Of a stretch of 64,000 nt of DNA, positions 1 to 64,000 are shown one piece after another. The notes beneath the pieces were generated by a model that was not told the DNA's origin, searched no databases, and saw nothing but the letters and a program-made list of their open reading frames with translations. Both the position numbers and the translations under genes were made by a program. How positions within the stretch are numbered: the first letter of the stretch is position 1; every line of letters begins with the position of its first letter. The stretch lies in assembly GCF_004570385.1 (NCBI RefSeq), contig NZ_SPQL01000005.1, positions 62,001-126,000 of the forward strand. Reading direction: 5' to 3'. This stretch comes from Blastococcus sp. CT_GayMR19. Lineage in GTDB: Bacteria; Actinomycetota; Actinomycetes; Mycobacteriales; Geodermatophilaceae.

Positions 1-469
<469 letters not shown>

Positions 470-494
470 TCCTCCGCGGAGGCCGTAGAACACG

Positions 495-532
495 GAGAGG
501 GCCCGGGGAGCGGATGCTCCCCGGGCCCTCTC
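495..532. terminator. Bidirectional intrinsic terminator
   Basis: Perfect 17-bp inverted repeat (495-511 with 516-532) around a 4-base GGAT loop, lying between the convergent guaA end and the 551-823 gene. There is no T-run, as is common for terminators in high-GC actinobacteria. Confidence 0.85.
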
Positions 533-550
533 GCCCCGTCCCTCCTGCGG

Positions 551-823
551 TCAGCGCTGCTTGCGGCGGACCTTGCGCATCTCCGACACCAGCAGCGCCA
601 CGCCGCCGCCGATGAGGGCGATCCAGACCAGCCCGCCGTTGTCGAACAGGAACAGCTCGATGCCGGTCATCAGCGTGATCGCCAGGGCGATGAAGACCAG
701 GCCCGGGATCAGAGCCACCCAGTCGACGACGCGGCGCTGGGGGAGGGGACGGTCCTCGGTCTCCAGCGGGGTGATCTCCTGCCAGGCGGTCGGTGTGGTC
801 GGGAACTCGCTGTAGTCAGCCAC
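551..823 (-). CDS. Small two-helix membrane protein
   Basis: A 90-residue protein of unknown function. A soluble, acidic N-terminus (about residues 1-33) is followed by two hydrophobic segments (about 36-56 and 64-80) and a very basic C-terminal tail (RKVRRKQR), so the ends probably face the cytoplasm. Its start overlaps the end of the upstream PspC/LiaF-like gene by 8 bases, so the two are translationally coupled and probably form one envelope-stress unit. No enzymatic motif is visible. A role as an accessory to the PspC protein is inferred from context only. Confidence 0.8.
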   Translation of the reverse strand: MADYSEFPTTPTAWQEITPLETEDRPLPQRRVVDWVALIPGLVFIALAITLMTGIELFLFDNGGLVWIALIGGGVALLVSEMRKVRRKQR

Positions 824-1760
824 GGGACACCTCCACGTCTCCGAATCCGTTGTGGACCACCAGGTTGATCTCAGGCACGCCGTCGTCCACCCACGAGCCG
901 CTTCCGCGACCGGCGAAGTAGCCGTCGTCAGCGCCCTGCCCGAAGACGTCGATCGAACCCATTCCGGAGTCGACTGTCAGCCGGACGTCGGCCTCTGGCG
1001 GAACGATCACCCGGATGTCGCCGAAGCCGTGCTCGATGCGTGTGCGGACCGGGCTCCCCTCGCCGACGTCGATGCGGGTGAGGTCGAGCGTCAGGTCGCC
1101 CGCATCGCTGCGGTAGACGTCGTTCACGGCCGACGCGGTGACCGGCCGGTAGATCCGGTCGCCCGACGACCCGCCGTCCCAGGGCTCGGACGCCGCGGCG
1201 ATCAGACCCAGGGACAGCACGACGCCGAGCGCGATGAGCCCGCCGCGGGCCGTCCGGCCGCCGGCGAAGGCCGCGGCCACCAGGCCGATCCCGACGACCA
1301 GGACGGCGACGCCGAAGAAGCCGACCGCGCCGATGTTCCAGGCGGTGAAGTTGGTGATCATCGCCATGGCGCCGAGCAGGATGAGCAGGGCCGCGATGGT
1401 GATGCCCGGAACCGGGGACCGCGGGCCGAGCGGCGCGCGTTCCCGCCGGCTGGCAGGAGTTCCGGGCCCGGCGGGCGGACCGGCCGGTGTGAGCACCCAG
1501 AGCAACAGGTAGACGACGATGCCCGCGCCGCCGGCGAGAGTCAGCGCCACGAACCCGACACGCCAGAGCAGCGCGTCGATGCCGGTGTACTCGGCCAGGC
1601 CGCCGTTGACGCCGCCGAGGATCTTGTCGGTGCGGCTGCGACGCAGCGGGGGCCGGACGGACGGCCCGTACGGCGGCGGGGACTGCCACGCCGGGGGCTC
1701 GACGGACGGGGGGAGGGGCGGCGGGGGTGCCGCGGGGGGAGGGGGCGTTGCCGATGTCAT
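816..1760 (-). CDS. PspC domain membrane protein with LiaF-like C-terminal region
   Basis: A 314-residue membrane protein. Order: Pro-rich cytoplasmic N-terminus (about 1-38), PspC domain (about 40-100, with the family core KILGGVNGGLAEYTGIDALL), three further hydrophobic segments (about 118-200), then an extracellular region (about 215-314) of beta-strand repeats (GFGDIRVIVP, GMGSIDVFG, GFGDVEVSR) typical of LiaF/DUF4097-like domains. PspC and LiaF families sense or control cell-envelope stress signalling. It is transcribed divergently from a histidine kinase that also has a PspC domain, so it probably modulates that kinase. The start is the ATG at 1760; the 122-bp gap to the kinase gene holds both promoters. 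Confidence 0.9.
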   Translation of the reverse strand: MTSATPPPPAAPPPPLPPSVEPPAWQSPPPYGPSVRPPLRRSRTDKILGGVNGGLAEYTGIDALLWRVGFVALTLAGGAGIVVYLLLWVLTPAGPPAGPGTPASRRERAPLGPRSPVPGITIAALLILLGAMAMITNFTAWNIGAVGFFGVAVLVVGIGLVAAAFAGGRTARGGLIALGVVLSLGLIAAASEPWDGGSSGDRIYRPVTASAVNDVYRSDAGDLTLDLTRIDVGEGSPVRTRIEHGFGDIRVIVPPEADVRLTVDSGMGSIDVFGQGADDGYFAGRGSGSWVDDGVPEINLVVHNGFGDVEVSRG

Positions 1761-1882
1761 GCCAGAAGCGTGCCGATCCGGTCGCCTCTAGACCATCAGG
1801 GAACGCCCCCATCCGACCCTGGTTCCCTTTCCGGGGTGATCACCGGTGTCGGACGGGGGTCGCGCGGTGCGACGATCAACAC

Positions 1883-3064
1883 GTGACCATGACCTCCACC
1901 GGGGCGCCGCCCCGCCCACCGCTCGCTCGCCCGCGGGACGGTCGGATGCTGGCGGGGGTCGCCGCGGGCACCGCCGCGCACCTGCGGCAGGACCCGCTCA
2001 TCGTGCGCGTCGCCTTCGTGGTCCTCGCGACCGCCGTCATCGGGATCGTCGCCTACATGCTGCTGTGGCTGACCATGCCGGTTGCCGCGGAGGGCGCGGA
2101 CGCCGGTGCCCGTCCAGCCGGGGAGCCCAGGGGCCTCCGCCAGTGGATCGGGATCATCGTGCTGGGGCTCGCGGCCGCCGTCCTGCTCGGCCAGGTGTCC
2201 GCCTGGTTCAGCAGCGACGTCGTGCTGCCCCTGGCCCTGGTCGCCGGCGGGCTCATCGTCATCTGGCGGCAGCTCGACACCGACCGCACCCTCTCCGTCC
2301 CGGGCGTCCGGTGGGCGCTCGCCGGCGGCGCCGCCCTCGCGGCCGGCGGTGTGGTCCTCCTGCTGGCCACGACCGGGCAGCTGGCCGCCGCCCGCAACGG
2401 CTTCGTCGCGACCCTGGTGATCCTGATCGGCGTCGTCCTCGCGACCGCACCGGTCTGGCGCCGGCTGCTCGACTCGCGCGCCGAGGAGCGCACGGCGCGG
2501 ATCCGGTCGGAGGAACGCGCGGCCGTCGCCGCGCACCTGCACGACTCGGTGCTGCAGACCCTCGCCCTCATCCAGCGGCATGCGGACGAGCCGCAGGCCG
2601 TCGGCCGGCTGGCGCGCGGCCAGGAGCGCGAGCTGCGCGCCTGGCTCTACGACCCGGCCGTGGTCCGCGAGGGTGGCACCTGGGCGGGGCTGGTGGCCGG
2701 CATGGTGGCCGAGGTGGAGTCCGACCACGAGCTCGTCGTCGACCCGGTGGTCGTCGGCGACGCACCGGTGGACGAGTCGCTCGCGGCGCTCGGGGCGGCC
2801 ACCCGGGAGGCGCTGGTCAACGCCGCCAAGCACTCGGGGACGACGGCCGCCGACCTCTACACCGAGGTGACGCCCGAGCGGGTCTCGGTGTTCGTCCGCG
2901 ACCGCGGGGCCGGATTCGACCCGGCGTCGGTGCCGCCGGACCGGCGCGGGCTGCGGGACTCCGTCAGTGGCCGGCTGACCCGGCTGGGCGGGACGGCGGA
3001 GGTCCGCTCGGCACCGGGCGAGGGGACCGAGGTGGAGCTGTCGCTGCCCCGGAGCGCGGCATGA
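1883..3064 (+). CDS. PspC-domain sensor histidine kinase
   Basis: A 393-residue membrane kinase of a two-component system. The PspC domain (about 14-68) is followed by further transmembrane segments (about 87-105, 112-128, 143-162, 174-192), a HisKA_3-type dimerisation helix with phospho-acceptor His220 in HLHDSVLQTL, and a HATPase_c domain with N-box Asn313 (REALVNAAKHS) and G-box DRGAGFD (340-346). The frame is open upstream to 1727, but GTG 1883 or ATG 1889 is preferred because the PspC core starts just after it and the upstream part is low-complexity. Its stop overlaps the regulator start (ATGA), so kinase and regulator form one operon. The signal is probably envelope perturbation, an inference from the PspC domain. 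Confidence 0.92.
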   Translation: MTMTSTGAPPRPPLARPRDGRMLAGVAAGTAAHLRQDPLIVRVAFVVLATAVIGIVAYMLLWLTMPVAAEGADAGARPAGEPRGLRQWIGIIVLGLAAAVLLGQVSAWFSSDVVLPLALVAGGLIVIWRQLDTDRTLSVPGVRWALAGGAALAAGGVVLLLATTGQLAAARNGFVATLVILIGVVLATAPVWRRLLDSRAEERTARIRSEERAAVAAHLHDSVLQTLALIQRHADEPQAVGRLARGQERELRAWLYDPAVVREGGTWAGLVAGMVAEVESDHELVVDPVVVGDAPVDESLAALGAATREALVNAAKHSGTTAADLYTEVTPERVSVFVRDRGAGFDPASVPPDRRGLRDSVSGRLTRLGGTAEVRSAPGEGTEVELSLPRSAA

Positions 3065-3720
3065 CGCCCCCTCGGGTGTTCATCGTCGACGACCACGCGA
3101 TGGTCCGTGCCGGCGTCCGGGCGGAGCTCGGCACCGACGTCACCGTGGTCGGGGAGGCCCCCGACGTCCCCGCCGCGGTCGACGGGATCCGGGCTACCCG
3201 CCCGGACGTCGTCCTGCTGGACGTGCACCTCCCCGGCGGCGGCGGGCTGGCCGTGCTGGAGACGCTGCGCGGTGAGCTCCCCGACGTCCGCTGGCTCGCG
3301 CTGTCGGTCTCCGACGCGGCTGAGGACGTCATCGCCGTCATCCGGGCCGGTGCGCGCGGCTACGTCACGAAGACGATCTCGGGGCCGGACCTGGTCGCCG
3401 CGGTGCACCGCGTGGCCGACGGCGACGTCGTGTTCAGTCCCCGACTGGCCGGGTTCGTGCTGGACGCGTTCTCCGCGGCCGGGCCGGCCTCGCCCGCACC
3501 CGCCGAGGAGGCGACCGACCCGGGACTGGACCTGCTCAGCGCGCGCGAGCGGGAGGTCATGCAGCTGCTGGCCCGCGGCTACACCTACCGGGAGATCGGC
3601 TCGCGCCTGTTCATCTCGGTGAAGACGGTCGAGTCGCACGCCTCCAACGTGCTGCGCAAGCTGCAGCTGTCCAACCGCAACGAGCTCACCCGCTGGGCGG
3701 CGACCAACCGCCTGCTCTGA
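3061..3720 (+). CDS. LuxR/NarL-family response regulator
   Basis: A 219-residue response regulator and cognate partner of the upstream kinase. The receiver domain (about 5-120) has the acidic pair Asp10-Asp11, phospho-acceptor Asp54 in VVLLDVHLP, and Lys104 in GYVTKTI. After a linker comes a LuxR-type helix-turn-helix (about 155-210) with LLSAREREVMQLLARG and FISVKTVESHASN. ATG 3061 overlaps the kinase stop. Its stop directly abuts the stop of the convergent TfoX-like gene. Likely targets are its own operon and the divergent PspC gene, inferred from context. Confidence 0.95.
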   Translation: MTPPRVFIVDDHAMVRAGVRAELGTDVTVVGEAPDVPAAVDGIRATRPDVVLLDVHLPGGGGLAVLETLRGELPDVRWLALSVSDAAEDVIAVIRAGARGYVTKTISGPDLVAAVHRVADGDVVFSPRLAGFVLDAFSAAGPASPAPAEEATDPGLDLLSAREREVMQLLARGYTYREIGSRLFISVKTVESHASNVLRKLQLSNRNELTRWAATNRLL

Positions 3721-4026
3721 CTACTTCTGCTGCGCCTCGACGTGGGCGCGGGCCTCGGCGACCAGGGGGTCCCACTCGGCGGACCCCGACAGCAGCAGCC
3801 AGCCGTTCATCGTCCGGCCGGGCATCGGCTCGAACACCTGCCCCTCGCCGGCGGCAACGAGCTCCTGGAGCCGGTCGGGCGGCAGTTTCACCACTAGCTG
3901 CTCCTGCCACCAGATGGCGAAGAACTTCGTGCCGGTCCGCAGCCCCTGCGAGCCGAACATGGTTCCGCGCGTGACGGGGCCACCTTGAGCGCGCTCCACG
4001 AGGTCCTGCCAAGAGTCGTCGGCCAT
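3721..4026 (-). CDS. TfoX/Sxy N-terminal domain protein
   Basis: A 101-residue soluble protein matching the TfoX N-terminal fold: the family stretches TMFGSQGLRTGTKFFAIW, LVVKLPPDR and GRTMNGWLLL fall in the expected order. In Haemophilus, TfoX/Sxy is a competence co-activator, but single-domain actinobacterial homologues have no established role and it should not be read as a competence gene. It is convergent with the response regulator with no gap between stops. The likely start is the ATG at 4026. Confidence 0.85.
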   Translation of the reverse strand: MADDSWQDLVERAQGGPVTRGTMFGSQGLRTGTKFFAIWWQEQLVVKLPPDRLQELVAAGEGQVFEPMPGRTMNGWLLLSGSAEWDPLVAEARAHVEAQQK

Positions 4027-4045
4027 CGCGTCAGCCTGCCAGGAC

Positions 4046-4183
4046 TTGTCGTGCCGATTGGGGCCCGGAGGGTTCCGCGCAGGCGCGACGTAGTGGCTCG
4101 ACGTAGTGGCTCGACGCGAGCCGGGACGGTACGTGGCCGCGGTGTCGTCGTTGTCGTGCCGAGTGGGGCCCGGAGGATCCGCC
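4046..4183. repeat. Intergenic direct repeats (about 32 bp) flanking a short tandem repeat
   Basis: Two imperfect copies of a roughly 32-base unit (4046-4078 and 4151-4182) both read TTGTCGTGCCGA then TGGGGCCCGGAGG. Between them a 14-base unit GACGTAGTGGCTC is repeated in tandem (from about 4087). The core GGGGCCCGGAGGGTTCCGCG recurs at 22691-22710. This is a dispersed non-coding repeat, not a gene. Confidence 0.7.
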
Positions 4184-4229
4184 CGGCGACGACTCAGCGG
4201 CTCGGCGCCGGTCGGGACCTGGCGGCGGT

Positions 4230-4246
4230 GTCGTCCGGAGGACGAC
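4230..4246 (-). terminator. Small hairpin after the PIG-L gene
   Basis: Perfect 7-bp inverted repeat GTCGTCC / GGACGAC with a 3-base loop, beginning 3 bases beyond the stop of the PIG-L gene. It is a plausible weak terminator. Confidence 0.4.
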
Positions 4247-4249
4247 GGA

Positions 4250-4984
4250 TCACACGGTGTGGACGACGTGGAAGGCCTCGGCCAGGCGCCCGTCGGGGAG
4301 GCCGAACCGCTGTGCGGTCTGCCTCATCCACCCGGTCACGAACGTCTCCAGGTCGGGGTTGTGGCTGACCTGGGTGACGTGGCTCTTCAGCGCCGCGAAC
4401 TTCAGCTCGATCAGGTCGGTGACGTCGACGGCGTGGTCGGCGCGCGGACTGGCGGTCAGCCACACCTCGCCGACCGTCCACGCCTCGAGACCCTCGTCGT
4501 CCAGGAGTTCCGGGAAGGCGAACGGGTTGCGGGCATCGGGGTAGACCGCCCGCAGCGTCGCCTCGCCCACGGTCAGGTGGTCGGGATGGCTGGCGCCGAT
4601 GCGTTCCCAGAACCTCTCCGGCGACGTGGTCAGGACCCGCTGCGGGCGGACCTGGCGGATCACCCGGCTGATGTCGCGACGCAGGTCCAGGGTGAGTTCC
4701 AGCCGCCCGTCCGGGTAGCCGAGGAAGTGGACGTCGGTCACGCCGACCGCGGCCGCGGCCGCCCGCTGCTCGGCCTGCCGCAGGGGGCCCATCCGGTCGC
4801 GGGGGGTCTCGTCGAAACCGCCCGCGTCGCCGTCGGTGACGATGCAGTAGGTGACCTCGGTGCCGGCCGCGGTCCAGCCGGCGACGGTGCCCGCGCTGCC
4901 GAAGTCGACGTCGTCGGGGTGGGCGAGGACGCAGAGCACGCGCTCGACGTGCGCGGCGGGCGGGCGGGAGAGGGGCGGAGTCAC
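4250..4984 (-). CDS. PIG-L/LmbE-family deacetylase
   Basis: A 244-residue zinc-dependent N-acetyl sugar deacetylase of the LmbE/PIG-L fold, the family that includes MshB and Mca of mycothiol metabolism. Zinc-site motifs are visible: AHPDDVDF near residues 21-28 and SHPDHL near residue 132, with TDGDAGG between them. The substrate cannot be told from sequence; mycothiol-related chemistry is plausible in an actinobacterium but the protein is shorter than typical MshB. GTG 4984 lies 6 bases downstream of a TAGGCT -10 box, suggesting a leaderless transcript starting at the GTG. Confidence 0.88.
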   Translation of the reverse strand: MTPPLSRPPAAHVERVLCVLAHPDDVDFGSAGTVAGWTAAGTEVTYCIVTDGDAGGFDETPRDRMGPLRQAEQRAAAAAVGVTDVHFLGYPDGRLELTLDLRRDISRVIRQVRPQRVLTTSPERFWERIGASHPDHLTVGEATLRAVYPDARNPFAFPELLDDEGLEAWTVGEVWLTASPRADHAVDVTDLIELKFAALKSHVTQVSHNPDLETFVTGWMRQTAQRFGLPDGRLAEAFHVVHTV

Positions 4985-4990
4985 CCGCGG

Positions 4991-4996
4991 AGCCTA
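4991..4996 (-). promoter_or_regulatory. -10 box TAGGCT for the PIG-L gene, overlapping the sigJ stop
   Basis: TAGGCT is followed by 6 bases and then the GTG start, matching the TANNNT-N6-8-start layout of leaderless actinobacterial genes. The first three bases are the TAG stop codon of the sigma-factor gene. Confidence 0.5.
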
Positions 4997-5908
4997 GGTC
5001 TCCTTCCCGGAAGGCAGGACGAGCCCGGCGAGCTTGTCGGGGTTCACGACGACCAGGACCTGCGTGATCCGGCCGTCGGCCACACCGAGGGAGATCGACC
5101 CGAAGGGCTCCGTCCCGGACCAGCCCACGATCGCGGGCCACCCGTTGACCTCTGCCACTCCGATCCGCAGATCCGGAATGCTCGCGCCCTGCTGCGCGAT
5201 GGCCACCAGCCAGCGGGCGACCTTGTCCGAACCGCTGATCGGCCGGAGCGCCGCCTTGGTCCTCCCTCCGCCGTCGCTGATCAGGACGACGTCGGGCGCC
5301 AGGGCCGCGAGCAGCGCCTCGAGGTCGCCGCCGCCGACCGCGGTGAAGAACCGCTCGGTCACCTCCCGCTGCACCTGCCTGTCGGCGTCGAACCGCGGCT
5401 GCCGTGCGTGCACGTGCTCGCGGGCGCGGTGCGCCATCTGCCGGACGGCCGCCTCCGTACGGCCCAGCGCCCCCGCGACCTCCGAGGTCGACATGCCGAA
5501 GACCTCGCGGAGCACGAACACCGCACGTTCGGCCGGCGAGAGCGTCTCGAGGACGACGAGCAGGGCGAGGGACACCATCTCGCCGAGCTCGGCGGCAGCC
5601 TCCGGTTCCGGCGCCGGAGGGCCCGAGCCGACCGGCGCGCCGGCGGTCAGCAGCGGCTCCGGCAGCCACGGCCCCACGTAGCTCTCCCGGCGGCTCCGCG
5701 CGGAGCTCAGCCGGTCGAGCGCGAGATGCGTGGTGATCTGCACGAGGTAGGCGCGCTCGTCCCGGACCTCGCTCCGATCGACCGCCGACCAGCGCAGCCA
5801 GGCGTCCTGGACGACGTCCTCGGCGTCGGCGACGCTGCCGAGCATCTGGTAGGCCACCGAGAACAGCAGCCGCCGGTGCCGGTCGAACGGGGCGAGGGCG
5901 TCTCTCAC
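4994..5908 (-). CDS. sigJ: ECF41 (SigJ-like) RNA polymerase sigma factor
   Basis: A 304-residue extracytoplasmic-function sigma factor of group ECF41. Region 2 (about 8-75, with AYQMLGSVADAEDVVQDAW) and region 4 (about 115-170, with LSPAERAVFVLREVF) are followed by a SnoaL-like extension (about 185-300). The three ECF41 signature stretches are present: WLPEP in the linker, DGGGR in the SnoaL-like domain and NPDKL near the C-terminus. In this group the fused domain replaces a separate anti-sigma factor. The GTG start at 5908 overlaps the stop of the CMD-family gene (GTGA), so they are co-transcribed. A matching ECF41-type promoter precedes the pair. Confidence 0.95.
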   Translation of the reverse strand: MRDALAPFDRHRRLLFSVAYQMLGSVADAEDVVQDAWLRWSAVDRSEVRDERAYLVQITTHLALDRLSSARSRRESYVGPWLPEPLLTAGAPVGSGPPAPEPEAAAELGEMVSLALLVVLETLSPAERAVFVLREVFGMSTSEVAGALGRTEAAVRQMAHRAREHVHARQPRFDADRQVQREVTERFFTAVGGGDLEALLAALAPDVVLISDGGGRTKAALRPISGSDKVARWLVAIAQQGASIPDLRIGVAEVNGWPAIVGWSGTEPFGSISLGVADGRITQVLVVVNPDKLAGLVLPSGKET

Positions 5909-6453
5909 GCCGGGATCTCGCAGCGGTCCTTGAACCCCTGGCTGGTCAGGCCGAGGGCGCTGTTGAACCGCGACCGCACGTTCTCCACGGCCACCATCAT
6001 CGTGAGCTCGACGAGCTGGGCGTCGTCCAGTTGCCGCCGGAGCGCAGCGACCATCTCGTCGGTCACCGCGGGCGGCGTCGCCGTCACGGCCTCGGCGTAG
6101 GCCATGACCTGGCGTTCCAGGTCGGTGTAGACGTCGCTGTCCCGCCACCGCGGGACGTCGTGCATCTTGACCGGGTCGGCCCCGTGGCGGGTGGACTCCC
6201 AGTAGCCGAAGTCCACGCACCAGGAGCAGCCGATGCTCACCGCCGCGGCCATCTCCGCCAGGTTCCGGAGCCCCGGGTCGAGCTTCTTCCAGCGCGCCAG
6301 GGAGGTCTCGAAGCGGAGGTCGGTGAGCAGGACCCGCATGTTGTGCGCCATCGCGGGGAGCGGGTCGGGGACCACGCCGTACGCGCGGCGCGTGTAGGCC
6401 TCCGCGAGGCGGTAGAGCAGCGTGCGGGGCGGGTCGAGCGAGATGCGGGCCAC
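5905..6453 (-). CDS. Carboxymuconolactone decarboxylase/AhpD-family protein (ECF41 partner)
   Basis: A CMD/AhpD-like protein of 182 residues with the redox pair CSWC (in SIGCSWCVDFGYWE). CMD-family genes are the common genomic partner and target of ECF41 sigma factors; the substrate is unknown. Upstream ATGs exist at 6486 and 6471, but the first lies only four bases after the -10 element, and GTG 6453 has a good Shine-Dalgarno (GGAGAGGA, 8 bases away) and gives the family-like start VARISLDPP. Its stop overlaps the sigma-factor GTG. Expression is probably controlled by that sigma factor. Confidence 0.9.
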   Translation of the reverse strand: MARISLDPPRTLLYRLAEAYTRRAYGVVPDPLPAMAHNMRVLLTDLRFETSLARWKKLDPGLRNLAEMAAAVSIGCSWCVDFGYWESTRHGADPVKMHDVPRWRDSDVYTDLERQVMAYAEAVTATPPAVTDEMVAALRRQLDDAQLVELTMMVAVENVRSRFNSALGLTSQGFKDRCEIPA

Positions 6454-6489
6454 GGTCGTCGTCCTCTCCATCGGGGTCGTCCCCATGGA

Positions 6490-6516
6490 GACGAGATGGA
6501 GCCGGAGGACGTGACA
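6490..6516 (-). promoter_or_regulatory. ECF41-type autogenous promoter
   Basis: On the minus strand TGTCACG (6516-6510), 16 bases, then CGTC (6493-6490). The published ECF41 consensus is TGTCACA and CGTC at this spacing. It drives the CMD-sigJ pair, so the sigma factor is probably autoregulated. Confidence 0.8.
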
Positions 6517-6536
6517 TGCCGACGCGTCCTCGGGGG

Positions 6537-6577
6537 GACCGCCGCCTGTGGCGGGGGCACGGCCACAGGCGGCGGTC
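6537..6577 (-). terminator. Intrinsic terminator after the 6610-6891 gene
   Basis: Perfect 16-bp inverted repeat (6537-6552 with 6562-6577) around a 9-base loop. It lies 33 bases past the stop of the minus-strand small gene and upstream of the ECF41 promoter. Confidence 0.75.
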
Positions 6578-6609
6578 GGTCGGAGGGGCTCGACCGGCCG
6601 GTGCCGGCG

Positions 6610-6891
6610 TCAGCAGAGCCGGTGCTCACCGGCCCTGACGTCGCCGGAGGCGTCGACGACCCGGCCGGCGCCGCAGTCCGGATGGCGCATCGCCTGGGCG
6701 GTGGGGAGCCCGGTGGCCAGGCCGCCGCCGAACAGGCCCAGCACGAGCACCAGGACGACGAGGCGCCGGCGGGGGGAGCCCATCTCGACCAGCGCGACGT
6801 CGGTCGTCGCCGTCCCCCGGATCTGCGCGGCCACGTCCGTGGGCAGTCGGTGCACGAACGGGAAGTCGCGGGAATCGGGCAGGGCGCTCAC
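6610..6891 (-). CDS. Small single-pass membrane protein, unknown function
   Basis: A predicted 93-residue protein with a soluble N-terminal half, one hydrophobic helix (about 53-72, RRRLVVLVLVLGLFGGGL) preceded by arginines, and a short C-terminal tail with two cysteines (HPDCGAG and final HRLC) that would lie outside the cell. GTG 6891 is chosen because GGAGAG lies just upstream; longer frames in this phase are Arg/Pro-rich and unlikely. No family is recognised. The downstream terminator supports a real transcript. Confidence 0.5.
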   Translation of the reverse strand: MSALPDSRDFPFVHRLPTDVAAQIRGTATTDVALVEMGSPRRRLVVLVLVLGLFGGGLATGLPTAQAMRHPDCGAGRVVDASGDVRAGEHRLC

Positions 6892-7031
6892 GTCTCTCCG
6901 GTGCCGGGGGCCGCAGGAAGCGGCCGCGTCGTCCAGCGGCACCGGGGGCGGGCACCGTGGGAACTCGACCGGAGGAGGCGAGGGCCGGCGGGCCGGATAC
7001 ACCAGAAGGATCGCGGCGCAGACTCGCGGTC

Positions 7032-7331
7032 GTGGACAGCTACACGCTCTACGTCGCGCTGCGCGCCGACCGGTGCCTGGACGACGCGGCGGTGGCCGCC
7101 GTCGGCGCACCGCTGCGGCCGGACGACGAGGACCTCTGCATCTGGCGGGACGCGGACGCCCCAGCGGTGCTCCGGGTGTCCGCCGACTGTCTCGCGGCCG
7201 ACCTGGAGGCCGCCCTCGAACTCGGCCATGCCCTCGCCGCGGAGACGCAGGCGCTCGGCCCCGGGCTCGCGGTCGAGGAGGTCGTGGCCATGACCGACGA
7301 CGAGCAGCTCGTGTGGCGGGCGCGGCCCTAG
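7032..7331 (+). CDS. Hypothetical acidic protein
   Basis: A 99-residue soluble, acidic protein beginning VDSYTLYVALRADRCLDDAAV. No family is recognised. The composition suits a small alpha/beta protein, with the stretch CLAADLEAALELGHALAAE likely helical. GTG 7032 is favoured over an upstream GTG at 6957 because the upstream part is low-complexity. It is convergent with the chorismate mutase gene 16 bases away. Normal codon bias argues that it is coding, but the start and function are uncertain. Confidence 0.6.
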   Translation: MDSYTLYVALRADRCLDDAAVAAVGAPLRPDDEDLCIWRDADAPAVLRVSADCLAADLEAALELGHALAAETQALGPGLAVEEVVAMTDDEQLVWRARP

Positions 7332-7347
7332 CGGGACCCGCGCGACG

Positions 7348-7632
7348 TCAGAGTTGGCCGCGCCCCTGGCGGAGCAGCATCATCCCGAGCGCGGCACCGT
7401 CCGGACCGAGCGCGGCGCGGAACCGGGCCAGCACCTGCTGCTCTCGGGAGAGGGACAGGCGGGTGCCGCCCGAGGCGGCGCGCAGCGCGCCGATCTCGCG
7501 GGAGATCGCCAGGCGGCGTTCCACCAGTTCGATGATCTCCGCGTCGCACGCGTCGATCTCGACGCGCAGGTGGCCGATCCGCTCCGCGGGGTCGGCGGCG
7601 GGCTCGGCGGCAGGGGCGGTGAGGGCGCTCAT
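7348..7632 (-). CDS. Chorismate mutase (AroQ class)
   Basis: A 94-residue all-helical AroQ-class chorismate mutase, which converts chorismate to prephenate at the branch to phenylalanine and tyrosine. The family pattern is visible: IGHLRVEIDACDAEIIELV, then ERRLAISREIGALR and SREQQVLARF, giving the arginines and acidic residue of the active site. It starts with ATG 7632, preceded by GAAGGA. Such genes commonly lie beside pcrA in actinobacteria. Upstream, on the same strand, are an aromatic-residue leader peptide and an attenuator-like terminator, which suggests control by phenylalanine/tyrosine supply. Confidence 0.9.
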   Translation of the reverse strand: MSALTAPAAEPAADPAERIGHLRVEIDACDAEIIELVERRLAISREIGALRAASGGTRLSLSREQQVLARFRAALGPDGAALGMMLLRQGRGQL

Positions 7633-7686
7633 CGGGCTGTCCTTCGAAAGGCGGTGGTGGCCGTCCGAGCCCGGGAGAAAGAAAAA

Positions 7687-7716
7687 ACGCCCCGGGGCTC
7701 TTCGGGCCCGGGGCGT
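7687..7716 (-). terminator. Attenuator-type terminator upstream of chorismate mutase
   Basis: On the minus strand ACGCCCCGGG (7716-7707) pairs perfectly with CCCGGGGCGT (7696-7687) around a 10-base loop and is followed at once by six Ts. It lies between the leader-peptide stop (7733) and the chorismate mutase start (7632), with no minus-strand gene upstream to terminate, so it acts within the leader. Confidence 0.75.
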
Positions 7717-7732
7717 CTGTTGCGGCGTGTGC

Positions 7733-7795
7733 TCAGCCAGCGGTGACGGACACCGGATCCCGGTGACCGTAGTAAAAGCTGACCGTGGCGAGCAC
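7733..7795 (-). CDS. Putative Phe/Tyr leader peptide
   Basis: A 20-codon reading frame (GTG 7795 to TGA 7733) encoding VLATVSFYYGHRDPVSVTAG. Codons 7-9 are Phe-Tyr-Tyr, the end products of the pathway started by the downstream enzyme. The stop lies 16 bases before the 5' arm of a terminator with a T-run. This is the layout of ribosome-mediated attenuation as in pheA and trp leaders. No good Shine-Dalgarno is visible, so initiation may be leaderless or further upstream; the frame is open upstream. Confidence 0.6.
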   Translation of the reverse strand: MLATVSFYYGHRDPVSVTAG

Positions 7796-8107
7796 GTCGG
7801 CGAGTGTGCCACAGGCGTCCGGGACGGCGCCACCGCCTCGTGTCGTCGGCGAGCCCCGCCGAGATCCGGCTGACGGCGGTGTCCCGGGCGGTCGAGACCG
7901 CCGTGAGGCGGATATCGATGCGCCGCGAGCGGGGTCCGTGAGGCGGCTGGGACGGGCGTTTCCCGGTACTCAGGGGCGTCACCCGTCCGGCTTACAGTGA
8001 TGTGGTGAGTGCGCCGCAGGCTTCCGGTTCCCCAGCGGAGCTGCGTTCATGAACCCACCCAACGAGAACGCTCCGCAGGCGCTCCACGTTTCCGCGGGGG
8101 CCCCGTA
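7796..8107. other. Divergent intergenic region between chorismate mutase leader and pcrA
   Basis: About 310 bases with no recognised gene. It must contain the promoter for the leader transcript (minus strand) and that of pcrA. TACAGT at 7993-7998 fits a plus-strand -10 box, and a 19-codon upstream frame (8049-8108) ends on the pcrA start. Nothing else was recognised. Confidence 0.5.
7993..7998 (+). promoter_or_regulatory. pcrA: Candidate -10 box for pcrA
   Basis: TACAGT fits TANNNT and would give a 5' leader of about 105 bases before pcrA. No convincing -35 element is seen 16-18 bases upstream. Confidence 0.35.
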
Positions 8108-8108
8108 A
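8049..8108 (+). CDS. Short upstream reading frame overlapping the pcrA start
   Basis: ATG 8049 opens 19 codons (MNPPNENAPQALHVSAGAP) that end in a TAA overlapping the pcrA ATG as TAATG. A weak GCGGAG lies upstream. The overlap would allow translational coupling, but the frame could be chance. Confidence 0.3.
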   Translation: MNPPNENAPQALHVSAGAP

Positions 8109-10420
8109 TGAGCGTCCAGCACGCCCCGCCCGGTGCCCAGAACGCACTCCCGGGGACGGAGGCCCTCCAGCGGTCCGCGCCGGGTTCCGCGGGGCGCGAG
8201 CTCGACCGGATGCTCGCCGGACTGAACGGCCCGCAGCGCCAGGCCGTCGTCCACGAGGGCGGGCCGCTGCTCATCGTGGCGGGCGCCGGATCGGGCAAGA
8301 CGCGGGTGCTGACCCACCGGATCTCCTACCTCCTCGGCGCCCGGCACACCCAGCCCGGGGAGATCCTGGCCATCACGTTCACCAACAAGGCCGCCGGCGA
8401 GATGAAGGAGCGGGTCGCGGCGCTGGTCGGGCCGCGGGCCCGGGCCATCTGGGTCTCGACGTTCCATTCGATGTGCGTCCGGATCCTGCGCGCGGAGGCG
8501 GCCAAGCTGGGCCTGAAGTCGTCGTTCACCATCTACGACCAGGGCGACTCGGTCCGGCTGATGACGATGGTGGCCCGCGACCTCGACCTCGACGCCAAGC
8601 GCTACCCCGGCCGGTCGCTCGCCGCTCAGGTGTCGAACCTCAAGAACGAGCTGGTCGACGAGGAGGGCTACGTCCCGCAGACGGCGCCGGAGAAGGTGCT
8701 GGCGGAGGCCTACAAGCTCTACCAGCAGCGGCTGCGCCAGGCGCACGCCATGGACTTCGACGACCTGATCATGAACACCGTGCACCTGCTGCAGGCGTTC
8801 CCCGACGTCGCCGAGCACTACCGCCGCCGCTTCCGGCACGTCCTCGTGGACGAGTACCAGGACACCAACCACGCCCAGTACATGCTGGTCCGCGAGCTGG
8901 TGGGGCCCGAGAACGGGTCGGTCCCGCAGGCCGAGCTGTGCGTCGTCGGCGACGCCGACCAGTCGATCTACGCCTTCCGCGGCGCGACGATCCGCAACAT
9001 CGACGAGTTCGAGCGCGACTACCCGCACGCGACCACGATCGTGCTGGAGCAGAACTACCGCTCCACCCAGCGGATCCTCCGGGCGGCCAACACCGTCATC
9101 GCGAAGAACACCGGCCGCCGTCCGAAGAGCCTCTGGACCGACGCGGGTGACGGTGACCTCATCGAGGGCTACGTCGCCGACAACGAGCACGACGAGGCCG
9201 CCTGGGTCGCCGAGCAGATCGACGCCCTCGTCGACGAGGGCGTCGCCCAGCCGAAGGACATCGCGGTCTTCTACCGCACGAACAACGCCTCCCGTGTCTT
9301 CGAGGAGGTGTTCATCCGGGTCGGCATGCCCTACAAGGTCGTCGGCGGGGTGCGCTTCTACGAGCGCAAGGAGGTCCGCGACGCACTGGCCTACCTGAAG
9401 GTCGTCGCCAACCCGACCGACATCGTGAGCCTGCGCCGGGTCATCAACACCCCGAAGCGCGGCATCGGGGAGCGGGCCGAGGCCTGCATCGAGAACTTCG
9501 CCGACCGCGAGCGGATCCCGTTCGCCTCGGCGCTGCGCCGCTGCTCCGAGGTCGGCGAGCTGGCCACCCGCTCGCTGAAGAACATCCAGGAGTTCGTCGC
9601 GCTGCTCGAGGAGTTCGAGCAGCTGGTCGAGACCGGGTCGGGCCCGGCCGCGCTGCTGGAGAGCATCCTCGACCGCACCGGCTACCTGACCGAGCTGCAG
9701 GCCAGCACCGACCCGCAGGACGAGGGCCGGGTCGACAACCTCAACGAGCTCGTCTCGGTGGCCGCCGAGTTCGAGGCTGCCAGCCCCGGTGGGACCGTCA
9801 CCGACTTCCTCGAGCAGGTGTCGCTGGTGGCCGACGCCGACCAGATCCCCGTCACCGGCGACGACGCGGGCGTCGTCACGATGATGACGCTGCACACGGC
9901 CAAGGGCCTGGAGTTCCCCGTCGTCTTCCTCACCGCTCTCGAGGACGGCGTCTTCCCGCACCTGCGCGCGCTCGGCGACCCACGGGAACTGGAGGAGGAG
10001 CGCCGGCTCGCGTACGTCGGCATCACCCGCGCGCAGAAGCGGCTCTTCCTCTCCCGCGCGCAGGTGCGCACGAGCTGGGGGCAGCCCGCCTACAACCCGC
10101 CGTCCCGCTTCCTCGACGAGCTGCCCGCCGACACCGTCCACTGGGCGCGGCTGGAGCCGGCTCCGGCGTCCATGGGGTACTCGTCGGCGCAGTCGCGGGT
10201 GGCAGCGACCGGGCTGTCGACCGGCGGCTTGCGCGGCGGTGCCGGCAACCGGGCCGTCATCTCCGTCGACGTCGGCGACCGGGTCAGCCACGACGCGTTC
10301 GGGCTGGGGACCGTGGTGGAGGTGACCGGGGCCGGCGACAAGGCCCAGGCCACCGTCGACTTCGGCTCCGGCGGCACCAAGCGCCTCGTCCTCCGCTACG
10401 CCCCGCTGGTCAAGCTGTAG
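8108..10420 (+). CDS. pcrA: ATP-dependent DNA helicase PcrA/UvrD
   Basis: A 770-residue superfamily 1A helicase, normal length for actinobacterial PcrA/UvrD1, acting in nucleotide excision repair and clearing of replication blocks. Motifs in order: Walker A GAGSGKT (59-65), motif II DEYQDTN (about 248), motif III GDADQSIYAFRGA (about 285), motif V TAKGLEFPVVFLTALEDG and motif VI RRLAYVGITRAQK. The C-terminal about 60 residues resemble the tail that contacts RNA polymerase in PcrA homologues. ATG 8108 gives the family-like N-terminus with the Q-motif (LNGPQRQAV at 39-47). It is convergent with the M23 peptidase gene. Confidence 0.97.
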   Translation: MSVQHAPPGAQNALPGTEALQRSAPGSAGRELDRMLAGLNGPQRQAVVHEGGPLLIVAGAGSGKTRVLTHRISYLLGARHTQPGEILAITFTNKAAGEMKERVAALVGPRARAIWVSTFHSMCVRILRAEAAKLGLKSSFTIYDQGDSVRLMTMVARDLDLDAKRYPGRSLAAQVSNLKNELVDEEGYVPQTAPEKVLAEAYKLYQQRLRQAHAMDFDDLIMNTVHLLQAFPDVAEHYRRRFRHVLVDEYQDTNHAQYMLVRELVGPENGSVPQAELCVVGDADQSIYAFRGATIRNIDEFERDYPHATTIVLEQNYRSTQRILRAANTVIAKNTGRRPKSLWTDAGDGDLIEGYVADNEHDEAAWVAEQIDALVDEGVAQPKDIAVFYRTNNASRVFEEVFIRVGMPYKVVGGVRFYERKEVRDALAYLKVVANPTDIVSLRRVINTPKRGIGERAEACIENFADRERIPFASALRRCSEVGELATRSLKNIQEFVALLEEFEQLVETGSGPAALLESILDRTGYLTELQASTDPQDEGRVDNLNELVSVAAEFEAASPGGTVTDFLEQVSLVADADQIPVTGDDAGVVTMMTLHTAKGLEFPVVFLTALEDGVFPHLRALGDPRELEEERRLAYVGITRAQKRLFLSRAQVRTSWGQPAYNPPSRFLDELPADTVHWARLEPAPASMGYSSAQSRVAATGLSTGGLRGGAGNRAVISVDVGDRVSHDAFGLGTVVEVTGAGDKAQATVDFGSGGTKRLVLRYAPLVKL

Positions 10421-10456
10421 AAGCTACGTTCGCGCGGGATTGCTCGCGTTGTTCGT

Positions 10457-10485
10457 GCATTGCGGCCGCTGCAGCGTCGGCAATG
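10457..10485. repeat. Palindromic intergenic element with CTGCAG centre, copy 1
   Basis: A 29-base imperfect palindrome starting GCATTGCG, centred on GCTGCAGC and ending GGCAATG, between convergent pcrA and the M23 gene. A copy of the same length and centre lies at 58873-58901. A half-copy of its right arm (CCGCAATGCCGG) follows at 10499-10510. It probably acts as a bidirectional terminator. Confidence 0.65.
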
Positions 10486-10518
10486 GTGGAGGAGCACCCG
10501 CAATGCCGGAGGGCGACG

Positions 10519-11400
10519 TCAGATGTGGACGCCGCGCTCGGCGAGCCATGCCTCCGGGTCGAGGGGGCGGCCGTCGATGTCGCCGCGGTGGATCTCGTAG
10601 TGCAGGTGCGGTCCGGTCGAGTAGCCCTCGTTGCCGACCTTCGCGATCTGGTCGCCGGCGTGCACGATCTGACCGGCCTCGACGTCGTAGTAGCGCATGT
10701 GCCCGTAGACGTGGACGTTCCCGTCGGCGTCCTGGATGTAGACCGCGTTGCCGAACCCGGAGGCGCGCCCGGCTTCGAGGACCACGCCGTCGGCCGCGGA
10801 GAGGATCGGCGTCCCCAGCGGCGCGGCGAGGTCCAGGCCGTAGTGCATCTGCCCCCACCGCATGCAGTAGCAGGTCGTCAGCCGGCCCTGCGTGGGCAGC
10901 ACTGTCTTCGGCGCCCGGGCGGCCCGCGACGCGGCCAGTTCGCCCAGGCGGGCCTGGGCCTCGGCCTCGGTGATGCTGCGGCGGACGCCGGCGTCGTCGA
11001 TCCCGCCGTTGAGGCTCGAGCCGGCCCCCAGGCCGTACTCGGAGGCGTCGCCGGACACCACGACGGGGGAGCCGAACAGGCTCGGCAGGCCGGCGAGCAC
11101 CGCACCGGCGACGAGGGCCGCGAACCACATCGGGGCGCGTCGGCCGGGAGGGTGGGGAAGGCGCCGTCCGGAACGGACCGGGGAGGCGGAGGAGCCGGAC
11201 GCGGCGGAGTCGGAGGAGGCGGAGTCGGACGCGGCGGAGTCGGAAGAGCCGGAGGAGCCGGAGCGCAAGCGCGGGAGGGGGAAGGAGCGGCGGCCGGTCC
11301 GAGCCGCCGGCTCGGGGGCGGCGTCGACGTCGGCGGGCGATGCGGGATCGCGCTCGGCCCCGGGCCGCTCGAGGACCTGGGGTGCACTGCTGCGAGACAC
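10519..11400 (-). CDS. M23-family peptidase, membrane anchored
   Basis: A 293-residue LytM-type zinc peptidase that probably cleaves peptidoglycan cross-bridges. A cytoplasmic N-terminus rich in Ser/Ala/Asp repeats (about 48-75) is followed by one transmembrane helix (about 91-110) and the extracellular M23 domain (about 175-290). Zinc ligands His186 and Asp190 (MHYGLDLAAP) and His267 (GPHLHYEIH), with catalytic His234 (YGHM), are all present, so it should be active. GTG 11400 has GGAAGG 7 bases upstream. The 217-base gap to the upstream lipase gene holds its promoter. Confidence 0.92.
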   Translation of the reverse strand: MSRSSAPQVLERPGAERDPASPADVDAAPEPAARTGRRSFPLPRLRSGSSGSSDSAASDSASSDSAASGSSASPVRSGRRLPHPPGRRAPMWFAALVAGAVLAGLPSLFGSPVVVSGDASEYGLGAGSSLNGGIDDAGVRRSITEAEAQARLGELAASRAARAPKTVLPTQGRLTTCYCMRWGQMHYGLDLAAPLGTPILSAADGVVLEAGRASGFGNAVYIQDADGNVHVYGHMRYYDVEAGQIVHAGDQIAKVGNEGYSTGPHLHYEIHRGDIDGRPLDPEAWLAERGVHI

Positions 11401-11617
11401 GACGCACCTTCCCGGACGAGCGCTTCCCCGCCGCGCGCCGGTAGGCGGGCCGCCGGGGGAGCGGCGATCGACGGCCGGTAGATACCAGCGCCGTGATCGA
11501 ACCGTAACGATGAGTCAGGGCGCGGCATAGCACCAAACAGCACGTGTCGCGATGTGTACAAGTCGTCACGGGCGGGACGGCGGAGCGACCGCGACCCTAT
11601 GGAGGGCGCAGTAACGG

Positions 11618-12505
11618 TCAGGCGACGGCGGTCGAGTGCCGGCCGGAGCCCCGCACCCCGGCAAGCGTCGCCGCGACCTCGTCGACGACGCCTCCATGGC
11701 GGGGCAGCGACATGTGCCCGATCCCGCGGAAGAGCAGGTTCCGGGCCTGGAGGTCTGGATGGTCGCACCGGCCGGAGTTCGTCGGCACCACGACCTGGTC
11801 GAGATCGCTGTAGATCGCGGTCATCCGCGTGCTGCAGCCGGCCGCCGGCTGCTCCAGCTCGCGAAGGACGGGAGACCCCGGCCGCAGCTGGCGGACCAGC
11901 GGGGTGGGGAGCACGTGGGCGAGGACCGAGCCCCGGTGCGGCGTCCCGAGCGTCACCAGCGACTCGACCCGCCGGTCCCCGCCCTGTCGCTGCACGTGGT
12001 ACCGGGCGATCAGACCGCCGAGGCTGTGGCCGACCACGTGCACGCGCTCGTGACCCGTCTGCTCGCAGATCTCCTCGATGCGGCGGCCCAGGTCGGCGGC
12101 CCCGCGGGCGACGTCGCTCAGCAGCGGGCTGTAGTTCCAGCTGCAGATCTGCGTGAACCCGCGCCGACGGAGGCCCCGCCGCATCACGGAGAACACCGAC
12201 CGGTTGTCCACCAGGCCGTGCACCAGCATCACCGGGATGCGGGCGGCCAGCGGATCGGCGGCGAAGAGGGCGCGGACGGCGGGGGGCAGCTCGCCCGGCC
12301 GGATGCGCGGATCGGGGCGGAGCTCCTCGGTCCCCGTGCCGAACGGGTACAGCAGCAGATGCGCGCCCACCCAGGCCAGCTCGGTGATGCCGCCGGTCAC
12401 CGTGGTGCGGGTGCAGAGGGCGCGCAGACCACCCCGTGGCGCTCCCTCGCCGACAGCGGCGATGTGCGACTCTGGGAGGGAGCCCGGGCCGGTGGATAGC
12501 CGCAT
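11618..12505 (-). CDS. Alpha/beta-hydrolase, triacylglycerol lipase/PGAP1-like
   Basis: A 295-residue esterase or lipase. The nucleophile elbow is GHSLGG with Ser161, the oxyanion stretch is PVMLVHGLVDN (about 91-101), and TPHRGS follows the nucleophile as in EstA/lipase class 2 relatives. A hydrophobic segment near residues 40-56 (ITELAWVGAHLLLYPFGTG) may be a membrane anchor. The conserved His near the C-terminus lies in GIGHMSLPRH. Substrate is unknown. It starts with ATG 12505 and is divergent from the membrane protein gene at 12695. Confidence 0.88.
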   Translation of the reverse strand: MRLSTGPGSLPESHIAAVGEGAPRGGLRALCTRTTVTGGITELAWVGAHLLLYPFGTGTEELRPDPRIRPGELPPAVRALFAADPLAARIPVMLVHGLVDNRSVFSVMRRGLRRRGFTQICSWNYSPLLSDVARGAADLGRRIEEICEQTGHERVHVVGHSLGGLIARYHVQRQGGDRRVESLVTLGTPHRGSVLAHVLPTPLVRQLRPGSPVLRELEQPAAGCSTRMTAIYSDLDQVVVPTNSGRCDHPDLQARNLLFRGIGHMSLPRHGGVVDEVAATLAGVRGSGRHSTAVA

Positions 12506-12694
12506 GGTCGTTCCTCCCCGTCGTCACCCGTTGGCGGAGGCCGGGTGGAACCGTCCCGCCGGCGGCGGGTGTACCACGCGATGTGCTCCGTTAACCGGAC
12601 GGTAATGCGTGTGTGTGGTGCCCGTCACATCGACGTGACCGGCGCCTGGCGGATCGACGCCGGTTCGTGACCGAACTCAGCCGAAGGGGGAACC

Positions 12695-13828
12695 GTGTCC
12701 CGCGACGCCCGCACCGGGCCCGCCCACGACCGCGCGGGCCGCGCCGAGGGGCGACGCTCGGGCGCCGCGTCCCGGAACAGCTCGGCCGGCGCCTCCCGCC
12801 CGCGCCCCAGAGTGGACCGGGGCCTGCCGTCCGCCCGTCGCCCGGGAGGATCCGCGACGTCGGCCACGCTCGCCGGCCCCCAGACCGACGGACTCGTGGT
12901 GGGCGCCGTCCCGCCGATCGCCCGGCTGGCCGGCGCGCTCCTGGTGCTGGCCGCCCTCGTCTCCGTCGCCGCGCTGTTCCCCACCTACCTCGTGGTGGCC
13001 GGCCGCCCGCTGTCGTCCGCGGCGGGGTTCGCCGGGGTGCTCGTGGCACTGGTCGTGCCGCTCGTGCACCTGCTGGTCGGGGGGTGGCTCGCCCGGGGCG
13101 CCGTCCCCAAGTTCGGCCTCGCCTACGCGGGCACCTCCGGGGCGCTCGCCGTGGGGCAGCTGCTCATCGAGATCTACCGGGGGCGCAGTTCGACCTCCCG
13201 CTCCGCCGTCGAGGTGCTGGCCGGCGAGCGGGTGCTGACCAGCAGCGTGGAGGTGGGCGCCGGCTGGGTCCTGGGCGTGGTGGCCCTCTCCCTCACCGTG
13301 CTCGCCGGCATCTGCGGTGCGGCCGCGTGGGGGCGGACCGTCATGGACGACGGCGGTCCGCTGGACGCGGTCCGCTCCGGCCTGGCGGGCGCGGCCGTGC
13401 TGCTGGGTGTGACGACCGTGCTGTGCCTGGCGCTGCCGGCCGCCGACGTCCCGGACCAGCTCGTCACCGACCCCACGACCGGCCTGCAGACCGTGGTCAC
13501 CCGCGAGGGGCCTCAGGCGCTGCTGGAGCGACCCGGGATGGCCCTGCTCGGCGGCCTGCTGCTGGCGGGCGCCGTCGTCCTCTGCTCGGTGATCGCTCCC
13601 TCGCTGCGACCCCGTCTCGCCTCGGTCGGCGGGCTCCTGGCCGTCACGGTCACGGTCCTCGCCGCGGCGCTGACGGGCCTGCGCGACGCCGTCTCCTCCG
13701 ACGATCTCGACTGGACGGTGCCGGGCGCCGGGCTGGTCCTCACCGGCCTCGGTTACGCCGTCCTGACCGTGCTCGCGTGGCGCCTGCGCCGCGGGCGGCC
13801 GGAACCGCCCCCGGACGCGCGGCTCTAA
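12695..13828 (+). CDS. Polytopic membrane protein, unknown function
   Basis: A 377-residue protein with a basic, Ser/Arg-rich cytoplasmic N-terminus (about 1-70) and roughly eight hydrophobic segments between about residues 75 and 365, ending in a basic tail. No family is recognised. The start is GTG 12695, with CGAAGGGGG just upstream. The 189-base upstream gap holds a short palindrome GTCAC-N6-GTGAC (12624-12639) that could be an operator. Its TAA stop forms the first bases of the -10 box of the following gene. Confidence 0.85.
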
Positions 13829-13831
13829 GCT
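13826..13831 (+). promoter_or_regulatory. -10 box TAAGCT of the B12-binding gene, built on a stop codon
   Basis: TAAGCT followed by 7 bases and GTG 13839. The TAA is the stop codon of the preceding membrane protein gene. Confidence 0.5.
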
Positions 13832-13838
13832 GGCCGCC

Positions 13839-14249
13839 GTGGTGGACGAACGCATTCGGGTGGTCATCGGCAAGCCGGGCCTCGACGGGCACGACCGGGG
13901 TGCCAAGGTCGTCGCCCGCGCCCTTCGCGACGCCGGCATGGAGGTCGTCTACACCGGCCTGCACCAGACGCCGGAGCAGATCGTGGAGACCGTTGTCCAG
14001 GAGGACGCCGACGCGGTCGGCCTGTCCGTCCTCTCGGGCGCGCACATGACGCTGTTCAGCCGGCTCTCCGAGCTGCTCTCCGAACGGGGCATCGACGACG
14101 TGGTCGTCTTCGGCGGCGGGATCATCCCGGACGAGGACATCCCGGAGCTCCAGCGCCTGGGCGTCGCGAAGATCTTCACGCCGGGCGCGACGACGACGGA
14201 CATCGTCGACTGGGTCCGCGAGCACGTCGGGGCCCCCGCCGGCACCTGA
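13839..14249 (+). CDS. Cobalamin-binding domain protein (methylmalonyl-CoA mutase C-terminal type)
   Basis: A 136-residue stand-alone B12-binding domain with the base-off/His-on signature DGHDRG (Asp16, His18, Gly21), then SVLSGAHM and VFGGGIIP, which line the nucleotide tail in this fold. Such free domains serve as the small subunit of split acyl-CoA mutases or as a B12-dependent sensor. No large mutase subunit is encoded nearby, so the partner is elsewhere. The promoter box overlaps the upstream stop and the transcript appears leaderless. Confidence 0.92.
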
Positions 14250-14386
14250 CCGCGGCGCCCGGGGACACCGTCAGTGGACAGGTGTCGCTAAAGGCGGCCT
14301 ATGGGACATCGGCGCGGTTGCCGGTCGAATGGGCATCCTGGGCCTAATCTGCGCGGCATGAGCGACAGCCAGTGGAGCGTGACCGC

Positions 14387-14947
14387 ATGTCGAAGCGGAC
14401 AGTGAGTGCCGCGGTCCTTGCGGTCGCGGCCGGCATTGGTCTCACTATTTGGCAATTCGACATTCAACCCGAGGGGGCAAGCGACCGAGGGGAAGCGCTT
14501 CTGATGGGCGATCAAATAATTGCGCGCATCGACGGGAAGACTGTGCGGGAGAAGGAGGTAATGTACGCCGTCGACACACCGCTCGACGTTGTCAGAGAGA
14601 AGGGTTGCGAAGACCAGGTCGCCCTCACGCACGACAAGTATCCGCTGACTGACAATATTCTCGCGCTGGAGGTCGATGGCGAACCCGTCTGCGTGCCGGA
14701 GCACGAAACCGTGGCCGTCGGCGACCTTCGGATAAAAGCCGAAGCGCTCATCGAGCACCGCGAAGCTCAAGGGGAGGCCTTAAGTTACCCGAATGGTGTG
14801 GCGATCGACTTTCGTCGGATCAGCTACTGGGTTGAGCCCAACTGGGTAGACAAGCTCCAGATCACATGTGGGGGTGTGCTCAGCGGGCTGGGTGCAGGGG
14901 TGTTGGGCACGTGGTTCTGGGAACGTCGTCGGCGACCAACCCCGTGA
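14387..14947 (+). CDS. Orphan membrane-associated protein, lower GC than neighbours
   Basis: A 186-residue protein of unknown function. A hydrophobic N-terminal helix (about 3-22) is followed by a soluble region with three cysteines (KGCEDQ, PVCVPE and ITCGGV) and a second hydrophobic segment near the C-terminus (about 163-178) ending in WFWERRRRPTP. It contains many AT-rich codons (for example ATTTGGCAATTC, CAAATAATT) unlike the surrounding genes, which suggests recent transfer. It lies beside an IS481 element. ATG 14387 is preceded by GTGGAG. No homologous family is recognised. Confidence 0.65.
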   Translation: MSKRTVSAAVLAVAAGIGLTIWQFDIQPEGASDRGEALLMGDQIIARIDGKTVREKEVMYAVDTPLDVVREKGCEDQVALTHDKYPLTDNILALEVDGEPVCVPEHETVAVGDLRIKAEALIEHREAQGEALSYPNGVAIDFRRISYWVEPNWVDKLQITCGGVLSGLGAGVLGTWFWERRRRPTP

Positions 14948-15016
14948 GCCGACGGCAGGCACGCGCAGTATCGACCTTGTCGGGCGTGTGGCTTGACGGC
15001 GCGAAACCAAGTGTCC

Positions 15017-15022
15017 CCTAGC
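15017..15022. repeat. Target-site duplication, left copy (CCTAGC)
   Basis: CCTAGC directly left of the IS element, identical to 16114-16119 on the right. It fits the NCTAGN target preference described for IS481-type elements. Confidence 0.85.
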
Positions 15023-16113
15023 TGTAGTGACCATGAGCGTTGTTGACGGCGCAGCGAGCTGATCCAAGGAAGAGACCTCCGGGCGAAGGTGTGGGTGCTG
15101 ACGCCACGCCCGAGTGCCCGGAGGTCCCGTGTCCCACGCTAATGCCCGTCTGACCATCTATGGCCGCGCCGAGTTGGTCCGCCGGGTCGTCGATCTCGGC
15201 CGGCCGGTCGCCCATGTCGTGATCGAGCTCAATGTCTCCAGGGCCACCGGCTACAAGTGGCTGGCCCGCTGGCGGGCCGAGGGACCGACCGGCCTTCTCG
15301 ACCGGCCCAGCCGAGCGCACCGGTTGCCGGGCAAGACGTCGGCCGCGCTCGAGGCCGAAGTGCTCGCGATGCGCAGCAGCCGCAAGCTGGGGCCGGCGCG
15401 GATCGGTCCGCTGCTCGGGCTGGCGCCCTCCACGGTGCACGCGGTGCTCCGCCGGCACGGCATGCACCGGCTGGCCTGGCTCGACCGGCCGACCGGGCAG
15501 CTGGTCCGACGCTATGAACGCGCCCGACCCGGCGAGCTGGTGCACGTCGACGTCAAGAAGCTCGGCGCCATCCGGCCCGGCGGCGGCTGGTGGGTTCACG
15601 GCCAGGGCTCCGCGGCGCAGATCCACGCGCGGACCGAGAACAGGGCCGGCCGCCGGGTCGGATACGACTACGTGCACTGCGCGATCGACGACCACACCCG
15701 GCTGGCCTACGCCGAGATCCACCCCGACGAGACCGCGGTCACCTGCGCCAACTTCCTCCGAGCCGCCGCCGCCTGGTTCACCGGTCAGGGGATCGGCCGG
15801 ATCGAACGGGTGATGACCGACAACGCCAAGGCGTACCGGACCTCTCATGCCTGGCGAGAGGCCCTGGCCGACATCGGCGCCGAGTCCCGGTTCACCCGCC
15901 CCTACCGGCCACAGACCAATGGCAAGGCCGAGCGGTTCAACCGCACCCTCGCCGATGAATGGGCCTACATCCGGCCATTCCACAGCTCGGACGAACGAGC
16001 GGCTGACTTGCCCGACTGGCTGCACACCTACAACCATCACCGCAGCCACACCGCGCTCGGCGGACAGCCCCCGATCAGCCGGATCGTCGTCAGCAACGCT
16101 GCTGGTCACAACA
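15023..16113 (+). mobile_element. Intact IS481-family insertion sequence, 1091 bp
   Basis: The ends are 23-base imperfect inverted repeats: left 15023-15045 begins TGTAGTGACCA and right 16091-16113 reads TGTTGTGACCA on the opposite strand, with 4 mismatches in 23. Exact 6-bp CCTAGC duplications flank them. It carries one transposase gene. Perfect duplications and an intact gene suggest recent insertion and possible activity. Confidence 0.92.
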
Positions 16114-16118
16114 CCTAG
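15129..16118 (+). CDS. IS481-family transposase
   Basis: A transposase of about 329 residues. An N-terminal helix-turn-helix (about 12-50, ELNVSRATGYKWLARW) precedes an rve/DDE core with Asp141 (VHVDVKKLG), Asp231 (MTDNAKAY) and Glu268 (NGKAERFNRTL), spaced as in DD35E enzymes. The start is GTG 15129 or the in-frame GTG 15114. The stop codon TAG (16116-16118) is not in the element: it lies in the right CCTAGC target duplication, so insertion at CTAG supplied the stop. Confidence 0.93.
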   Translation: MSHANARLTIYGRAELVRRVVDLGRPVAHVVIELNVSRATGYKWLARWRAEGPTGLLDRPSRAHRLPGKTSAALEAEVLAMRSSRKLGPARIGPLLGLAPSTVHAVLRRHGMHRLAWLDRPTGQLVRRYERARPGELVHVDVKKLGAIRPGGGWWVHGQGSAAQIHARTENRAGRRVGYDYVHCAIDDHTRLAYAEIHPDETAVTCANFLRAAAAWFTGQGIGRIERVMTDNAKAYRTSHAWREALADIGAESRFTRPYRPQTNGKAERFNRTLADEWAYIRPFHSSDERAADLPDWLHTYNHHRSHTALGGQPPISRIVVSNAAGHNT

Positions 16119-16119
16119 C
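16114..16119. repeat. Target-site duplication, right copy (CCTAGC)
   Basis: Identical to 15017-15022. It contains the TAG used as the transposase stop codon. Confidence 0.85.
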
Positions 16120-16376
16120 GGGCGGTGCGCTCAGGGACACCGGGCGACGGACAGCCCGGAACCGCGGCCCGGCTCGGCCTCCGCCCGGGATCGTCAGCTG
16201 CTGCGTCCGGCCGGGACCGATCACCGGGCTCACCTGGGGTCCTCGGCGTGGAGGTCGACGTTCATGCACGTGCAGGACAGCGGCAGGGAGCCCGATGGAG
16301 TGACGCATCCTGTGATGCGGCCCACCGTCCCCCGTGCGCTACAACGCCCGAGGGGGCGACGGGGAAACGGGCGGGC

Positions 16377-16382
16377 TACGGT
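16377..16382 (+). promoter_or_regulatory. sucC: -10 box TACGGT of sucCD
   Basis: TACGGT, 8 bases, then GTG 16391, which implies a leaderless sucC transcript. The 270 bases between the IS element and this box hold no recognised gene. Confidence 0.5.
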
Positions 16383-16390
16383 GCCTGTTC

Positions 16391-17554
16391 GTGGATCTCT
16401 TCGAGTACCAGGCCCGTGACCTCTTGGCCTCGCACGGCGTGCCCGTGCTCCCCGGCGGCGTCGCCGAGACGCCCGAGGAGGCGGAAGCCATCGCGCGCGA
16501 GATCGCCCAGCCGGTCGTCGTGAAGGCGCAGGTGAAGGTGGGCGGCCGCGGCAAGGCCGGCGGCGTGAAGCTCGCCGACAACCCCGAGGACGCCCGGGCG
16601 CGCGCCCAGGACATCCTCGGCCTCGACATCAAGGGGCACATCACGCACCGCGTGATGGTGGCCCAGGCCAGCGACATCGCCGAGGAGTACTACTTCTCCT
16701 ACCTGCTCGACCGCTCCAACCGCACCTTCCTGGCCATGGCCTCGGTCGCCGGCGGCATGGACATCGAGGAGGTCGCGGCCACCCGGCCCGACGAGCTGGC
16801 CAAGGTGCCGATCGACGCCACCGTCGGCGTCGACGAGGCCAAGGCCACCGAGATCGTCGACGCGGCGAACTTCCCGGCCGAGGTCCGTGACCAGGTCATC
16901 GCCATCGCCGTCCAGCTGTGGGAGGTGTTCTCGAAGGAGGACGCCACCCTGGTCGAGGTGAACCCCCTCGCCAAGGCGCCGGACGGCACGGTGCTCGCGC
17001 TCGACGCCAAGGTGACCCTCGACGGGAACGCCGAGTTCCGGCAGCCGGAGCACGCCGCGCTCGAGGACGCCGCCTCCGCCGACCCGCTCGAGGCCGCGGC
17101 CAAGGAGAAGGACCTCAACTACGTGAAGCTCGAGGGCGAGGTCGGGATCATCGGCAACGGCGCCGGCCTGGTCATGAGCACCCTGGACGTCGTGGCGTAC
17201 GCCGGTGAGGAGTTCGGCGGGGTCAAGCCAGCCAACTTCCTCGACATCGGTGGCGGTGCCTCGGCGGAGGTGATGGGCAACGGCCTGCACATCATCCTGT
17301 CCGACCCCGCCGTGAAGAGCGTGTTCGTCAACGTCTTCGGCGGGATCACCTCCTGCGACGCCGTCGCCAACGGCATCGTGTCGGCTTTGCAGCACCTGGG
17401 CGACGAGGCGACCAAGCCGCTCGTCGTCCGTCTCGACGGCAACAACGTGGAGGAGGGCCGGCGGATCCTCGCCGAGGCCAACCACCCCCTGGTGACCGTG
17501 GTGGACACGATGGACGGCGCCGCGCGCCGGGCCGCCGAACTCGCCGCCGCCTGA
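16391..17554 (+). CDS. sucC: Succinyl-CoA synthetase (ADP-forming), beta subunit
   Basis: A 387-residue beta subunit of the TCA-cycle enzyme that converts succinyl-CoA to succinate with substrate-level phosphorylation. The N-terminal ATP-grasp domain (about 1-225) begins [19 protein letters not shown], with the nucleotide-contact stretch [15 protein letters not shown] near residue 45. The C-terminal domain has the phosphate-binding [10 protein letters not shown] and [16 protein letters not shown] 16391 gives the usual length; the longer frame to 16334 is rejected. sucD follows 29 bases downstream. Confidence 0.97.
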
Positions 17555-17583
17555 CCGCCCCGACTCCCGACAGGACCAGACAG

Positions 17584-18462
17584 ATGTCGATCTTCCTCAA
17601 CGAGAACAGCAAGGTCATCGTCCAGGGCATGACCGGCGCCGAGGGCAGCAAGCACACGCAGCGCATGCTCGCCTCGGGCACCGCCATCGTCGGCGGCGTC
17701 AACCCCCGCAAGGCCGGCACCCGGGTCGACTTCGACGGCGCCAGCGTGCCCGTCTTCGGTGGCGTCGCCGAGGCCATGAAGGAGACCGGCGCCGACGTCA
17801 GCGTCATCTTCGTGCCGCCGCCGTTCGCGAAGGCCGCCATGATCGAGGCCGTCGACGCCCAGATCGGGCTCGCCGTCGTCATCACGGAGGGCATCCCGGT
17901 GCACGACTCCACGTACGTGTGGGCGCACGCCCGGGGCAGCTCGACCCGGATGATCGGCCCGAACTGCCCCGGCCTCATCAGCCCCGGGCGCTCGAACGCC
18001 GGGATCATCCCGGCCAACATCACCCAGGCCGGGAAGATCGGGCTGGTCAGCAAGTCCGGCACGCTGACCTACCAGATGATGTACGAGCTCCGGGACATCG
18101 GTTTCTCCACCGCGGTCGGCATCGGCGGTGACCCGGTCGTCGGCACCACGCACATCGACTGCCTGCAGGCCTTCCAGGACGACCCGGAGACCGAGGCCAT
18201 CGTGATGATCGGTGAGATCGGCGGCGACGCCGAGGAGCGGGCGGCCGACTACATCAAGGCCAACGTCACCAAGCCCGTCGTCGGCTACGTCGCCGGCTTC
18301 ACCGCGCCCGAGGGCAAGACGATGGGCCACGCCGGTGCCATCGTCTCCGGTTCGGCGGGCACCGCCCAGGCCAAGCAGGAGGCCCTCGAGGCCGCCGGCG
18401 TGCGCGTCGGCAAGACCCCGTCGGAGACCGCCCGGCTCATGCGGGAGATCGTCGCCTCCTGA
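17584..18462 (+). CDS. sucD: Succinyl-CoA synthetase (ADP-forming), alpha subunit
   Basis: A 292-residue alpha subunit that binds CoA and carries the phospho-histidine. The N-terminal Rossmann domain has [13 protein letters not shown] and the CoA-site [10 protein letters not shown]. The C-terminal domain has [13 protein letters not shown] and the active-site His (about 248) in [15 protein letters not shown]. Length is normal. It is the second gene of the sucCD operon and is followed by a strong terminator 16 bases after the stop. Confidence 0.97.
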
Positions 18463-18478
18463 CCGTCGCGCCTCCACC

Positions 18479-18514
18479 GCTGCCCGGCGACCTCCCCGCA
18501 GGTCGCCGGGCAGC
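18479..18514 (+). terminator. Intrinsic terminator of sucCD
   Basis: Perfect 15-bp inverted repeat (18479-18493 with 18500-18514) with a 6-base CCCCGC loop, just downstream of the sucD stop. Confidence 0.85.
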
Positions 18515-18623
18515 GCTGCGTCGTGCGGGGCGGTGACCGGGGTCACCGGGCCTGTTCCCGGCTTTCGGCGACGCCCGGCGCGTACGCCGACCATCGGGCC
18601 CGCCGTCTTGCGAGAGTGGGACC

Positions 18624-19811
18624 GTGGTCTCCCTGCTCGCTCGCCTGCCCCGGCGGGGCCGGGACGGCGGCGGACCGGGCGCCCTGTCGCTGGGATGGCT
18701 GGCGATCGCCGCGATCCTGGCCGTCGACATCGCCGGCCTGGCCGGACTCGGGCTGGCGATCGTCGTCGTCCAGACCCTCGACCCGGCGGGCGGGCTGCCC
18801 TTCGGCGGGTCGACGGCCCTCGCCGGCCAGTTGTGGCTCCTGGCCCAGGGCGGTGAGCTCGAGCTGGGATCCGGCCCTCTCGTCCTCGCTCCGCTGCTGC
18901 TCACGCTGGGGATCGCGTGGGGGCTGTCGCGCGCGGGCCGGGGCGTCGCGCGCGCCCACGAGATCACCGGAGGCGCGGCGGCCGCGCGGGCCGTCGGCCT
19001 GCTCGTCGGGGCACATCTGCTGGTCAGCCTGCTGCTCGTCGCCGTCCTCGACGCCACGACCGGGGGGATCGGGCTGCTCCGGACGGCCGCGGGAGTGACC
19101 GTCCTCGCCCTGGCCTCCGTCGGATGGGGCGTGGCCCGGGAGTCGGGCCTCCTCGACGCGTTGCTGGACCGGCTGCCCGGTGCCGCGCGCCCGCTGTTGC
19201 GCGGGGTCCTGGCCGGACTGCTCGCCGCTTTGGCGCTGTGCACCGCCGTGGTGGCGGTCGCCCTCGTCTCCGACGCCCAGGGGTACGCCGCCCTGTCGGG
19301 CTCCCTCGGCGGCGCGGCCGCCGGCGCCGCCGGCCTCCTGGGGCTCGGGCTGCTGCTGCTGCCCAACGCCTCAGCCGCCGTGCTGGGCCTCGCGGCCGGC
19401 CCCGGGTTCCACGTCGGCACGGGCACCCTGGTGTCGGTGCACGGGGTGACGCTGGGCGCGGTTCCCGCCCTCCCGCTGCTGGCCGCGCTCCCCGACACCC
19501 AGGCCGTGCCGCTGATCGCCTTCGTCTCGCAGGCGGTGCCCGCCCTGGCCGGACTCGTCGCGGGCATCACGGTCGGCCGGTGGTTCACCGGCGGCGGTTC
19601 CGTCCTGGCGGCGCTGACGGGGATCCTGGCCGGGGTCCTGCTGGGGGTCGTCAGCGGCGCGCTCGTGTGGGTGGCCGGCGGCTCCCTGGGGGACGGCGCC
19701 CTCGCGCAGGTCGGTGCCCCCGCCGTCGCCACAGGGATCGCGGTCGCGGCGCAGAGCGGGCTCGCCGCCGCGCTCGCCGCCGCCGTCGCCCGCTGGCGTG
19801 CGCTGGGCTGA
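18624..19811 (+). CDS. DUF6350-family polytopic membrane protein
   Basis: A 395-residue, very hydrophobic protein with about ten transmembrane segments and short loops. It matches the DUF6350 family in composition and position: in many actinobacteria this gene lies between sucCD and purN-purH. Family members are sometimes called cell-division PerM-like, but the function is not established. GTG 18624 is used as start. No cofactor or catalytic motif is seen. Confidence 0.85.
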   Translation: MVSLLARLPRRGRDGGGPGALSLGWLAIAAILAVDIAGLAGLGLAIVVVQTLDPAGGLPFGGSTALAGQLWLLAQGGELELGSGPLVLAPLLLTLGIAWGLSRAGRGVARAHEITGGAAAARAVGLLVGAHLLVSLLLVAVLDATTGGIGLLRTAAGVTVLALASVGWGVARESGLLDALLDRLPGAARPLLRGVLAGLLAALALCTAVVAVALVSDAQGYAALSGSLGGAAAGAAGLLGLGLLLLPNASAAVLGLAAGPGFHVGTGTLVSVHGVTLGAVPALPLLAALPDTQAVPLIAFVSQAVPALAGLVAGITVGRWFTGGGSVLAALTGILAGVLLGVVSGALVWVAGGSLGDGALAQVGAPAVATGIAVAAQSGLAAALAAAVARWRALG

Positions 19812-19848
19812 GATCCGAGCACCCGTCGGTACCGGAAGCCGCCCCGGC

Positions 19849-19854
19849 TAGGGT
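19849..19854 (+). promoter_or_regulatory. -10 box TAGGGT of purN-purH
   Basis: TAGGGT, 6 bases, then GTG 19861, a leaderless-type layout. Confidence 0.5.
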
Positions 19855-19860
19855 CGCGGC

Positions 19861-22017
19861 GTGCCCGCCCCTGCGCCGACCCCGCGGGCCCGGGTGGCCG
19901 TGTTGCTCTCGGGGACCGGTTCGCTGTGCGCGGCGCTCCTGGCCGCCACCGACGACCCGGCCTACCCCGCCGGGATCGTCGTCGTGGGCAGCGACCGGGA
20001 CGCCGCGGGGCTGGAGAACGCCCGCCGCCGCGGCATCCCCACCTTCACCTGCGCGGTGTCCGAGCACCCCGACCGCGCCGCCTGGGACCGTGCCCTGGCG
20101 GACCGGCTCGGCGCCTTCGAGCCCGATCTCGTCGTCTCCGCCGGCTTCATGAAACTGGTCGGCCCGGCGGTGCTCGGCGCGTTCGGTGGCCGGCTGATCA
20201 ACACCCACCCGGCCCTGCTGCCCGCCTTTCCGGGCGCGCACGCCGTCCGGGACGCGCTGGCCGCGGGGGTGCCCGTCACGGGGGCCTCGGTGCACGTCGT
20301 CGACGCCGGGATCGACACCGGCCCCGTGCTCGCCCAGCGCGAGGTGCCCGTCCTGCCCGGGGACGACGAGGCGGGGTTGCACGAGCGGATCAAGGCCGTG
20401 GAGCGCGAGCTCCTGGTGCAGACGGTGGCGGAGCTCGTCACCGCAACGACCGAGGGAGAGCCCCCGATGACCGACCGGACACCGATCCGCCGCGCCCTGC
20501 TGGGCGTCTACGACAAGGCCGGCATCGAGGACCTCGCCGCCGGGCTCGCCGCGGCGGGTGTGGAGCTGGTGAGCACGGGGGCCACCGCCCGCCGGATCGC
20601 CGACGCCGGCATCCCGGTGACGCCCGTGGAGCAGGTGACCGGTTTCCCGGAGTGCCTCGACGGCCGGGTCAAGACGCTGCACCCGGCGGTGCACGCGGGG
20701 ATCCTCGCCGACCGTCGCAAGCCCGACCACGTGGCCCAGCTCGACGAGCTCGGCGTGGCCCCGTTCGACCTGGTCGTGGTCAACCTGTACCCGTTCACCG
20801 AGACGGTGGCCTCGGGCGCCGCGCCCGACGAGTGCGTCGAGCAGATCGACATCGGCGGGCCGGCGATGGTGCGGGCCGCCGCGAAGAACCACCCGTCGGT
20901 CGCCGTCGTCGTCGACCCGGCCCGCTACGGCGACGTCCTGGCGGCCGTGGCCGCCGGTGGCTTCACGCTGGCCGAGCGGCAGAAGCTGGCGGCCGCCGCG
21001 TTCCGGCACACCGCCACGTACGACATCGCGGTCGCCTCGTGGATGGGCAACGTGCTCGCGCCGGACGACGACAGCGGCTTCCCGGCGTGGGTGGGTGCCA
21101 CCTGGGACCGCGCCGAGGTGCTCCGCTACGGCGAGAACCCGCATCAGGGCGCGGCCCTGTACCGCAGCTGGCAGCCGGGGCTCGCGCACGCCGAGCAGCT
21201 GCACGGCAAGGCGATGTCCTACAACAACTACGTCGACACCGACGCCGCCTGGCGGGCCGCGCACGACCACGACGACCCCTGCGTGGCGATCATCAAGCAC
21301 GCCAACCCCTGCGGCATCGCCGTCGGCCCGGACATCGCCTCGGCCCACCGCAAGGCGCACGCCTGCGACCCCCTGTCGGCGTTCGGCGGCGTGATCGCGG
21401 CCAACCGCGAGGTCGACCTCACGATGGCCGAGCAGATCGCCGACGTCTTCACCGAGGTCGTCGTCGCACCGTCGTTCACCGACGACGCCGTCGAGGTGCT
21501 GACCGGGAAGAAGAACGTGCGGCTGCTCCGGCTGCCCCACCTGCCCGCCGCCGGGGCGGAACTGCGGCCGGTGGGTGGCGGGCTGCTGCTGCAGGTCAAG
21601 GACCTGCTGGACGCGCCCGGCGACGATCCCAGGACGTGGCGGCTGGCCTGCGGGGAGCCGCTGGACGCCGCCGGACTGGACGACCTGGTGTTCGCCTGGC
21701 GCGCGGTGCGTGCGGTGAAGAGCAACGCCATCCTGCTGGCCCACGACCGCGCCACCGTCGGCGTCGGCATGGGGCAGGTCAACCGGGTGGACTCCGCCCG
21801 GCTCGCCGTCGCGCGGGCGGGGGAGCGGGCGGCCGGTTCCGTGGCCGCCTCCGACGCGTTCTTCCCGTTCGCCGACGGCCTGCAGGTGCTGCTGGACGCC
21901 GGGGTGCGCGCCGTCGTCCAGCCGGGTGGGTCGGTGCGGGACGAGGAGGTCGTCGCGGCCGCGGCCGCCGCCGGGGTGCCGCTCTACCTCACCGGCACCC
22001 GGCACTTTGCTCACTGA
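19861..22017 (+). CDS. purN: PurN-PurH fusion: GAR transformylase joined to AICAR transformylase/IMP cyclohydrolase
   Basis: A single uninterrupted 718-codon frame that joins two purine enzymes. Residues about 1-200 are phosphoribosylglycinamide formyltransferase (PurN): LLSGTGS nucleotide loop, catalytic Asn/His in [13 protein letters not shown], and the Asp in [12 protein letters not shown]. After a short linker (TTEGEPP) residues 203-718 are PurH: cyclohydrolase core [12 protein letters not shown] and STGATARRI, then the transformylase with [26 protein letters not shown] and KSNAI. In related genomes the two are separate, usually abutting genes. The PurN part ends at the normal point but has no stop. 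An internal Shine-Dalgarno and ATG remain, so free PurH may also be made. Confidence 0.85.
20467..22017 (+). CDS. purH: AICAR transformylase/IMP cyclohydrolase, internal initiation within the fusion
   Basis: The conventional PurH product (516 residues, normal length) would start at ATG 20467, which has GAGGGAGAG at 20452-20460 and a 6-base spacer. It catalyses the last two steps to IMP: formylation of AICAR and ring closure. The N-terminal domain (about 1-195) is the cyclohydrolase; the C-terminal domain carries the transformylase Lys-His pair in [10 protein letters not shown]. The frame is continuous with purN upstream, so both a fused and a free form are possible. Confidence 0.85.
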
Positions 22018-22029
22018 CGGCCGGGCGCA

Positions 22030-22662
22030 TTGATCAGCTCGCGGCCGCATCTGGCTCCGCCCGGGAACGGCAGCGAGGTCGAGGGTCAGGACTTCGCCCG
22101 GGTCGACTGGTGGGGCGCGGAGCTGGAGGGGGTGACCTTCACCCGCTGCCGGTTCGACGACGCCGGGCTGGAGGAGCTGGTCACCCGGCGCTGCGTGTTC
22201 GACCACTGCGTGCTGACCGGGGTGCGGATGGGCGGCGCGCGGCATCTGGGGACGGCGTTCCTCTCCTGCCGGTTCGACCGCGCGAAGCTCTTCGACGCGG
22301 TGTGGGAGGGCTGCAAGCTGACCGGCTCGCACTTCCCGGGCGCTCAGCTGCGCCCGATGACCTCCACCGGGTGCGACTGGAGCTACACCTCCCTCCGCGC
22401 CGCCGACCTGTCCGGGCTGGACCTCTCCGGCCAGCGGTTCCGCGAGGCGGACTTCACCGATGCCGACCTGCGCGAGTGCGACCTGACCGGAGCAGACCTC
22501 GACCGCGCCCGGCTGCAGGGCACGAAGCTCCGGGGCGCGGACCTGCGCGGCGCGTCCATGGACGGGGTGAACTGGCGGGCCTTCGAGGTGACGGGCGTCC
22601 GGCTCGACCTGGTGCAGACGGTGCAGCTCGCCCGGGCCCACGGCGCGCTGGTGGCGGACTGA
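22030..22662 (+). CDS. Pentapeptide-repeat protein
   Basis: A 210-residue protein of the A(D/N)LXX type. Repeats become regular at about residues 120-180 (ADLSGLDLSG, ADFTDADLREC, ADLDRARLQG, ADLRGAS) and are degenerate before that (FTRCRF, CVFDHC). The fold is a right-handed quadrilateral beta-helix. Some relatives (MfpA, Qnr) protect DNA gyrase, but this protein lacks anything that proves that role. The apparent TTG start at 22030 follows purH by 12 bases, so it may be co-transcribed. Confidence 0.88.
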   Translation: MISSRPHLAPPGNGSEVEGQDFARVDWWGAELEGVTFTRCRFDDAGLEELVTRRCVFDHCVLTGVRMGGARHLGTAFLSCRFDRAKLFDAVWEGCKLTGSHFPGAQLRPMTSTGCDWSYTSLRAADLSGLDLSGQRFREADFTDADLRECDLTGADLDRARLQGTKLRGADLRGASMDGVNWRAFEVTGVRLDLVQTVQLARAHGALVAD

Positions 22663-22685
22663 CGAGGGACCGGGCGATGTCGTGA

Positions 22686-22787
22686 GGAGCGGGGCCCGGA
22701 GGGTTCCGCGAGGGAACGACGACAGGGCTCGGCTGAGGCCGGGGAAGGCTTCTGGCCGCGGTGCGGCCCGGAGGGGCGCCCTGTCGT
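22686..22787. repeat. Intergenic repeat with inverted ends
   Basis: Contains GGGGCCCGGAGGGTTCCGCG (22691-22710), shared with 4059-4078, a small hairpin GTTCC-GCGAG-GGAAC (22703-22717), and a perfect 10-bp inverted repeat ACGACAGGGC (22719-22728) with GCCCTGTCGT (22778-22787). It may serve as terminator of the pentapeptide-repeat gene. Confidence 0.55.
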
Positions 22788-22961
22788 GGTCTCGACGACG
22801 ACGTTCGTCAGGTTGATCGATACGGGGTCGGCGACGTCCCGCGACCAGAATCCCCGGACGAAGCCGGGCAGCTCCCGCACACCCGCGGCGATGCCGTCGA
22901 GCGCGCCCTGTCGGCCGGACAGGGACGGCTCGAGGATCCACGGGTCCCGCGACCGCGTGAA
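22780..22961 (-). pseudogene. Possible gene remnant downstream of the membrane protein
   Basis: Directly after the stop of the 22962-23534 gene, and in the same frame, the minus strand reads on through protein-like sequence: DPWILEPSLSGRQGALDGI then AAGVRELPGFVRGFWSRDVA and SINLTNVVVET. The pattern resembles the start of dimeric alpha/beta-barrel (monooxygenase-like) proteins but it lacks a clear start and runs into repeat DNA. Read as a decayed fragment, or a short gene starting at GTG 22880. Confidence 0.35.
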
Positions 22962-23534
22962 TCAGTGGCTGGTCTCGTGCACCGGGCGGGAGAGGAGCGC
23001 CTTGAGACTGCCGAGCAGGCCGAGGACGGCGACGGCGATCGCGAACCAGAAGCCGATCGAGAAGAACCCCAGATCCCAGCCGGCGACCGCCAGCGGCACG
23101 AGCACGGCCACGGTCACGAGGAGAGCGACCACCAGCGCGAGCAGGCCGACGAGGCGATGGCCGCGCGCCGGAACGAGCAGCAGCAGGCCGAGCAGGAACA
23201 GGACACCGCCGCCGAGCACGATCGTCAGCGGCTGCACGTAGCCGGTGCCCATCACCTCGCTGACGCCGTCGCCCAGCGACGCGAAGCCGTCCTTCACGAG
23301 GGTGAGGCCGGTGACGCCCTCGCCCGCGAGCCACGGGAGCAGCAGGCTGAACCCGCTGGCGATCCCGGCCAGGAGCAGGAGCAGGGCGGCCACCGGATCC
23401 TGGCGGCGCGCCGGGGCCGGACCAGGGGAGTGGTCCGGCCCTGCTGTCATTGGCGACGAGGCGCCGTAGGCGGTGGCCCCGGCGGCCGCCGGACGCTCGG
23501 CCGGCGCCGACGGCACCTGCTCGCGGTCGCTCAT
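22962..23534 (-). CDS. Four-helix membrane protein, unknown function
   Basis: A 190-residue protein with a Pro/Ala-rich cytoplasmic N-terminus (about 1-48) and about four hydrophobic segments (about 50-70, 100-122, 127-145, 150-175). No family is recognised. ATG 23534 is chosen; the longer frame upstream would run into the divergent folD gene. Its promoter region is shared with folD (about 97 bases). Confidence 0.8.
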
Positions 23535-23631
23535 GTGCGTTGCCTCCGGCGGTCGGCGGGGCGGGGGGCCCGTTGCCGAGAGCCTAGGGCGGCGCCGCCG
23601 GTCGCGTGACCTCTCGGGCAGACTGTCCGAC

Positions 23632-24501
23632 GTGCCCGCGACGATCCTCGACGGCAAGGCGACCGCTGCCGCGATCCGTGCCGAACTCACCGACCGGGTG
23701 GCGGCGCTCTCCGCCGCCGGGCACCGACCGGGCCTCGGCACGCTGCTCGTCGGCGATGATCCGGGCAGCCGCTGGTACGTGGGTGCGAAACACTCCGACT
23801 GCGCGCAGGTCGGCATCGCCAGCATCCAGCGGGAGCTGCCCGCCTCGGCGAGCCAGGCCGACGTCCTCGCCGTGGTGGCCGAGCTCAACGCCGACCCCGC
23901 GTGCACCGGTTACATCGTCCAGCTGCCGCTGCCGCGCCAGCTCGACGAGTACGCCGTCCTCGAGGCCATGGACCCGGCCAAGGACGCCGACGGGCTGCAC
24001 CCGACGAACCTCGGCCGCCTCGTGCTCAACGTCCCCGGCCCGCTGCCGTGCACGCCCGTGGGCATCGTCGAGCTGCTCCGGCGCTACGAGGTGCCGATCG
24101 CCGGCGCCGAGGTCGTCGTCGTCGGCCGGGGGATCACCGTGGGCCGGCCGCTCGGCCTCCTGCTCACCCGGCGCTCGGAGAACGCGACCGTGACCCTGTG
24201 CCACACCGGCACCCGCGACCTGGCCGCGCACCTGCGGACCGCCGACGTCGTGGTCGCAGCCGCCGGCGTTCCCGGGCTGATCACCGGCGCCATGCTCAAG
24301 CCGGGCGCCGCCGTCCTCGACGTGGGCGTCAGCCGCGTGGACGGGAAGATCGCCGGGGACGTCGCCGCCGACGTCCTGGACGTCGCCGGCCACGTCGCGC
24401 CGAACCCGGGCGGGGTGGGCCCGATGACCCGGGCGATGCTGCTGCAGAACGTCGTGCTGGCGGCCGAGCAGGCTGCGGCGCTCGAAGCGCTGTCCGCCTG
24501 A
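23632..24501 (+). CDS. folD: Bifunctional methylenetetrahydrofolate dehydrogenase/cyclohydrolase
   Basis: A 289-residue FolD, which interconverts 5,10-methylene-, methenyl- and 10-formyl-tetrahydrofolate and supplies the formyl donor used by PurN and PurH encoded just upstream. Active-site Tyr/Lys are in SRWYVGAKH (about 46-54). The folate-site QLPLPRQLD and DADGLHPTN and the NADP-binding [12 protein letters not shown] and [13 protein letters not shown] are all present. GTG 23632 follows a CAGACT box by 7 bases. DUF3017 and mdh follow, a conserved actinobacterial order. Confidence 0.96.
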
Positions 24502-24503
24502 CC

Positions 24504-24803
24504 ATGGCCCGGCCGCCGCTCTACATCCGCCGCCCCTTCCTCGCGGGCCTGCTCCGGCAGCTGCCGTTGCTCGTCGTCCTGCTGGTCGTCGGGGTGGGAC
24601 TGCTGCTGGTCGCCCTCCAGCACTGGCGCATGGGCCTCGTGGTGATGGGGCTGGCCCTCGTCGGAGCCGGGCTGCTGCGGCTGTTCCTCCCCGTCCGCCG
24701 CGCGGGCTTCCTCGCCGTCCGCAGCCGGCCGGTGGACGTCGTCCTGCTCGCCGGCACCGGTCTGGCGCTCACGGTCATCGCCCGCACCATCCCCGCCGGC
24801 TGA
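24504..24803 (+). CDS. DUF3017-family membrane protein
   Basis: A 99-residue membrane protein with three hydrophobic segments (about 20-40, 43-60, 78-95), matching DUF3017, which normally sits between folD and mdh in actinobacteria. It begins two bases after the folD stop, so it is translated from the same message. Function is unknown. Confidence 0.88.
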   Translation: MARPPLYIRRPFLAGLLRQLPLLVVLLVVGVGLLLVALQHWRMGLVVMGLALVGAGLLRLFLPVRRAGFLAVRSRPVDVVLLAGTGLALTVIARTIPAG

Positions 24804-24889
24804 CCTCTGGTTCCCCACCGGAGGTGTGATGGGGAACCCGACCGCCTGCGCCGGGCGGACCCGCTCGGGCGGCCCGGCGCGCCCGGGGA

Positions 24890-24895
24890 TAAGTT
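24890..24895 (+). promoter_or_regulatory. mdh: -10 box TAAGTT of mdh
   Basis: TAAGTT, 7 bases, then ATG 24903, a leaderless-type layout. Confidence 0.5.
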
Positions 24896-24902
24896 GGCGG
24901 CC

Positions 24903-25856
24903 ATGGCAGAGAAGTCCCGGAAGGGCAAGGTCACCGTCGTCGGAGCCGGATTCTACGGCTCCACCACCGCTCTCCGACTCGCCGAGTACGACGTCTTCGA
25001 GACCGTCGTGCTCACCGACATCGTCGAGGGCAAGCCCGAGGGCCTGGCCCTCGACATGAACCAGTCGCGGCCGATCGAGGGCTTCGAGACCAAGGTCGTC
25101 GGTGTCGGCGGCGGGTCGTACGAAGGCACGGAGAACTCGGACGTCGTCGTCATCACGGCCGGTCTCCCGCGCAAGCCCGGCATGAGCCGCATGGACCTCA
25201 TCGAGACCAACGCGAAGATCGTGCGCTCGGTCGCGGAGAACGTCGCCGCCACGTCGCCCGACGCGGTCGTCATCGTCGTCTCCAACCCGCTCGACGAGAT
25301 GACGGCGCTGGCGCAGCTGGCTACCGGCTTCCCGAAGAACCGGGTCATGGGCCAGGCCGGCATGCTCGACACCGCGCGCTTCAGCAACAACGTCGCCGAG
25401 GAGCTCGGCGTCCCGGTCGGCTCGGTGCAGACCCTGACGCTGGGGTCGCACGGCGACACAATGGTCCCGGTGCCGTCGCGCTGCACCGTCGACGGCAAGC
25501 CGCTGTCCGACGTGCTCGCGCAGGACCGCATCGACCACCTCGTCGACCGCACCCGCAACGGCGGGGCCGAGGTCGTGGCGCTGCTCAAGACCGGCTCGGC
25601 GTACTACGCGCCGTCGGCCGCGGCCGCCCGCATGGCCCGCGCCGTGATGGAGGACTCCGGCGCCGTCATGCCGGTCTGCGCCTGGGTGGACGGCGAGTAC
25701 GGCATCAACGGGGTCTACCTGGGCGTCGAGGCCGAGATCGGCCGCGAGGGCGTCAAGAAGGTCGTCGAGGGCGACCTGTCCGAGAGCGAGCTGGCCGGCC
25801 TGCGCGAGGCGGCCGAGGCCGTGCGCGCCAAGCAGGCCGACGTAGCCGACCTCTGA
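24903..25856 (+). CDS. mdh: Malate dehydrogenase (LDH-like type)
   Basis: A 317-residue NAD-dependent malate dehydrogenase of the tetrameric, LDH-like class. The dinucleotide loop is VVGAGFYGSTTA (about 14-25), the substrate loop has GLPRKPGMSRMDL with the substrate Arg, and the catalytic His is in LGSHGDTMVP. It oxidises malate to oxaloacetate in the TCA cycle and is followed by icd. ATG 24903 is preferred over the in-frame TTG 24894 because it follows the -10 box at the right distance. Confidence 0.95.
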   Translation: MAEKSRKGKVTVVGAGFYGSTTALRLAEYDVFETVVLTDIVEGKPEGLALDMNQSRPIEGFETKVVGVGGGSYEGTENSDVVVITAGLPRKPGMSRMDLIETNAKIVRSVAENVAATSPDAVVIVVSNPLDEMTALAQLATGFPKNRVMGQAGMLDTARFSNNVAEELGVPVGSVQTLTLGSHGDTMVPVPSRCTVDGKPLSDVLAQDRIDHLVDRTRNGGAEVVALLKTGSAYYAPSAAAARMARAVMEDSGAVMPVCAWVDGEYGINGVYLGVEAEIGREGVKKVVEGDLSESELAGLREAAEAVRAKQADVADL

Positions 25857-25886
25857 TCCGCTGGCTGTAGAGAGGACTTCACTGAC

Positions 25887-25967
25887 GTGAGCGAGCTTGC
25901 GAGCGAACCGATGAGCACAGCAGCACCGCGAACGCGGCCGACGAGCGCCAGCGAGGAGAGCAAGTGA
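25887..25967 (+). repeat. 26-codon junction cassette (MIRU-like), copy A, before icd
   Basis: GTGAGC opens an in-frame run of 26 codons ([13 protein letters not shown], then [13 protein letters not shown]) that ends in TGA overlapping the icd start as GTGA. The unit carries the icd Shine-Dalgarno (GAGGAG, 5 bases before GTG 25964). By eye 74 of 81 bases match the copy at 54084-54164. Confidence 0.85.
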
Positions 25968-27178
25968 GCAAGATCAAGGTCGAGGGCACCGTCGTCGAGC
26001 TCGACGGCGACGAGATGACCCGGATCATCTGGCAGTTCATCAAGGACCAGTTGATCCTCCCGTACCTCGACGTCAACCTCGAGTACTACGACCTGGGCAT
26101 CGAGCACCGGGACGCCACCGACGACCAGGTGACGGTCGACGCCGCCAACGCCATCAAGCAGCACGGCGTCGGCGTCAAGTGCGCCACGATCACGCCGGAC
26201 GAGGCGCGGGTCGAGGAGTTCGGCCTGAAGAAGATGTGGCGCTCGCCCAACGGGACGATCCGCAACATCCTCGGCGGCGTCATCTTCCGCGAGCCGATCA
26301 TCATGCAGAACGTGCCGCGGCTCGTGCCGGGCTGGACGAAGCCGATCATCGTCGGCCGCCACGCCTTCGGTGACCAGTACCGCGCGACCGACTTCCGGTT
26401 CCCCTCCGCGGGCACCCTGACGGTGACGTTCACGCCGTCCGACGGCTCCGAGCCGATCGAGCACGAGGTCTTCCAGGCGCCCGGTGCCGGCATCTCGCTG
26501 TCCATGTACAACCTGGACCAGTCGATCCGCGACTTCGCCCAGGCGTCGCTGAACTACGGCCTGGACCGCGGCTACCCGGTCTACCTGTCCACGAAGAACA
26601 CGATCCTCAAGGCCTACGACGGCCGCTTCAAGGACATCTTCGAAGAGGTCTTCGAGGCCGAGTTCAAGGACAAGTTCGACGCGGCCGGCATCACCTACGA
26701 GCACCGGCTGATCGACGACATGGTCGCCGCCTCGCTCAAGTGGGAGGGCGGCTACGTCTGGGCATGCAAGAACTACGACGGTGACGTGCAGTCCGACACC
26801 GTTGCGCAGGGGTTCGGCTCGCTGGGCCTGATGACGTCGGTGCTCGCGACCCCGGACGGCAAGACCGTCGAGGCCGAGGCCGCCCACGGCACGGTCACCC
26901 GCCACTTCCGGCAGCACCAGCAGGGCAAGGAGACGTCGACCAACCCGATCGCGTCGATCTTCGCCTGGACGCGGGGCCTGGCCCACCGCGGCAAGCTCGA
27001 CGGCACCCCCGAGGTGACGAAGTTCGCCGAGACCCTCGAGAAGGTCTGCATCGACACCGTCGAGGGCGGTCAGATGACCAAGGACCTCGCGCTGCTCATC
27101 TCCAAGGACAGTCCGTGGCTCACCACCCAGGACTTCCTGGCGGCCATCGACACCAACCTCCAGAAGGCCATGGCCTGA
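25964..27178 (+). CDS. icd: NADP-dependent isocitrate dehydrogenase (homodimeric type)
   Basis: A 404-residue isocitrate dehydrogenase of the eukaryote-like homodimeric class. Metal and substrate residues are visible: [10 protein letters not shown] near the N-terminus, SPNGTIRN with the substrate Ser, [22 protein letters not shown] for the metal Asp, and [13 protein letters not shown] in the NADP region. It produces 2-oxoglutarate and NADPH. The GTG start overlaps the stop of a 26-codon cassette that also supplies its ribosome-binding site, so its translation is probably coupled to that short frame. Confidence 0.97.
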
Positions 27179-27197
27179 CGCACCCAGCGCCGCATGA

Positions 27198-27227
27198 CGG
27201 CCCCCTCGCCTACGGGTGAGGGGGCCG
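27198..27227 (+). terminator. Intrinsic terminator of icd with UACG loop
   Basis: CGGCCCCCTC (27198-27207) pairs with GAGGGGGCCG (27218-27227). Three further inner pairs close a C(UACG)G tetraloop of the stable UNCG type. Confidence 0.8.
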
Positions 27228-27261
27228 CTCGCGTTCGTGGCCGGGTGCCGACTCGGCCACG

Positions 27262-27311
27262 TTCGGGGAACAAGGCCCCCGGCAGGCCGGGTGGGGGCCA
27301 TGTTCGCCGAA
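27262..27311. repeat. Long imperfect inverted repeat upstream of the DUF559 gene
   Basis: 19-base arms (27262-27280 and 27293-27311), pairing at 17 of 19 positions, with a 12-base loop. The arms share TTCGG-GAACA-GGCCCCC. It lies in the leader of the DUF559 gene. Confidence 0.6.
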
Positions 27312-27368
27312 GTCGGTGCCTGTGGACGGCGGGAGCGCGCACAGCCCCTCGCTCGGCACGCTCCGGTG

Positions 27369-28274
27369 GTGTCCACGGCTCACCGACCCGACGCCCTCCG
27401 AGGCGCCGTCTTCCGCAAGCGTGACGTCGTGGAGGCGGGCCTGCTGACGGCCGACGCCCTGCGCAGCAGAGCCTGGCGCCGTCTGTACCGCGGCGTCTAC
27501 GCGGATGCCGACCTGCCGGAATCATTCGGCCTCCGGATCCGGGGAGCCGGCCTCCTGATGCCGCCGGCCGGCGTGTTCAGCGGAAGGACGGCGGTCTATC
27601 TCCACGGGGCGACGGAGCTGGTCGAAGACCGGACGCCGGTGGAGGTCTCGGTGCCGCCAGGAGTCCGCTTCGGTCCTGTCGCGGGACTGCGGATCCGGCA
27701 GGTGGCGCTGCCGTCCGCAGACGTCGTCGCTGTCATGCGCACGCTGCGGGCCACCTCGACGCTGCGGACCGCGCTGGACATCGCCCGCGTCGAGCCACTG
27801 CTCGACGCCGTCCCGGTGCTGGACGTGCTGCTCGCTCGTGCCGTCGTGGGCCGGAGCGAGCTTCGGGACGCCGTCGGGGGGCTTGGCGCGGCACGCGGCG
27901 CACGACGGGCGCAGCAGGCTGTCGCACTGGCCGACCCCCGAGCGGAGTCGCAGCCGGAATCTCGACTACGCGTAGTGCTGGCGCTGGCCGGGCTCTCGCC
28001 CATCCCGCAGTTCGTGGTGCGCGGCGCGACCGGCGGCTTCGTCGCGCGGGTGGATCTCGCGTTCCCGGACCACCGGGTGGCCGTCGAGTACGACGGTGCG
28101 TGGCACGCGGAGCCCGGTCAGTTCGCGAAGGACCGGCGTCGGCTCAACGCCCTGGTCGCCGTCGGGTGGACGGTCCTGCACGTCACCGCCGCCGACCTGC
28201 GTGACCCGGGCGCGTTGATCGCCCGCATCCGAGCTCTGCTCGCCGCGCCCAACTTCGGGGGAGTCGGGCTCTGA
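27369..28274 (+). CDS. DUF559/AbiEi-like protein with endonuclease-like C-terminus
   Basis: A 301-residue protein. The N-terminus (about 5-45, LRGAVFRKRDVVEAGLLTAD) looks like the winged-helix of AbiEi-type antitoxins. The C-terminus (about 200-300) is a DUF559/Vsr-like PD-(D/E)XK fold with VDLAFPDHRVAVEYDG. Such proteins are very common as orphans in actinobacteria and have no proven role; there is no toxin partner next to it. The frame is open to 27216, but the GTG at 27369 (or 27366) is preferred because a long hairpin lies upstream. Confidence 0.8.
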   Translation: MSTAHRPDALRGAVFRKRDVVEAGLLTADALRSRAWRRLYRGVYADADLPESFGLRIRGAGLLMPPAGVFSGRTAVYLHGATELVEDRTPVEVSVPPGVRFGPVAGLRIRQVALPSADVVAVMRTLRATSTLRTALDIARVEPLLDAVPVLDVLLARAVVGRSELRDAVGGLGAARGARRAQQAVALADPRAESQPESRLRVVLALAGLSPIPQFVVRGATGGFVARVDLAFPDHRVAVEYDGAWHAEPGQFAKDRRRLNALVAVGWTVLHVTAADLRDPGALIARIRALLAAPNFGGVGL

Positions 28275-28305
28275 AGCGCCGATCTGCGCCCGACTTCCCC
28301 GAAGT
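28252..28305. terminator. Bidirectional terminator between DUF559 and CAP genes
   Basis: 18-bp inverted repeat with one mismatch (28252-28269 with 28288-28305; arm ACTTCGGGG-AGTCGGGC) and an 18-base loop. The left arm overlaps the last codons of the DUF559 gene. Confidence 0.7.
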
Positions 28306-28320
28306 CAGCGGGCGGAGGCC

Positions 28321-29115
28321 TCAGTTGCCGAAGAGCTGGGTCCACCAGGGGCCGGCCGGGCCCTCGGCGACGCCCACCCCGAGCGCGCGCAGGCCGCAGT
28401 CGAGGATGTTCGCCCGGTGTCCGGTGCTGTTCATCCAGGCGGCCATCACGGCCGCCGGGTCCGGCTCCCCGTAGGCGATGTTCTCCGCCCGCGCGTTGGT
28501 CTGGGCGGCCGCTTCCGCGCGCTCGAACGGATCGAGGCCGTCGGGGTTCACGTGGTCGAAGAAGGCCCGGTCGCGCATGTCGGCGCTGTGCGCCCGGGCG
28601 ACCGTCGCCAGCCCTTCGTCGTGGATCAGCGGGGCGCAGCCGACGTCGGCGCGAGCCGTATTGACCAGGGCCAGCACCTCCGCCTCGGTGTCGGCTGCGG
28701 AGGCGCCGGCCGAGGCGGCCATCGGAGCCGGGGCAGCGCTCGCGGGCGCGTCCGGGGCGGCGGCGGACGCGACCGGCACCTCGGCCGGGGCGGCGTCGGC
28801 CGGCTCGGTCGCGGGCGGCACGGCGGACGCCGACGACGGCGTGGGGACGCCGTCGCGACCCATGACGACCGCCGAGGAGTCGCCGGCGTACCGGGCGGCA
28901 GCGGACGACGAGGAGTCCAGCTGCGGCGACGTCGGGGATCCCGACGACACCACGGGGATCGCGAGGACGAACCCCGTCACCATGGTGCTGAGCGCCGTGC
29001 CCAGGGCGAGGCGGCCACCGTGCCGGCCGGCGGAGCGACGGCCGCGGTGGACGCCACGGCTCAGCGCGCCGGACAGCCGGGCGGAGAGCGGGGGAGCCGC
29101 AGGGCGATGGTGCAC
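28321..29115 (-). CDS. Secreted CAP-domain protein (YkwD/SCP family)
   Basis: A 264-residue exported protein. A basic N-terminus precedes a signal or anchor helix (about 38-56, LALGTALSTMVTGFVLAI), then an Ala/Pro/Ser-rich linker (about 60-138), then a CAP domain (about 140-264) with ARAHSADM, FFDHVNPDG, AENIAYG and MNSTGHRANIL, the conserved His/Glu cavity of the family. Bacterial CAP proteins are extracellular and poorly understood. GTG 29115 has GAGG 8 bases upstream. Confidence 0.9.
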   Translation of the reverse strand: MHHRPAAPPLSARLSGALSRGVHRGRRSAGRHGGRLALGTALSTMVTGFVLAIPVVSSGSPTSPQLDSSSSAAARYAGDSSAVVMGRDGVPTPSSASAVPPATEPADAAPAEVPVASAAAPDAPASAAPAPMAASAGASAADTEAEVLALVNTARADVGCAPLIHDEGLATVARAHSADMRDRAFFDHVNPDGLDPFERAEAAAQTNARAENIAYGEPDPAAVMAAWMNSTGHRANILDCGLRALGVGVAEGPAGPWWTQLFGN

Positions 29116-29298
29116 GGGACAACCTCACGTGAGCGTCGATCTCAAATTGTTACCGATCGAGACTAACCGTGCGTGCTCCGTCACGATCAGTCAAGGGGGT
29201 GAACGTCACAATGTCCGGCCGCCCTGCTCCGCCGGCGCGCGACCAGGCACCATGGACCACGTCCGTTCCGCCCGAACACCCCGAGGAGCACGCCGCCG

Positions 29299-30636
29299 GT
29301 GAGCGATGTCTGGCTCAGCATCGTCATGGTCATCGCCTTCGTGCTGATCGGCGGCGTCTTCTCCGGCGCCGAGATCGCCCTGGTGTCCCTCCGCGAGTCC
29401 CAGGTCCGCGGGATGGCCGAGAGCGGCGGACGGCGGGGCAAGGCGGTCCAGCGGCTGCTGAGCGACCCCAACCGCTTCCTGGCCGCCGTCCAGGTCGGCG
29501 TCACGCTGGCCGGGTTCTTCTCGGCGGCCTTCGGTGCCAGCACCCTGTCGCGTCCGCTGGCCGGGTGGCTCGAGGGCAGGGGCCTGTCCACGGGTCTCTC
29601 CGGCACCGTGGCGCTCGTGCTCGTGACGATCGCGATCAGCTACCTGTCCCTGGTGGCCGGCGAGCTGACGCCCAAGCGGCTGGCGCTGCAGCGCGCCGAG
29701 GGCTTCTCGCTCCTCGTCGCGGCACCGCTCAACACGATCGCGACGCTGTCGCGTCCGGTCATCTGGCTCCTCTCGAAGTCGACCGACGTGCTCGTCCGGC
29801 TCCTCGGCGGCGATCCCAAGATGAGCGGCGAGTCGATCAGCCAGGAGGAGCTCCGCGACCTGGTGGCGGCGCACGAGTCGCTGAGCAGTGACGAGCGGCG
29901 GCTCATCGACGAGGTCTTCCGCGCCGGCGAGCGCGAGGTGCGGGAGGTCATGACGCCCCGCACGGAGGTCGCCTTCCTGGACGCGTCGACGACGGCCAGC
30001 CGGGCGGCCAAGCAGGTCGCCGACTCCAACTGGTCGCGCTTCCCGGTCGTCGGCCGGGACGAGGACGACGTCGTGGGGTTCGTGCACGTCCGCGACCTGT
30101 TCCTGCCCAACCATCCGGCGGGCCGCGCCGCGACCGTCGGTGACCTCTCGCGCGAGGTGAAGCGCCTGCCCGGGACGGCGCGGGTGCTGAGCGCCCTCTC
30201 CGAGATGCGCCGGGGCAGTCAGCACCTCGCGATCGTCGTCGACGAGTACGGCGGCACCGACGGCATCGTCACCCTCGAGGACCTGATCGAGGAGGTCATC
30301 GGGGAGATCTACGACGAGTACGACGAGGAGGTCGAGGCCGAGGGCAAGCAGGCACCCGACGGGCCGCGCGAGGTCGACGGGCTGCTGAACCTCGACGACT
30401 TCACCGAGGCGACCGGCCTGGAGCTGCCCGAGGGGCCCTACGAGACGGTCGCCGGGTACGTGCTCGCCGAACTCGGCCGGCTGCCTGAGGCGGGTGACGC
30501 GATCGAGGTGCAGGGCCGCCGGGTCACCGTGCTGGAGCTCGACGGCCGGCGGATCGCCCGCCTGCGGGTCGACCCGCCCCCGGCCGCCGACCACGACGGC
30601 GAGGACGCCGGCACCGAGGTGACCACTCCGAGCTGA
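29299..30636 (+). CDS. CNNM/CorC-family transporter (hemolysin-like, DUF21-CBS)
   Basis: A 445-residue membrane protein. The DUF21/CNNM membrane domain (about 1-190, three to four helices, with GVFSGAEIALVS and GELTPKRLAL), a CBS-domain pair (about 205-330, with EVMTPRTEV and VDEYGGTDGIVTLEDLIEEVIGE split over its loops) and a C-terminal CorC_HlyC domain (about 350-430) are in the standard order. Bacterial relatives export Mg2+ or Co2+; the old name hemolysin is misleading. GTG 29299 is the start. It is convergent with galE, 3 bases between stops. Confidence 0.93.
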   Translation: MSDVWLSIVMVIAFVLIGGVFSGAEIALVSLRESQVRGMAESGGRRGKAVQRLLSDPNRFLAAVQVGVTLAGFFSAAFGASTLSRPLAGWLEGRGLSTGLSGTVALVLVTIAISYLSLVAGELTPKRLALQRAEGFSLLVAAPLNTIATLSRPVIWLLSKSTDVLVRLLGGDPKMSGESISQEELRDLVAAHESLSSDERRLIDEVFRAGEREVREVMTPRTEVAFLDASTTASRAAKQVADSNWSRFPVVGRDEDDVVGFVHVRDLFLPNHPAGRAATVGDLSREVKRLPGTARVLSALSEMRRGSQHLAIVVDEYGGTDGIVTLEDLIEEVIGEIYDEYDEEVEAEGKQAPDGPREVDGLLNLDDFTEATGLELPEGPYETVAGYVLAELGRLPEAGDAIEVQGRRVTVLELDGRRIARLRVDPPPAADHDGEDAGTEVTTPS

Positions 30637-30639
30637 CGG

Positions 30640-31596
30640 TCAGCCGCGGGCCTGCGCCACGTCCCAGGCGTCGCGGACGATCCCGGCCAGGTCCGTGTGC
30701 TTCGGCGTCCAGCCCAGCTCGGCCCGGATGCGGTCGCTCGAGGCGACCAGCTGCGCCGGGTCCCCGGCCCGCCGCTCGCCGACCACGACGGGCACCGGGT
30801 GCCCGGTCACCGCACGGACCGCGTCGACGACCTCCTGCACGGAGAAGCCGGTGCCGTTGCCCAGGTTGTAGATCCGGTGCTCGCCGGCGGCCGGTGCCGG
30901 CAGGGCGAGCAGGTGGGCGTCGGCGAGGTCCTCGACGTGCACGTAGTCGCGGATGCACGTGCCGTCGGGCGTGGGGTAGTCCTCGCCGAAGACGGTCAGC
31001 GACGCGCGCTGCCCCGAGGCGACCTGCAGGGCGAGCGGGATGAGGTGGGTCTCGGTCGCGTGCCGCTCGCCGAGCCCGAAGGCGGCCCCCGCGACGTTGA
31101 AGTACCGCAGGCTGACGGCGGCGAACCCGTGGGCCACCGCGTACGAGGTGAGCATGTGGTCGACGGCCAGCTTGGACGCGCCGTAGGTGTTGGTCGGCCG
31201 GGTCGGGGCGTCCTCCCGGATGGGCACCGACTCCGGCTCGCCGTAGGTGGCCGCGGTCGAGGAGAAGACGATCCGCCGGCAGTCCGCCGCACGCATCGCC
31301 TCCAGCAGCGCCAGCGACCCGCCCACGTTGGTGTGCCAGTAGTCCTCCGGCTGCTGCTGCGAGACGCCGACCAGGCTCTTGGCCGCGAAGTGCAGCACCG
31401 CCTCCGGCCGGACGTCGGCGAGCACCGGCCCCGAGTCGTGCAGCGACACCTGCGCCAGCGTCGCGCCGGCGGGGACGGCGTCGGCGTGGCCGGTCGAGAG
31501 GTCGTCGAGCACCGTCACCTCGTGGCCGCCGGCCAGCAGGGCGGCCGTGACTACGCTGCCGATGTAGCCGGCTCCACCGGCGACGAGTACGCGCAT
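30640..31596 (-). CDS. galE: UDP-glucose 4-epimerase
   Basis: A 318-residue short-chain dehydrogenase-type epimerase interconverting UDP-glucose and UDP-galactose for wall polysaccharide synthesis. NAD loop GGAGYIGS (7-14), catalytic Ser-Tyr-Lys as SSTAATYG and YGASK, and RYFNVAGA and GDYP-like GEDYPTPDGTCIRDYVHV are all family-typical. ATG 31596 follows a TAGGGT box by 6 bases, so the transcript is probably leaderless. It is divergent from the aminotransferase gene. Confidence 0.95.
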   Translation of the reverse strand: MRVLVAGGAGYIGSVVTAALLAGGHEVTVLDDLSTGHADAVPAGATLAQVSLHDSGPVLADVRPEAVLHFAAKSLVGVSQQQPEDYWHTNVGGSLALLEAMRAADCRRIVFSSTAATYGEPESVPIREDAPTRPTNTYGASKLAVDHMLTSYAVAHGFAAVSLRYFNVAGAAFGLGERHATETHLIPLALQVASGQRASLTVFGEDYPTPDGTCIRDYVHVEDLADAHLLALPAPAAGEHRIYNLGNGTGFSVQEVVDAVRAVTGHPVPVVVGERRAGDPAQLVASSDRIRAELGWTPKHTDLAGIVRDAWDVAQARG

Positions 31597-31602
31597 GCGC
31601 CC

Positions 31603-31608
31603 ACCCTA
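31603..31608 (-). promoter_or_regulatory. galE: -10 box TAGGGT of galE
   Basis: On the minus strand TAGGGT, 6 bases, then ATG 31596. Same layout as purN. Confidence 0.5.
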
Positions 31609-31645
31609 GAGACGGGTGGCGGACGCCCTGCCAGGAGGAGATGTC

Positions 31646-32761
31646 GTGGTCACCGCGCGCCCGGCCGTCGAGGGGCTCCCGGCCTACCGCCCCGGGCGCA
31701 ACCCCGCCGACCTCGCCCGGGAGATCGGCGTCGACCGCGCGGTGAAGCTGGCCAGCAACGAGGTCGCCTTCCCGCCGCTGTCCGCCGTCGTGGCGGCGGT
31801 CGCCGCGGCGGCCGGGGAGACGAACCGCTACCCCGACAACGGCGCCGTCGTCCTCACCGCGGCGCTGGCCGAGCGGTACGGCGTCGATCCCGAGCAGGTG
31901 GCCACCGGCTGCGGCGCGGTGACACTGTGCCAGGAGCTCGCGCAGGCCTACAACGACCCGGGGACGAGCCTCGCGTTCGCCTGGCGCTCGTTCGAGATGT
32001 ACCCGTTGCTGGCCCGTGTGGCCGGGGCCCGGGCCGTCCAGGTGCCGCTCACCCCCGGCCGGCCGGGCGGCCCCGCCGACACCCACGACCTGCCCGCGCT
32101 GGCCGCGGCGATCGACGAGTCCACCCGCCTGGTGCTCGTGTGCAACCCGAACAACCCCACGGGGACGGCGGTCCGGCGCGGCGAGCTCGTGGACTTCCTC
32201 GACGCCGTCCCCGCCGACACACTCGTCGTCCTCGACGAGGCCTATCGGGAGTTCGTCACCGACCCCGATGTGCCGGACGGGATCGAGCTGATGCGCGGCC
32301 GGCCGAACGTCGCCGTCCTCCGCACGTTCTCCAAGGCCTGGGGGCTGGCCGGCCTCCGGGTCGGCTACCTCCTCGCCGAGGACCCGGCCGTCGCCGCCGC
32401 CGTGCGCAAGACGCACGTGCCCTTCAGCGTCTCCACGCTGGCCCAGGCCGCCGCGGTCGCGGCGCTGGCCAGCGAGGACGAGGTGCGGTCCCGCTGTGCC
32501 GCCGTCGTCGCCGAGCGCGAGCGGCTGACCGGGGCCCTGCGGGAGCGCGGACTCGACGTCGCCGACAGCCAGGCCAACTTCGTCTGGCTGCCGGTGGGGG
32601 AGCAGGCAGCGCCGCTGGCCGCGGCGCTGGAGGCCCGCGCCGTCATCACCCGGCCCTTCGCCGGTGAGGGCATCCGGGTGACCGTCGGCACCCCCGAGGA
32701 GGACGACGTCTTCCTCGCCGCGCTCGACGACGCGCGGCGGGACGCCGACCTGCGGGGATGA
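31646..32761 (+). CDS. HisC/Pat-type aminotransferase
   Basis: A 371-residue class I/II PLP aminotransferase of the histidinol-phosphate/aromatic group. PLP-site features: YPDNG near residue 60, CNPNNPTGT, DEAYREF, the Schiff-base Lys in TFSKAWGLAGLRVGY, and the C-terminal Arg in GIRVTVGT. HisC and the aromatic aminotransferase Pat are hard to separate by sequence; with no his genes here, Pat is at least as likely, and it would use prephenate- or phenylpyruvate-derived substrates. GTG 31646 has GAGGAG 5 bases upstream; the longer frame to 31616 is less likely. Confidence 0.9.
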   Translation: MVTARPAVEGLPAYRPGRNPADLAREIGVDRAVKLASNEVAFPPLSAVVAAVAAAAGETNRYPDNGAVVLTAALAERYGVDPEQVATGCGAVTLCQELAQAYNDPGTSLAFAWRSFEMYPLLARVAGARAVQVPLTPGRPGGPADTHDLPALAAAIDESTRLVLVCNPNNPTGTAVRRGELVDFLDAVPADTLVVLDEAYREFVTDPDVPDGIELMRGRPNVAVLRTFSKAWGLAGLRVGYLLAEDPAVAAAVRKTHVPFSVSTLAQAAAVAALASEDEVRSRCAAVVAERERLTGALRERGLDVADSQANFVWLPVGEQAAPLAAALEARAVITRPFAGEGIRVTVGTPEEDDVFLAALDDARRDADLRG

Positions 32762-34392
<1,631 letters not shown>

Positions 34393-34450
34393 CCTGCGCG
34401 GAGAGGCCCACGGCCGAGCGCGCCCGGCGCCGAGGCACCAGACTCGGGCG

Positions 34451-35458
34451 GTGAGTTCCGCCGCCCCCGAGCCGATCCGGCGCCCCGCCGGCCGGAAGCC
34501 GTGGTGGAACCGCGCCTACGCGCGGGTCGAGGACCTCATCGCCGCCCAGCGCCGCCGGTACCGCTGGTTCGACCACCTCGCCCGCGCCGGAGGCCGCTAC
34601 CAGCGGACCCAGGGCGACCTCATGGCGGCCGGCGTCACGTACTTCGCCTTCCTCGCGCTCTTCCCGGTGCTGCTGCTGGCCGCCTCGATCATCGGCCTGG
34701 TGCTGGCGGGCAACGAGCTGCTGCAGCAGGAGCTCTTCGCCGCCATCCGGGACACCTTCCCCGGCACGATCGGCCGGACGCTGGTCCGGCAACTGAGGGA
34801 TGCGATCGACGGCGCCCACTTCATCGGGCTCATCGCGCTGGCGGGGTTCCTCTACGCCGGTCTCCGGACCATGGACAAGCTCCGCGTGGGCATGGAGCGG
34901 ATCTGGAAGGGCTACGTCGACGAGCCCGACGTCCTCCGGGACAACGCGCAGGACCTGCTGGCACTGGTCGCGCTCGGCGCCGTCGGGCTGGCGAGCCTGG
35001 GCCTCACCGGCGGGGTCACGCAGGCGACGTCGTGGGTGCTGGACCTGGTCGGCGTGGCCGACCAACCCGGGTACGAGGTGCTCACCCGGGTCCTCGGGAT
35101 CGCGCTGGCGGTCGCCGCCGACACGGTCGTGTTCCTCTGGTTGCTCCGGGTGGTCCCCTCGGTCTCGCACCCGCTGCGGCTGCTGCTGCCGGGGGCGCTG
35201 TTCGGCGCGGCGGGCATCGAGGTGCTCAAGCTGATCGGCGGGTACTACCTGTCGCTGATCAACGACAGCGTGACCGCGACGGCGTTCGGTGGCGCCGTCG
35301 GCCTGCTGGTGTGGATCAACCTGGTCGCCCGGTTCGCCTTCTTCACGGCCTCCTGGACGTCGACCCTCCGGCGGATCGAGGCCGTGTCGCCCCCGCGGCT
35401 GGAGGGAGCACCGGTCGCACCGCCCGACGCCGTCCCAGCACCGTCGCGGCCACGATGA
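34451..35458 (+). CDS. YihY/virulence factor BrkB-family membrane protein
   Basis: A 335-residue protein with a basic N-terminus and about six transmembrane helices between about 55 and 310. YihY-family stretches GDLMAAGVTYFAFLALFPVLL, YAGLRTMDKLRVGMERIW and LLPGALFGAAGIEVLK are present. Family function is unknown; it was wrongly called ribonuclease BN. GTG 34451 follows a CAGACT box by 6 bases. The last 116 bases overlap the end of the convergent D,D-carboxypeptidase gene. Confidence 0.9.
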   Translation: MSSAAPEPIRRPAGRKPWWNRAYARVEDLIAAQRRRYRWFDHLARAGGRYQRTQGDLMAAGVTYFAFLALFPVLLLAASIIGLVLAGNELLQQELFAAIRDTFPGTIGRTLVRQLRDAIDGAHFIGLIALAGFLYAGLRTMDKLRVGMERIWKGYVDEPDVLRDNAQDLLALVALGAVGLASLGLTGGVTQATSWVLDLVGVADQPGYEVLTRVLGIALAVAADTVVFLWLLRVVPSVSHPLRLLLPGALFGAAGIEVLKLIGGYYLSLINDSVTATAFGGAVGLLVWINLVARFAFFTASWTSTLRRIEAVSPPRLEGAPVAPPDAVPAPSRPR

Positions 35459-36596
35459 GCACCGCCCCGCCGGCCAGGGCCGCGGGGACGGCAGGGGACT
35501 GTTCCGGTTCGCCGGTCGCGCGGACGGGCGGCGTCGTCGGCCCCAGGCCGGCCGCGTCGGCGGGGCGGATGAGCCGGCCCACGCCCCCGGTGCCGGCCGG
35601 AACCGTGAAGCCCCAGTCGAGCAGCAGGGCGGCCTGGTCGGCGGCCCGGAGCGGGACGTTCTCGGTGTCCATGACGCTGACCACGAGCCGGCGGCCGGCG
35701 CGTTCGGCGGCGGCGACGAACGTGTGCCGGGCGGCGTCGGTGAAGCCGGTCTTGCCGCCAAGGTTGCCCGGATAGGTCGTCAGCAGCGGGTTCTGGTTCT
35801 GGATCTGATAGCCGGCGGAGCGGTCCGCCACCGCCGGCATCTGGGCCACCGCGGTGGTCAGGACCGCGGCGGTGGACGGGTCCTCGACCAGTGCCCGGAA
35901 GATCAGCGCCAGGTCGTAGGGCGAAGAGGACTGCCCCGCCATGTCGAGCCCGGACGGCGTCCCGGCCACCGTGTCGAAGGCACCGATCGCCTCGGCGGTC
36001 TCGTTCATCGCCTCGACGGTCGCGGCCACCCCGCCGGCCGTCCGTGCCAGCGCGTTGGCCGCGTCGTTCCCGGACTGCATCATCAGCGACTGGAACAGCA
36101 GGGCCACGGGGTACTGCCCGCCGTCGACCAGCCCGACCCGGCTGCCCTCGATGTTCTCGTCCTCGACCGTCCCGGTCACGACCTGCGCCGGGTCCAGCCG
36201 TGGGGCGAGCGTCAGCAGCGTGAGCGTCTTCAGGGTGCTGGCGGGGTAGTACCGCCCGTGCGGGTCGCGGGCGGCGAGCACCTCGCCGCTCCCGGCGTCG
36301 GCCACCAGCCAGCCGGAGGCGGCCAGCCCGGCCGGCAGCGGCGGCGCGTCGTCGGCGACCACGGTGCCGCGGGTGTCGAGCCGGTCCCCGCCCACGGTGC
36401 TGCCGTCCGGCGCCTGCCCCTGCGGCGGCGGGCCGGACCAGGGGACGGTCGGGGTGGGCGCGGAGGGGTCGACCGTGGGCCGCGCAGGCGCCGCAGCGGC
36501 CGGGCCGGCTCCGACGAGGAGGGCGAGGCCGGCGGCGACAGCGGCCGCCCTGAGGACGACCGCGGCTCCGGCCGGCCGGGGCCGCGCACGCCTCAT
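35343..36596 (-). CDS. D-alanyl-D-alanine carboxypeptidase (S11, PBP5/DacA-like)
   Basis: A 417-residue serine peptidase that trims the terminal D-Ala from peptidoglycan stem peptides. Signal peptide (about 1-35, ending GAGPAAAAPA), Pro-rich linker, then the S11 domain: SxxK in YPASTLKTLTL, SxN in MQSGNDAAN and KTG in GGKTGFTDAA. A hydrophobic C-terminal helix (about 372-390) with a basic tail anchors it to the membrane. ATG 36596 is used; the longer upstream frame is Arg-rich noise. Its 3' end overlaps the YihY gene by 116 bases. Confidence 0.92.
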   Translation of the reverse strand: MRRARPRPAGAAVVLRAAAVAAGLALLVGAGPAAAAPARPTVDPSAPTPTVPWSGPPPQGQAPDGSTVGGDRLDTRGTVVADDAPPLPAGLAASGWLVADAGSGEVLAARDPHGRYYPASTLKTLTLLTLAPRLDPAQVVTGTVEDENIEGSRVGLVDGGQYPVALLFQSLMMQSGNDAANALARTAGGVAATVEAMNETAEAIGAFDTVAGTPSGLDMAGQSSSPYDLALIFRALVEDPSTAAVLTTAVAQMPAVADRSAGYQIQNQNPLLTTYPGNLGGKTGFTDAARHTFVAAAERAGRRLVVSVMDTENVPLRAADQAALLLDWGFTVPAGTGGVGRLIRPADAAGLGPTTPPVRATGEPEQSPAVPAALAGGAVLIVAATVLGRRRAVRPVLPPAAGATRPRSAGGSTSRRP

Positions 36597-36835
36597 GGGG
36601 GCACGGTATGCGCGGGCCGCTACGGGCGCTCGGGCGGTCCGGTGCGGCGCGGGGGTTCGCAACGATCGCGTCTCAGTCCGTTCCGGAGTTGGAGCAGGAC
36701 TCCACGGCCCGGTTAGCGTGCCCAGGTCTTGTGTCGGCGCGTTCCGCTTCTCGTGACCGACGACGCGGGAGCCCTGCACCCATCGGGACCCACCGCAGAG
36801 CACCGTCGGTGCGTCCCCCCAGAGAGGAGATCGTC

Positions 36836-37909
36836 TTGCGCCGAGCGCGGATGACGAAGGCCGCGGCGTTGCTGCTGGCCGGCAGCCTGGTCCTTGCGGC
36901 CTGTGCCAGCGACGAGGAGCCCAGCGGCGGCAGCGCCGGCGGCGGCGGAACCGGCGCCGACGAGGAGCTCAAGATCGGTCTCGCCTACGACGCGATCGGG
37001 CGCGGTGACCGCTCGTTCAACGACTCGGCCTTCGCCGGGGCCGAGGCGGCCGTCAAGGAGTTCGGTGGCGAGTACCGCGAGGTGACCCCGAACGAGGACG
37101 GCTCCGACCGCGCCGAGCTGCTCGCGCAGCTCGCCGAGGAGGGCTACAACCCGGTCATCGCCGTCGGCTTCGCCTACGACGAGACCATCGCCGAGGTCGC
37201 CGCCGACTTCCCGGACACCACCTTCGCGCAGGTCGACGGCGCCAACGCGCTGCCCGACGGCACCAGCAAGGGTGACAACGTCACCGGCCTGCTCTTCGCC
37301 GCGGAGGAGGGCTCGTTCCTCGCCGGTGCGGCCGCAGCGCTCAAGAGCGAGAGCGGTTCGATCGGCTTCATCGGCGGCCAGGACGTGCAGCTCATCCAGA
37401 CGTTCCAGGCCGGGTACGAGGCCGGCGCCCGCGCGGTCAACCCGAACATCCAGATCCTCGCCGAGTACCTCTCGCCCGCCGGTGACTTCTCCGGGTTCAA
37501 CGACCCGGCCCGTGCGCAGCTCCTGGCGGAAGGCATGTACACGGCCGGTGCCGACATCGTGTTCCAGGTCGCAGGCGGCTCGGGCACCGGCGTCTTCCAG
37601 GCCGCGGCCGCTGCGGGCAAGCGGGCCATCGGCGTCGACTCCGACCAGTACAACACCGTCGACGACCCGGCCCTGCAGGCCGTGATCATGACCTCCATGC
37701 TCAAGCGGGTGGACAACGCCGTGCTGGCCTTCGTGGGCGACTACGTGGACGGCACCGTCGAGGGCGGCAGCGACAACCTGTACGACCTGGAGAGCGACGG
37801 CGTCGGCCTGGCCACGTCGGGCGGCTTCATCGAGGACATCCAGGCGGACATCGACGCCCTCCGTCAGCAGATCATCGACGGGGAGATCGAGGTCCCGACG
37901 ACCCCGTGA
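36836..37909 (+). CDS. BMP-family nucleoside-binding lipoprotein
   Basis: A 357-residue substrate-binding lipoprotein of the basic membrane protein (BMP/PnrA) family, which captures nucleosides for an ABC importer. The lipobox LVLAAC gives a lipidated Cys near residue 22, followed by a Gly/Ser linker and the binding domain with DRSFNDSAFAGA, GFAYDETI and GIGV-like AIGVDSDQY. TTG 36836 has AGAGGAGA 5 bases upstream; ATG 36851 is an alternative. It heads the operon of ATPase, two permeases, cdd and deoA. Confidence 0.92.
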   Translation: MRRARMTKAAALLLAGSLVLAACASDEEPSGGSAGGGGTGADEELKIGLAYDAIGRGDRSFNDSAFAGAEAAVKEFGGEYREVTPNEDGSDRAELLAQLAEEGYNPVIAVGFAYDETIAEVAADFPDTTFAQVDGANALPDGTSKGDNVTGLLFAAEEGSFLAGAAAALKSESGSIGFIGGQDVQLIQTFQAGYEAGARAVNPNIQILAEYLSPAGDFSGFNDPARAQLLAEGMYTAGADIVFQVAGGSGTGVFQAAAAAGKRAIGVDSDQYNTVDDPALQAVIMTSMLKRVDNAVLAFVGDYVDGTVEGGSDNLYDLESDGVGLATSGGFIEDIQADIDALRQQIIDGEIEVPTTP

Positions 37910-37913
37910 TCCC

Positions 37914-37944
37914 GACGCGGACCCGCCATCAGCGGGTCCGCGTC
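37914..37944 (+). terminator. Hairpin after the BMP lipoprotein gene
   Basis: Perfect 13-bp inverted repeat (37914-37926 with 37932-37944) and a 5-base loop, 4 bases past the stop. Within an operon it may be a partial terminator or mRNA stabiliser that keeps the binding protein in excess over the membrane parts. The 260 bases from here to the ATPase gene hold no recognised gene. Confidence 0.7.
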
Positions 37945-38204
37945 CGCACGGTCGACACCGACGGCGGGTCCGGGCGCGCTGCACCTCGAGTGCGGAGCCC
38001 GGGCCCGCCGTCGTGTCCGGCCCACCGGGGGCGGTGGCCCACGAGCGGGCCGCGATGCGACATCATGCGGCCAGCCGGATCCTGCGCCTCGTGCCTGCGG
38101 GAACCGGGCCGGCCGGTGGTCACGGTTGAACCCGTCGCCGTCGGCGCGGACAAGTGGACGTGCGCCGCGTACCCCGTGGCCGCACCCGAGTGAGAGGCCC
38201 CACG

Positions 38205-39796
<1,592 letters not shown>

Positions 39797-39800
<4 letters not shown>

Positions 39801-39877
39801 GCGAGCGGGTGAGCTCCCGGGGTGGAGCCCGGCGCCGGTTCATCCGTCCGACGAGCGCCGGCGAGGAGACCTCATGA
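39797..39877 (+). repeat. 26-codon junction cassette (MIRU-like), copy C, between ABC genes
   Basis: ATG overlaps the ATPase stop (ATGA). The frame runs 26 codons (MSERVSSRGGARRR, then FIRPTSAGEETS) and its TGA overlaps the permease ATG. It supplies GAGGAG 5 bases before that ATG. The C-terminal RPTSA-EE matches copies A and B2; the middle is different. Confidence 0.8.
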
Positions 39878-41082
39878 ACCGGGTGCGTCGCACCGGGCTG
39901 GCTCTGCTCGGGCCCGTGCTCTCGATCGTCGTCGCGCTCGTCATCTTCGCGATCGTCATCCTGCTGATCGGCGAGGACCCGCTCGCCGCGCTGCAGGTCA
40001 TGACCGATCTGGGCGACCGCCCGTCCCAGCAGGTGCAGTCGATCGTGGTGATCCTCAACCGCGCCGTCCCGTTGTTCCTCGCCGGCCTCGCGGTGTCGAT
40101 CGCCTTCCGGATGGGCCTGTTCAACATCGGCGTCGAGGGTCAGTACCGCCTGGCCACGATCCTCGCCGCCGCCGCGGGTGCGGCTGTCGCGCTGCCCGCC
40201 CCGCTGCACGTCCTGCTGATCGTCGTCGTCGCCATGCTGGTCGGCGCCGTGTGGGCCGGCATCGTCGGAGTGCTCAAGGTGACGCGCGGCGTGAGCGAGG
40301 TGATCAGCTCGATCATGCTCAACTTCGTCGCGCTGGGCACCGCGTCGTTCCTGCTCACCGGACCGCTGCGGGGCAGCGGACCGGGCGAGTCGATCGTGAC
40401 GACCAAGATCATCCCTGAGTCGGGCTGGTTCCCGAGCCTCAACGGCCTGCTCACCGGGCTGGGCCTCGCGGAGCCCCGCTCCGAGCTCTTCGGCTTCCTG
40501 CTGGTTGCCGTCGTCGTGGGCGTCGGAATCGCGGTGCTGCTCAAGCGCACCCGCTTCGGCTTCGACCTGCGGGCCACCGGGCTCTCGCCGTCGGCGGCCA
40601 CGGCCAGCGGCGTCGATGCCCGTGGCATGGTGATCAAGACGATGCTGCTCTCCGGTGCCATCGCCGGACTCATCGGCCTGCCCGAACTGCTCGGCAACGC
40701 GCACCGGTTCAGCACCGAGTTCACCGCGGGGCTGGGCTTCCTGGGCATCGCGGTCTCGCTGCTCGGCCGCAACAGCCCCGTGGGCATCGCCCTCGCGGCC
40801 CTGCTGTTCGCCTTCCTCGACCGGGCCGCGCTGCCGCTGCAGTTCGCCGACATCCCCTCGTCGGTGGTCACGATCATCCAGGGCACGATCGTGCTCGCCG
40901 TCGTGATCGCCAACGAGATCGCCCGTCGCCTGGCGCTGCGCTCGGCCGAGCGGGCGGGCGCCGCCGCCGGACCGTCCGGCGGCGAGGGCGGGGGCAGCAG
41001 CCCACCGCCGGACACGGGTCCGGACGGCGGGCAGCGCATCTACACCGGAGTCCCCGGCGAACCCCAGGGAGTGGAGTCATGA
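39874..41082 (+). CDS. Nucleoside ABC transporter permease 1
   Basis: A 402-residue membrane permease with eight to ten helices, of the BPD_transp_2 class used by BMP-type nucleoside importers. FRMGLFNIGVEGQYRLATI and TLRATG-like DLRATGLSPSAATASGV are typical of the pair YufP/YufQ. A Gly/Ser/Pro-rich cytoplasmic tail (about 365-402) is unusual but not functionally informative. Translation starts at ATG 39874, overlapping the stop of the cassette frame. The stop overlaps permease 2. Confidence 0.93.
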   Translation: MNRVRRTGLALLGPVLSIVVALVIFAIVILLIGEDPLAALQVMTDLGDRPSQQVQSIVVILNRAVPLFLAGLAVSIAFRMGLFNIGVEGQYRLATILAAAAGAAVALPAPLHVLLIVVVAMLVGAVWAGIVGVLKVTRGVSEVISSIMLNFVALGTASFLLTGPLRGSGPGESIVTTKIIPESGWFPSLNGLLTGLGLAEPRSELFGFLLVAVVVGVGIAVLLKRTRFGFDLRATGLSPSAATASGVDARGMVIKTMLLSGAIAGLIGLPELLGNAHRFSTEFTAGLGFLGIAVSLLGRNSPVGIALAALLFAFLDRAALPLQFADIPSSVVTIIQGTIVLAVVIANEIARRLALRSAERAGAAAGPSGGEGGGSSPPPDTGPDGGQRIYTGVPGEPQGVES

Positions 41083-42359
41083 GCAGCGTGACCGTTCCCC
41101 CTGGCACGCGGCCCAGTCGTGGCCCCCTGACCGACCTGCTCACCGGTGGGGGCCGCAGGCGGCGGGTCCTCTGGGTCGCCGTCGCCGTCTTCGTGCTGTT
41201 CTCCGCGATCCGGGTGATCTCGGGCGAGCAGGCGCTGACGTCCTCGCCGACGTTCAGGGCCGCTCTGCTGCTGGCGGTCCCCATCGCTCTGGTGGCGCTC
41301 GGCGGTCTCTTCGCGGAGCGGGCCGGCGTGGTCAACATCGGGCTCGAGGGGATGATGATCCTCGGCACCTGGGGCGCCGGCTGGGCCGGCTACCAGTGGG
41401 GCTGGGCCGCCGCGGTGGTCGGCGGGCTCGTGCTGGGCGCCGTGGGCGGGCTGCTGCACGCCATCGCCACGATCACGTTCGGCGTCGACCACGTCGTCTC
41501 CGGCGTGGCGATCAACATCCTCGCCGCAGGCATCGTGCGCTTCCTGTCCGAGCTGATCTACATCGACAACCCGGCCGGGGGCGGTGCCGCCCAGTCCCCG
41601 CCGCTGACCAGCCGGCCACCGGAGTTCTCCCTCCCGATCCTGTCCTCCGGACCGGACCTGCTGGGCTCGGTCGAGGAGCGGCACTGGTTCCTGATCAGCG
41701 ACGTCGCCGCCCTGCTGCGCGGGCTGACCAGCGGAGTGGGCGTCCTCACCGTGATCGCGGTGCTGATGATCCCGGCTGCCTACCTGATCCTGTGGCGGAC
41801 GGCGTTCGGCCTGCGGCTGCGGGCCTGCGGGGAGAACCCCGCGGCCGCCGACTCCCTCGGCGTCCCCGTGTTCCGGCTCAAGTACATCGCCGTGCTCATC
41901 TCGGGAGCTCTCGCCGGGCTCGGCGGGGTCTTCCTCGTCTTCATCGCCAACATCTACCGCGAGGGCCAGACCGGCGGCCGTGGGTTCATCGGCCTCGCCG
42001 CGCTGATCTTCGGCAACTGGCGACCGGGCGGACTCGCCGCGGGTGCAGGGCTCTTCGGCTTCGCCGACGCCCTGCAGCTGCGCAGCCGCACGGCGGTCGT
42101 CGCCCTGCTGCTGCTGGTGGCGGTCATCCTGGTGGCGGTGGCGGTCGTCCAGGTACGGCGCCGGGCGTTCGTGCAGGCGGTGATCGCCGCGGTGTTCGCG
42201 GGGGCCGCCCTGACCGGCTACCTGACGATCGACCGGCTGCCCGAGGGCATCGTCTTCTTCACCCCCCACCTGATCACCCTGCTGGTCCTGTCCCTGGCCT
42301 CGCAGCGATTGCGGATGCCGAAGGCCGACGGACTGGTCTACCGACGAGGAGAGCACTAG
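41079..42359 (+). CDS. Nucleoside ABC transporter permease 2
   Basis: A 426-residue membrane permease, the second BPD_transp_2 subunit. It has about ten helices and the family stretch FAERAGVVNIGLEGMMILG, and FGLRLRACGENPAAADSLGV before the coupling region. The C-terminal part adds two extra helices beyond the usual length. ATG 41079 overlaps permease 1 (ATGA) and its TAG stop overlaps the cdd start (TAGTG), so the operon continues into the salvage enzymes. Confidence 0.93.
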   Translation: MSSVTVPPGTRPSRGPLTDLLTGGGRRRRVLWVAVAVFVLFSAIRVISGEQALTSSPTFRAALLLAVPIALVALGGLFAERAGVVNIGLEGMMILGTWGAGWAGYQWGWAAAVVGGLVLGAVGGLLHAIATITFGVDHVVSGVAINILAAGIVRFLSELIYIDNPAGGGAAQSPPLTSRPPEFSLPILSSGPDLLGSVEERHWFLISDVAALLRGLTSGVGVLTVIAVLMIPAAYLILWRTAFGLRLRACGENPAAADSLGVPVFRLKYIAVLISGALAGLGGVFLVFIANIYREGQTGGRGFIGLAALIFGNWRPGGLAAGAGLFGFADALQLRSRTAVVALLLLVAVILVAVAVVQVRRRAFVQAVIAAVFAGAALTGYLTIDRLPEGIVFFTPHLITLLVLSLASQRLRMPKADGLVYRRGEH

Positions 42360-42772
42360 TGCCCGAGGTGAACTGGGATGCCCTCCGCTCCGCGGCGCGC
42401 GAGGCGATGACGCACGCCTATGCGCCGTACTCGAGGTTCCCGGTCGGTGTCGCCGGCCTGGTCGACGACGGGCGCGTGGTCACCGGGTGCAACGTGGAGA
42501 ACGCCTCCTACGGCCTCGGGCTGTGCGCCGAGTGCGGCATGGTCAGCGACCTCGCGCGCACCGGCGGTGGGCGGCTCGTGGCGGTGGCCTGCGTCGGCGG
42601 GGACGGGCAGCCGCTGATGCCGTGCGGCCGGTGCCGGCAGCTGCTGTGGGAGCACGGCGGGGCCGAGATGCTCATCGAGACGGTGTCGCTGGGGATCGTG
42701 CCGATGCGCGAGGTGCTGCCCGACGCGTTCGGCCCCGAGGACCTGGTGGCCGCGGCCGCCCGGGAAGGCTGA
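42359..42772 (+). CDS. cdd: Cytidine deaminase
   Basis: A 137-residue small, tetrameric-type cytidine deaminase converting (deoxy)cytidine to (deoxy)uridine. Zinc and catalytic residues: CAEC in GLGLCAECGMV (Cys replaces His, as in the Bacillus type, with the catalytic Glu) and PCGRCRQ. YSRFPVGVAG is the substrate-side motif. The GTG start overlaps the permease stop. It acts on nucleosides brought in by the upstream transporter. Confidence 0.95.
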   Translation: MPEVNWDALRSAAREAMTHAYAPYSRFPVGVAGLVDDGRVVTGCNVENASYGLGLCAECGMVSDLARTGGGRLVAVACVGGDGQPLMPCGRCRQLLWEHGGAEMLIETVSLGIVPMREVLPDAFGPEDLVAAAAREG

Positions 42773-42773
42773 C

Positions 42774-44045
42774 ATGGACGCCATCGATGTCCTGCGCACG
42801 AAGCGGGACGGCGGGCGCCTGACCTCCGAGCAGATCCGCTGGATCATCGCCGCCTACACCGACGGCAGCGTGCCCGACGAGCAGATGAGCGCCCTCCTGA
42901 TGGCGGTGTTCTTCCGCGGGATGTCCCCGGAGGAACTGGCCGTCTGGACGCAGGCGATGATCGACTCCGGCGTCCGGAAGGACCTCTCCTCGCTGGGCCG
43001 GCCCACCGCCGACAAGCATTCCACCGGCGGGGTGGGCGACAAGATCACGCTGCCCCTCGCGCCGCTGGTCGCGGCCTGCGGCGTCGCGGTGCCGCAGCTG
43101 TCCGGGCGGGGGCTGGGCCACACCGGCGGCACGCTGGACAAGCTGGAGTCGATCCCGGGCTGGCGGGCCGACGTCGACGAGGCGGCCTACCTGCGGCAGC
43201 TGCACGAGGTCGGCGCGGTCATCTGCGCGGCCGGCAACGACCTCGCGCCGGCCGACAAGAAGCTCTACGCGCTGCGCGACGTCACCGGCACGGTGGAGTC
43301 GATCCCGCTCATCGCCAGCTCGATCATGAGCAAGAAGATCGCCGAGGGCGCGGACGCGCTGGTGCTGGACGTGAAGACGGGCTCCGGTGCGTTCATGAAG
43401 GACCCCGAGGCCTCCCGCGAGCTGGCCCGCACGATGGTCGGCCTCGGTGAGGCGGCCGGAGTGCGCACCGTGGCGCTGGTGACGGCGATGGACCGCCCGC
43501 TGGGCCGCGCGGCGGGCAACGCCGTCGAGGTGGCGGAGTCGCTGGAGGTGCTCGCCGGGGGCGGTCCGGCCGACGTCGTCGAGCTGACCCTCGCCCTCGC
43601 GCGGGAGATGCTCACCGGCGCCGGCCGGGGCGACGTCGACCCAGCCGGGGCGCTGGCCGACGGCCGGGCCATGGACGTCTGGCGGCGCATGATCGCCGCG
43701 CAGGGCGGCGACCCGGACGCCGCGCTGCCGAAGCCCGCGGAGACCCACGTGGTGACGGCGCCGGCGACCGGCACGCTGACCCGCCTGGACGCGTTCTCCC
43801 TCGGCGTCGCCGCCTGGCGTCTCGGTGCCGGCCGGGCCCGCAAGGAGGATCCCGTGTCGGCGGCCGCAGGGGTCGTCTGGACCGCGGGCGTGGGGGACCG
43901 GGTGACCGCCGGGCAGCCGCTGCTGGAGCTCCAGACCGACGACGCCGCGCGCATCCCGCGGGCGCTGGAGGCGCTGGAGGGCGCGGTCGGGATCGACACC
44001 GACGACCAGCCGCTGCCGCTGATCCTCGACCGCATCACCGCCTGA
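42774..44045 (+). CDS. deoA: Thymidine/pyrimidine-nucleoside phosphorylase
   Basis: A 423-residue phosphorylase that cleaves thymidine or deoxyuridine to base plus deoxyribose 1-phosphate. The family signature KHSTGGVGDKITLPLAP is complete, with SGRGLGHTGGTLDKLES and DVKTGSGAFM downstream, then the C-terminal PYNP domain (about 340-420). Start ATG 42774 lies one base after the cdd stop. Its product feeds the deoC route encoded at 55.7 kb. Confidence 0.95.
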   Translation: MDAIDVLRTKRDGGRLTSEQIRWIIAAYTDGSVPDEQMSALLMAVFFRGMSPEELAVWTQAMIDSGVRKDLSSLGRPTADKHSTGGVGDKITLPLAPLVAACGVAVPQLSGRGLGHTGGTLDKLESIPGWRADVDEAAYLRQLHEVGAVICAAGNDLAPADKKLYALRDVTGTVESIPLIASSIMSKKIAEGADALVLDVKTGSGAFMKDPEASRELARTMVGLGEAAGVRTVALVTAMDRPLGRAAGNAVEVAESLEVLAGGGPADVVELTLALAREMLTGAGRGDVDPAGALADGRAMDVWRRMIAAQGGDPDAALPKPAETHVVTAPATGTLTRLDAFSLGVAAWRLGAGRARKEDPVSAAAGVVWTAGVGDRVTAGQPLLELQTDDAARIPRALEALEGAVGIDTDDQPLPLILDRITA

Positions 44046-44147
44046 GCGGCGCGCCTGCTGCGCTCGCCCGGGGGACAATCGTGGCCTCGATCGGCCTGCT
44101 GGGTTCTAGGCTCCGCCTGGCCTGTCGGGGCGATGATCCGAGGTGTC

Positions 44148-44825
44148 ATGACTCTGGGGGAGAAGGCGCGGGATCGACCTGTGCTGACCGCCGTGATCGG
44201 GGCGACCGGAGTGGTTCTCGCGGCGGTCGTCGGCATCGTCGGGGCTCGGATCGGGGGACCCGGCTCGCCCTCCCCGAGCTCATCCCCGATCCCGTCGTCG
44301 AGCCCGTCGCAAGGCACGGCCTCGGGACCGTCGCAGGACCCTGTCTCGGGGCCGCCACAGGGCTCGTCCCCGAGTCCGTCCCCGACGAGCGAGCTCCAGC
44401 GACTGCTCTCGTATCTGCCCCAGACGGTGTCCAACTGCACGCCTACCGAAGCGAGGTACGGGGCGTTGGTAGGCGTGGTGTGTGCCGTGACCCCTGGCAC
44501 GATCGCGGTGGATGCCTCCGTCAACTTCTTCCTGTACGACGACGTCGAGGCGGTTCGGCTGGCGTTCCAGCAGAATGTGCCCGCCGCCGTCACCCCCACG
44601 CAGCAGGTGTGTCCTGACGGGCCCGACCGGAGCGACTACCACGACGAGCGACAGGAACCCGCGGGCCAGCTGGCGTGCTGGGTGGCCGCCGACAACGGCG
44701 CCCCGTACATCGTGTGGACGACGGACGTCCCCAGCGTGATGGCGACGGTCGGCGGCCCGGTGGGCGCCACACCGGGCGACCTGTGGCCCTTCTGGCTGAA
44801 CACGCCCATCGATCTCCCTGAGTAG
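44148..44825 (+). CDS. Membrane-anchored extracellular protein, unknown function
   Basis: A 225-residue protein with one N-terminal transmembrane helix (about 15-38), a Ser/Pro/Gly-rich linker (about 42-90), and an extracellular domain (about 92-225) with four cysteines that could form two disulphides (NCTP, VVCAV, QVCPD, LACWV). The domain resembles extracellular parts of actinobacterial Ser/Thr kinases, but no kinase is attached. ATG 44148 has GAGG just upstream; ATG 44133 is an alternative. Confidence 0.75.
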   Translation: MTLGEKARDRPVLTAVIGATGVVLAAVVGIVGARIGGPGSPSPSSSPIPSSSPSQGTASGPSQDPVSGPPQGSSPSPSPTSELQRLLSYLPQTVSNCTPTEARYGALVGVVCAVTPGTIAVDASVNFFLYDDVEAVRLAFQQNVPAAVTPTQQVCPDGPDRSDYHDERQEPAGQLACWVAADNGAPYIVWTTDVPSVMATVGGPVGATPGDLWPFWLNTPIDLPE

Positions 44826-45034
44826 TCCGGCCGGGGCGGGCGGCCCCCACCTCATGGGGTCCTGGAGCGAGGGCAGCCGCGAGACGCCGGCGTCCTCCCC
44901 CCGGAACGACGTCTCCAGCCGGAGTGCCGATCCGTTGGCCGCCCGCGTCTCCGCGCGACTGCTCCACGGTCGTCGGGAACGTCACGTGGGGTAGTCGTCG
45001 GCCGCGCGGCCCGCAGGGGGGAGACTGTTCCCTC

Positions 45035-45934
45035 GTGACCCGTTCGTCGGCAGCCGTGCGCCCCCGGCCGCATCCCGGTGACCCCCTCGATCCGGCCGCG
45101 GCGATCTCCATCCGCGGGCTCGGCAAGCGCTACGGCGAGTTCGTCGCCGTCGACGATCTCGACCTCGACATCCACCGCGGCGAGATCTTCGCGCTGCTCG
45201 GCCCCAACGGCGCCGGCAAGACGACCACGGTGGAGATCTGCGAGGGCTACCGCGCCCGGGACACCGGCGACGTCCGGGTGCTGGGGGAGGACCCCGCGCA
45301 GGGCGGGCGGCGCTGGAAGGCCCACCTGGGCATCGTGCTGCAGTCGAACTCCGGCGAGAGCCAGCTGACCGTCCGCGAGACGGTCGCCTCCCGGGCCGAC
45401 CTCTATCCCGACCCGCGGAACCCCGACGAGGTCCTCGAGCTCGTCGGGCTGACCGAGAAGGCGCGGGTGCGCGGGCAGGCCCTGTCCGGCGGGCAGCGGC
45501 GGCGGCTCGACGTGGCGCTGGGCATCGTCGGCCGGCCCACGCTGCTCTTCCTCGACGAGCCGACCACCGGCTTCGACCCGGAGGCGCGCCGGCAGTTCTG
45601 GTCGCTGATCCGCTCCCTCCGGGAGCTGGGCACCACGATGCTGCTCACCACCCACTACCTGGACGAGGCGGAGGCGCTCGCCGACCGGGTCGGGGTCATC
45701 AGCCGCGGCCGGCTGGTCGAGGTCGCCGTCCCCTCGCTGCTCGGCGGCCGCGAGACGGCGCCGGCGCTGATCACCTGGACCGAGGACGGCGTCCGGCGCA
45801 CCGCCGAGACGGCGACGCCGACGGCGTTCGTCCGGGAGCTGGCTGCGCGGTTCCCCGGCGAGGTGCCGGACCTGGCCGTCGCCCGCCCGACCCTCGAGGA
45901 CGTGTACCTGCGGATGATCGGGGAAGGCCGGTGA
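45035..45934 (+). CDS. ABC-2 type exporter ATPase
   Basis: A 299-residue single-domain ABC ATPase of the drug/lipid export (CcmA/DrrA) group. Walker A GPNGAGKTTT, Q-loop LQSNSGES, signature LSGGQRRRLDVAL, Walker B LLFLDEPTTGFD and the switch His in LLTTHYLDEAE are intact. The C-terminal extension (about 225-299) is typical of DrrA-like proteins. GTG 45035 is used. Its stop overlaps the permease GTG (GTGA). The 209 bases upstream hold no recognised gene. Substrate unknown. Confidence 0.92.
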   Translation: MTRSSAAVRPRPHPGDPLDPAAAISIRGLGKRYGEFVAVDDLDLDIHRGEIFALLGPNGAGKTTTVEICEGYRARDTGDVRVLGEDPAQGGRRWKAHLGIVLQSNSGESQLTVRETVASRADLYPDPRNPDEVLELVGLTEKARVRGQALSGGQRRRLDVALGIVGRPTLLFLDEPTTGFDPEARRQFWSLIRSLRELGTTMLLTTHYLDEAEALADRVGVISRGRLVEVAVPSLLGGRETAPALITWTEDGVRRTAETATPTAFVRELAARFPGEVPDLAVARPTLEDVYLRMIGEGR

Positions 45935-46743
45935 CCGCTCCCGACGTGCCGCTGCCCTCGGTGGCGCGGGTGTTCCGCTCGCGTGCGGTGGTGGAGCTCA
46001 AGGAGTTCTTCCGCCAGCGCGAGGCGGTCGTCTTCACGCTGATGCTGCCGGTGCTGCTGCTGGTCGTCTTCGGCGCGGTGCTGAACTTCGACCTCGGCAA
46101 CGGGGTGAGCTTCACCCAGTACTTCATGGCCGGGATCATCGCGGCCGGCATCCTCGGCGCCAGCCTGCAGAACATGGCGATCAGCATCGCCACCGAGCGC
46201 TCCGACGGCACGCTGAAGAGCCTCGCGGGCACACCCATGCCGCGCAGCGCCTACTTCGTCGGCAAGGTCGTCCAGGTCCTCGCCGTCACCGTGGCGATCA
46301 TCGTGATCCTGCTGCTGATCGGCGTGGTGTTCTACGGCATCGACCTGCCCGCGGGCTCGGACTGGCTGACCTTCGCGTGGGTGACGTTCCTCGGGTCGGC
46401 GTCGTGCACGCTGCTCGGGATCGCGATCTCGAGCCTGGCCAAGAACGGCCGGTCGGCCTCGGCCACGGTCACCCCGTTCGCGCTGCTGCTGCAGTTCATC
46501 TCGGGCGTCTTCTTCCAGTTCAGCGAGATCCCGAGCTGGATGCAGACGGTCGCCGCGTTCTTCCCGCTCAAGTGGATGGCGCAGGGACTGCGGTCGGTCT
46601 TCCTGCCCGACTTCATGGCGGCGGCCGAGCCGGCCGGCAGCTGGGAGCACGGGCGGATCGCGCTGGTCCTGGTGCTGTGGTGCATCGCGGGTCTGCTGCT
46701 CTGCGTGGCGACCTTCCGCTGGCAGGACCGGTCCACCAAGTAG
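45931..46743 (+). CDS. ABC-2 type exporter permease
   Basis: A 270-residue membrane protein with six helices, of the ABC2_membrane family, the partner of the overlapping ATPase. FRQREAVVFTLMLPVLLLVVF is the first helix with its amphipathic lead-in, and SGVFFQFSEIPSWM is the conserved stretch before the last helices. Substrate is unknown. Its TAG stop forms the start of the -10 box of add. Confidence 0.9.
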   Translation: MTAPDVPLPSVARVFRSRAVVELKEFFRQREAVVFTLMLPVLLLVVFGAVLNFDLGNGVSFTQYFMAGIIAAGILGASLQNMAISIATERSDGTLKSLAGTPMPRSAYFVGKVVQVLAVTVAIIVILLLIGVVFYGIDLPAGSDWLTFAWVTFLGSASCTLLGIAISSLAKNGRSASATVTPFALLLQFISGVFFQFSEIPSWMQTVAAFFPLKWMAQGLRSVFLPDFMAAAEPAGSWEHGRIALVLVLWCIAGLLLCVATFRWQDRSTK

Positions 46744-46746
46744 CTT
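46741..46746 (+). promoter_or_regulatory. add: -10 box TAGCTT of add, built on the permease stop codon
   Basis: TAGCTT, 6 bases, then GTG 46753. The TAG is the permease stop codon. Confidence 0.45.
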
Positions 46747-46752
46747 CGCGTC

Positions 46753-47829
46753 GTGCCTTCCCCGCTCACCGCTCCGACCCTCGCGCGCGCCCCGAAGGTG
46801 CTGCTGCACGACCACCTGGACGGCGGCCTGCGTCCCCAGACGGTGCTCGAGCTCGCCGACGAGGCCGGCTACCGGGAACTGCCGGCCGGCGACGCGGAGA
46901 GCCTGGCGACCTGGTTCCGGCAGGCGGCGGACTCGGGGTCGCTGGAGAAGTACCTGGAGACGTTCGCGCACACCGTCGGCGTGATGCAGCGGCCCGAGGC
47001 GATCCACCGGGTGGCGCAGGAGTGCGCCCTCGACCTGGCCGCCGACGGGGTCGTCTACGCCGAGGTGCGCTTCGCCCCCGAGCTGTCCACCGCGCAGGGC
47101 CTGGCCGTCGAGGACGTCGTCGAGGCGATGGTCGACGGATTCGAGGTCGGCAGCCGGGAGGCGGCCGGGGCCGGTACCCCGATCCGGGTGGGGGCCCTGC
47201 TCTGCGCCATGCGCCAGGCCGACCGGTGGGAGGAGATCGCCGGGCTGGTGGTGCGCTACCGGGACCACGGCGTCGTCGGCTTCGACCTCGCCGGGCCCGA
47301 GATCGGCTTCCCGCCCGACCGCATCCCCCCGGCCATCGGCATGCTCGTCGGGGCCCGCGCGCACCGCACCATCCACGCCGGTGAGGCCGACGGGGTCGAG
47401 AGCATCCGGGCGGCCCTGGACGGCGCGCACGCGGAGCGGCTGGGCCACGGGGTGCGCATCGCCGACGAGGTCGCCGCCGACGGCACCCTCGGTCCGCTGG
47501 CGCAGCGGGTGCGCGACGAGCAGGTGACGCTGGAGATCGCGCCGTCGTCGAACGTCCAGACCGGGGCCTACCCGTCGCTGGCGCAGCACCCGGTCGACCG
47601 GCTGCACCGGCTCGGCTTCGCCGTCACCCTCAACACCGACAACCGCCTGATGAGCGGGGTGTCGGTCAGCAGCGAGATCGCCGCCGTCGCCACCACGTTC
47701 GGCTGGTCCTGGGACGACGTCCAGACCGTCACCGAGCGGGCACTGGCGGGTGCGTTCGTCCCCGAGGAGGAGAAGAGCCGGTTGCTCGACGGCGTCGTCC
47801 GTCCGGGGTTCGCGACGCTGCGCGGCTGA
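46753..47829 (+). CDS. add: Adenosine deaminase
   Basis: A 358-residue zinc hydrolase converting adenosine to inosine. Metal and catalytic residues: HDHLDGGLRP (HxH), the catalytic Glu with GEADG in HAGEADG, SSNVQTG, and the metal Asp in LNTDNRLMSG, where the family usually has Asp-Asp and here shows Asp-Asn. That last change is common in actinobacterial adenosine deaminases. It links the imported adenosine to inosine for the phosphorylase at 61.4 kb. GTG 46753 appears leaderless. Confidence 0.94.
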   Translation: MPSPLTAPTLARAPKVLLHDHLDGGLRPQTVLELADEAGYRELPAGDAESLATWFRQAADSGSLEKYLETFAHTVGVMQRPEAIHRVAQECALDLAADGVVYAEVRFAPELSTAQGLAVEDVVEAMVDGFEVGSREAAGAGTPIRVGALLCAMRQADRWEEIAGLVVRYRDHGVVGFDLAGPEIGFPPDRIPPAIGMLVGARAHRTIHAGEADGVESIRAALDGAHAERLGHGVRIADEVAADGTLGPLAQRVRDEQVTLEIAPSSNVQTGAYPSLAQHPVDRLHRLGFAVTLNTDNRLMSGVSVSSEIAAVATTFGWSWDDVQTVTERALAGAFVPEEEKSRLLDGVVRPGFATLRG

Positions 47830-47847
47830 ACCGGGAGACCACGATCA

Positions 47848-47862
47848 GCGCCCGCTGGGCGC
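47848..47862 (+). terminator. Short hairpin after add
   Basis: GCGCCC / GGGCGC with a 3-base loop, 18 bases past the add stop. A plausible weak terminator. Confidence 0.4.
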
Positions 47863-48161
47863 CCCGTCCGCGGGCCGGAGAGGGCGCTCGGCGGGCGTCG
47901 ATCGTGCGACCCCGACCCCGCGGGGGTGATCACGCCCACCCCGCCCGCGGGAATCGGGAAGCGATCTTCGCTGCTAACCTAGGCGTACCGGCACAACGGC
48001 CGGTCATCCTCCCGGACGGAACGTCTGGGCATGAGCGCATCCGTGCAGATCCCGCGTTCCATCCCTGGGCGCAGACGATCGCCAGTGAGGACGCCGGCGC
48101 ACAGCCGCGACCCTCCCTTTCCACGGGCCGCGCTCCGAGCTGTAACGGAGCCCCACCCCGC
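47863..48161 (+). other. Long upstream region of the DEAD-box helicase gene
   Basis: About 300 bases with no recognised gene. TAACCT at 47975-47980 is a good -10 candidate and would give a 5' leader of about 175 bases. Long leaders are usual for cold-shock-controlled DEAD-box genes, but no known riboregulator motif was recognised. The helicase frame is open through this region, without codon features of a real N-terminal extension. Confidence 0.45.
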
Positions 48162-49682
48162 ATGACTGTGGTCCACCCTGTCTCGTTCGAGTCGAACGAC
48201 GTCGTCACCACCCCTGAAGAGAGCAACACCGTCACCCAGGCCCCGGCCGAGCCGACCGGCCCGACCTTCGGCCAGCTGGGCCTGCCCCAGCCGCTGGTGA
48301 CCGCCCTCGAGCGGCGCGGCATCCACCGCCCGTTCGCCATCCAGACCTCCGCCCTGCCGGACGCCCTCGCGGGCCGTGACGTGCTCGGCAAGGCCGCCAC
48401 GGGCTCGGGCAAGACCCTGGCCTTCGGTCTGCCGCTGCTCGCCCGCATCGGCGCCGACGCCCAGCAGGGCCGCCGGACCCCCCGCGGGCTGGTCCTCGTG
48501 CCGACCCGGGAGCTCGCCCAGCAGGTGCACGACGCCCTGGCCCCCCTCGGCCAGTCCATCGGCGTCCAGCTCGCCACCGTCTACGGCGGCGCCCCCATGT
48601 ACCGCCAGATCCAGCAGCTGCGCCGTGGCGTCGACGTCATCATCGCGACCCCCGGGCGGCTGCAGGACCTGATCAGCCAGGGCGAGGCCAGCCTCACCGA
48701 GGTGGTGGTCACCGTCCTGGACGAGGCCGACTTCATGGCCGACCTGGGCTTCCTGCCGGTCGTCAAGGAGCTGCTCGACCAGACCGACCGCAACGCCCAG
48801 CGGCTGCTGTTCTCGGCCACCCTGGACGGCGAGGTCGACTCGCTCGTCCGCCGGTACCTCAAGGACCCGGCCCGGCACGAGGTCGTCCGCCCCGGCGGCG
48901 AGGCCCCGCCGGCCGAGCACCTGGCCTTCAGCCTCGCCTTCCGCGACAAGCTGCAGGTGGCCACCGACCTCGCCGGCCGCCCCGGCCGCACGATCATCTT
49001 CGCGCGCACCCAGCTGGGTGTGGACCGGCTGGCCGAGAACCTGAAGGCCGCCGGCATCAAGGCCGAGGCGATCCACGGCGGACTGCCCCAGGCCGCCCGC
49101 AAGCGGGCGCTGGAGGAGTTCACCGACGCCCGCTCGCCGGTCCTGGTCGCCACGGACGTCGCCGCGCGCGGCATCCACGTGGACGACGTCTCGCTGGTCC
49201 TGCACTACGACCCGCCGACGGACGCCAAGACCTACCTGCACCGTTCGGGCCGTACCGCCCGCGCGGGTGCCGCCGGTGTCGTCGTCTCGCTGCTGCTGCC
49301 CGACCAGGTGGGGCAGTCCAAGCGCCGCTTCCGCACGGCCAAGGTCGACCCGGATGTCGTCCGAATCCGTCCGGGCGACTCCCCGATCACCGACCTCGTC
49401 GCCACCGGCGTCGCGGTCGAGCCCAAGGAGCGCACCCAGCGCGACAACCGCCGCGGTCCGGGTGGCCCCAGCAGCCGTCCGCGCCGCGATGGCGACCGTC
49501 CCGGCGGCAGCCGTGGCGGCCCGCGTCGCTCGTTCGGCGACCGGCCCCGGCCGGCCGGCGAGCGGCCGTCGGGTGAGCGCTCGTCCTACGGCGAGCGGTC
49601 GTCCTCGGGCGAGCGTTCCTACGGGGACCGCGGGCCCCGTTCCGGTGGGCGGCCCAGCCGGCCGGCCCGCTACTCCAGCTAG
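48162..49682 (+). CDS. DEAD-box RNA helicase
   Basis: A 506-residue ATP-dependent RNA helicase. Q-motif (Phe36 to Gln61, RPFAIQTSALPDAL), Walker A ATGSGKT (79-85), PTRELAQQV, TPGRLQDLI, DEAD (about 187-190), SAT in LLFSATLDG, and motif VI HRSGRTARAG are all present. The tail (about 425-506) is rich in Arg, Gly and Ser (ERSSYGERSSSGERS), a typical RNA-binding extension. Likely role in RNA unfolding, ribosome assembly or decay, often at low temperature. ATG 48162 is the preferred start. Confidence 0.94.
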   Translation: MTVVHPVSFESNDVVTTPEESNTVTQAPAEPTGPTFGQLGLPQPLVTALERRGIHRPFAIQTSALPDALAGRDVLGKAATGSGKTLAFGLPLLARIGADAQQGRRTPRGLVLVPTRELAQQVHDALAPLGQSIGVQLATVYGGAPMYRQIQQLRRGVDVIIATPGRLQDLISQGEASLTEVVVTVLDEADFMADLGFLPVVKELLDQTDRNAQRLLFSATLDGEVDSLVRRYLKDPARHEVVRPGGEAPPAEHLAFSLAFRDKLQVATDLAGRPGRTIIFARTQLGVDRLAENLKAAGIKAEAIHGGLPQAARKRALEEFTDARSPVLVATDVAARGIHVDDVSLVLHYDPPTDAKTYLHRSGRTARAGAAGVVVSLLLPDQVGQSKRRFRTAKVDPDVVRIRPGDSPITDLVATGVAVEPKERTQRDNRRGPGGPSSRPRRDGDRPGGSRGGPRRSFGDRPRPAGERPSGERSSYGERSSSGERSYGDRGPRSGGRPSRPARYSS

Positions 49683-49692
49683 GCGTCGTCGT

Positions 49693-49753
49693 CCCGCTCT
49701 CTGTACCGAGAACGGCGGTGGGGGGTGGGCCCGCTTTCGGTACAGAAAGCGGG
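49693..49753. terminator. Bidirectional terminator with two alternative hairpins
   Basis: 23-base arms (49693-49715 and 49731-49753) match at 20 of 23 positions around CTGTACCGA/TCGGTACAG. The right arm can instead fold alone (CCCGCTTT 49730-49737 with AAAGCGGG 49746-49753). It lies between convergent genes. Confidence 0.7.
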
Positions 49754-49758
49754 TCGCG

Positions 49759-51114
49759 TCAGTCGCGGAAGACCAGCTTGCCGCTGACCAGCGTGACGAC
49801 CTCGTCCCACAGCGGGCGCAGTTCGGCGGCGTCCTCGGCACGGAGGACGGCGTGCGGCTCGCTCTCGCCCCGCGCCACCGCGCGCCCGAGGGGGGACGTC
49901 GGTGACAGCAGCTCGTCCACCCGCGCCAGGCCCGCGTGCTCGGCCAGGTCGCGCGCACCCTCGACGGGCTGGGCGAACGCGCGGTGGTCGACCAGGCCGG
50001 CCGCGCCGTCGGCCACCTCCTTCAGCACCTCGGACAGCTCCGACAGGTCGTAGCGGTCCTGCTCCGAGGGCAGGGGAGGGAGGTTCGTCTCGGCGACCTC
50101 GGGCCAGGTGGCGATCTCGCTCAGGTCGTGGTTCTCGTTCCCCGCGCAGAACCGCGCGAGCTCGTCCGGCGTCGCGAACAGGTAGACGTCACCGTCGCGG
50201 CCCAGGAAGCGGGCGACGTCCTCGACGTAGCAGCGCAGCGTGAGGCCGGCCCCCTCGGGGACCACGACCTCGACCGGCAGGATGCCGACCGACTCCCAGA
50301 AGTCGGCGGCGGCGGCGACCTCGGCCGGGGACGCGTTGATCCGGCCGCCCCGGGCGATCGTGCGGACACCGGGGCCGGCTGCCGCTGCGGCGCCGCCCGG
50401 TGCGTCGTCGTCCACGAGGACCGCGTCCTCCGGGAGCTCGTCGCGGTCCGCGTCCTCGGCCTCCGAGGCCGGCGGGTAGTCCTCCAGGGTCGCCGAGCCG
50501 GCACCGGTCCAGTCCAGGTGCTCGGAGAGCTCCTCGACGACGTCCTCCCAGAGGTCGTCGAGGATGCCGCCGACACCGACCCAGGCGTCCTCGCCGGACC
50601 GCCCGACGAACGCGTCCACCCCGAGCCCGAGGGAGCCGATCTCGGGCTTCGCGGCGAGCTCGGCGACCGCCTCGAACTGGCCCTCGGTCTCGGCGTCGTC
50701 CAGCTCGTCGTCGGCATCGCCGCCGGTGTCGAGGCACTCGGCCAGCCGGGTGACGATGTCGACGGTGGCGGCCAGTTCCTCGACCGCCCAGCGGTCGGGG
50801 TTCTCCGCGGCGATGTCGTAGACGCCGTCGAGGTCGTAGCGGTGGTCGTCGTCCGGTGTCAGGTCGGCCGCACCGAGCCCGACGACGATCGGCCAGACCG
50901 GATGATCGGCGAGGTCGTGGTCGGTGCTGGTCCGGCAGTAGTCCGCCAGGGCCGCCGGGCTGGGGAAGAGGTGGACCTTCGCGACGTCGTCCTCGGTGGT
51001 GCCGAGGAACGCCTGCCACTCCTCCCCGTCCTCCTCCCATGGCGGAGCCCACAGCGTGTAGCCGGTGCGGTCATCGAGGGTGAGTGCGATCGGGACGATG
51101 CTGGGCCTGGCCAC
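49759..51114 (-). CDS. Acidic protein with internal duplication, often labelled primosomal protein
   Basis: A 451-residue acidic, soluble protein conserved in actinobacteria. Two related segments are visible: about 20-75 (GEEWQAFLGTTEDD, VHLFPSPAALADYCRTSTDH) and about 275-330 (EDVARFLGRDGD, VYLFATPDELARFCAGNENH), which suggests an ancient duplication. A very acidic middle (about 210-240) separates them. The label primosomal protein in databases is not supported by any helicase or priming motif here. GTG 51114 follows AGGGTG. Function unknown. Confidence 0.8.
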   Translation of the reverse strand: MARPSIVPIALTLDDRTGYTLWAPPWEEDGEEWQAFLGTTEDDVAKVHLFPSPAALADYCRTSTDHDLADHPVWPIVVGLGAADLTPDDDHRYDLDGVYDIAAENPDRWAVEELAATVDIVTRLAECLDTGGDADDELDDAETEGQFEAVAELAAKPEIGSLGLGVDAFVGRSGEDAWVGVGGILDDLWEDVVEELSEHLDWTGAGSATLEDYPPASEAEDADRDELPEDAVLVDDDAPGGAAAAAGPGVRTIARGGRINASPAEVAAAADFWESVGILPVEVVVPEGAGLTLRCYVEDVARFLGRDGDVYLFATPDELARFCAGNENHDLSEIATWPEVAETNLPPLPSEQDRYDLSELSEVLKEVADGAAGLVDHRAFAQPVEGARDLAEHAGLARVDELLSPTSPLGRAVARGESEPHAVLRAEDAAELRPLWDEVVTLVSGKLVFRD

Positions 51115-51229
51115 GGTGACACCCTGCCAGGTCACCCTGGAGGCCCGCCTCGGGGTTACGGCCGGCGATAGGACGCCCATCGGGTGCCGGACCGTTCGGC
51201 GCTGGATCGGGCCTTCGGCTGGGTGGTCT

Positions 51230-51685
51230 CTACGGCCTGGGTGCGGGGCGGACGACGAGAACCGGGCACGGCGCGTAGTGCTGGACCCGCTGGGCGGTGC
51301 TGCCGGGGAGGATCGCATCGCTGATCCCGCGACCTCCGGCTGCCACCACGACCAGACCGGCGTCGTACTGCTTCGCGAGCTTGATGATCTCCGCGGCGGG
51401 CGACCCGCTGCGGATCTGCTTGTCGATCCTCGGCCCCCAGTCGTCGAAGACGGCGGCCACCGCGTCGACGGCACCCTGCGCCGCGTCCCGGAAGCTGCCC
51501 GCCCCCTCGCCGGGGCCGGACGGTTCGGCCTCGGAGATCTCGTCGGCGAAGGCGACCGAGGCCAGCGGCCGGATCACGACGACCACCGAGATGGTGGTGA
51601 TCTTCTGCGGGTCCGCGAAGGACGTCAGGTGGCGCGCCGCGGCCAGGGACTGCGGCGACCCGTCGGTGGCGACGATGACGTGCAT
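51230..51685 (-). CDS. Universal stress protein (UspA family)
   Basis: A 151-residue single-domain Usp with the N-terminal strand MHVIVATDGSPQSLAAARHL and the ATP-binding glycine motif GGRGISDAILPGSTAQRV near the C-terminus, so it should bind ATP. It lies one base after the stop of the APC permease gene on the same strand and is probably co-transcribed; Usp domains are often linked to APC transporters. It may tune transport under stress, by inference. Confidence 0.92.
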   Translation of the reverse strand: MHVIVATDGSPQSLAAARHLTSFADPQKITTISVVVVIRPLASVAFADEISEAEPSGPGEGAGSFRDAAQGAVDAVAAVFDDWGPRIDKQIRSGSPAAEIIKLAKQYDAGLVVVAAGGRGISDAILPGSTAQRVQHYAPCPVLVVRPAPRP

Positions 51686-51686
51686 C

Positions 51687-53168
51687 TCAGGCGTCCTTCC
51701 GGTCGGCGGCCTCGGGATCGCCCCGACCGGCGCCCGCGGGGCGGTTCCGGGAGCCGAAGGCGTTCTCGATCAGGAACAGCACCACGCCGACGGCGAGAAG
51801 GCCGGCGCACCAGATCAGCGAGCTGGGGTCGTCGTAGATGGAGAACCCGAGGATGGCCAGGTTGCCGAGCAGCCCGACGATGAGCAGGGGCGTGTTGGCC
51901 CGGAACGTGCGTTCGTCCTCGTCCCGCCCACGCAGTTTGAGACACGTGACGATCACGAGGGCGTAGATGGCCAGGAGGAAGACGACGGTGACCAGGGCGA
52001 GCGTGTTGACCAGGTCGATGCCGCCGCCGGCTTGCACGAAGTTGCCGGTGATGAGCAGGGCCGCGACCACCGCTGCGCTGAAGAGGAGCCCGACCCACGG
52101 GCTGCGCCGGGTGGCGTGGATCTTGGCGAAGACGCCCGGCACGACGTCCTCCTTGGCCATCCCGTAGAGGATCCGCGGCTGGGTGACGACGGTGACCAGG
52201 GTGGTGTTGGTGATCGCGACGAGCGCGATGATCGAGAAGAGCGTGGTCATGAACTCGGTCGAGAAGGGCAGGATGCCCTGCTTGACGACCTCGAGCAGGG
52301 CGGCGTCGGAGCCCGCGAGCTGGTCGACGGGCACGGTCAGCGCGGCGGCGATGGAGACCAGGACGTAGACCACGCCCGCGACGATCATGCCGCCGACCAG
52401 GGACCGCGGGAAGGCGCGGTGCGGGTCGATCGTCTCCTCCGCGACGTTGGCGGTGTTCTCGAAGCCGGTCATCGCGAAGAACGAGAAGGCGATCCCGGCG
52501 AGGACCGCGAGAGCCGGGTTGCCCGACACGCTGATGTCGGTGAGAACGCCGAAGTCGGCGTTGCCCTGGGCGATGTACCAGATGCCGATGACCATCACGA
52601 TGAGCAGGCCGGCGACCTCGACGAAGGTCATCAGCATGTTCATCACCACCGACTCGGTGATGCCGATGAAGTTGACGACCACCAGGGCGAGGAGGAAGAC
52701 CAGCGACACCAGCAGTGCCGGCGGGCCCTCCCAGAGCGTGGCGAAGTAGGACGCGAACCCCGTGGCCAGCGAGCCGGTCGCCGCGAAGCTGGCCGCCAGG
52801 AACGACACGGTGGTCAGGAAGGTCAGCGCCATGTTGCCGAACGCCTTGTTGACGTACAGCGAGGCTCCGGCGGCCTGCGGGTACTTGGTCACCAGCTCGG
52901 CGTAGGCCGCCCCGGTGATGGCCGCGACGGTGACGCCGAGGGCGAAGGCGATCCAGAACGCTCCGCCGACGGCTGCTGCGACCAGGCCGATCAGGACATA
53001 GATCCCGGAACCGAGGACGTCCCCGAGCGTGTAGAAGAACAGCTGCTTCCCGGTGATGGACCGCCGGAGGCCGCCTTCCTCGTCGTCGACTGTGGTGGTG
53101 ACGGCTTCATCCACGAGGACCTCGTTTCCCGTCGAGCGCAACGTAGTGACGGCCGATCCTGCCGTCAT
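51687..53168 (-). CDS. APC-family amino acid/cation permease
   Basis: A 493-residue transporter with about twelve helices. The APC signature is GDVLGSGIYVLIGLVAAAVGG in helix 1 (with the unwound GSGIY segment) and FFAMTGFENTANVAEE in helix 6. A soluble N-terminus (about 1-38) and a hydrophilic tail flank the membrane part. The substrate cannot be told. ATG 53168 is the start. It forms a pair with the downstream universal stress protein gene. Confidence 0.92.
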   Translation of the reverse strand: MTAGSAVTTLRSTGNEVLVDEAVTTTVDDEEGGLRRSITGKQLFFYTLGDVLGSGIYVLIGLVAAAVGGAFWIAFALGVTVAAITGAAYAELVTKYPQAAGASLYVNKAFGNMALTFLTTVSFLAASFAATGSLATGFASYFATLWEGPPALLVSLVFLLALVVVNFIGITESVVMNMLMTFVEVAGLLIVMVIGIWYIAQGNADFGVLTDISVSGNPALAVLAGIAFSFFAMTGFENTANVAEETIDPHRAFPRSLVGGMIVAGVVYVLVSIAAALTVPVDQLAGSDAALLEVVKQGILPFSTEFMTTLFSIIALVAITNTTLVTVVTQPRILYGMAKEDVVPGVFAKIHATRRSPWVGLLFSAAVVAALLITGNFVQAGGGIDLVNTLALVTVVFLLAIYALVIVTCLKLRGRDEDERTFRANTPLLIVGLLGNLAILGFSIYDDPSSLIWCAGLLAVGVVLFLIENAFGSRNRPAGAGRGDPEAADRKDA

Positions 53169-53217
53169 CCACGAGCTGCCGCCCGGCGAAACCGGTACTT
53201 CAGCGCTCCGCTTGTCC

Positions 53218-54087
53218 TCAGACGCCCATCGGGTGCCAGACCGTCTTCGTCTCGAGGAACGGGGTCATCCGGGACAGGCCGGGGTCGGCCGTCCAGTCCG
53301 GCTCCGTCGCCGGTGGGCGGACGACGCGCTTGACCGTGCCGGCGGCCTCCCGCTCGAACTCCATCGCCCGTCCGGCGGGCGCACCGGTCAGGTCGATGGC
53401 GTCGACGTCGGCGTGCTCGGCCAGCCAGGTGCCCAGCTCCGCGGCGTCGCCGGTGAGCAGGTTGACCACCCCGCCGGGGACGTCGCTGGTCGCGAGCACC
53501 TCGCCGAGGGTCACCGCGGGCAGCGGGCGATCCTTCGACGTCACGACGACGCCGGTGTTGCCGGTCGCCAGGACGGGGGCCAGCACGCTGACCAGCCCGA
53601 GCAGCGACGACTCCTGCGGCGCGAGGACGGCGACGACACCGGTCGGCTCCGGCATCGAGAAGTCGAAGTACGGGCCGGCAACCGGGTTGGCCCCGCCGAG
53701 GACGGCGGCCAGCTTGTCGGTCCACCCGGCGTACCAGACCCACCGGTCGATGGCGGCGTCGACGGCCGCGCGGGCCTTCGAGCCCGAGAGCCCCTCGCCG
53801 GTGGCCACCTCGTCGCAGAACTGGGCGTGCCGGCCCTCCATCACCTCGGCCACGCGGTACAGCACCTGGCCGCGGTTGTAGGCGGTCATGCCCGACCACT
53901 TCCCGAAGGCGCCTCGGGCGGCGACCACGGCGTCCCGGGCGTCCTTGCGCGAGGCCCAGGCGGCGTTGGCCAGGAAGTGACCGCGGGGATCGGTGACCTC
54001 GTAGGTGCGTCCGGACTCCGAGCGCGGGAACGCCCCGTTGACGTAGAGCTTGTAGGTCTTGCGGACGGCGAGGCGGTCCGAGCTCAC
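53218..54087 (-). CDS. Shortened aldehyde dehydrogenase-like protein without catalytic Cys
   Basis: A 289-residue ALDH-fold protein, about 190 residues shorter than a normal enzyme. It has the N-terminal part (YKLYVNGAFPRSESGRTYEV, AFGKWSGMTAYNRGQ) and the NAD-binding half (LAPVLATGNTGVVVTSKD, GGVVNLLTGD) but lacks the catalytic domain with the nucleophilic Cys and Glu. Paired with the full ALDH upstream and deoC, this order is conserved in actinobacteria. It resembles the inactive second domain of ALDH16 proteins and probably forms a complex with its neighbour. GTG 54087 overlaps a cassette stop. Confidence 0.85.
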   Translation of the reverse strand: MSSDRLAVRKTYKLYVNGAFPRSESGRTYEVTDPRGHFLANAAWASRKDARDAVVAARGAFGKWSGMTAYNRGQVLYRVAEVMEGRHAQFCDEVATGEGLSGSKARAAVDAAIDRWVWYAGWTDKLAAVLGGANPVAGPYFDFSMPEPTGVVAVLAPQESSLLGLVSVLAPVLATGNTGVVVTSKDRPLPAVTLGEVLATSDVPGGVVNLLTGDAAELGTWLAEHADVDAIDLTGAPAGRAMEFEREAAGTVKRVVRPPATEPDWTADPGLSRMTPFLETKTVWHPMGV

Positions 54088-54164
54088 TTGTCCTCCTCGC
54101 TAGCGCTCGTCGGCTGCGTTCGCAGGGCTGCTGTGCTCATTGGTTCGCTCGCAAGCTCGCTCAC
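54084..54164 (-). repeat. 26-codon junction cassette (MIRU-like), copy B2
   Basis: GTGAGC (from 54164) opens 26 codons ([14 protein letters not shown], then RTQPTSASEEDK) ending in TGA that overlaps the shortened-ALDH GTG. It provides GAGGAG before that start. Its own GTG overlaps the stop of copy B1. Confidence 0.85.
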
Positions 54165-54241
54165 TGCACAGCGCCTCTCTTGATGGGTCGCTTCCGCGGC
54201 CGCTCCGCTCCTCGCTCGCTGGCGCTGGCTGCGATGCTCAC
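54161..54241 (-). repeat. 26-codon junction cassette (MIRU-like), copy B1, divergent
   Basis: GTGAGC (from 54241) overlaps the stop of the full ALDH gene (GTGA). The frame runs exactly 26 codons (VSIAASASERGAE, then RPRKRPIKRGAVQ) and its TGA overlaps the GTG of copy B2. Length and end structure match the other copies; the internal sequence is different and basic. Confidence 0.75.
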
Positions 54242-55686
54242 GACCTGTCAGCTCCCTTCAGATAACCCGTCAGCCCGTGGCGGCCGCCCTCGCGGCCGTA
54301 CCCGGACTGCTTGTAGCCGCCGAAGGGCGACGTCGGGTCGAACTTGTTGAACGTGTTGGCCCACACGACGCCGGCGCGGAGCTGGTTCGCGATCTTGAGG
54401 ATCCGCGAGCCCTTCTCCGTCCAGATGCCGGCCGAGAGCCCGTAGGTGGTGTTGTTCGCCTTGGCCACGGCCTCGTCGGGAGTACGGAAGGTCATGACCG
54501 ACAGGACGGGCCCGAACACCTCGTCGCGGGCGATGCGGTGGGCGGGGGAGACCTGGGTGAACACGGTCGGCTTGAACCAGAAGCCCTTCTCGGGCAGCAC
54601 GCAGTCCGGCTGCCAGCGCTGGGCGCCCTCGGCGTCCCCGATGTCTACCAGCTCCCGGATGCGCGCCAGTTGCAGGTGAGAGTTGATCGCGCCGAGGTCG
54701 GTGTTCTTGTCCAGCGGGTCGCCGACGCGCAGCGTGCTGATCCGCCGCTGCAGGCTCGCGATGACCTCGTCGTGCACGTTCTCCTGCACGAGCAGCCGGG
54801 AGCCGGCGCAGCAGACGTGCCCCTGGTTGAAGAAGATGCCCTGCACGATGCCCTCGACGGCCTGGTCGATCGCGGCGTCGTCGAAGACGATGTTGGCGGC
54901 CTTGCCGCCGAGCTCGAGGGTGAGCGACTTGCGAGTGCCGGCGACCGCGCGGGCGATCGACTTGCCCACCTCGGTGGAGCCGGTGAACGCCACCTTGTCG
55001 ACGTCGCCGTGCTCGACGACGGCCCGGCCGGTCTCGCCGGCGCCGGTGACGATGTTGACGACGCCGGGCGGCAGGTCGGCCTGCTGGCAGATCTCGGCGA
55101 ACAGCAGCGCGGTCAGCGGCGTGGTCTCGGCCGGCTTGAGGACGACGGTGTTGCCGGTGGCCAGCGCGGGCGCGATCTTCCACGCGAGCATCAGCATCGG
55201 GAAGTTCCAGGGGATGACCTGACCCGCCACGCCGAGCGGGCGCGGTCCCGGGCCGAGGCCCGCGAAGTCGAGCTTGTCGGCCCAGCCCGCGTGGTAGAAG
55301 AAGTGCGCCGCCGCCAGGGGGATGTCGACGTCCCGTGACTCGCGGATCGGCTTGCCGTTGTCCAGCGACTCGAGGACGGCGAACTCGCGGGCGCGCTCCT
55401 GCAGCAGCCGGGCGATGCGGAACAGGTACTTCCCGCGGTCGGCCGGGCGCATCGGGCCCCAGGTGCGGGTGAAGGCCCGGCGGGCGGCCGCGACGGCGCG
55501 GTCGACGTCGGCCGCGCTGCCGCTGGAGACCTCGGTGAGCACCTCCTCGGTGGCCGGGTTGACCGTCTTGAACGGCTCGCCGGTGCCGTCGACGAACACG
55601 CCGTCGATGAACAGGCCGTAGGACGGCCTGATGTCGACGATCGACCGCGACTCGGGCGCCGGCGCGTACTCGAACAGGCTGGTCAT
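54238..55686 (-). CDS. Aldehyde dehydrogenase
   Basis: A 482-residue NAD(P)-dependent aldehyde dehydrogenase with all active-site features: PWNFPMLM (Asn), LELGGKAANIVF (Glu), FNQGHVCCAGSR (nucleophilic Cys), FTGSTEVGK and EVFGPVLSV. It sits directly downstream of deoC (3 bases between), so acetaldehyde released by DeoC is the likely substrate. Its product, acetate or acetyl units, can enter central metabolism. The stop overlaps the first of two tandem cassettes. Confidence 0.94.
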   Translation of the reverse strand: MTSLFEYAPAPESRSIVDIRPSYGLFIDGVFVDGTGEPFKTVNPATEEVLTEVSSGSAADVDRAVAAARRAFTRTWGPMRPADRGKYLFRIARLLQERAREFAVLESLDNGKPIRESRDVDIPLAAAHFFYHAGWADKLDFAGLGPGPRPLGVAGQVIPWNFPMLMLAWKIAPALATGNTVVLKPAETTPLTALLFAEICQQADLPPGVVNIVTGAGETGRAVVEHGDVDKVAFTGSTEVGKSIARAVAGTRKSLTLELGGKAANIVFDDAAIDQAVEGIVQGIFFNQGHVCCAGSRLLVQENVHDEVIASLQRRISTLRVGDPLDKNTDLGAINSHLQLARIRELVDIGDAEGAQRWQPDCVLPEKGFWFKPTVFTQVSPAHRIARDEVFGPVLSVMTFRTPDEAVAKANNTTYGLSAGIWTEKGSRILKIANQLRAGVVWANTFNKFDPTSPFGGYKQSGYGREGGRHGLTGYLKGADRS

Positions 55687-55689
55687 GGG

Positions 55690-56685
55690 TCAGTCCACCG
55701 TGACGTAGTCGGGACCGGAGTAGTGGCCGGTGCGGAGCTTCTGCCGCTGCAGCAGGAGGTCGTTCAGGAGGCTGGAGGCACCGAGGCGGAACCAGTCGGG
55801 GGAGAGCCAGTCGGGCCCGGCGGTCTCGTTGACGAGGACCAGGTGCTTCATCGCGTCCTTCGTCGTCCGGATGCCGCCGGCGGGCTTGACGCCGACCTGC
55901 CGGCCGGTCGCTGCCCGGAAGTCGCGGACCGCCTCGAGCATGACGAGGCAGACCGGCAGGGTCGCGGCGGGGGAGATCTTGCCGGTGGACGTCTTGATGA
56001 AGTCGCCGCCGGCGAGCATCGCCAGCCATGAGGCGCGGCGGACGTTGTCCAGGGTGACCAGTTCGCCGGTCTCGAGGATGACCTTGAGGTGAGCCGATCC
56101 GCAGGCCTCCTTGACGGCCACGATCTCGTCGTAGACGTCGAGGTAGCGGCCGGTGAGGAACGCCCCCCGGTCGATGACCATGTCGATCTCGTCGGCGCCG
56201 TTCGCGACGGCGTCCTTCACGTCGGCGATCTTGACCTCGCGGCTGGCCCGGCCGCTGGGGAAGGCGGTGGCGACGGCGGCGACGTGCAGGCCGGTGCCGG
56301 CCAGCGCCTCGCGGGCGACACCGGCGAGGTCGCCGTAGACGCAGACGGCCGCGACGGGCGGGCAGGTCGGGTCGCCCGGGTCGGGCCGCTTCGCCTTGGC
56401 GGCCAGGGAGCGCACCTTGCCGGGAGTGTCCGACCCCTCGAGCGTGGTCAGGTCGACCATCGAGATGGCGGTATCGATCGCCCAGGCCTTGGCGGTGGTC
56501 TTGATCGACCGGGTGCCGAGGACCGCGACCCGCGCCTCGGCGCCGACCTGGTCGACGCCGGGCAGCCCGTGGAGGAACGCTCGGAGGGACGCGTCGGAGC
56601 GCGTGATGTCGCTGAACGGCGGCAGCGGCGGCGCCGTCAGCCGGGCGTCGTCCGACAGCGCGTCGGGGTCGAGCACGTGGGTCAT
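55690..56685 (-). CDS. deoC: Deoxyribose-phosphate aldolase
   Basis: A 331-residue class I aldolase that splits 2-deoxyribose 5-phosphate into glyceraldehyde 3-phosphate and acetaldehyde. The Schiff-base Lys is in [10 protein letters not shown] and the second Lys in [23 protein letters not shown] and VILETGEL complete the site. It is the longer type (about 330 residues). ATG 56685 is preceded by GGGGAG; the frame upstream of it is rejected. It is divergent from upp. Confidence 0.95.
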
Positions 56686-56789
56686 GCGGCCATTCTCCCC
56701 TGCCCGATGCGGCGGGTGAGCAGCGCTCACCCGCCCGGAGTGGAACGGTGCGCGGCGACGCATGCTCGATGCCGCGTCCGGCGGGCCGC

Positions 56790-56795
56790 TACGGT
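56790..56795 (+). promoter_or_regulatory. upp: -10 box TACGGT of upp
   Basis: TACGGT, 7 bases, then GTG 56803. The same hexamer precedes sucC. Confidence 0.5.
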
Positions 56796-56802
56796 GTCGC
56801 GC

Positions 56803-57426
56803 GTGCAGCTCACCGTCGTCGATCACCCGTTGGCCCGCGCCCGCCTCTCGCGCATGCGGGACGAGCGGACGGACAACGCCATGTTCCGGGCCGCCCTCCG
56901 TGAGCTCACCCAGATGCTAATCTACGAGGCCACGCGGGACCTGACCGTAGCCGAGGAGCCGATCACCACGCCCGTGACCGGGACGACCGGGTACCGGCTG
57001 GCGGCCCCTCCGCTGATCGTGCCGGTGCTGCGCGCCGGGCTCGGGATGGCAGACACCGCGCACGGGATGCTGCCGGAGTCGCAGATGGGGTTCGTCGGGC
57101 TGGCCCGCAACGAGGAGACGTTCCAGCCGGAGGCCTACATGGCCTCGCTGCCGGAGACGCTGGTCGACCGCGAGGTGTTCGTGCTCGACCCGATGCTGGC
57201 CACCGGCGGCTCGCTCGTGCACTGCTGCGGGCTGCTCACCGCGCGGGGCGCCACGTCGATCACCGTGCTGTGCGCGCTCGCGGCGCCCGAGGGCATCCGG
57301 AGGCTGGAGGAGAGCGGCCTGCCGCTCCGAGTGTTCACCGCCAGCATCGACGAGGGGCTCAACGACAAGGCCTACATCGTCCCGGGGCTCGGTGACGCGG
57401 GCGACCGCCAGTTCGGCGCTGTCTGA
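56803..57426 (+). CDS. upp: Uracil phosphoribosyltransferase
   Basis: A 207-residue enzyme forming UMP from uracil and PRPP. PRPP loop [14 protein letters not shown], uracil-site [11 protein letters not shown] at the C-terminus, and the N-terminal [19 protein letters not shown] are all family-typical. GTG 56803 gives the standard length; longer frames upstream are noise. It recycles uracil released by nucleoside phosphorylase action. The Gfo/Idh gene begins 2 bases after its stop. Confidence 0.96.
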
Positions 57427-57428
57427 CC

Positions 57429-58319
57429 ATGCGCTTCGGCGTCCTGGGCACCGGGTTCTGGGCGAAGGAGGTCCACGCGGCGGCGCTCGCGGCGCACCCG
57501 GACGCCGAGCTGGCCGGGATCTGGGGCCGGGACGTCGCCAAGGCCAAGGGCGTGGGCGCTGAGTTCGACGTCCCCGGGTACGGCGACGTGGACGCGCTGC
57601 TGGCCGAGGTCGACGCCGTCGCCATCGCGCTGCCCCCCGACGTGCAGGCGCCGCTGGCCGAGCGCGCGGCCGAGGCCGGGAGGCACCTGCTCCTGGAGAA
57701 GCCCATCGCGCTGGACGTGGCGGCCGCCGACCGGATCGTGGCTGCTGTGCGGGCGTCCGGCGTCGCGTCGGTCGTGTTCTTCACGTTCCGGTTCCAGCAG
57801 GCGACGTCCACGTGGCTGACCCAGGCCGGCCGGACGACCCTGGCCGGCGGGGCCGGCTCCTGGCTCGGGTCGCTGGCCGGCACTCCGTTCGACGACTCAC
57901 CCTGGCGCAAGGAGCGCGGGGCGCTGTGGGACCTGGGGCCGCACGCGCTGTCGCTCCTCGTGCCGGCCCTCGGTCCGGTGGTCTCGGTGCTGGCGGCCCC
58001 CGGACTGCGCGACACCGTGCACCTGGTGCTCACGCACGCCTCGGGTGCCGCCTCGACGCTGACGCTGTCGCACACGGTGGCGCCGTTGTCGGGCGGGACC
58101 GAGTTCTTCGTGCACGGGGACGCCGGCCGGCTGGTGCTGCTGCCCGACGAACAGTCGGCCGTCGAGTCGTTCGGGGTCGCCGTGGACGAGTTGACGGCGG
58201 CGGCGCTGACCGGCGGAACCCATCCGTGCGACGTCGCGTTCGGTCGGGACGTGGTGGTCGTGCTGGCGGCGGCGCAGCGGGCGCTCGCCTCCGGCTGTCG
58301 CGAAGCCGTCGGCAGCTGA
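57429..58319 (+). CDS. Gfo/Idh/MocA-family oxidoreductase
   Basis: A 296-residue NAD(P)-dependent sugar or inositol dehydrogenase-like protein. The N-terminal Rossmann loop is GVLGTGFWAKEVH (4-16) and the signature Lys is in LLLEKPIALD (about 95), followed by the C-terminal beta-sheet domain (about 120-296). It is somewhat short for the family. The substrate is unknown. Two bases separate it from upp, so they share a message. Confidence 0.9.
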   Translation: MRFGVLGTGFWAKEVHAAALAAHPDAELAGIWGRDVAKAKGVGAEFDVPGYGDVDALLAEVDAVAIALPPDVQAPLAERAAEAGRHLLLEKPIALDVAAADRIVAAVRASGVASVVFFTFRFQQATSTWLTQAGRTTLAGGAGSWLGSLAGTPFDDSPWRKERGALWDLGPHALSLLVPALGPVVSVLAAPGLRDTVHLVLTHASGAASTLTLSHTVAPLSGGTEFFVHGDAGRLVLLPDEQSAVESFGVAVDELTAAALTGGTHPCDVAFGRDVVVVLAAAQRALASGCREAVGS

Positions 58320-58419
58320 CCCCGGGCCTGCTCCCGGACCGCTTTCCGCGCTCCGGGAGTTCTGCAGGCCACCGGGAGCGCGCACGACGCTCCAGGAGTG
58401 AGAACGCGAACGGGAGACG

Positions 58420-58836
58420 ATGACGTTCAGAGAGTGGTACGTGCGGCGCGGTCGGATTCCCCGCCGGACCTGGTGGACCCAGTACACGCTGCCGATCCTG
58501 ACCTTGAGCGTGCTGGCGGCGGCCGCGGACACCGCTTTCGGCTACCCGGGGCTGTCGACGGGCGCGACGGATCCCGAGTCGTTCTACACCTGGACGGGCG
58601 GCCCGCTCAGCACGGTGATCGCCCTGTTCACGCTGGTTCCCGGGATCAGCTCGAGCGTGGCACGACTGCACGACCGGGGTCTCTCCGCGTGGTGGCTGCT
58701 CTGGCTCCCGCTGCCCCTCTTCGGCTGGATCGTGGTGTTCGTGCTGAACGGGTTCCTGCGCGGCCTGGCCGGTCCGAACAAGTACGGGCCGCCGCCGCTG
58801 CCGGGCGCGGCCGGCTCCCTGCCGTATCGGCTCTGA
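58420..58836 (+). CDS. DUF805-family membrane protein
   Basis: A 138-residue membrane protein with three to four helices. The DUF805 hallmarks are SVARLHDRGLSAWWLL in the middle and the C-terminal GPNKYGPPPL; FREWYVRRGRIPRRTWW opens the domain. Function is unknown. ATG 58420 has GGGAGA upstream. It is convergent with the phosphohexomutase gene across a palindromic element. Confidence 0.88.
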   Translation: MTFREWYVRRGRIPRRTWWTQYTLPILTLSVLAAAADTAFGYPGLSTGATDPESFYTWTGGPLSTVIALFTLVPGISSSVARLHDRGLSAWWLLWLPLPLFGWIVVFVLNGFLRGLAGPNKYGPPPLPGAAGSLPYRL

Positions 58837-58869
58837 CCCTCGTCGGTCGACCGCAGTGCGGGTGCTGTC

Positions 58870-58905
58870 CCGGCATTGCGCGTGCTGCAGCAGCCGCAAT
58901 GCCGG
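58870..58905. repeat. Palindromic intergenic element with CTGCAG centre, copy 2
   Basis: Perfect 11-bp arms CCGGCATTGCG (58870-58880) and CGCAATGCCGG (58895-58905) around a 14-base loop that holds GCTGCAGC. The inner 29 bases (58873-58901) align without gaps to 10457-10485. It lies between convergent genes, likely a bidirectional terminator. Confidence 0.75.
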
Positions 58906-58932
58906 AACACCACCGGCAAAGCGCCCCCGGAG

Positions 58933-60561
58933 CTACAGGCCGAGCGCCGTGGACATCTCCGCGCGGAGCTGGTCGAGCTCGTCCTCGCCGCGGCCGCGCG
59001 CCGCGATCAGCCCGGCGTCGTCGTGCACCGGCACCACCGTCTCCAGGTACGCCTTGAGCTTCGGCTCGGTGCCGCTGGGCCGCACGATCACGCGCACGCC
59101 GTCGCCGAGCAGCCGGACGGCGTCCACCGGCGGGTCCTCCAACGCAAGGTCGGCGAACGCCACCTCGCGGCCGAGCAGCGAGGACGGCGGCGCAGCACGC
59201 ACCCGCTCCATCGCCCGGGAGATGAGCGTGAGGTCCTCGACCCGCACCGACAGCTGCCCGGTCACGAACAGCCCGTGTTCCCGGGCCAGCTCGTCCAGCC
59301 GGTCCAGCAGCGTCCGGCCGGACGCCTTCAGCTCCGCGGCGAGCAGCGCGACCGCGAGCGCAGCGGAGATCCCGTCCTTGTCCCGGACCACCGACGGCGC
59401 CACCGAGTATCCCAGCGCCTCCTCGTAGCCGTACACGAGCGGCGCCCCCACCGACCCCGCCCGCATGATCCACTTGAAGCCGGTCGGGGTCTCCTCCGAC
59501 GGCACCCCGTGAGCGCCGGCGACCACGTGCATCAGCGAGCCGCTGACCAGCGACGACGCGTACGTGCCCCGCACACCCCGGCGCAGCAGCCAGTCGGCGA
59601 GCAGCGCGCCGACCTCGTCACCGGTCAGCTGGCGGCCGCCGCAGACGACGGAACAGCGGTCCGCGTCCGGGTCCTCGGCGATCGCCACGTCGGCAAGCAC
59701 CCGGTCGGCCAGCGCCATCAGCAGGTCGACCGCGCCGGGTTCCTCCGGGTTGGGGAACGTGACGGTCGGGAACGCCGGGTCGGGCTCGTCCTGCTCGGGC
59801 ACGCTGACCGGCGCGGCGAGCCCGGCGGCCGCGAAGACCGCCCGCGTCGTCTCCGCACCCACCCCGTGCATCGCCGTGTAGGCGACCGTCAGCGCGGACC
59901 GGTCGGCCACGGACGACGGATCGAGGGCGGCCACCACCGCGGACACGTAGTCGGCCTCGACCTCGTGCCCGAGGGTCTGCCACTCGTCGCTCAGCCGCAC
60001 CTCCCGCGCCGGGCCCACCGCAGAGATCGCGGCCTCGATCTCCCGGTCGGCCGGCGGCACGAGCTGCGCGCCGTCGCCGAGGTAGACCTTGTAACCGTTG
60101 TCGTCCGGCGGGTTGTGGCTGGCGGTCACCATCACGCCGGCGACACAGCCCAGGTGCCGCACGGCGAAGGACAGCACCGGCGTCGGCAGCGCCTTCGGCA
60201 GCACCTGGACGGCGAACCCGGCGCCGGCCAGCACCTCCGCGCTGATCCGGGCGAACTCGTCGGACCGTCGCCGCGCGTCGAAGCCGATGACCACGCCACC
60301 GCCGGCGTGGCCGGTGTCGGAGAGGTGGCGCGCGAGCCCTGCCGCGGCCCGGGTCACGACGGCGGCGTTCATCCCCGCCGGCCCGGCCCGCAGCGGACCC
60401 CGCAGCCCCGCCGTCCCGAAGGTCAGCGGGCCGGCGAAGCGTCGGGCCAGTTCCTCGACGTCCTCCGCCTCGATCAGGGCCTCGATCTCGGCGCGGTCGC
60501 CGTCGTGCGGGTCGGCGTCGGCCCACTCGCGGGCGGTGGTGAGCAGCAGGTCGGCGGTCAT
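58933..60561 (-). CDS. Phosphohexomutase/phosphopentomutase-type alpha-D-phosphomutase
   Basis: A 542-residue alpha-D-phosphohexomutase. The phosphoserine loop is VMVTASHNPPDDNGYK, the metal loop DPDADRCSV, the sugar loop GYEEALGYSV and the phosphate loop RPSGTEPKLKAYLE, in the four-domain order. Related actinobacterial proteins are named PgmB/ManB or phosphopentomutase. Beside PNP, conversion of (deoxy)ribose 1-phosphate to 5-phosphate is a sensible role, by inference. ATG 60561 overlaps the stop of the epimerase gene. Confidence 0.93.
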   Translation of the reverse strand: MTADLLLTTAREWADADPHDGDRAEIEALIEAEDVEELARRFAGPLTFGTAGLRGPLRAGPAGMNAAVVTRAAAGLARHLSDTGHAGGGVVIGFDARRRSDEFARISAEVLAGAGFAVQVLPKALPTPVLSFAVRHLGCVAGVMVTASHNPPDDNGYKVYLGDGAQLVPPADREIEAAISAVGPAREVRLSDEWQTLGHEVEADYVSAVVAALDPSSVADRSALTVAYTAMHGVGAETTRAVFAAAGLAAPVSVPEQDEPDPAFPTVTFPNPEEPGAVDLLMALADRVLADVAIAEDPDADRCSVVCGGRQLTGDEVGALLADWLLRRGVRGTYASSLVSGSLMHVVAGAHGVPSEETPTGFKWIMRAGSVGAPLVYGYEEALGYSVAPSVVRDKDGISAALAVALLAAELKASGRTLLDRLDELAREHGLFVTGQLSVRVEDLTLISRAMERVRAAPPSSLLGREVAFADLALEDPPVDAVRLLGDGVRVIVRPSGTEPKLKAYLETVVPVHDDAGLIAARGRGEDELDQLRAEMSTALGL

Positions 60562-61421
60562 CACCGGACCCCGCTGCCCGGCGCGATGTCGGCCCGCGGT
60601 GCGGGCGGGTCGAAGTTCTCGGCGTCGAACTCGGCCAGCGTGTACTCGCCGCCGACCCGCGCGTGCACGGGATCGGCGAGATCGGGCTCGCCCTGGGCCT
60701 CGATCAGCGCCTCCGCGTAGACCTCGGCGTCGTCGGCCGGCTCGTACCCGAGCGCGCGGGCGACCGTGAGGTCCCACCAGCGGCGGGTGTTGTCCGAGAC
60801 GCCCCAGACGACGGAGAAGCCGGGGGACGGCGCCTTCAGCGCGGCGTCGACCAGGGAGACCGTGTCGGCGGGGGAGAGCCAGGTCGACAGGTGCCGGGTG
60901 GACGTCGGCTCCGCGAACGCGCTGCCGATGCGCAGGCAGACGACGTCCAGGCCGTACCGGTCGGCGTACAGCGAGCCGAGCGCCTCCATCGTCACCTTCG
61001 CGACGCCGTAGTAGGTGTCCGGCCGCGGCGGCGCGTCCGCCTCGGTCAGCAGGCCGGAACCGGGCCGCGGGGTGTACCCGGTCGCGTGGTTGCTGCTGGC
61101 GAGGACCACCCGGGGGACGCCGGCGCGCCGGGCCGCCTCCAGCACGCAGTAGGTGCCCTCGATGTTCGCGTGGCTGATGGCCGGCCACGTCGACTCACCG
61201 GAGATGCCGGCCATGTGCACGACGGCGGCCGCGCCCTGCGCGGCGTCGAGCATGGCGGCCAGGTCGGTGATGTCGGCGACGAGGTGCTCCTCGCCGGGGC
61301 GGACGTCGGTCACCGGGACGACGTCGAGGCAGCGCACCGCCCAGCCGCGCTCCGGCAGGCCGCCGCGCAGCCAGGTGCCGATCCGCCCGGCGGCTCCGGT
61401 GATCAGCACCGGCCCACTCAT
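60561..61421 (-). CDS. NAD-dependent epimerase/dehydratase (extended SDR)
   Basis: A 286-residue extended short-chain dehydrogenase. NAD loop GAAGRIGTWL (9-18), active-site SSNHATGY and YYGVAKVTMEALG (YxxxK). The SSNH stretch and overall length resemble uronate dehydrogenases, but the substrate is not certain. Both ends overlap neighbours by ATGA-type junctions, so PNP, this gene and the phosphomutase form one operon. Confidence 0.9.
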   Translation of the reverse strand: MSGPVLITGAAGRIGTWLRGGLPERGWAVRCLDVVPVTDVRPGEEHLVADITDLAAMLDAAQGAAAVVHMAGISGESTWPAISHANIEGTYCVLEAARRAGVPRVVLASSNHATGYTPRPGSGLLTEADAPPRPDTYYGVAKVTMEALGSLYADRYGLDVVCLRIGSAFAEPTSTRHLSTWLSPADTVSLVDAALKAPSPGFSVVWGVSDNTRRWWDLTVARALGYEPADDAEVYAEALIEAQGEPDLADPVHARVGGEYTLAEFDAENFDPPAPRADIAPGSGVR

Positions 61422-62227
61422 CAGACCCGCCCGATGAGCTGCACGAGGAACTGCCCCAGCCGGCCCGCGGCCGCCTTGCCCGCGGCCAGCACCTCCTGGT
61501 GGTCCAGCTTCTCGCCGGTGATGCCGGCCGCCGCATTGGTGACCATCGAGAGCCCGAAGACCTCCAGGCCGGCGGCGCGGGCGGCGATCGCCTCCAGGGC
61601 GGTGGACATGCCGACCAGGTCGGCGCCCATGGTCCGCAGCATCCGGATCTCGGCGGGGGTCTCGTAGTGCGGGCCCGGCAGCGCCGCGTAGACCCCCTCG
61701 GTCAGCGTCGGGTCGAGTTCCCGGGCGAGCGACCGCAGCCGCGCGGAGTACAGGTCGGTCAGGTCGACGAAGTTCGCCCCGACGAGCGGCGAGGTGGCGG
61801 TCAGGTTCAGGTGGTCGCTGATGACCACGGCCTGCCCGACGTGGTGGTCCGGCGCGAGCCCGCCCGCGGCGTTGGTGAGGACGACCGTCTGCACGCCCGC
61901 CGCGGCCGCCGTCCGCACGCCGTGCACGACCGGTTCGACACCGCGGCCCTCGTAGAAGTGCGTGCGGCCCAGGAACAGCAGCACCTTCCGGTCGCCCACC
62001 CGTACCGAGCGGACCTCGCCGCCGTGCCCGACGGCCGTCGGGGCCGCGAACCCGGGCAGTTCGCCGATGGCGACGCGGCCCTCGGCCGGGCCGAAGGCGT
62101 CCGCGGCCGGGGCCCAGCCGGAGCCCATCACCACCGCCACGTCGTGGGATCCGCCGAGCGCCGAGGAGAGGGCCTCGGCGGCCTGGGCGGCCAGGGTGGC
62201 GGGGTCGGTTCGGGAGGCCTGGTTCAC
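61421..62227 (-). CDS. punA: Purine-nucleoside phosphorylase (trimeric type)
   Basis: A 268-residue trimeric PNP cleaving inosine and guanosine (and deoxy forms) to base plus (deoxy)ribose 1-phosphate. Phosphate-site GSGWAP and RTHFYEG, the base-site [30 protein letters not shown] and the Asn in VTNAAAG are present. GTG 62227 follows a TAGCGT box by 6 bases. It completes purine salvage with add at 46.7 kb. Its stop overlaps the next gene. Confidence 0.94.
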
Positions 62228-62233
62228 GCGGGG

Positions 62234-62239
62234 ACGCTA
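62234..62239 (-). promoter_or_regulatory. punA: -10 box TAGCGT of the PNP operon
   Basis: On the minus strand TAGCGT, 6 bases, then GTG 62227. Confidence 0.5.
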
Positions 62240-62294
62240 ACGCAGCACCGGAAGACGGTGTGCGGCGCTGGGCCCGCGCACGGAGGATGGGCCG

Positions 62295-62861
62295 ATGCCT
62301 GGCACGGCGAGCGACCGGGGGCCGCAGCCCACGCTGACGGGTCGGCACGTCCGGCTGCGGCCGTGGCGGCCCGACGACGTCGACGCCGTGCACGCCGCCT
62401 GCCAGGACCCCGACATCCAGCGCTGGACGCAGGTGCCGGTTCCCTACGCGCGGGAGTATGCGGAGGGCTTCGTGCGCGTCGCGGCGCCGGACACGTGGGC
62501 CGCGGGCGGCGCGCTGTTCGCCGTCGAGCCGCGCGACGGCGGGCCACTGGCCGGCAGCATCGGCCTGTTCCCCCCGCGCGACGGCTTCGCCGAGGCCGGC
62601 TACTGGACGGCGCCCGGGTCCAGGGGCCGGGGGTTCACCGCGGAAGCGCTCCGGTTGCTGAGCCGGTGGGCCTTCGATCCGTGCGGACTGCGCCGGGTCG
62701 AGCTGCTCGTCGACCCGGGCAACGCGGGCTCGCGCGGGGTGGCGGAGCGCGCCGGTTTCCGCGCCGAGGGGACCGTCCGGCAGCGGTTCCTGCACCGCGG
62801 GCGGCCGAGCGACGTCGTCCTGTATGCCCTCCTGGCGACGGACCCGCGTCCGGCGCCCTGA
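62295..62861 (+). CDS. GNAT-family N-acetyltransferase
   Basis: A 188-residue RimJ/RimL-type acetyltransferase (Acetyltransf_3). The N-terminal LTGRHVRLRPWRPDDVDAVH and the acetyl-CoA loop PGSRGRGFTAEALRLLSRW are typical, with the RVELLVDPGNAGSRGVAERAGF-type ending split by the usual helix. Substrate unknown (protein N-terminus or antibiotic). ATG 62295 is the start; it is divergent from the PNP operon. Confidence 0.92.
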   Translation: MPGTASDRGPQPTLTGRHVRLRPWRPDDVDAVHAACQDPDIQRWTQVPVPYAREYAEGFVRVAAPDTWAAGGALFAVEPRDGGPLAGSIGLFPPRDGFAEAGYWTAPGSRGRGFTAEALRLLSRWAFDPCGLRRVELLVDPGNAGSRGVAERAGFRAEGTVRQRFLHRGRPSDVVLYALLATDPRPAP

Positions 62862-62866
62862 TCACC

Positions 62867-62884
62867 GGCAGGAGTGATCCTGCC
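62867..62884 (+). terminator. Hairpin after the GNAT gene
   Basis: GGCAGGA / TCCTGCC with a 4-base GTGA loop, 5 bases past the stop. A second G/C palindrome follows at 62891-62905. Confidence 0.5.
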
Positions 62885-62915
62885 CGGCCGGGGGGTGGCA
62901 CCCCCTGATCGAACC

Positions 62916-62921
62916 TAGACT
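62916..62921 (+). promoter_or_regulatory. -10 box TAGACT of the carboxylate-amine ligase gene
   Basis: TAGACT, 6 bases, then GTG 62928. Leaderless-type layout. Confidence 0.5.
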
Positions 62922-62927
62922 TCCGAC

Positions 62928-64000
62928 GTGCAGATCCCGTTCGAGTCCTCGGAGCGCGCCAGCCTCGGCGTGGAGTGGGAGCTGCAGCTCATCGACCGGG
63001 AGACCCGCGAGCTGTCCGCGGGCGCTGTGGAGATCCTCGAGGAGATCCGGCCCGACGGCGCCGAGGAGCACCCCAAGGCGAAGCACGAGCTGCTCCAGTC
63101 GACGATCGAGATCATCACCGGCATCTGCACGACCGTCGAGGAGGCCAAGACCGACCTGGCGGGGACCCTCGCCGAGGTCGCGGCCGCCGCCGACCGTCGG
63201 GGCCTGGGCCTCATGTGCGCGGGCACCCACCCGTTCACCGACTGGCAGACCCAGCTCATCTCGCCGAAGGAGCGCTACCTCCAGCTCGTCGAGCGGATGC
63301 AGTGGCTCGCCCGGCGGCTGCAGATCTTCGGCGTCCACGTGCACGTCGGCGTCCGGTCGCCGGAGAAGGCGATCCCCGTCGTCAACGCGCTCTGCCAGTA
63401 CCTGCCGCACTTCCTGGCGCTCTCGTCGTCCTCCCCGTTCTGGGTCGGCTGCGACACCGGGCTGGCGTCCTCGCGCACCAAGGTCTTCGAGTCCATGCCG
63501 ACGGCGGGGCTGCCCTACCAGCTGTCGGGCTGGGACGAGTTCGAGACCTACATGGAGACGCTGATCTCCACGAACTCGATCCAGAGCGTGCGCGAGGTGT
63601 GGTGGGACGTCCGGCCGCACCCGGGCTTCGGCACCGTGGAGCTGCGGATCTGCGACGGCCTGCCGACCCTCGACGAGATCGGTGCGGTCGCCGCCCTGAC
63701 GCAGTGCCTGGTCGAGCAGTTCGACACCCAGCTCGACCGCGGCTACACCCTGCCGACGCCCGCGAGCTGGATCCTGCGCGAGAACAAGTGGCGGGCGGCC
63801 CGCTACGGCCTCGACGCCGACGTGGTCATCGACGAGAAGGGCACGGTCCGGCCGGTCCGCCAGGCGCTCCTCGACCTCGTCGAGGACCTCACGCCGACGG
63901 CGAAGCGGCTGGGCTGCGAGGCGGAGCTCGCCGACGTCGAACGCGTCATGGCCGTCGGGGCCTCCTACCAGCGGCAGCGCGCGGTGGCCGCCGCCACCGG
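62928..64000 (+). CDS. Glutamate-cysteine ligase family 2 (YbdK-type carboxylate-amine ligase), 3' end outside window
   Basis: The first 357 codons of a GCS2/YbdK-family ATP-dependent ligase; the frame is still open at base 64000. It begins VQIPFESSERASLGVEWELQ-like sequence with the family's GVEWE motif, then HELLQSTIEIITG, FGVHVHVGVRSPEKA with the metal-binding histidines, and EVWWDVRPHPGFGTVELRICD. Members join glutamate to cysteine or other amines; bacteria that make mycothiol keep YbdK homologues of unclear role. GTG 62928 fits a leaderless start. Confidence 0.93.
   Translation, partial: MQIPFESSERASLGVEWELQLIDRETRELSAGAVEILEEIRPDGAEEHPKAKHELLQSTIEIITGICTTVEEAKTDLAGTLAEVAAAADRRGLGLMCAGTHPFTDWQTQLISPKERYLQLVERMQWLARRLQIFGVHVHVGVRSPEKAIPVVNALCQYLPHFLALSSSSPFWVGCDTGLASSRTKVFESMPTAGLPYQLSGWDEFETYMETLISTNSIQSVREVWWDVRPHPGFGTVELRICDGLPTLDEIGAVAALTQCLVEQFDTQLDRGYTLPTPASWILRENKWRAARYGLDADVVIDEKGTVRPVRQALLDLVEDLTPTAKRLGCEAELADVERVMAVGASYQRQRAVAAAT

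What the first reader, a model, noticed from the sequence alone, without database searches (positions are those of the whole stretch)
25887..25967. A mobile 26-codon cassette that inserts at start/stop junctions (MIRU-like), copy A at icd
Four copies in this window share one architecture: ATGAGC or GTGAGC start, exactly 26 sense codons, a stop that overlaps the downstream gene's start by GTGA or ATGA, and in three copies a start that overlaps the stop of the preceding frame. The step is 77 bp. Copy A (before icd) and copy B2 (before the shortened ALDH) match at 74 of 81 bases although the genes are unrelated, so the unit itself moved. Mycobacterial MIRUs are known to have this organisation (77-101 bp, no dyad symmetry, small frame overlapping flanking start and stop codons). 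Here the unit also brings the downstream Shine-Dalgarno (GAGGAG, 5 bases before the start). Inference: a self-contained translational-coupling element that spreads through operon junctions without breaking frames in this actinobacterial group.
Basis: partly seen in the sequence, partly recalled or inferred. Interest (0 to 1): 0.88.

Follow-up and report, generated by a model that had tools for sequence, protein, structure and literature searches.

The report
Start-codon repeat matched to insertion site
A 77-base piece of DNA has spread into dozens of gene start sites in a soil actinobacterium and its relatives without breaking the genes; it resembles a repeat known from mycobacteria, but carries internal stretches that match the place where each copy sits, which is not yet explained.

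Summary
The unit is a dispersed repeat: 53 places (E<=0.01) in the window's genome, and copies in 19 of 19 same-family genomes searched. Empty sites show an exact 77-bp insertion after the DTGA at a gene start. The 26-codon frame is intact in 157 of 163 copies whose start overlaps an upstream stop, against 29 of 38 others, which supports a translational relay. It resembles mycobacterial MIRUs; sequence membership is not shown. Two things look new. It has two covarying hairpins whose arms cross the element/host borders (5-18: 194 of 207, expected 83; 43-82: 190 of 207, expected 93), including three host bases. Bases 37-39 repeat those host bases directly. The match of base 37 fades with divergence; hairpin pairs mostly persist. 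The mobilising enzyme is unknown.

The parts
25887..25967 (+). Copy A, 81-nt unit before icd: host GTGA (25887-25890) plus 77 inserted bases (25891-25967); 26-codon frame GTG..TGA
   Evidence: 29 of 29 other icd loci read carry the empty site
25887..25892 (+). Hairpin 1, 5' arm (GTGAGC): host GTGA plus the first two element bases; holds the start codon of the 26-codon frame
   Evidence: pairs 1-22 to 6-17; 5-18 Watson-Crick in 194 of 207 copies, expected 83; in copy A bases 3-4 face G/A mismatches
25903..25909 (+). Hairpin 1, 3' arm (g1, bases 17-23), complementary to the left border
25923..25925 (+). Bases 37-39 (m, GCA in copy A): direct copy of the three host bases after the right GTGA (GCA)
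   Evidence: 37=82 in 186, 38=83 in 185, 39=84 in 116 of 207 copies
25927..25938 (+). Hairpin 2, 5' arm (g2, bases 41-52), complementary to the right border including three host bases
   Evidence: 43-82 in 190, 42-83 in 181, 41-84 in 151 of 207; in copy A 41-84 is a mismatch
25939..25958 (+). Conserved loop of hairpin 2 (CGACGAGCGCCAGCGAGGAG, bases 53-72), ending in the Shine-Dalgarno GAGGAG (25953-25958)
   Evidence: 18 of 20 columns at 90-100% over 207 copies, the others (53, 64) 87% and 71%
25959..25970 (+). Hairpin 2, 3' arm (bases 73-84): variable element end, GTGA with the icd start codon, then host bases GCA
   Evidence: 50-75, 49-76, 48-77 and 52-73 covary; 51-74 does not clearly (68 of 2000 shuffles reach it)
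25964..27178 (+). icd, NADP-dependent isocitrate dehydrogenase; its start codon lies in the right border
   Evidence: NF006156, 773 bits
39797..39877 (+). Copy C, diverged, between an ABC transporter ATPase frame and a permease frame (best models below their cut-offs); ATGA at both borders; bases 41-47 GGTTCAT are the exact complement of ATGAACC
54084..54164 (-). Copy B2, before the second, short aldehyde dehydrogenase frame

Best explanation
It is a MIRU-like mobile element without a transposase gene, found in Geodermatophilaceae and Pseudonocardiaceae. It inserts 77 bp directly after the DTGA of a gene start. The left DTGA is host sequence; the right GTGA comes with the element and becomes the gene's new start (shown at the empty sites read). 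It keeps the operon running as a translational relay: the upstream ribosome stops at the left TGA and restarts on the 26-codon frame, whose stop overlaps the downstream start behind the element's own GAGGAG (inferred, supported by frame conservation). Each start codon lies in the arm of a short hairpin that crosses the border into host sequence; translation of the previous frame would open it, so that the downstream start depends on upstream translation (covariation shown, function inferred). The pairing with the three host bases is kept by compensating changes (inferred). Bases 37-39 are a copy of those host bases made at insertion that later decays (inferred; significant for base 37 only).
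For: 53 places in the genome and 3-79 in each of 18 same-family relatives. Named copies in Geodermatophilus, Blastococcus, Modestobacter, Pseudonocardia, Sciscionella and Amycolatopsis. Empty sites; L356/L357 show ATGA kept on the left and GTGA added on the right. Downstream frame starts at the right GTG in 163 of 192 testable copies. Frame intact 157 of 163 against 29 of 38, Fisher p=2.7e-4. Pairs 0-23, 5-18, 41-84, 42-83, 43-82, 47-78, 48-77, 49-76, 50-75 and 52-73 reached by 0 of 2000 shuffles each; 40-85, 39-86, -1/24 and -2/25 at or below expectation. Of 22 copies whose left TGA has changed, 6 keep six perfect pairs in hairpin 1 (such as GCGACC/GGTCGC, GAGACC/GGTCTC, GTGCGC/GCGCAC). 41-84 and 42-83 do not fade with divergence (p=0.85, 0.20) while 37=82 does (rho -0.29, p=2e-5). 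A review describes the same coupling idea for MIRUs (PMC12548453, passages read).
Against: The hairpins are not strong as free RNA: copy A folds no better than shuffles (z +0.80); hairpin 2 is in the predicted fold of 99 of 207 copies, hairpin 1 of 68; mean z -0.57 over 42 copies against single-base shuffles. Pairs 3-20, 4-19, 6-17, 44-81, 45-80 and 46-79 show no excess over shuffles. 43-82 fades marginally (p=0.06), 0-23 fades (p=0.011); 38=83 and 39=84 do not fade significantly (p=0.15, 0.28), and no test reaches p=0.05 with distance to the nearest copy. Of the 22 copies with a changed left TGA, 16 do not keep a perfect hairpin 1. In the first 25 copies g2 also fits the left border and g1 the right border better than shuffles, though less (39 and 38 of 50 against 32.6 and 32.1). 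Bases 37-39 differ together with host bases between some orthologous sites (L093/L255, L128/L109), which a passive relic would not do unless those are separate insertions. The copies are related, so shuffles overstate significance; within the one genome (37 copies) 43-82 (35 against 15.9) and 41-84 (24 against 14.0) still hold.
Confidence: 0.6

Rival explanations
1. Guide-directed or target-copying insertion: segments g1, m and g2 are address segments that recognise both sides (and, with m and g2, both strands) of the insertion site by base pairing, or are written from the target during insertion, in the spirit of IS200/IS605 guides or bridge RNAs.
For: Host bases are represented twice, as complement (41-43) and as direct copy (37-39). 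When g2 mismatches the host base, m still equals it in 9 of 17 (base 82) and 16 of 26 (base 83) copies. In the least diverged 18 copies 43-82 and 37=82 are 100% and 0-23 is 89%. Two close paralogues in this genome (L001, L003) differ at 2 of 45 non-guide columns but carry different 37-50 blocks, each fitting its own site at bases 82-83, though g2 fits neither at base 84.
Against: Some hairpin pairs look kept by compensating changes after insertion. No Y1 transposase (PF01797) and no reverse transcriptase (PF00078) match in the genome; IS110-type genes (PF02371) are absent from 4 of 13 same-genus genomes, all copy-bearing. Perfect complement to GTGA in g2 is the minority form (base 44 is T in 46 of 207). 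m equals the host at base 84 in only 14 of 56 copies where g2 mismatches it.
Confidence: 0.25
2. Neutral palindrome correction: replication template switching makes the two arms of each inverted repeat alike, with no function of the pairing.
For: Could keep g2 equal to the complement of host bases and extend to m without selection (inference; not tested).
Against: It should also remove the frequent mismatches opposite GTGA at bases 44-45, and it does not explain the sharp limits at bases 0 and 84 or frame conservation.
Confidence: 0.07
3. A gene-specific leader or chance likeness, not a mobile element.
For: None found.
Against: 53 places in the genome and exact empty sites.
Confidence: 0.01

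Closest known systems
Mycobacterial interspersed repetitive units (MIRU)
   Same: Short dispersed repeats said to insert at start codons, with a small frame coupled to the next gene by a -4 overlap (PMC12548453, passages). In loci fetched here: DTGA borders, tandem copies, and a loop core with blocks in the same order as ours; 29 of 20000 shuffles and 2 of 20000 random window 19-mers align as well.
   Different: The recalled MIRU core was found in one genus only and in none of 51 same-family genomes. MIRU loci read here show, by eye, one hairpin, and two bases after the left DTGA repeat those after the right one (9 of 16 usable). The present unit has a further 5' hairpin module, and its copy of the host bases sits at 37-39.
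IS200/IS605 family and REP/RAYT elements (recalled)
   Same: Short guide segments inside the element pair with the cleavage sites at its borders; insertion behind a fixed short sequence.
   Different: No Y1 transposase match in this genome; start-codon specificity and a relay frame are not features of those elements (recalled).
IS110 family with bridge RNA (recalled)
   Same: Target bases represented in complementary and direct form in a short element sequence.
   Different: The unit is only 77 bp with no gene beyond the 26-codon frame; IS110-type genes are missing in 4 of 13 same-genus genomes, all of which hold the element.
Enterobacterial small mobile repeats RU-1/2/3, PMC2759123
   Same: Small non-autonomous repeats that can carry reading frames.
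   Different: TA duplications at target sites and stable stem loops there; here DTGA gene starts (passages read).

Membership tests
MIRU | Short repeat at many operon junctions, in the orientation of the genes | tested here: met
   163 of 192 testable copies precede a gene start on the same strand
MIRU | Insertion at DTGA of a start codon | tested here: met
MIRU | Small frame overlapping the flanking stop and start | tested here: met
   157 of 163 intact where an upstream stop overlaps; 29 of 38 elsewhere
MIRU | Duplication of the DTGA target (recalled) | tested here: not met
   the first base of DTGA differs between left and right in 29 of 266 copies; L356/L357 show that the right GTGA comes with the element
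   two covarying hairpins; arms GCGCCG/CGGCGC are visible by eye in many of the mycobacterial loci too
MIRU | Sequence homology to the mycobacterial consensus | tested here: inconclusive
   recalled 30-base MIRU core in 18 of 298 genomes, all of one genus, 0 of 51 same-family genomes; 0 matches to model R1 in G025 of that genus; the loop core aligns better than shuffles
IS200/IS605 or RAYT-mobilised element | Y1 transposase in the genome | tested here: not met
   PF01797: 0 matches at E<=0.001 in the window's genome (42 contigs)
IS110 bridge-RNA element | IS110-type transposase accompanies the element | tested here: not met
   2 matches in own genome, but none in G001, G002, G007 and G011, which hold 7, 25, 12 and 14 copies; G002 and G011 are at least 99% complete

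The most novel reading that the evidence does not exclude
A 77-bp mobile element that carries, or writes into itself at each insertion, the address of its own site: host bases beside the junction appear inside it once directly and once as complement, so that both borders are spanned by guide segments. This would be base-pair-directed, start-codon-specific insertion by an element without a transposase gene of its own.
Probability: 0.22. Interest if true: 0.92.

Novelty: new variant of a known kind. Interest (0 to 1): 0.66.

Why it matters
MIRUs are widely used as typing markers, yet how they move is not known (recalled). A similar family with many copies in soil actinobacteria, showing border-crossing pairing to the host site, offers over 200 natural examples for working out how such elements choose start codons. 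It is also a case where a mobile element seems to keep host expression by a translational relay, and where selection on that relay can be read from sequence.

Tried and rejected
Searches for the mobiliser: Y1 transposase (0 in own genome; relatives not searched), reverse transcriptase (0 in own genome, 4 of 13 same-genus genomes), IS110-type (9 of 13 same-genus genomes); none is consistently present. No Rfam family matched the element in 5 loci (the two weak hits are microRNA models elsewhere in L013). No match of copy A in the phage or plasmid collections. A search for copies of the second module alone among weak hits gave only degenerate copies or chance (10 of the 13 hits with E from 0.01 to 0.1 were read). 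RNA stability as proof of the hairpins was rejected. The host match against nearest-copy distance showed no trend at p<0.05, so the decay result rests on distance to consensus only. A clean split between shared ancestry and separate insertion at orthologous sites was not reached (both outputs, like, were cut in view). A guess that bases 37-39 form a small hairpin with 41-43 was dropped, because pair 39-41 would leave a one-base loop. Paper searches listed no paper that I recognised as describing this family; the library lacks most subscription papers, and I did not see the original MIRU papers.

Full report
Observation. The sequence at 25887-25967 is as described: GTG, 26 sense codons, a stop overlapping the icd start by GTGA, GAGGAG five bases before that start. 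A and B2 agree at 74 of 81 bases. BLAST of 83 bases against the window's own genome gave 40 places. A sequence-only model (R1) built from 26 copies gave 53 places at E<=0.01 and 66 at E<=0.1. Three lie in the window: A (25887-25967), C (39797-39877) and B2 (54164-54084, minus).

Distribution. R1 found copies in 19 of 19 same-family genomes searched: own 53, 15 same-genus relatives 4-79, three genomes of other genera 3-9. In 12 genomes of other families it gave only weak matches (5 of 12, best E 6e-4). The window's genus is probably Blastococcus, because same-genus relative G008 has contigs of the same length (269471 and 323382) as a named Blastococcus record (inference). Copy A found no match in the phage or plasmid collections.

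Mobility and insertion site. Joined flanks of those of the first 199 copies with 200 bases on both sides found orthologous places without the element. The icd junction was read in 30 loci: own is occupied, the other 29 are empty and start GTGAGC (24), ATGAGC (3) or GTGGCG (2) (counted, where the own locus is the 25th GTGAGC). So copy A sits after the GTGA of the native icd start codon; no upstream stop is involved. Against a purely private insertion: L117 and L146 carry units of 79 and 82 nt at the same junction, and the last 39 nt of the L117 unit are identical to copy A. At the ALDH junction, G008 has the empty ...CCCACTCATGA|GCG and G009 has ...CCCACTCATGA|AC..GTGA|GTG. The left DTGA there is host and the right GTGA comes with the element. 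In L030/L055 bases 5-6 are element (CC) and bases 82-84 (GCG) are as in the empty site. Borders are 4|5 and 81|82.

Reading frame. Of the first 199 copies, the downstream frame starts at the right GTG in 163 of 192 testable, and an upstream frame ends at the left TGA in 142 of 194. Of 29 rows printed there as lacking a long downstream frame, 22 have a 26-codon frame instead, that is, a next unit. In the enlarged set of 266 copies, counting only those with left DTGA and right TGA intact, at least 180 bases upstream, and not directly behind another unit (201 copies), the frame is intact in 157 of 163 with an overlapping upstream stop and in 29 of 38 without, p=2.7e-4. In L225 the unit has shrunk to 48 nt with both overlaps kept. 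This supports a translational relay in which the frame matters where it receives ribosomes.

Border-crossing pairing. Columns are numbered from the left GTGA as 1-4. In 25 copies of this genome, g1 (17-22) fits the left border and g2 (42-47) the right border at the two variable bases (49 of 50 and 46 of 50; shuffles 34.5 and 31.1); the crossed combinations also exceed shuffles, less strongly (g2-left 39 against 32.6, g1-right 38 against 32.1). In 207 distinct 81-nt copies: 5-18 194 (expected 83), 43-82 190 (93), 42-83 181 (153), 41-84 151 (91), 0-23 111 (75), 47-78 190 (173), 48-77 171 (151), 49-76 90 (50), 50-75 165 (104), 52-73 144 (112), each reached by 0 of 2000 shuffles. No clear excess at 51-74 (68 of 2000), and none at 3-20, 4-19, 6-17, 44-81, 45-80, 46-79, several of which hardly vary. 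Pairs just outside, 40-85, 39-86, -1/24 and -2/25, are at or below expectation. Bases 82-84 and 0 are host. Where the right tetranucleotide is ATGA, base 47 is T in 10 of 16 copies. In this genome alone (37 copies) 43-82 is 35 against 15.9, 41-84 24 against 14.0, 42-83 35 against 31.4, 50-75 27 against 19.2; 0-23 is weak, 14 against 10.7, reached by 188 of 5000 shuffles. The arms facing GTGA are either TC (Watson-Crick) or carry mismatches, often G/A; the perfect form is the minority in g2. The loops 7-16 and 53-72 are at 90% or more in each column except 11, 12, 53 and 64.

The direct copy. Bases 37-39 equal host bases 82-84 in 186, 185 and 116 of 207 copies. When g2 and host disagree, base 37 follows the host in 9 and g2 in 6 of 17 cases, base 38 in 16 and 9 of 26, base 39 in 14 and 17 of 56. 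So the direct copy does not merely follow g2. With distance from the consensus over 43 non-guide columns, 37=82 fades (rho -0.29, p=2e-5) and 0-23 fades (p=0.011); 38=83 and 39=84 do not fade significantly (p=0.15, 0.28); 42-83 (p=0.20), 41-84 (p=0.85) and the internal pairs do not, and 43-82 marginally (p=0.06). The sum of seven host matches fades (rho -0.25, p=3e-4), the sum of six internal pairs does not (p=0.41). Using distance to the nearest copy no test reaches p=0.05. My reading: the direct copy is made at insertion, like the doubled NN of mycobacterial units (left equals right in 9 of 16 usable loci, shuffles mean 2.0, largest 8), while the hairpin pairs are kept. Kept pairing also shows where the left TGA has changed: L110, L193, L259, L169, L174 and L117, 6 of 22 such copies, keep six perfect pairs; the other 16 do not. 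Against this reading, orthologous sites L093/L255 and L128/L109 differ together in host bases, g2 and the direct copy, which fits separate insertions or a maintained role of 37-39; I could not decide.

RNA strength. Copy A does not fold better than shuffles. Over 207 copies hairpin 1 (4 or more pairs) is in 68 and hairpin 2 (5 or more pairs) in 99 predicted folds; swapping flanks between copies once lowers the mean pairing probability of hairpin 2 from 0.37 to 0.25 and of hairpin 1 from 0.32 to 0.26. Hence the pairing is supported by covariation, not by energy.

Comparison with MIRU. A review says that MIRUs appear mobile, insert at start codons and couple by a -4 overlap (PMC12548453, passages read). 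The recalled 30-base MIRU core (up to 3 mismatches) was found in 18 of 298 genomes of the order, all one genus, which I take to be Mycobacterium, and in none of 51 same-family genomes. The fetched loci show, by eye and mostly, arms GCGCCG/CGGCGC around a loop whose blocks run in the order of our loop; 29 of 20000 shuffles and 2 of 20000 random window 19-mers align as well. So it works like a MIRU and may be a distant cousin, but DTGA duplication and lack of symmetry are not met and sequence membership is not shown.

Machinery. No Y1 transposase or reverse transcriptase match in the genome; IS110-type genes are missing in 4 of 13 same-genus genomes that hold the element. The enzyme is unknown.

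Verdict. A real, mobile, start-codon-specific element with the marks of a translational relay, a new variant of the MIRU kind, with an unexplained match between its interior and its own insertion site.

Noticed in passing
   Followed up: partly
L195, L197, L203, L204, L211, L212, L216, L218, L220-L222, between mdh and icd: Another palindrome-rich repeat (GAAGGACCCC...CGCTCGCA...GGGGCC) stands, by eye, in the mdh-icd spacer of several relatives.
   Followed up: no
L225 (G009), directly before the matched downstream gene: The element has shrunk to 48 nt by an in-frame internal deletion with both GTGA overlaps kept.
   Followed up: no
L126 and L135, right border: Right border is CTGATGG instead of DTGA, yet the segment GCCC in the g2 place is complementary to the host bases GGGC beyond it.
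   Followed up: no
window 53218-54087 and 54238-55686 (minus): Two adjacent aldehyde dehydrogenase frames, the second short (289 aa, model matches to the N-terminal half only); the end of the first frame precedes the second in the relatives read (by eye).
   Followed up: no
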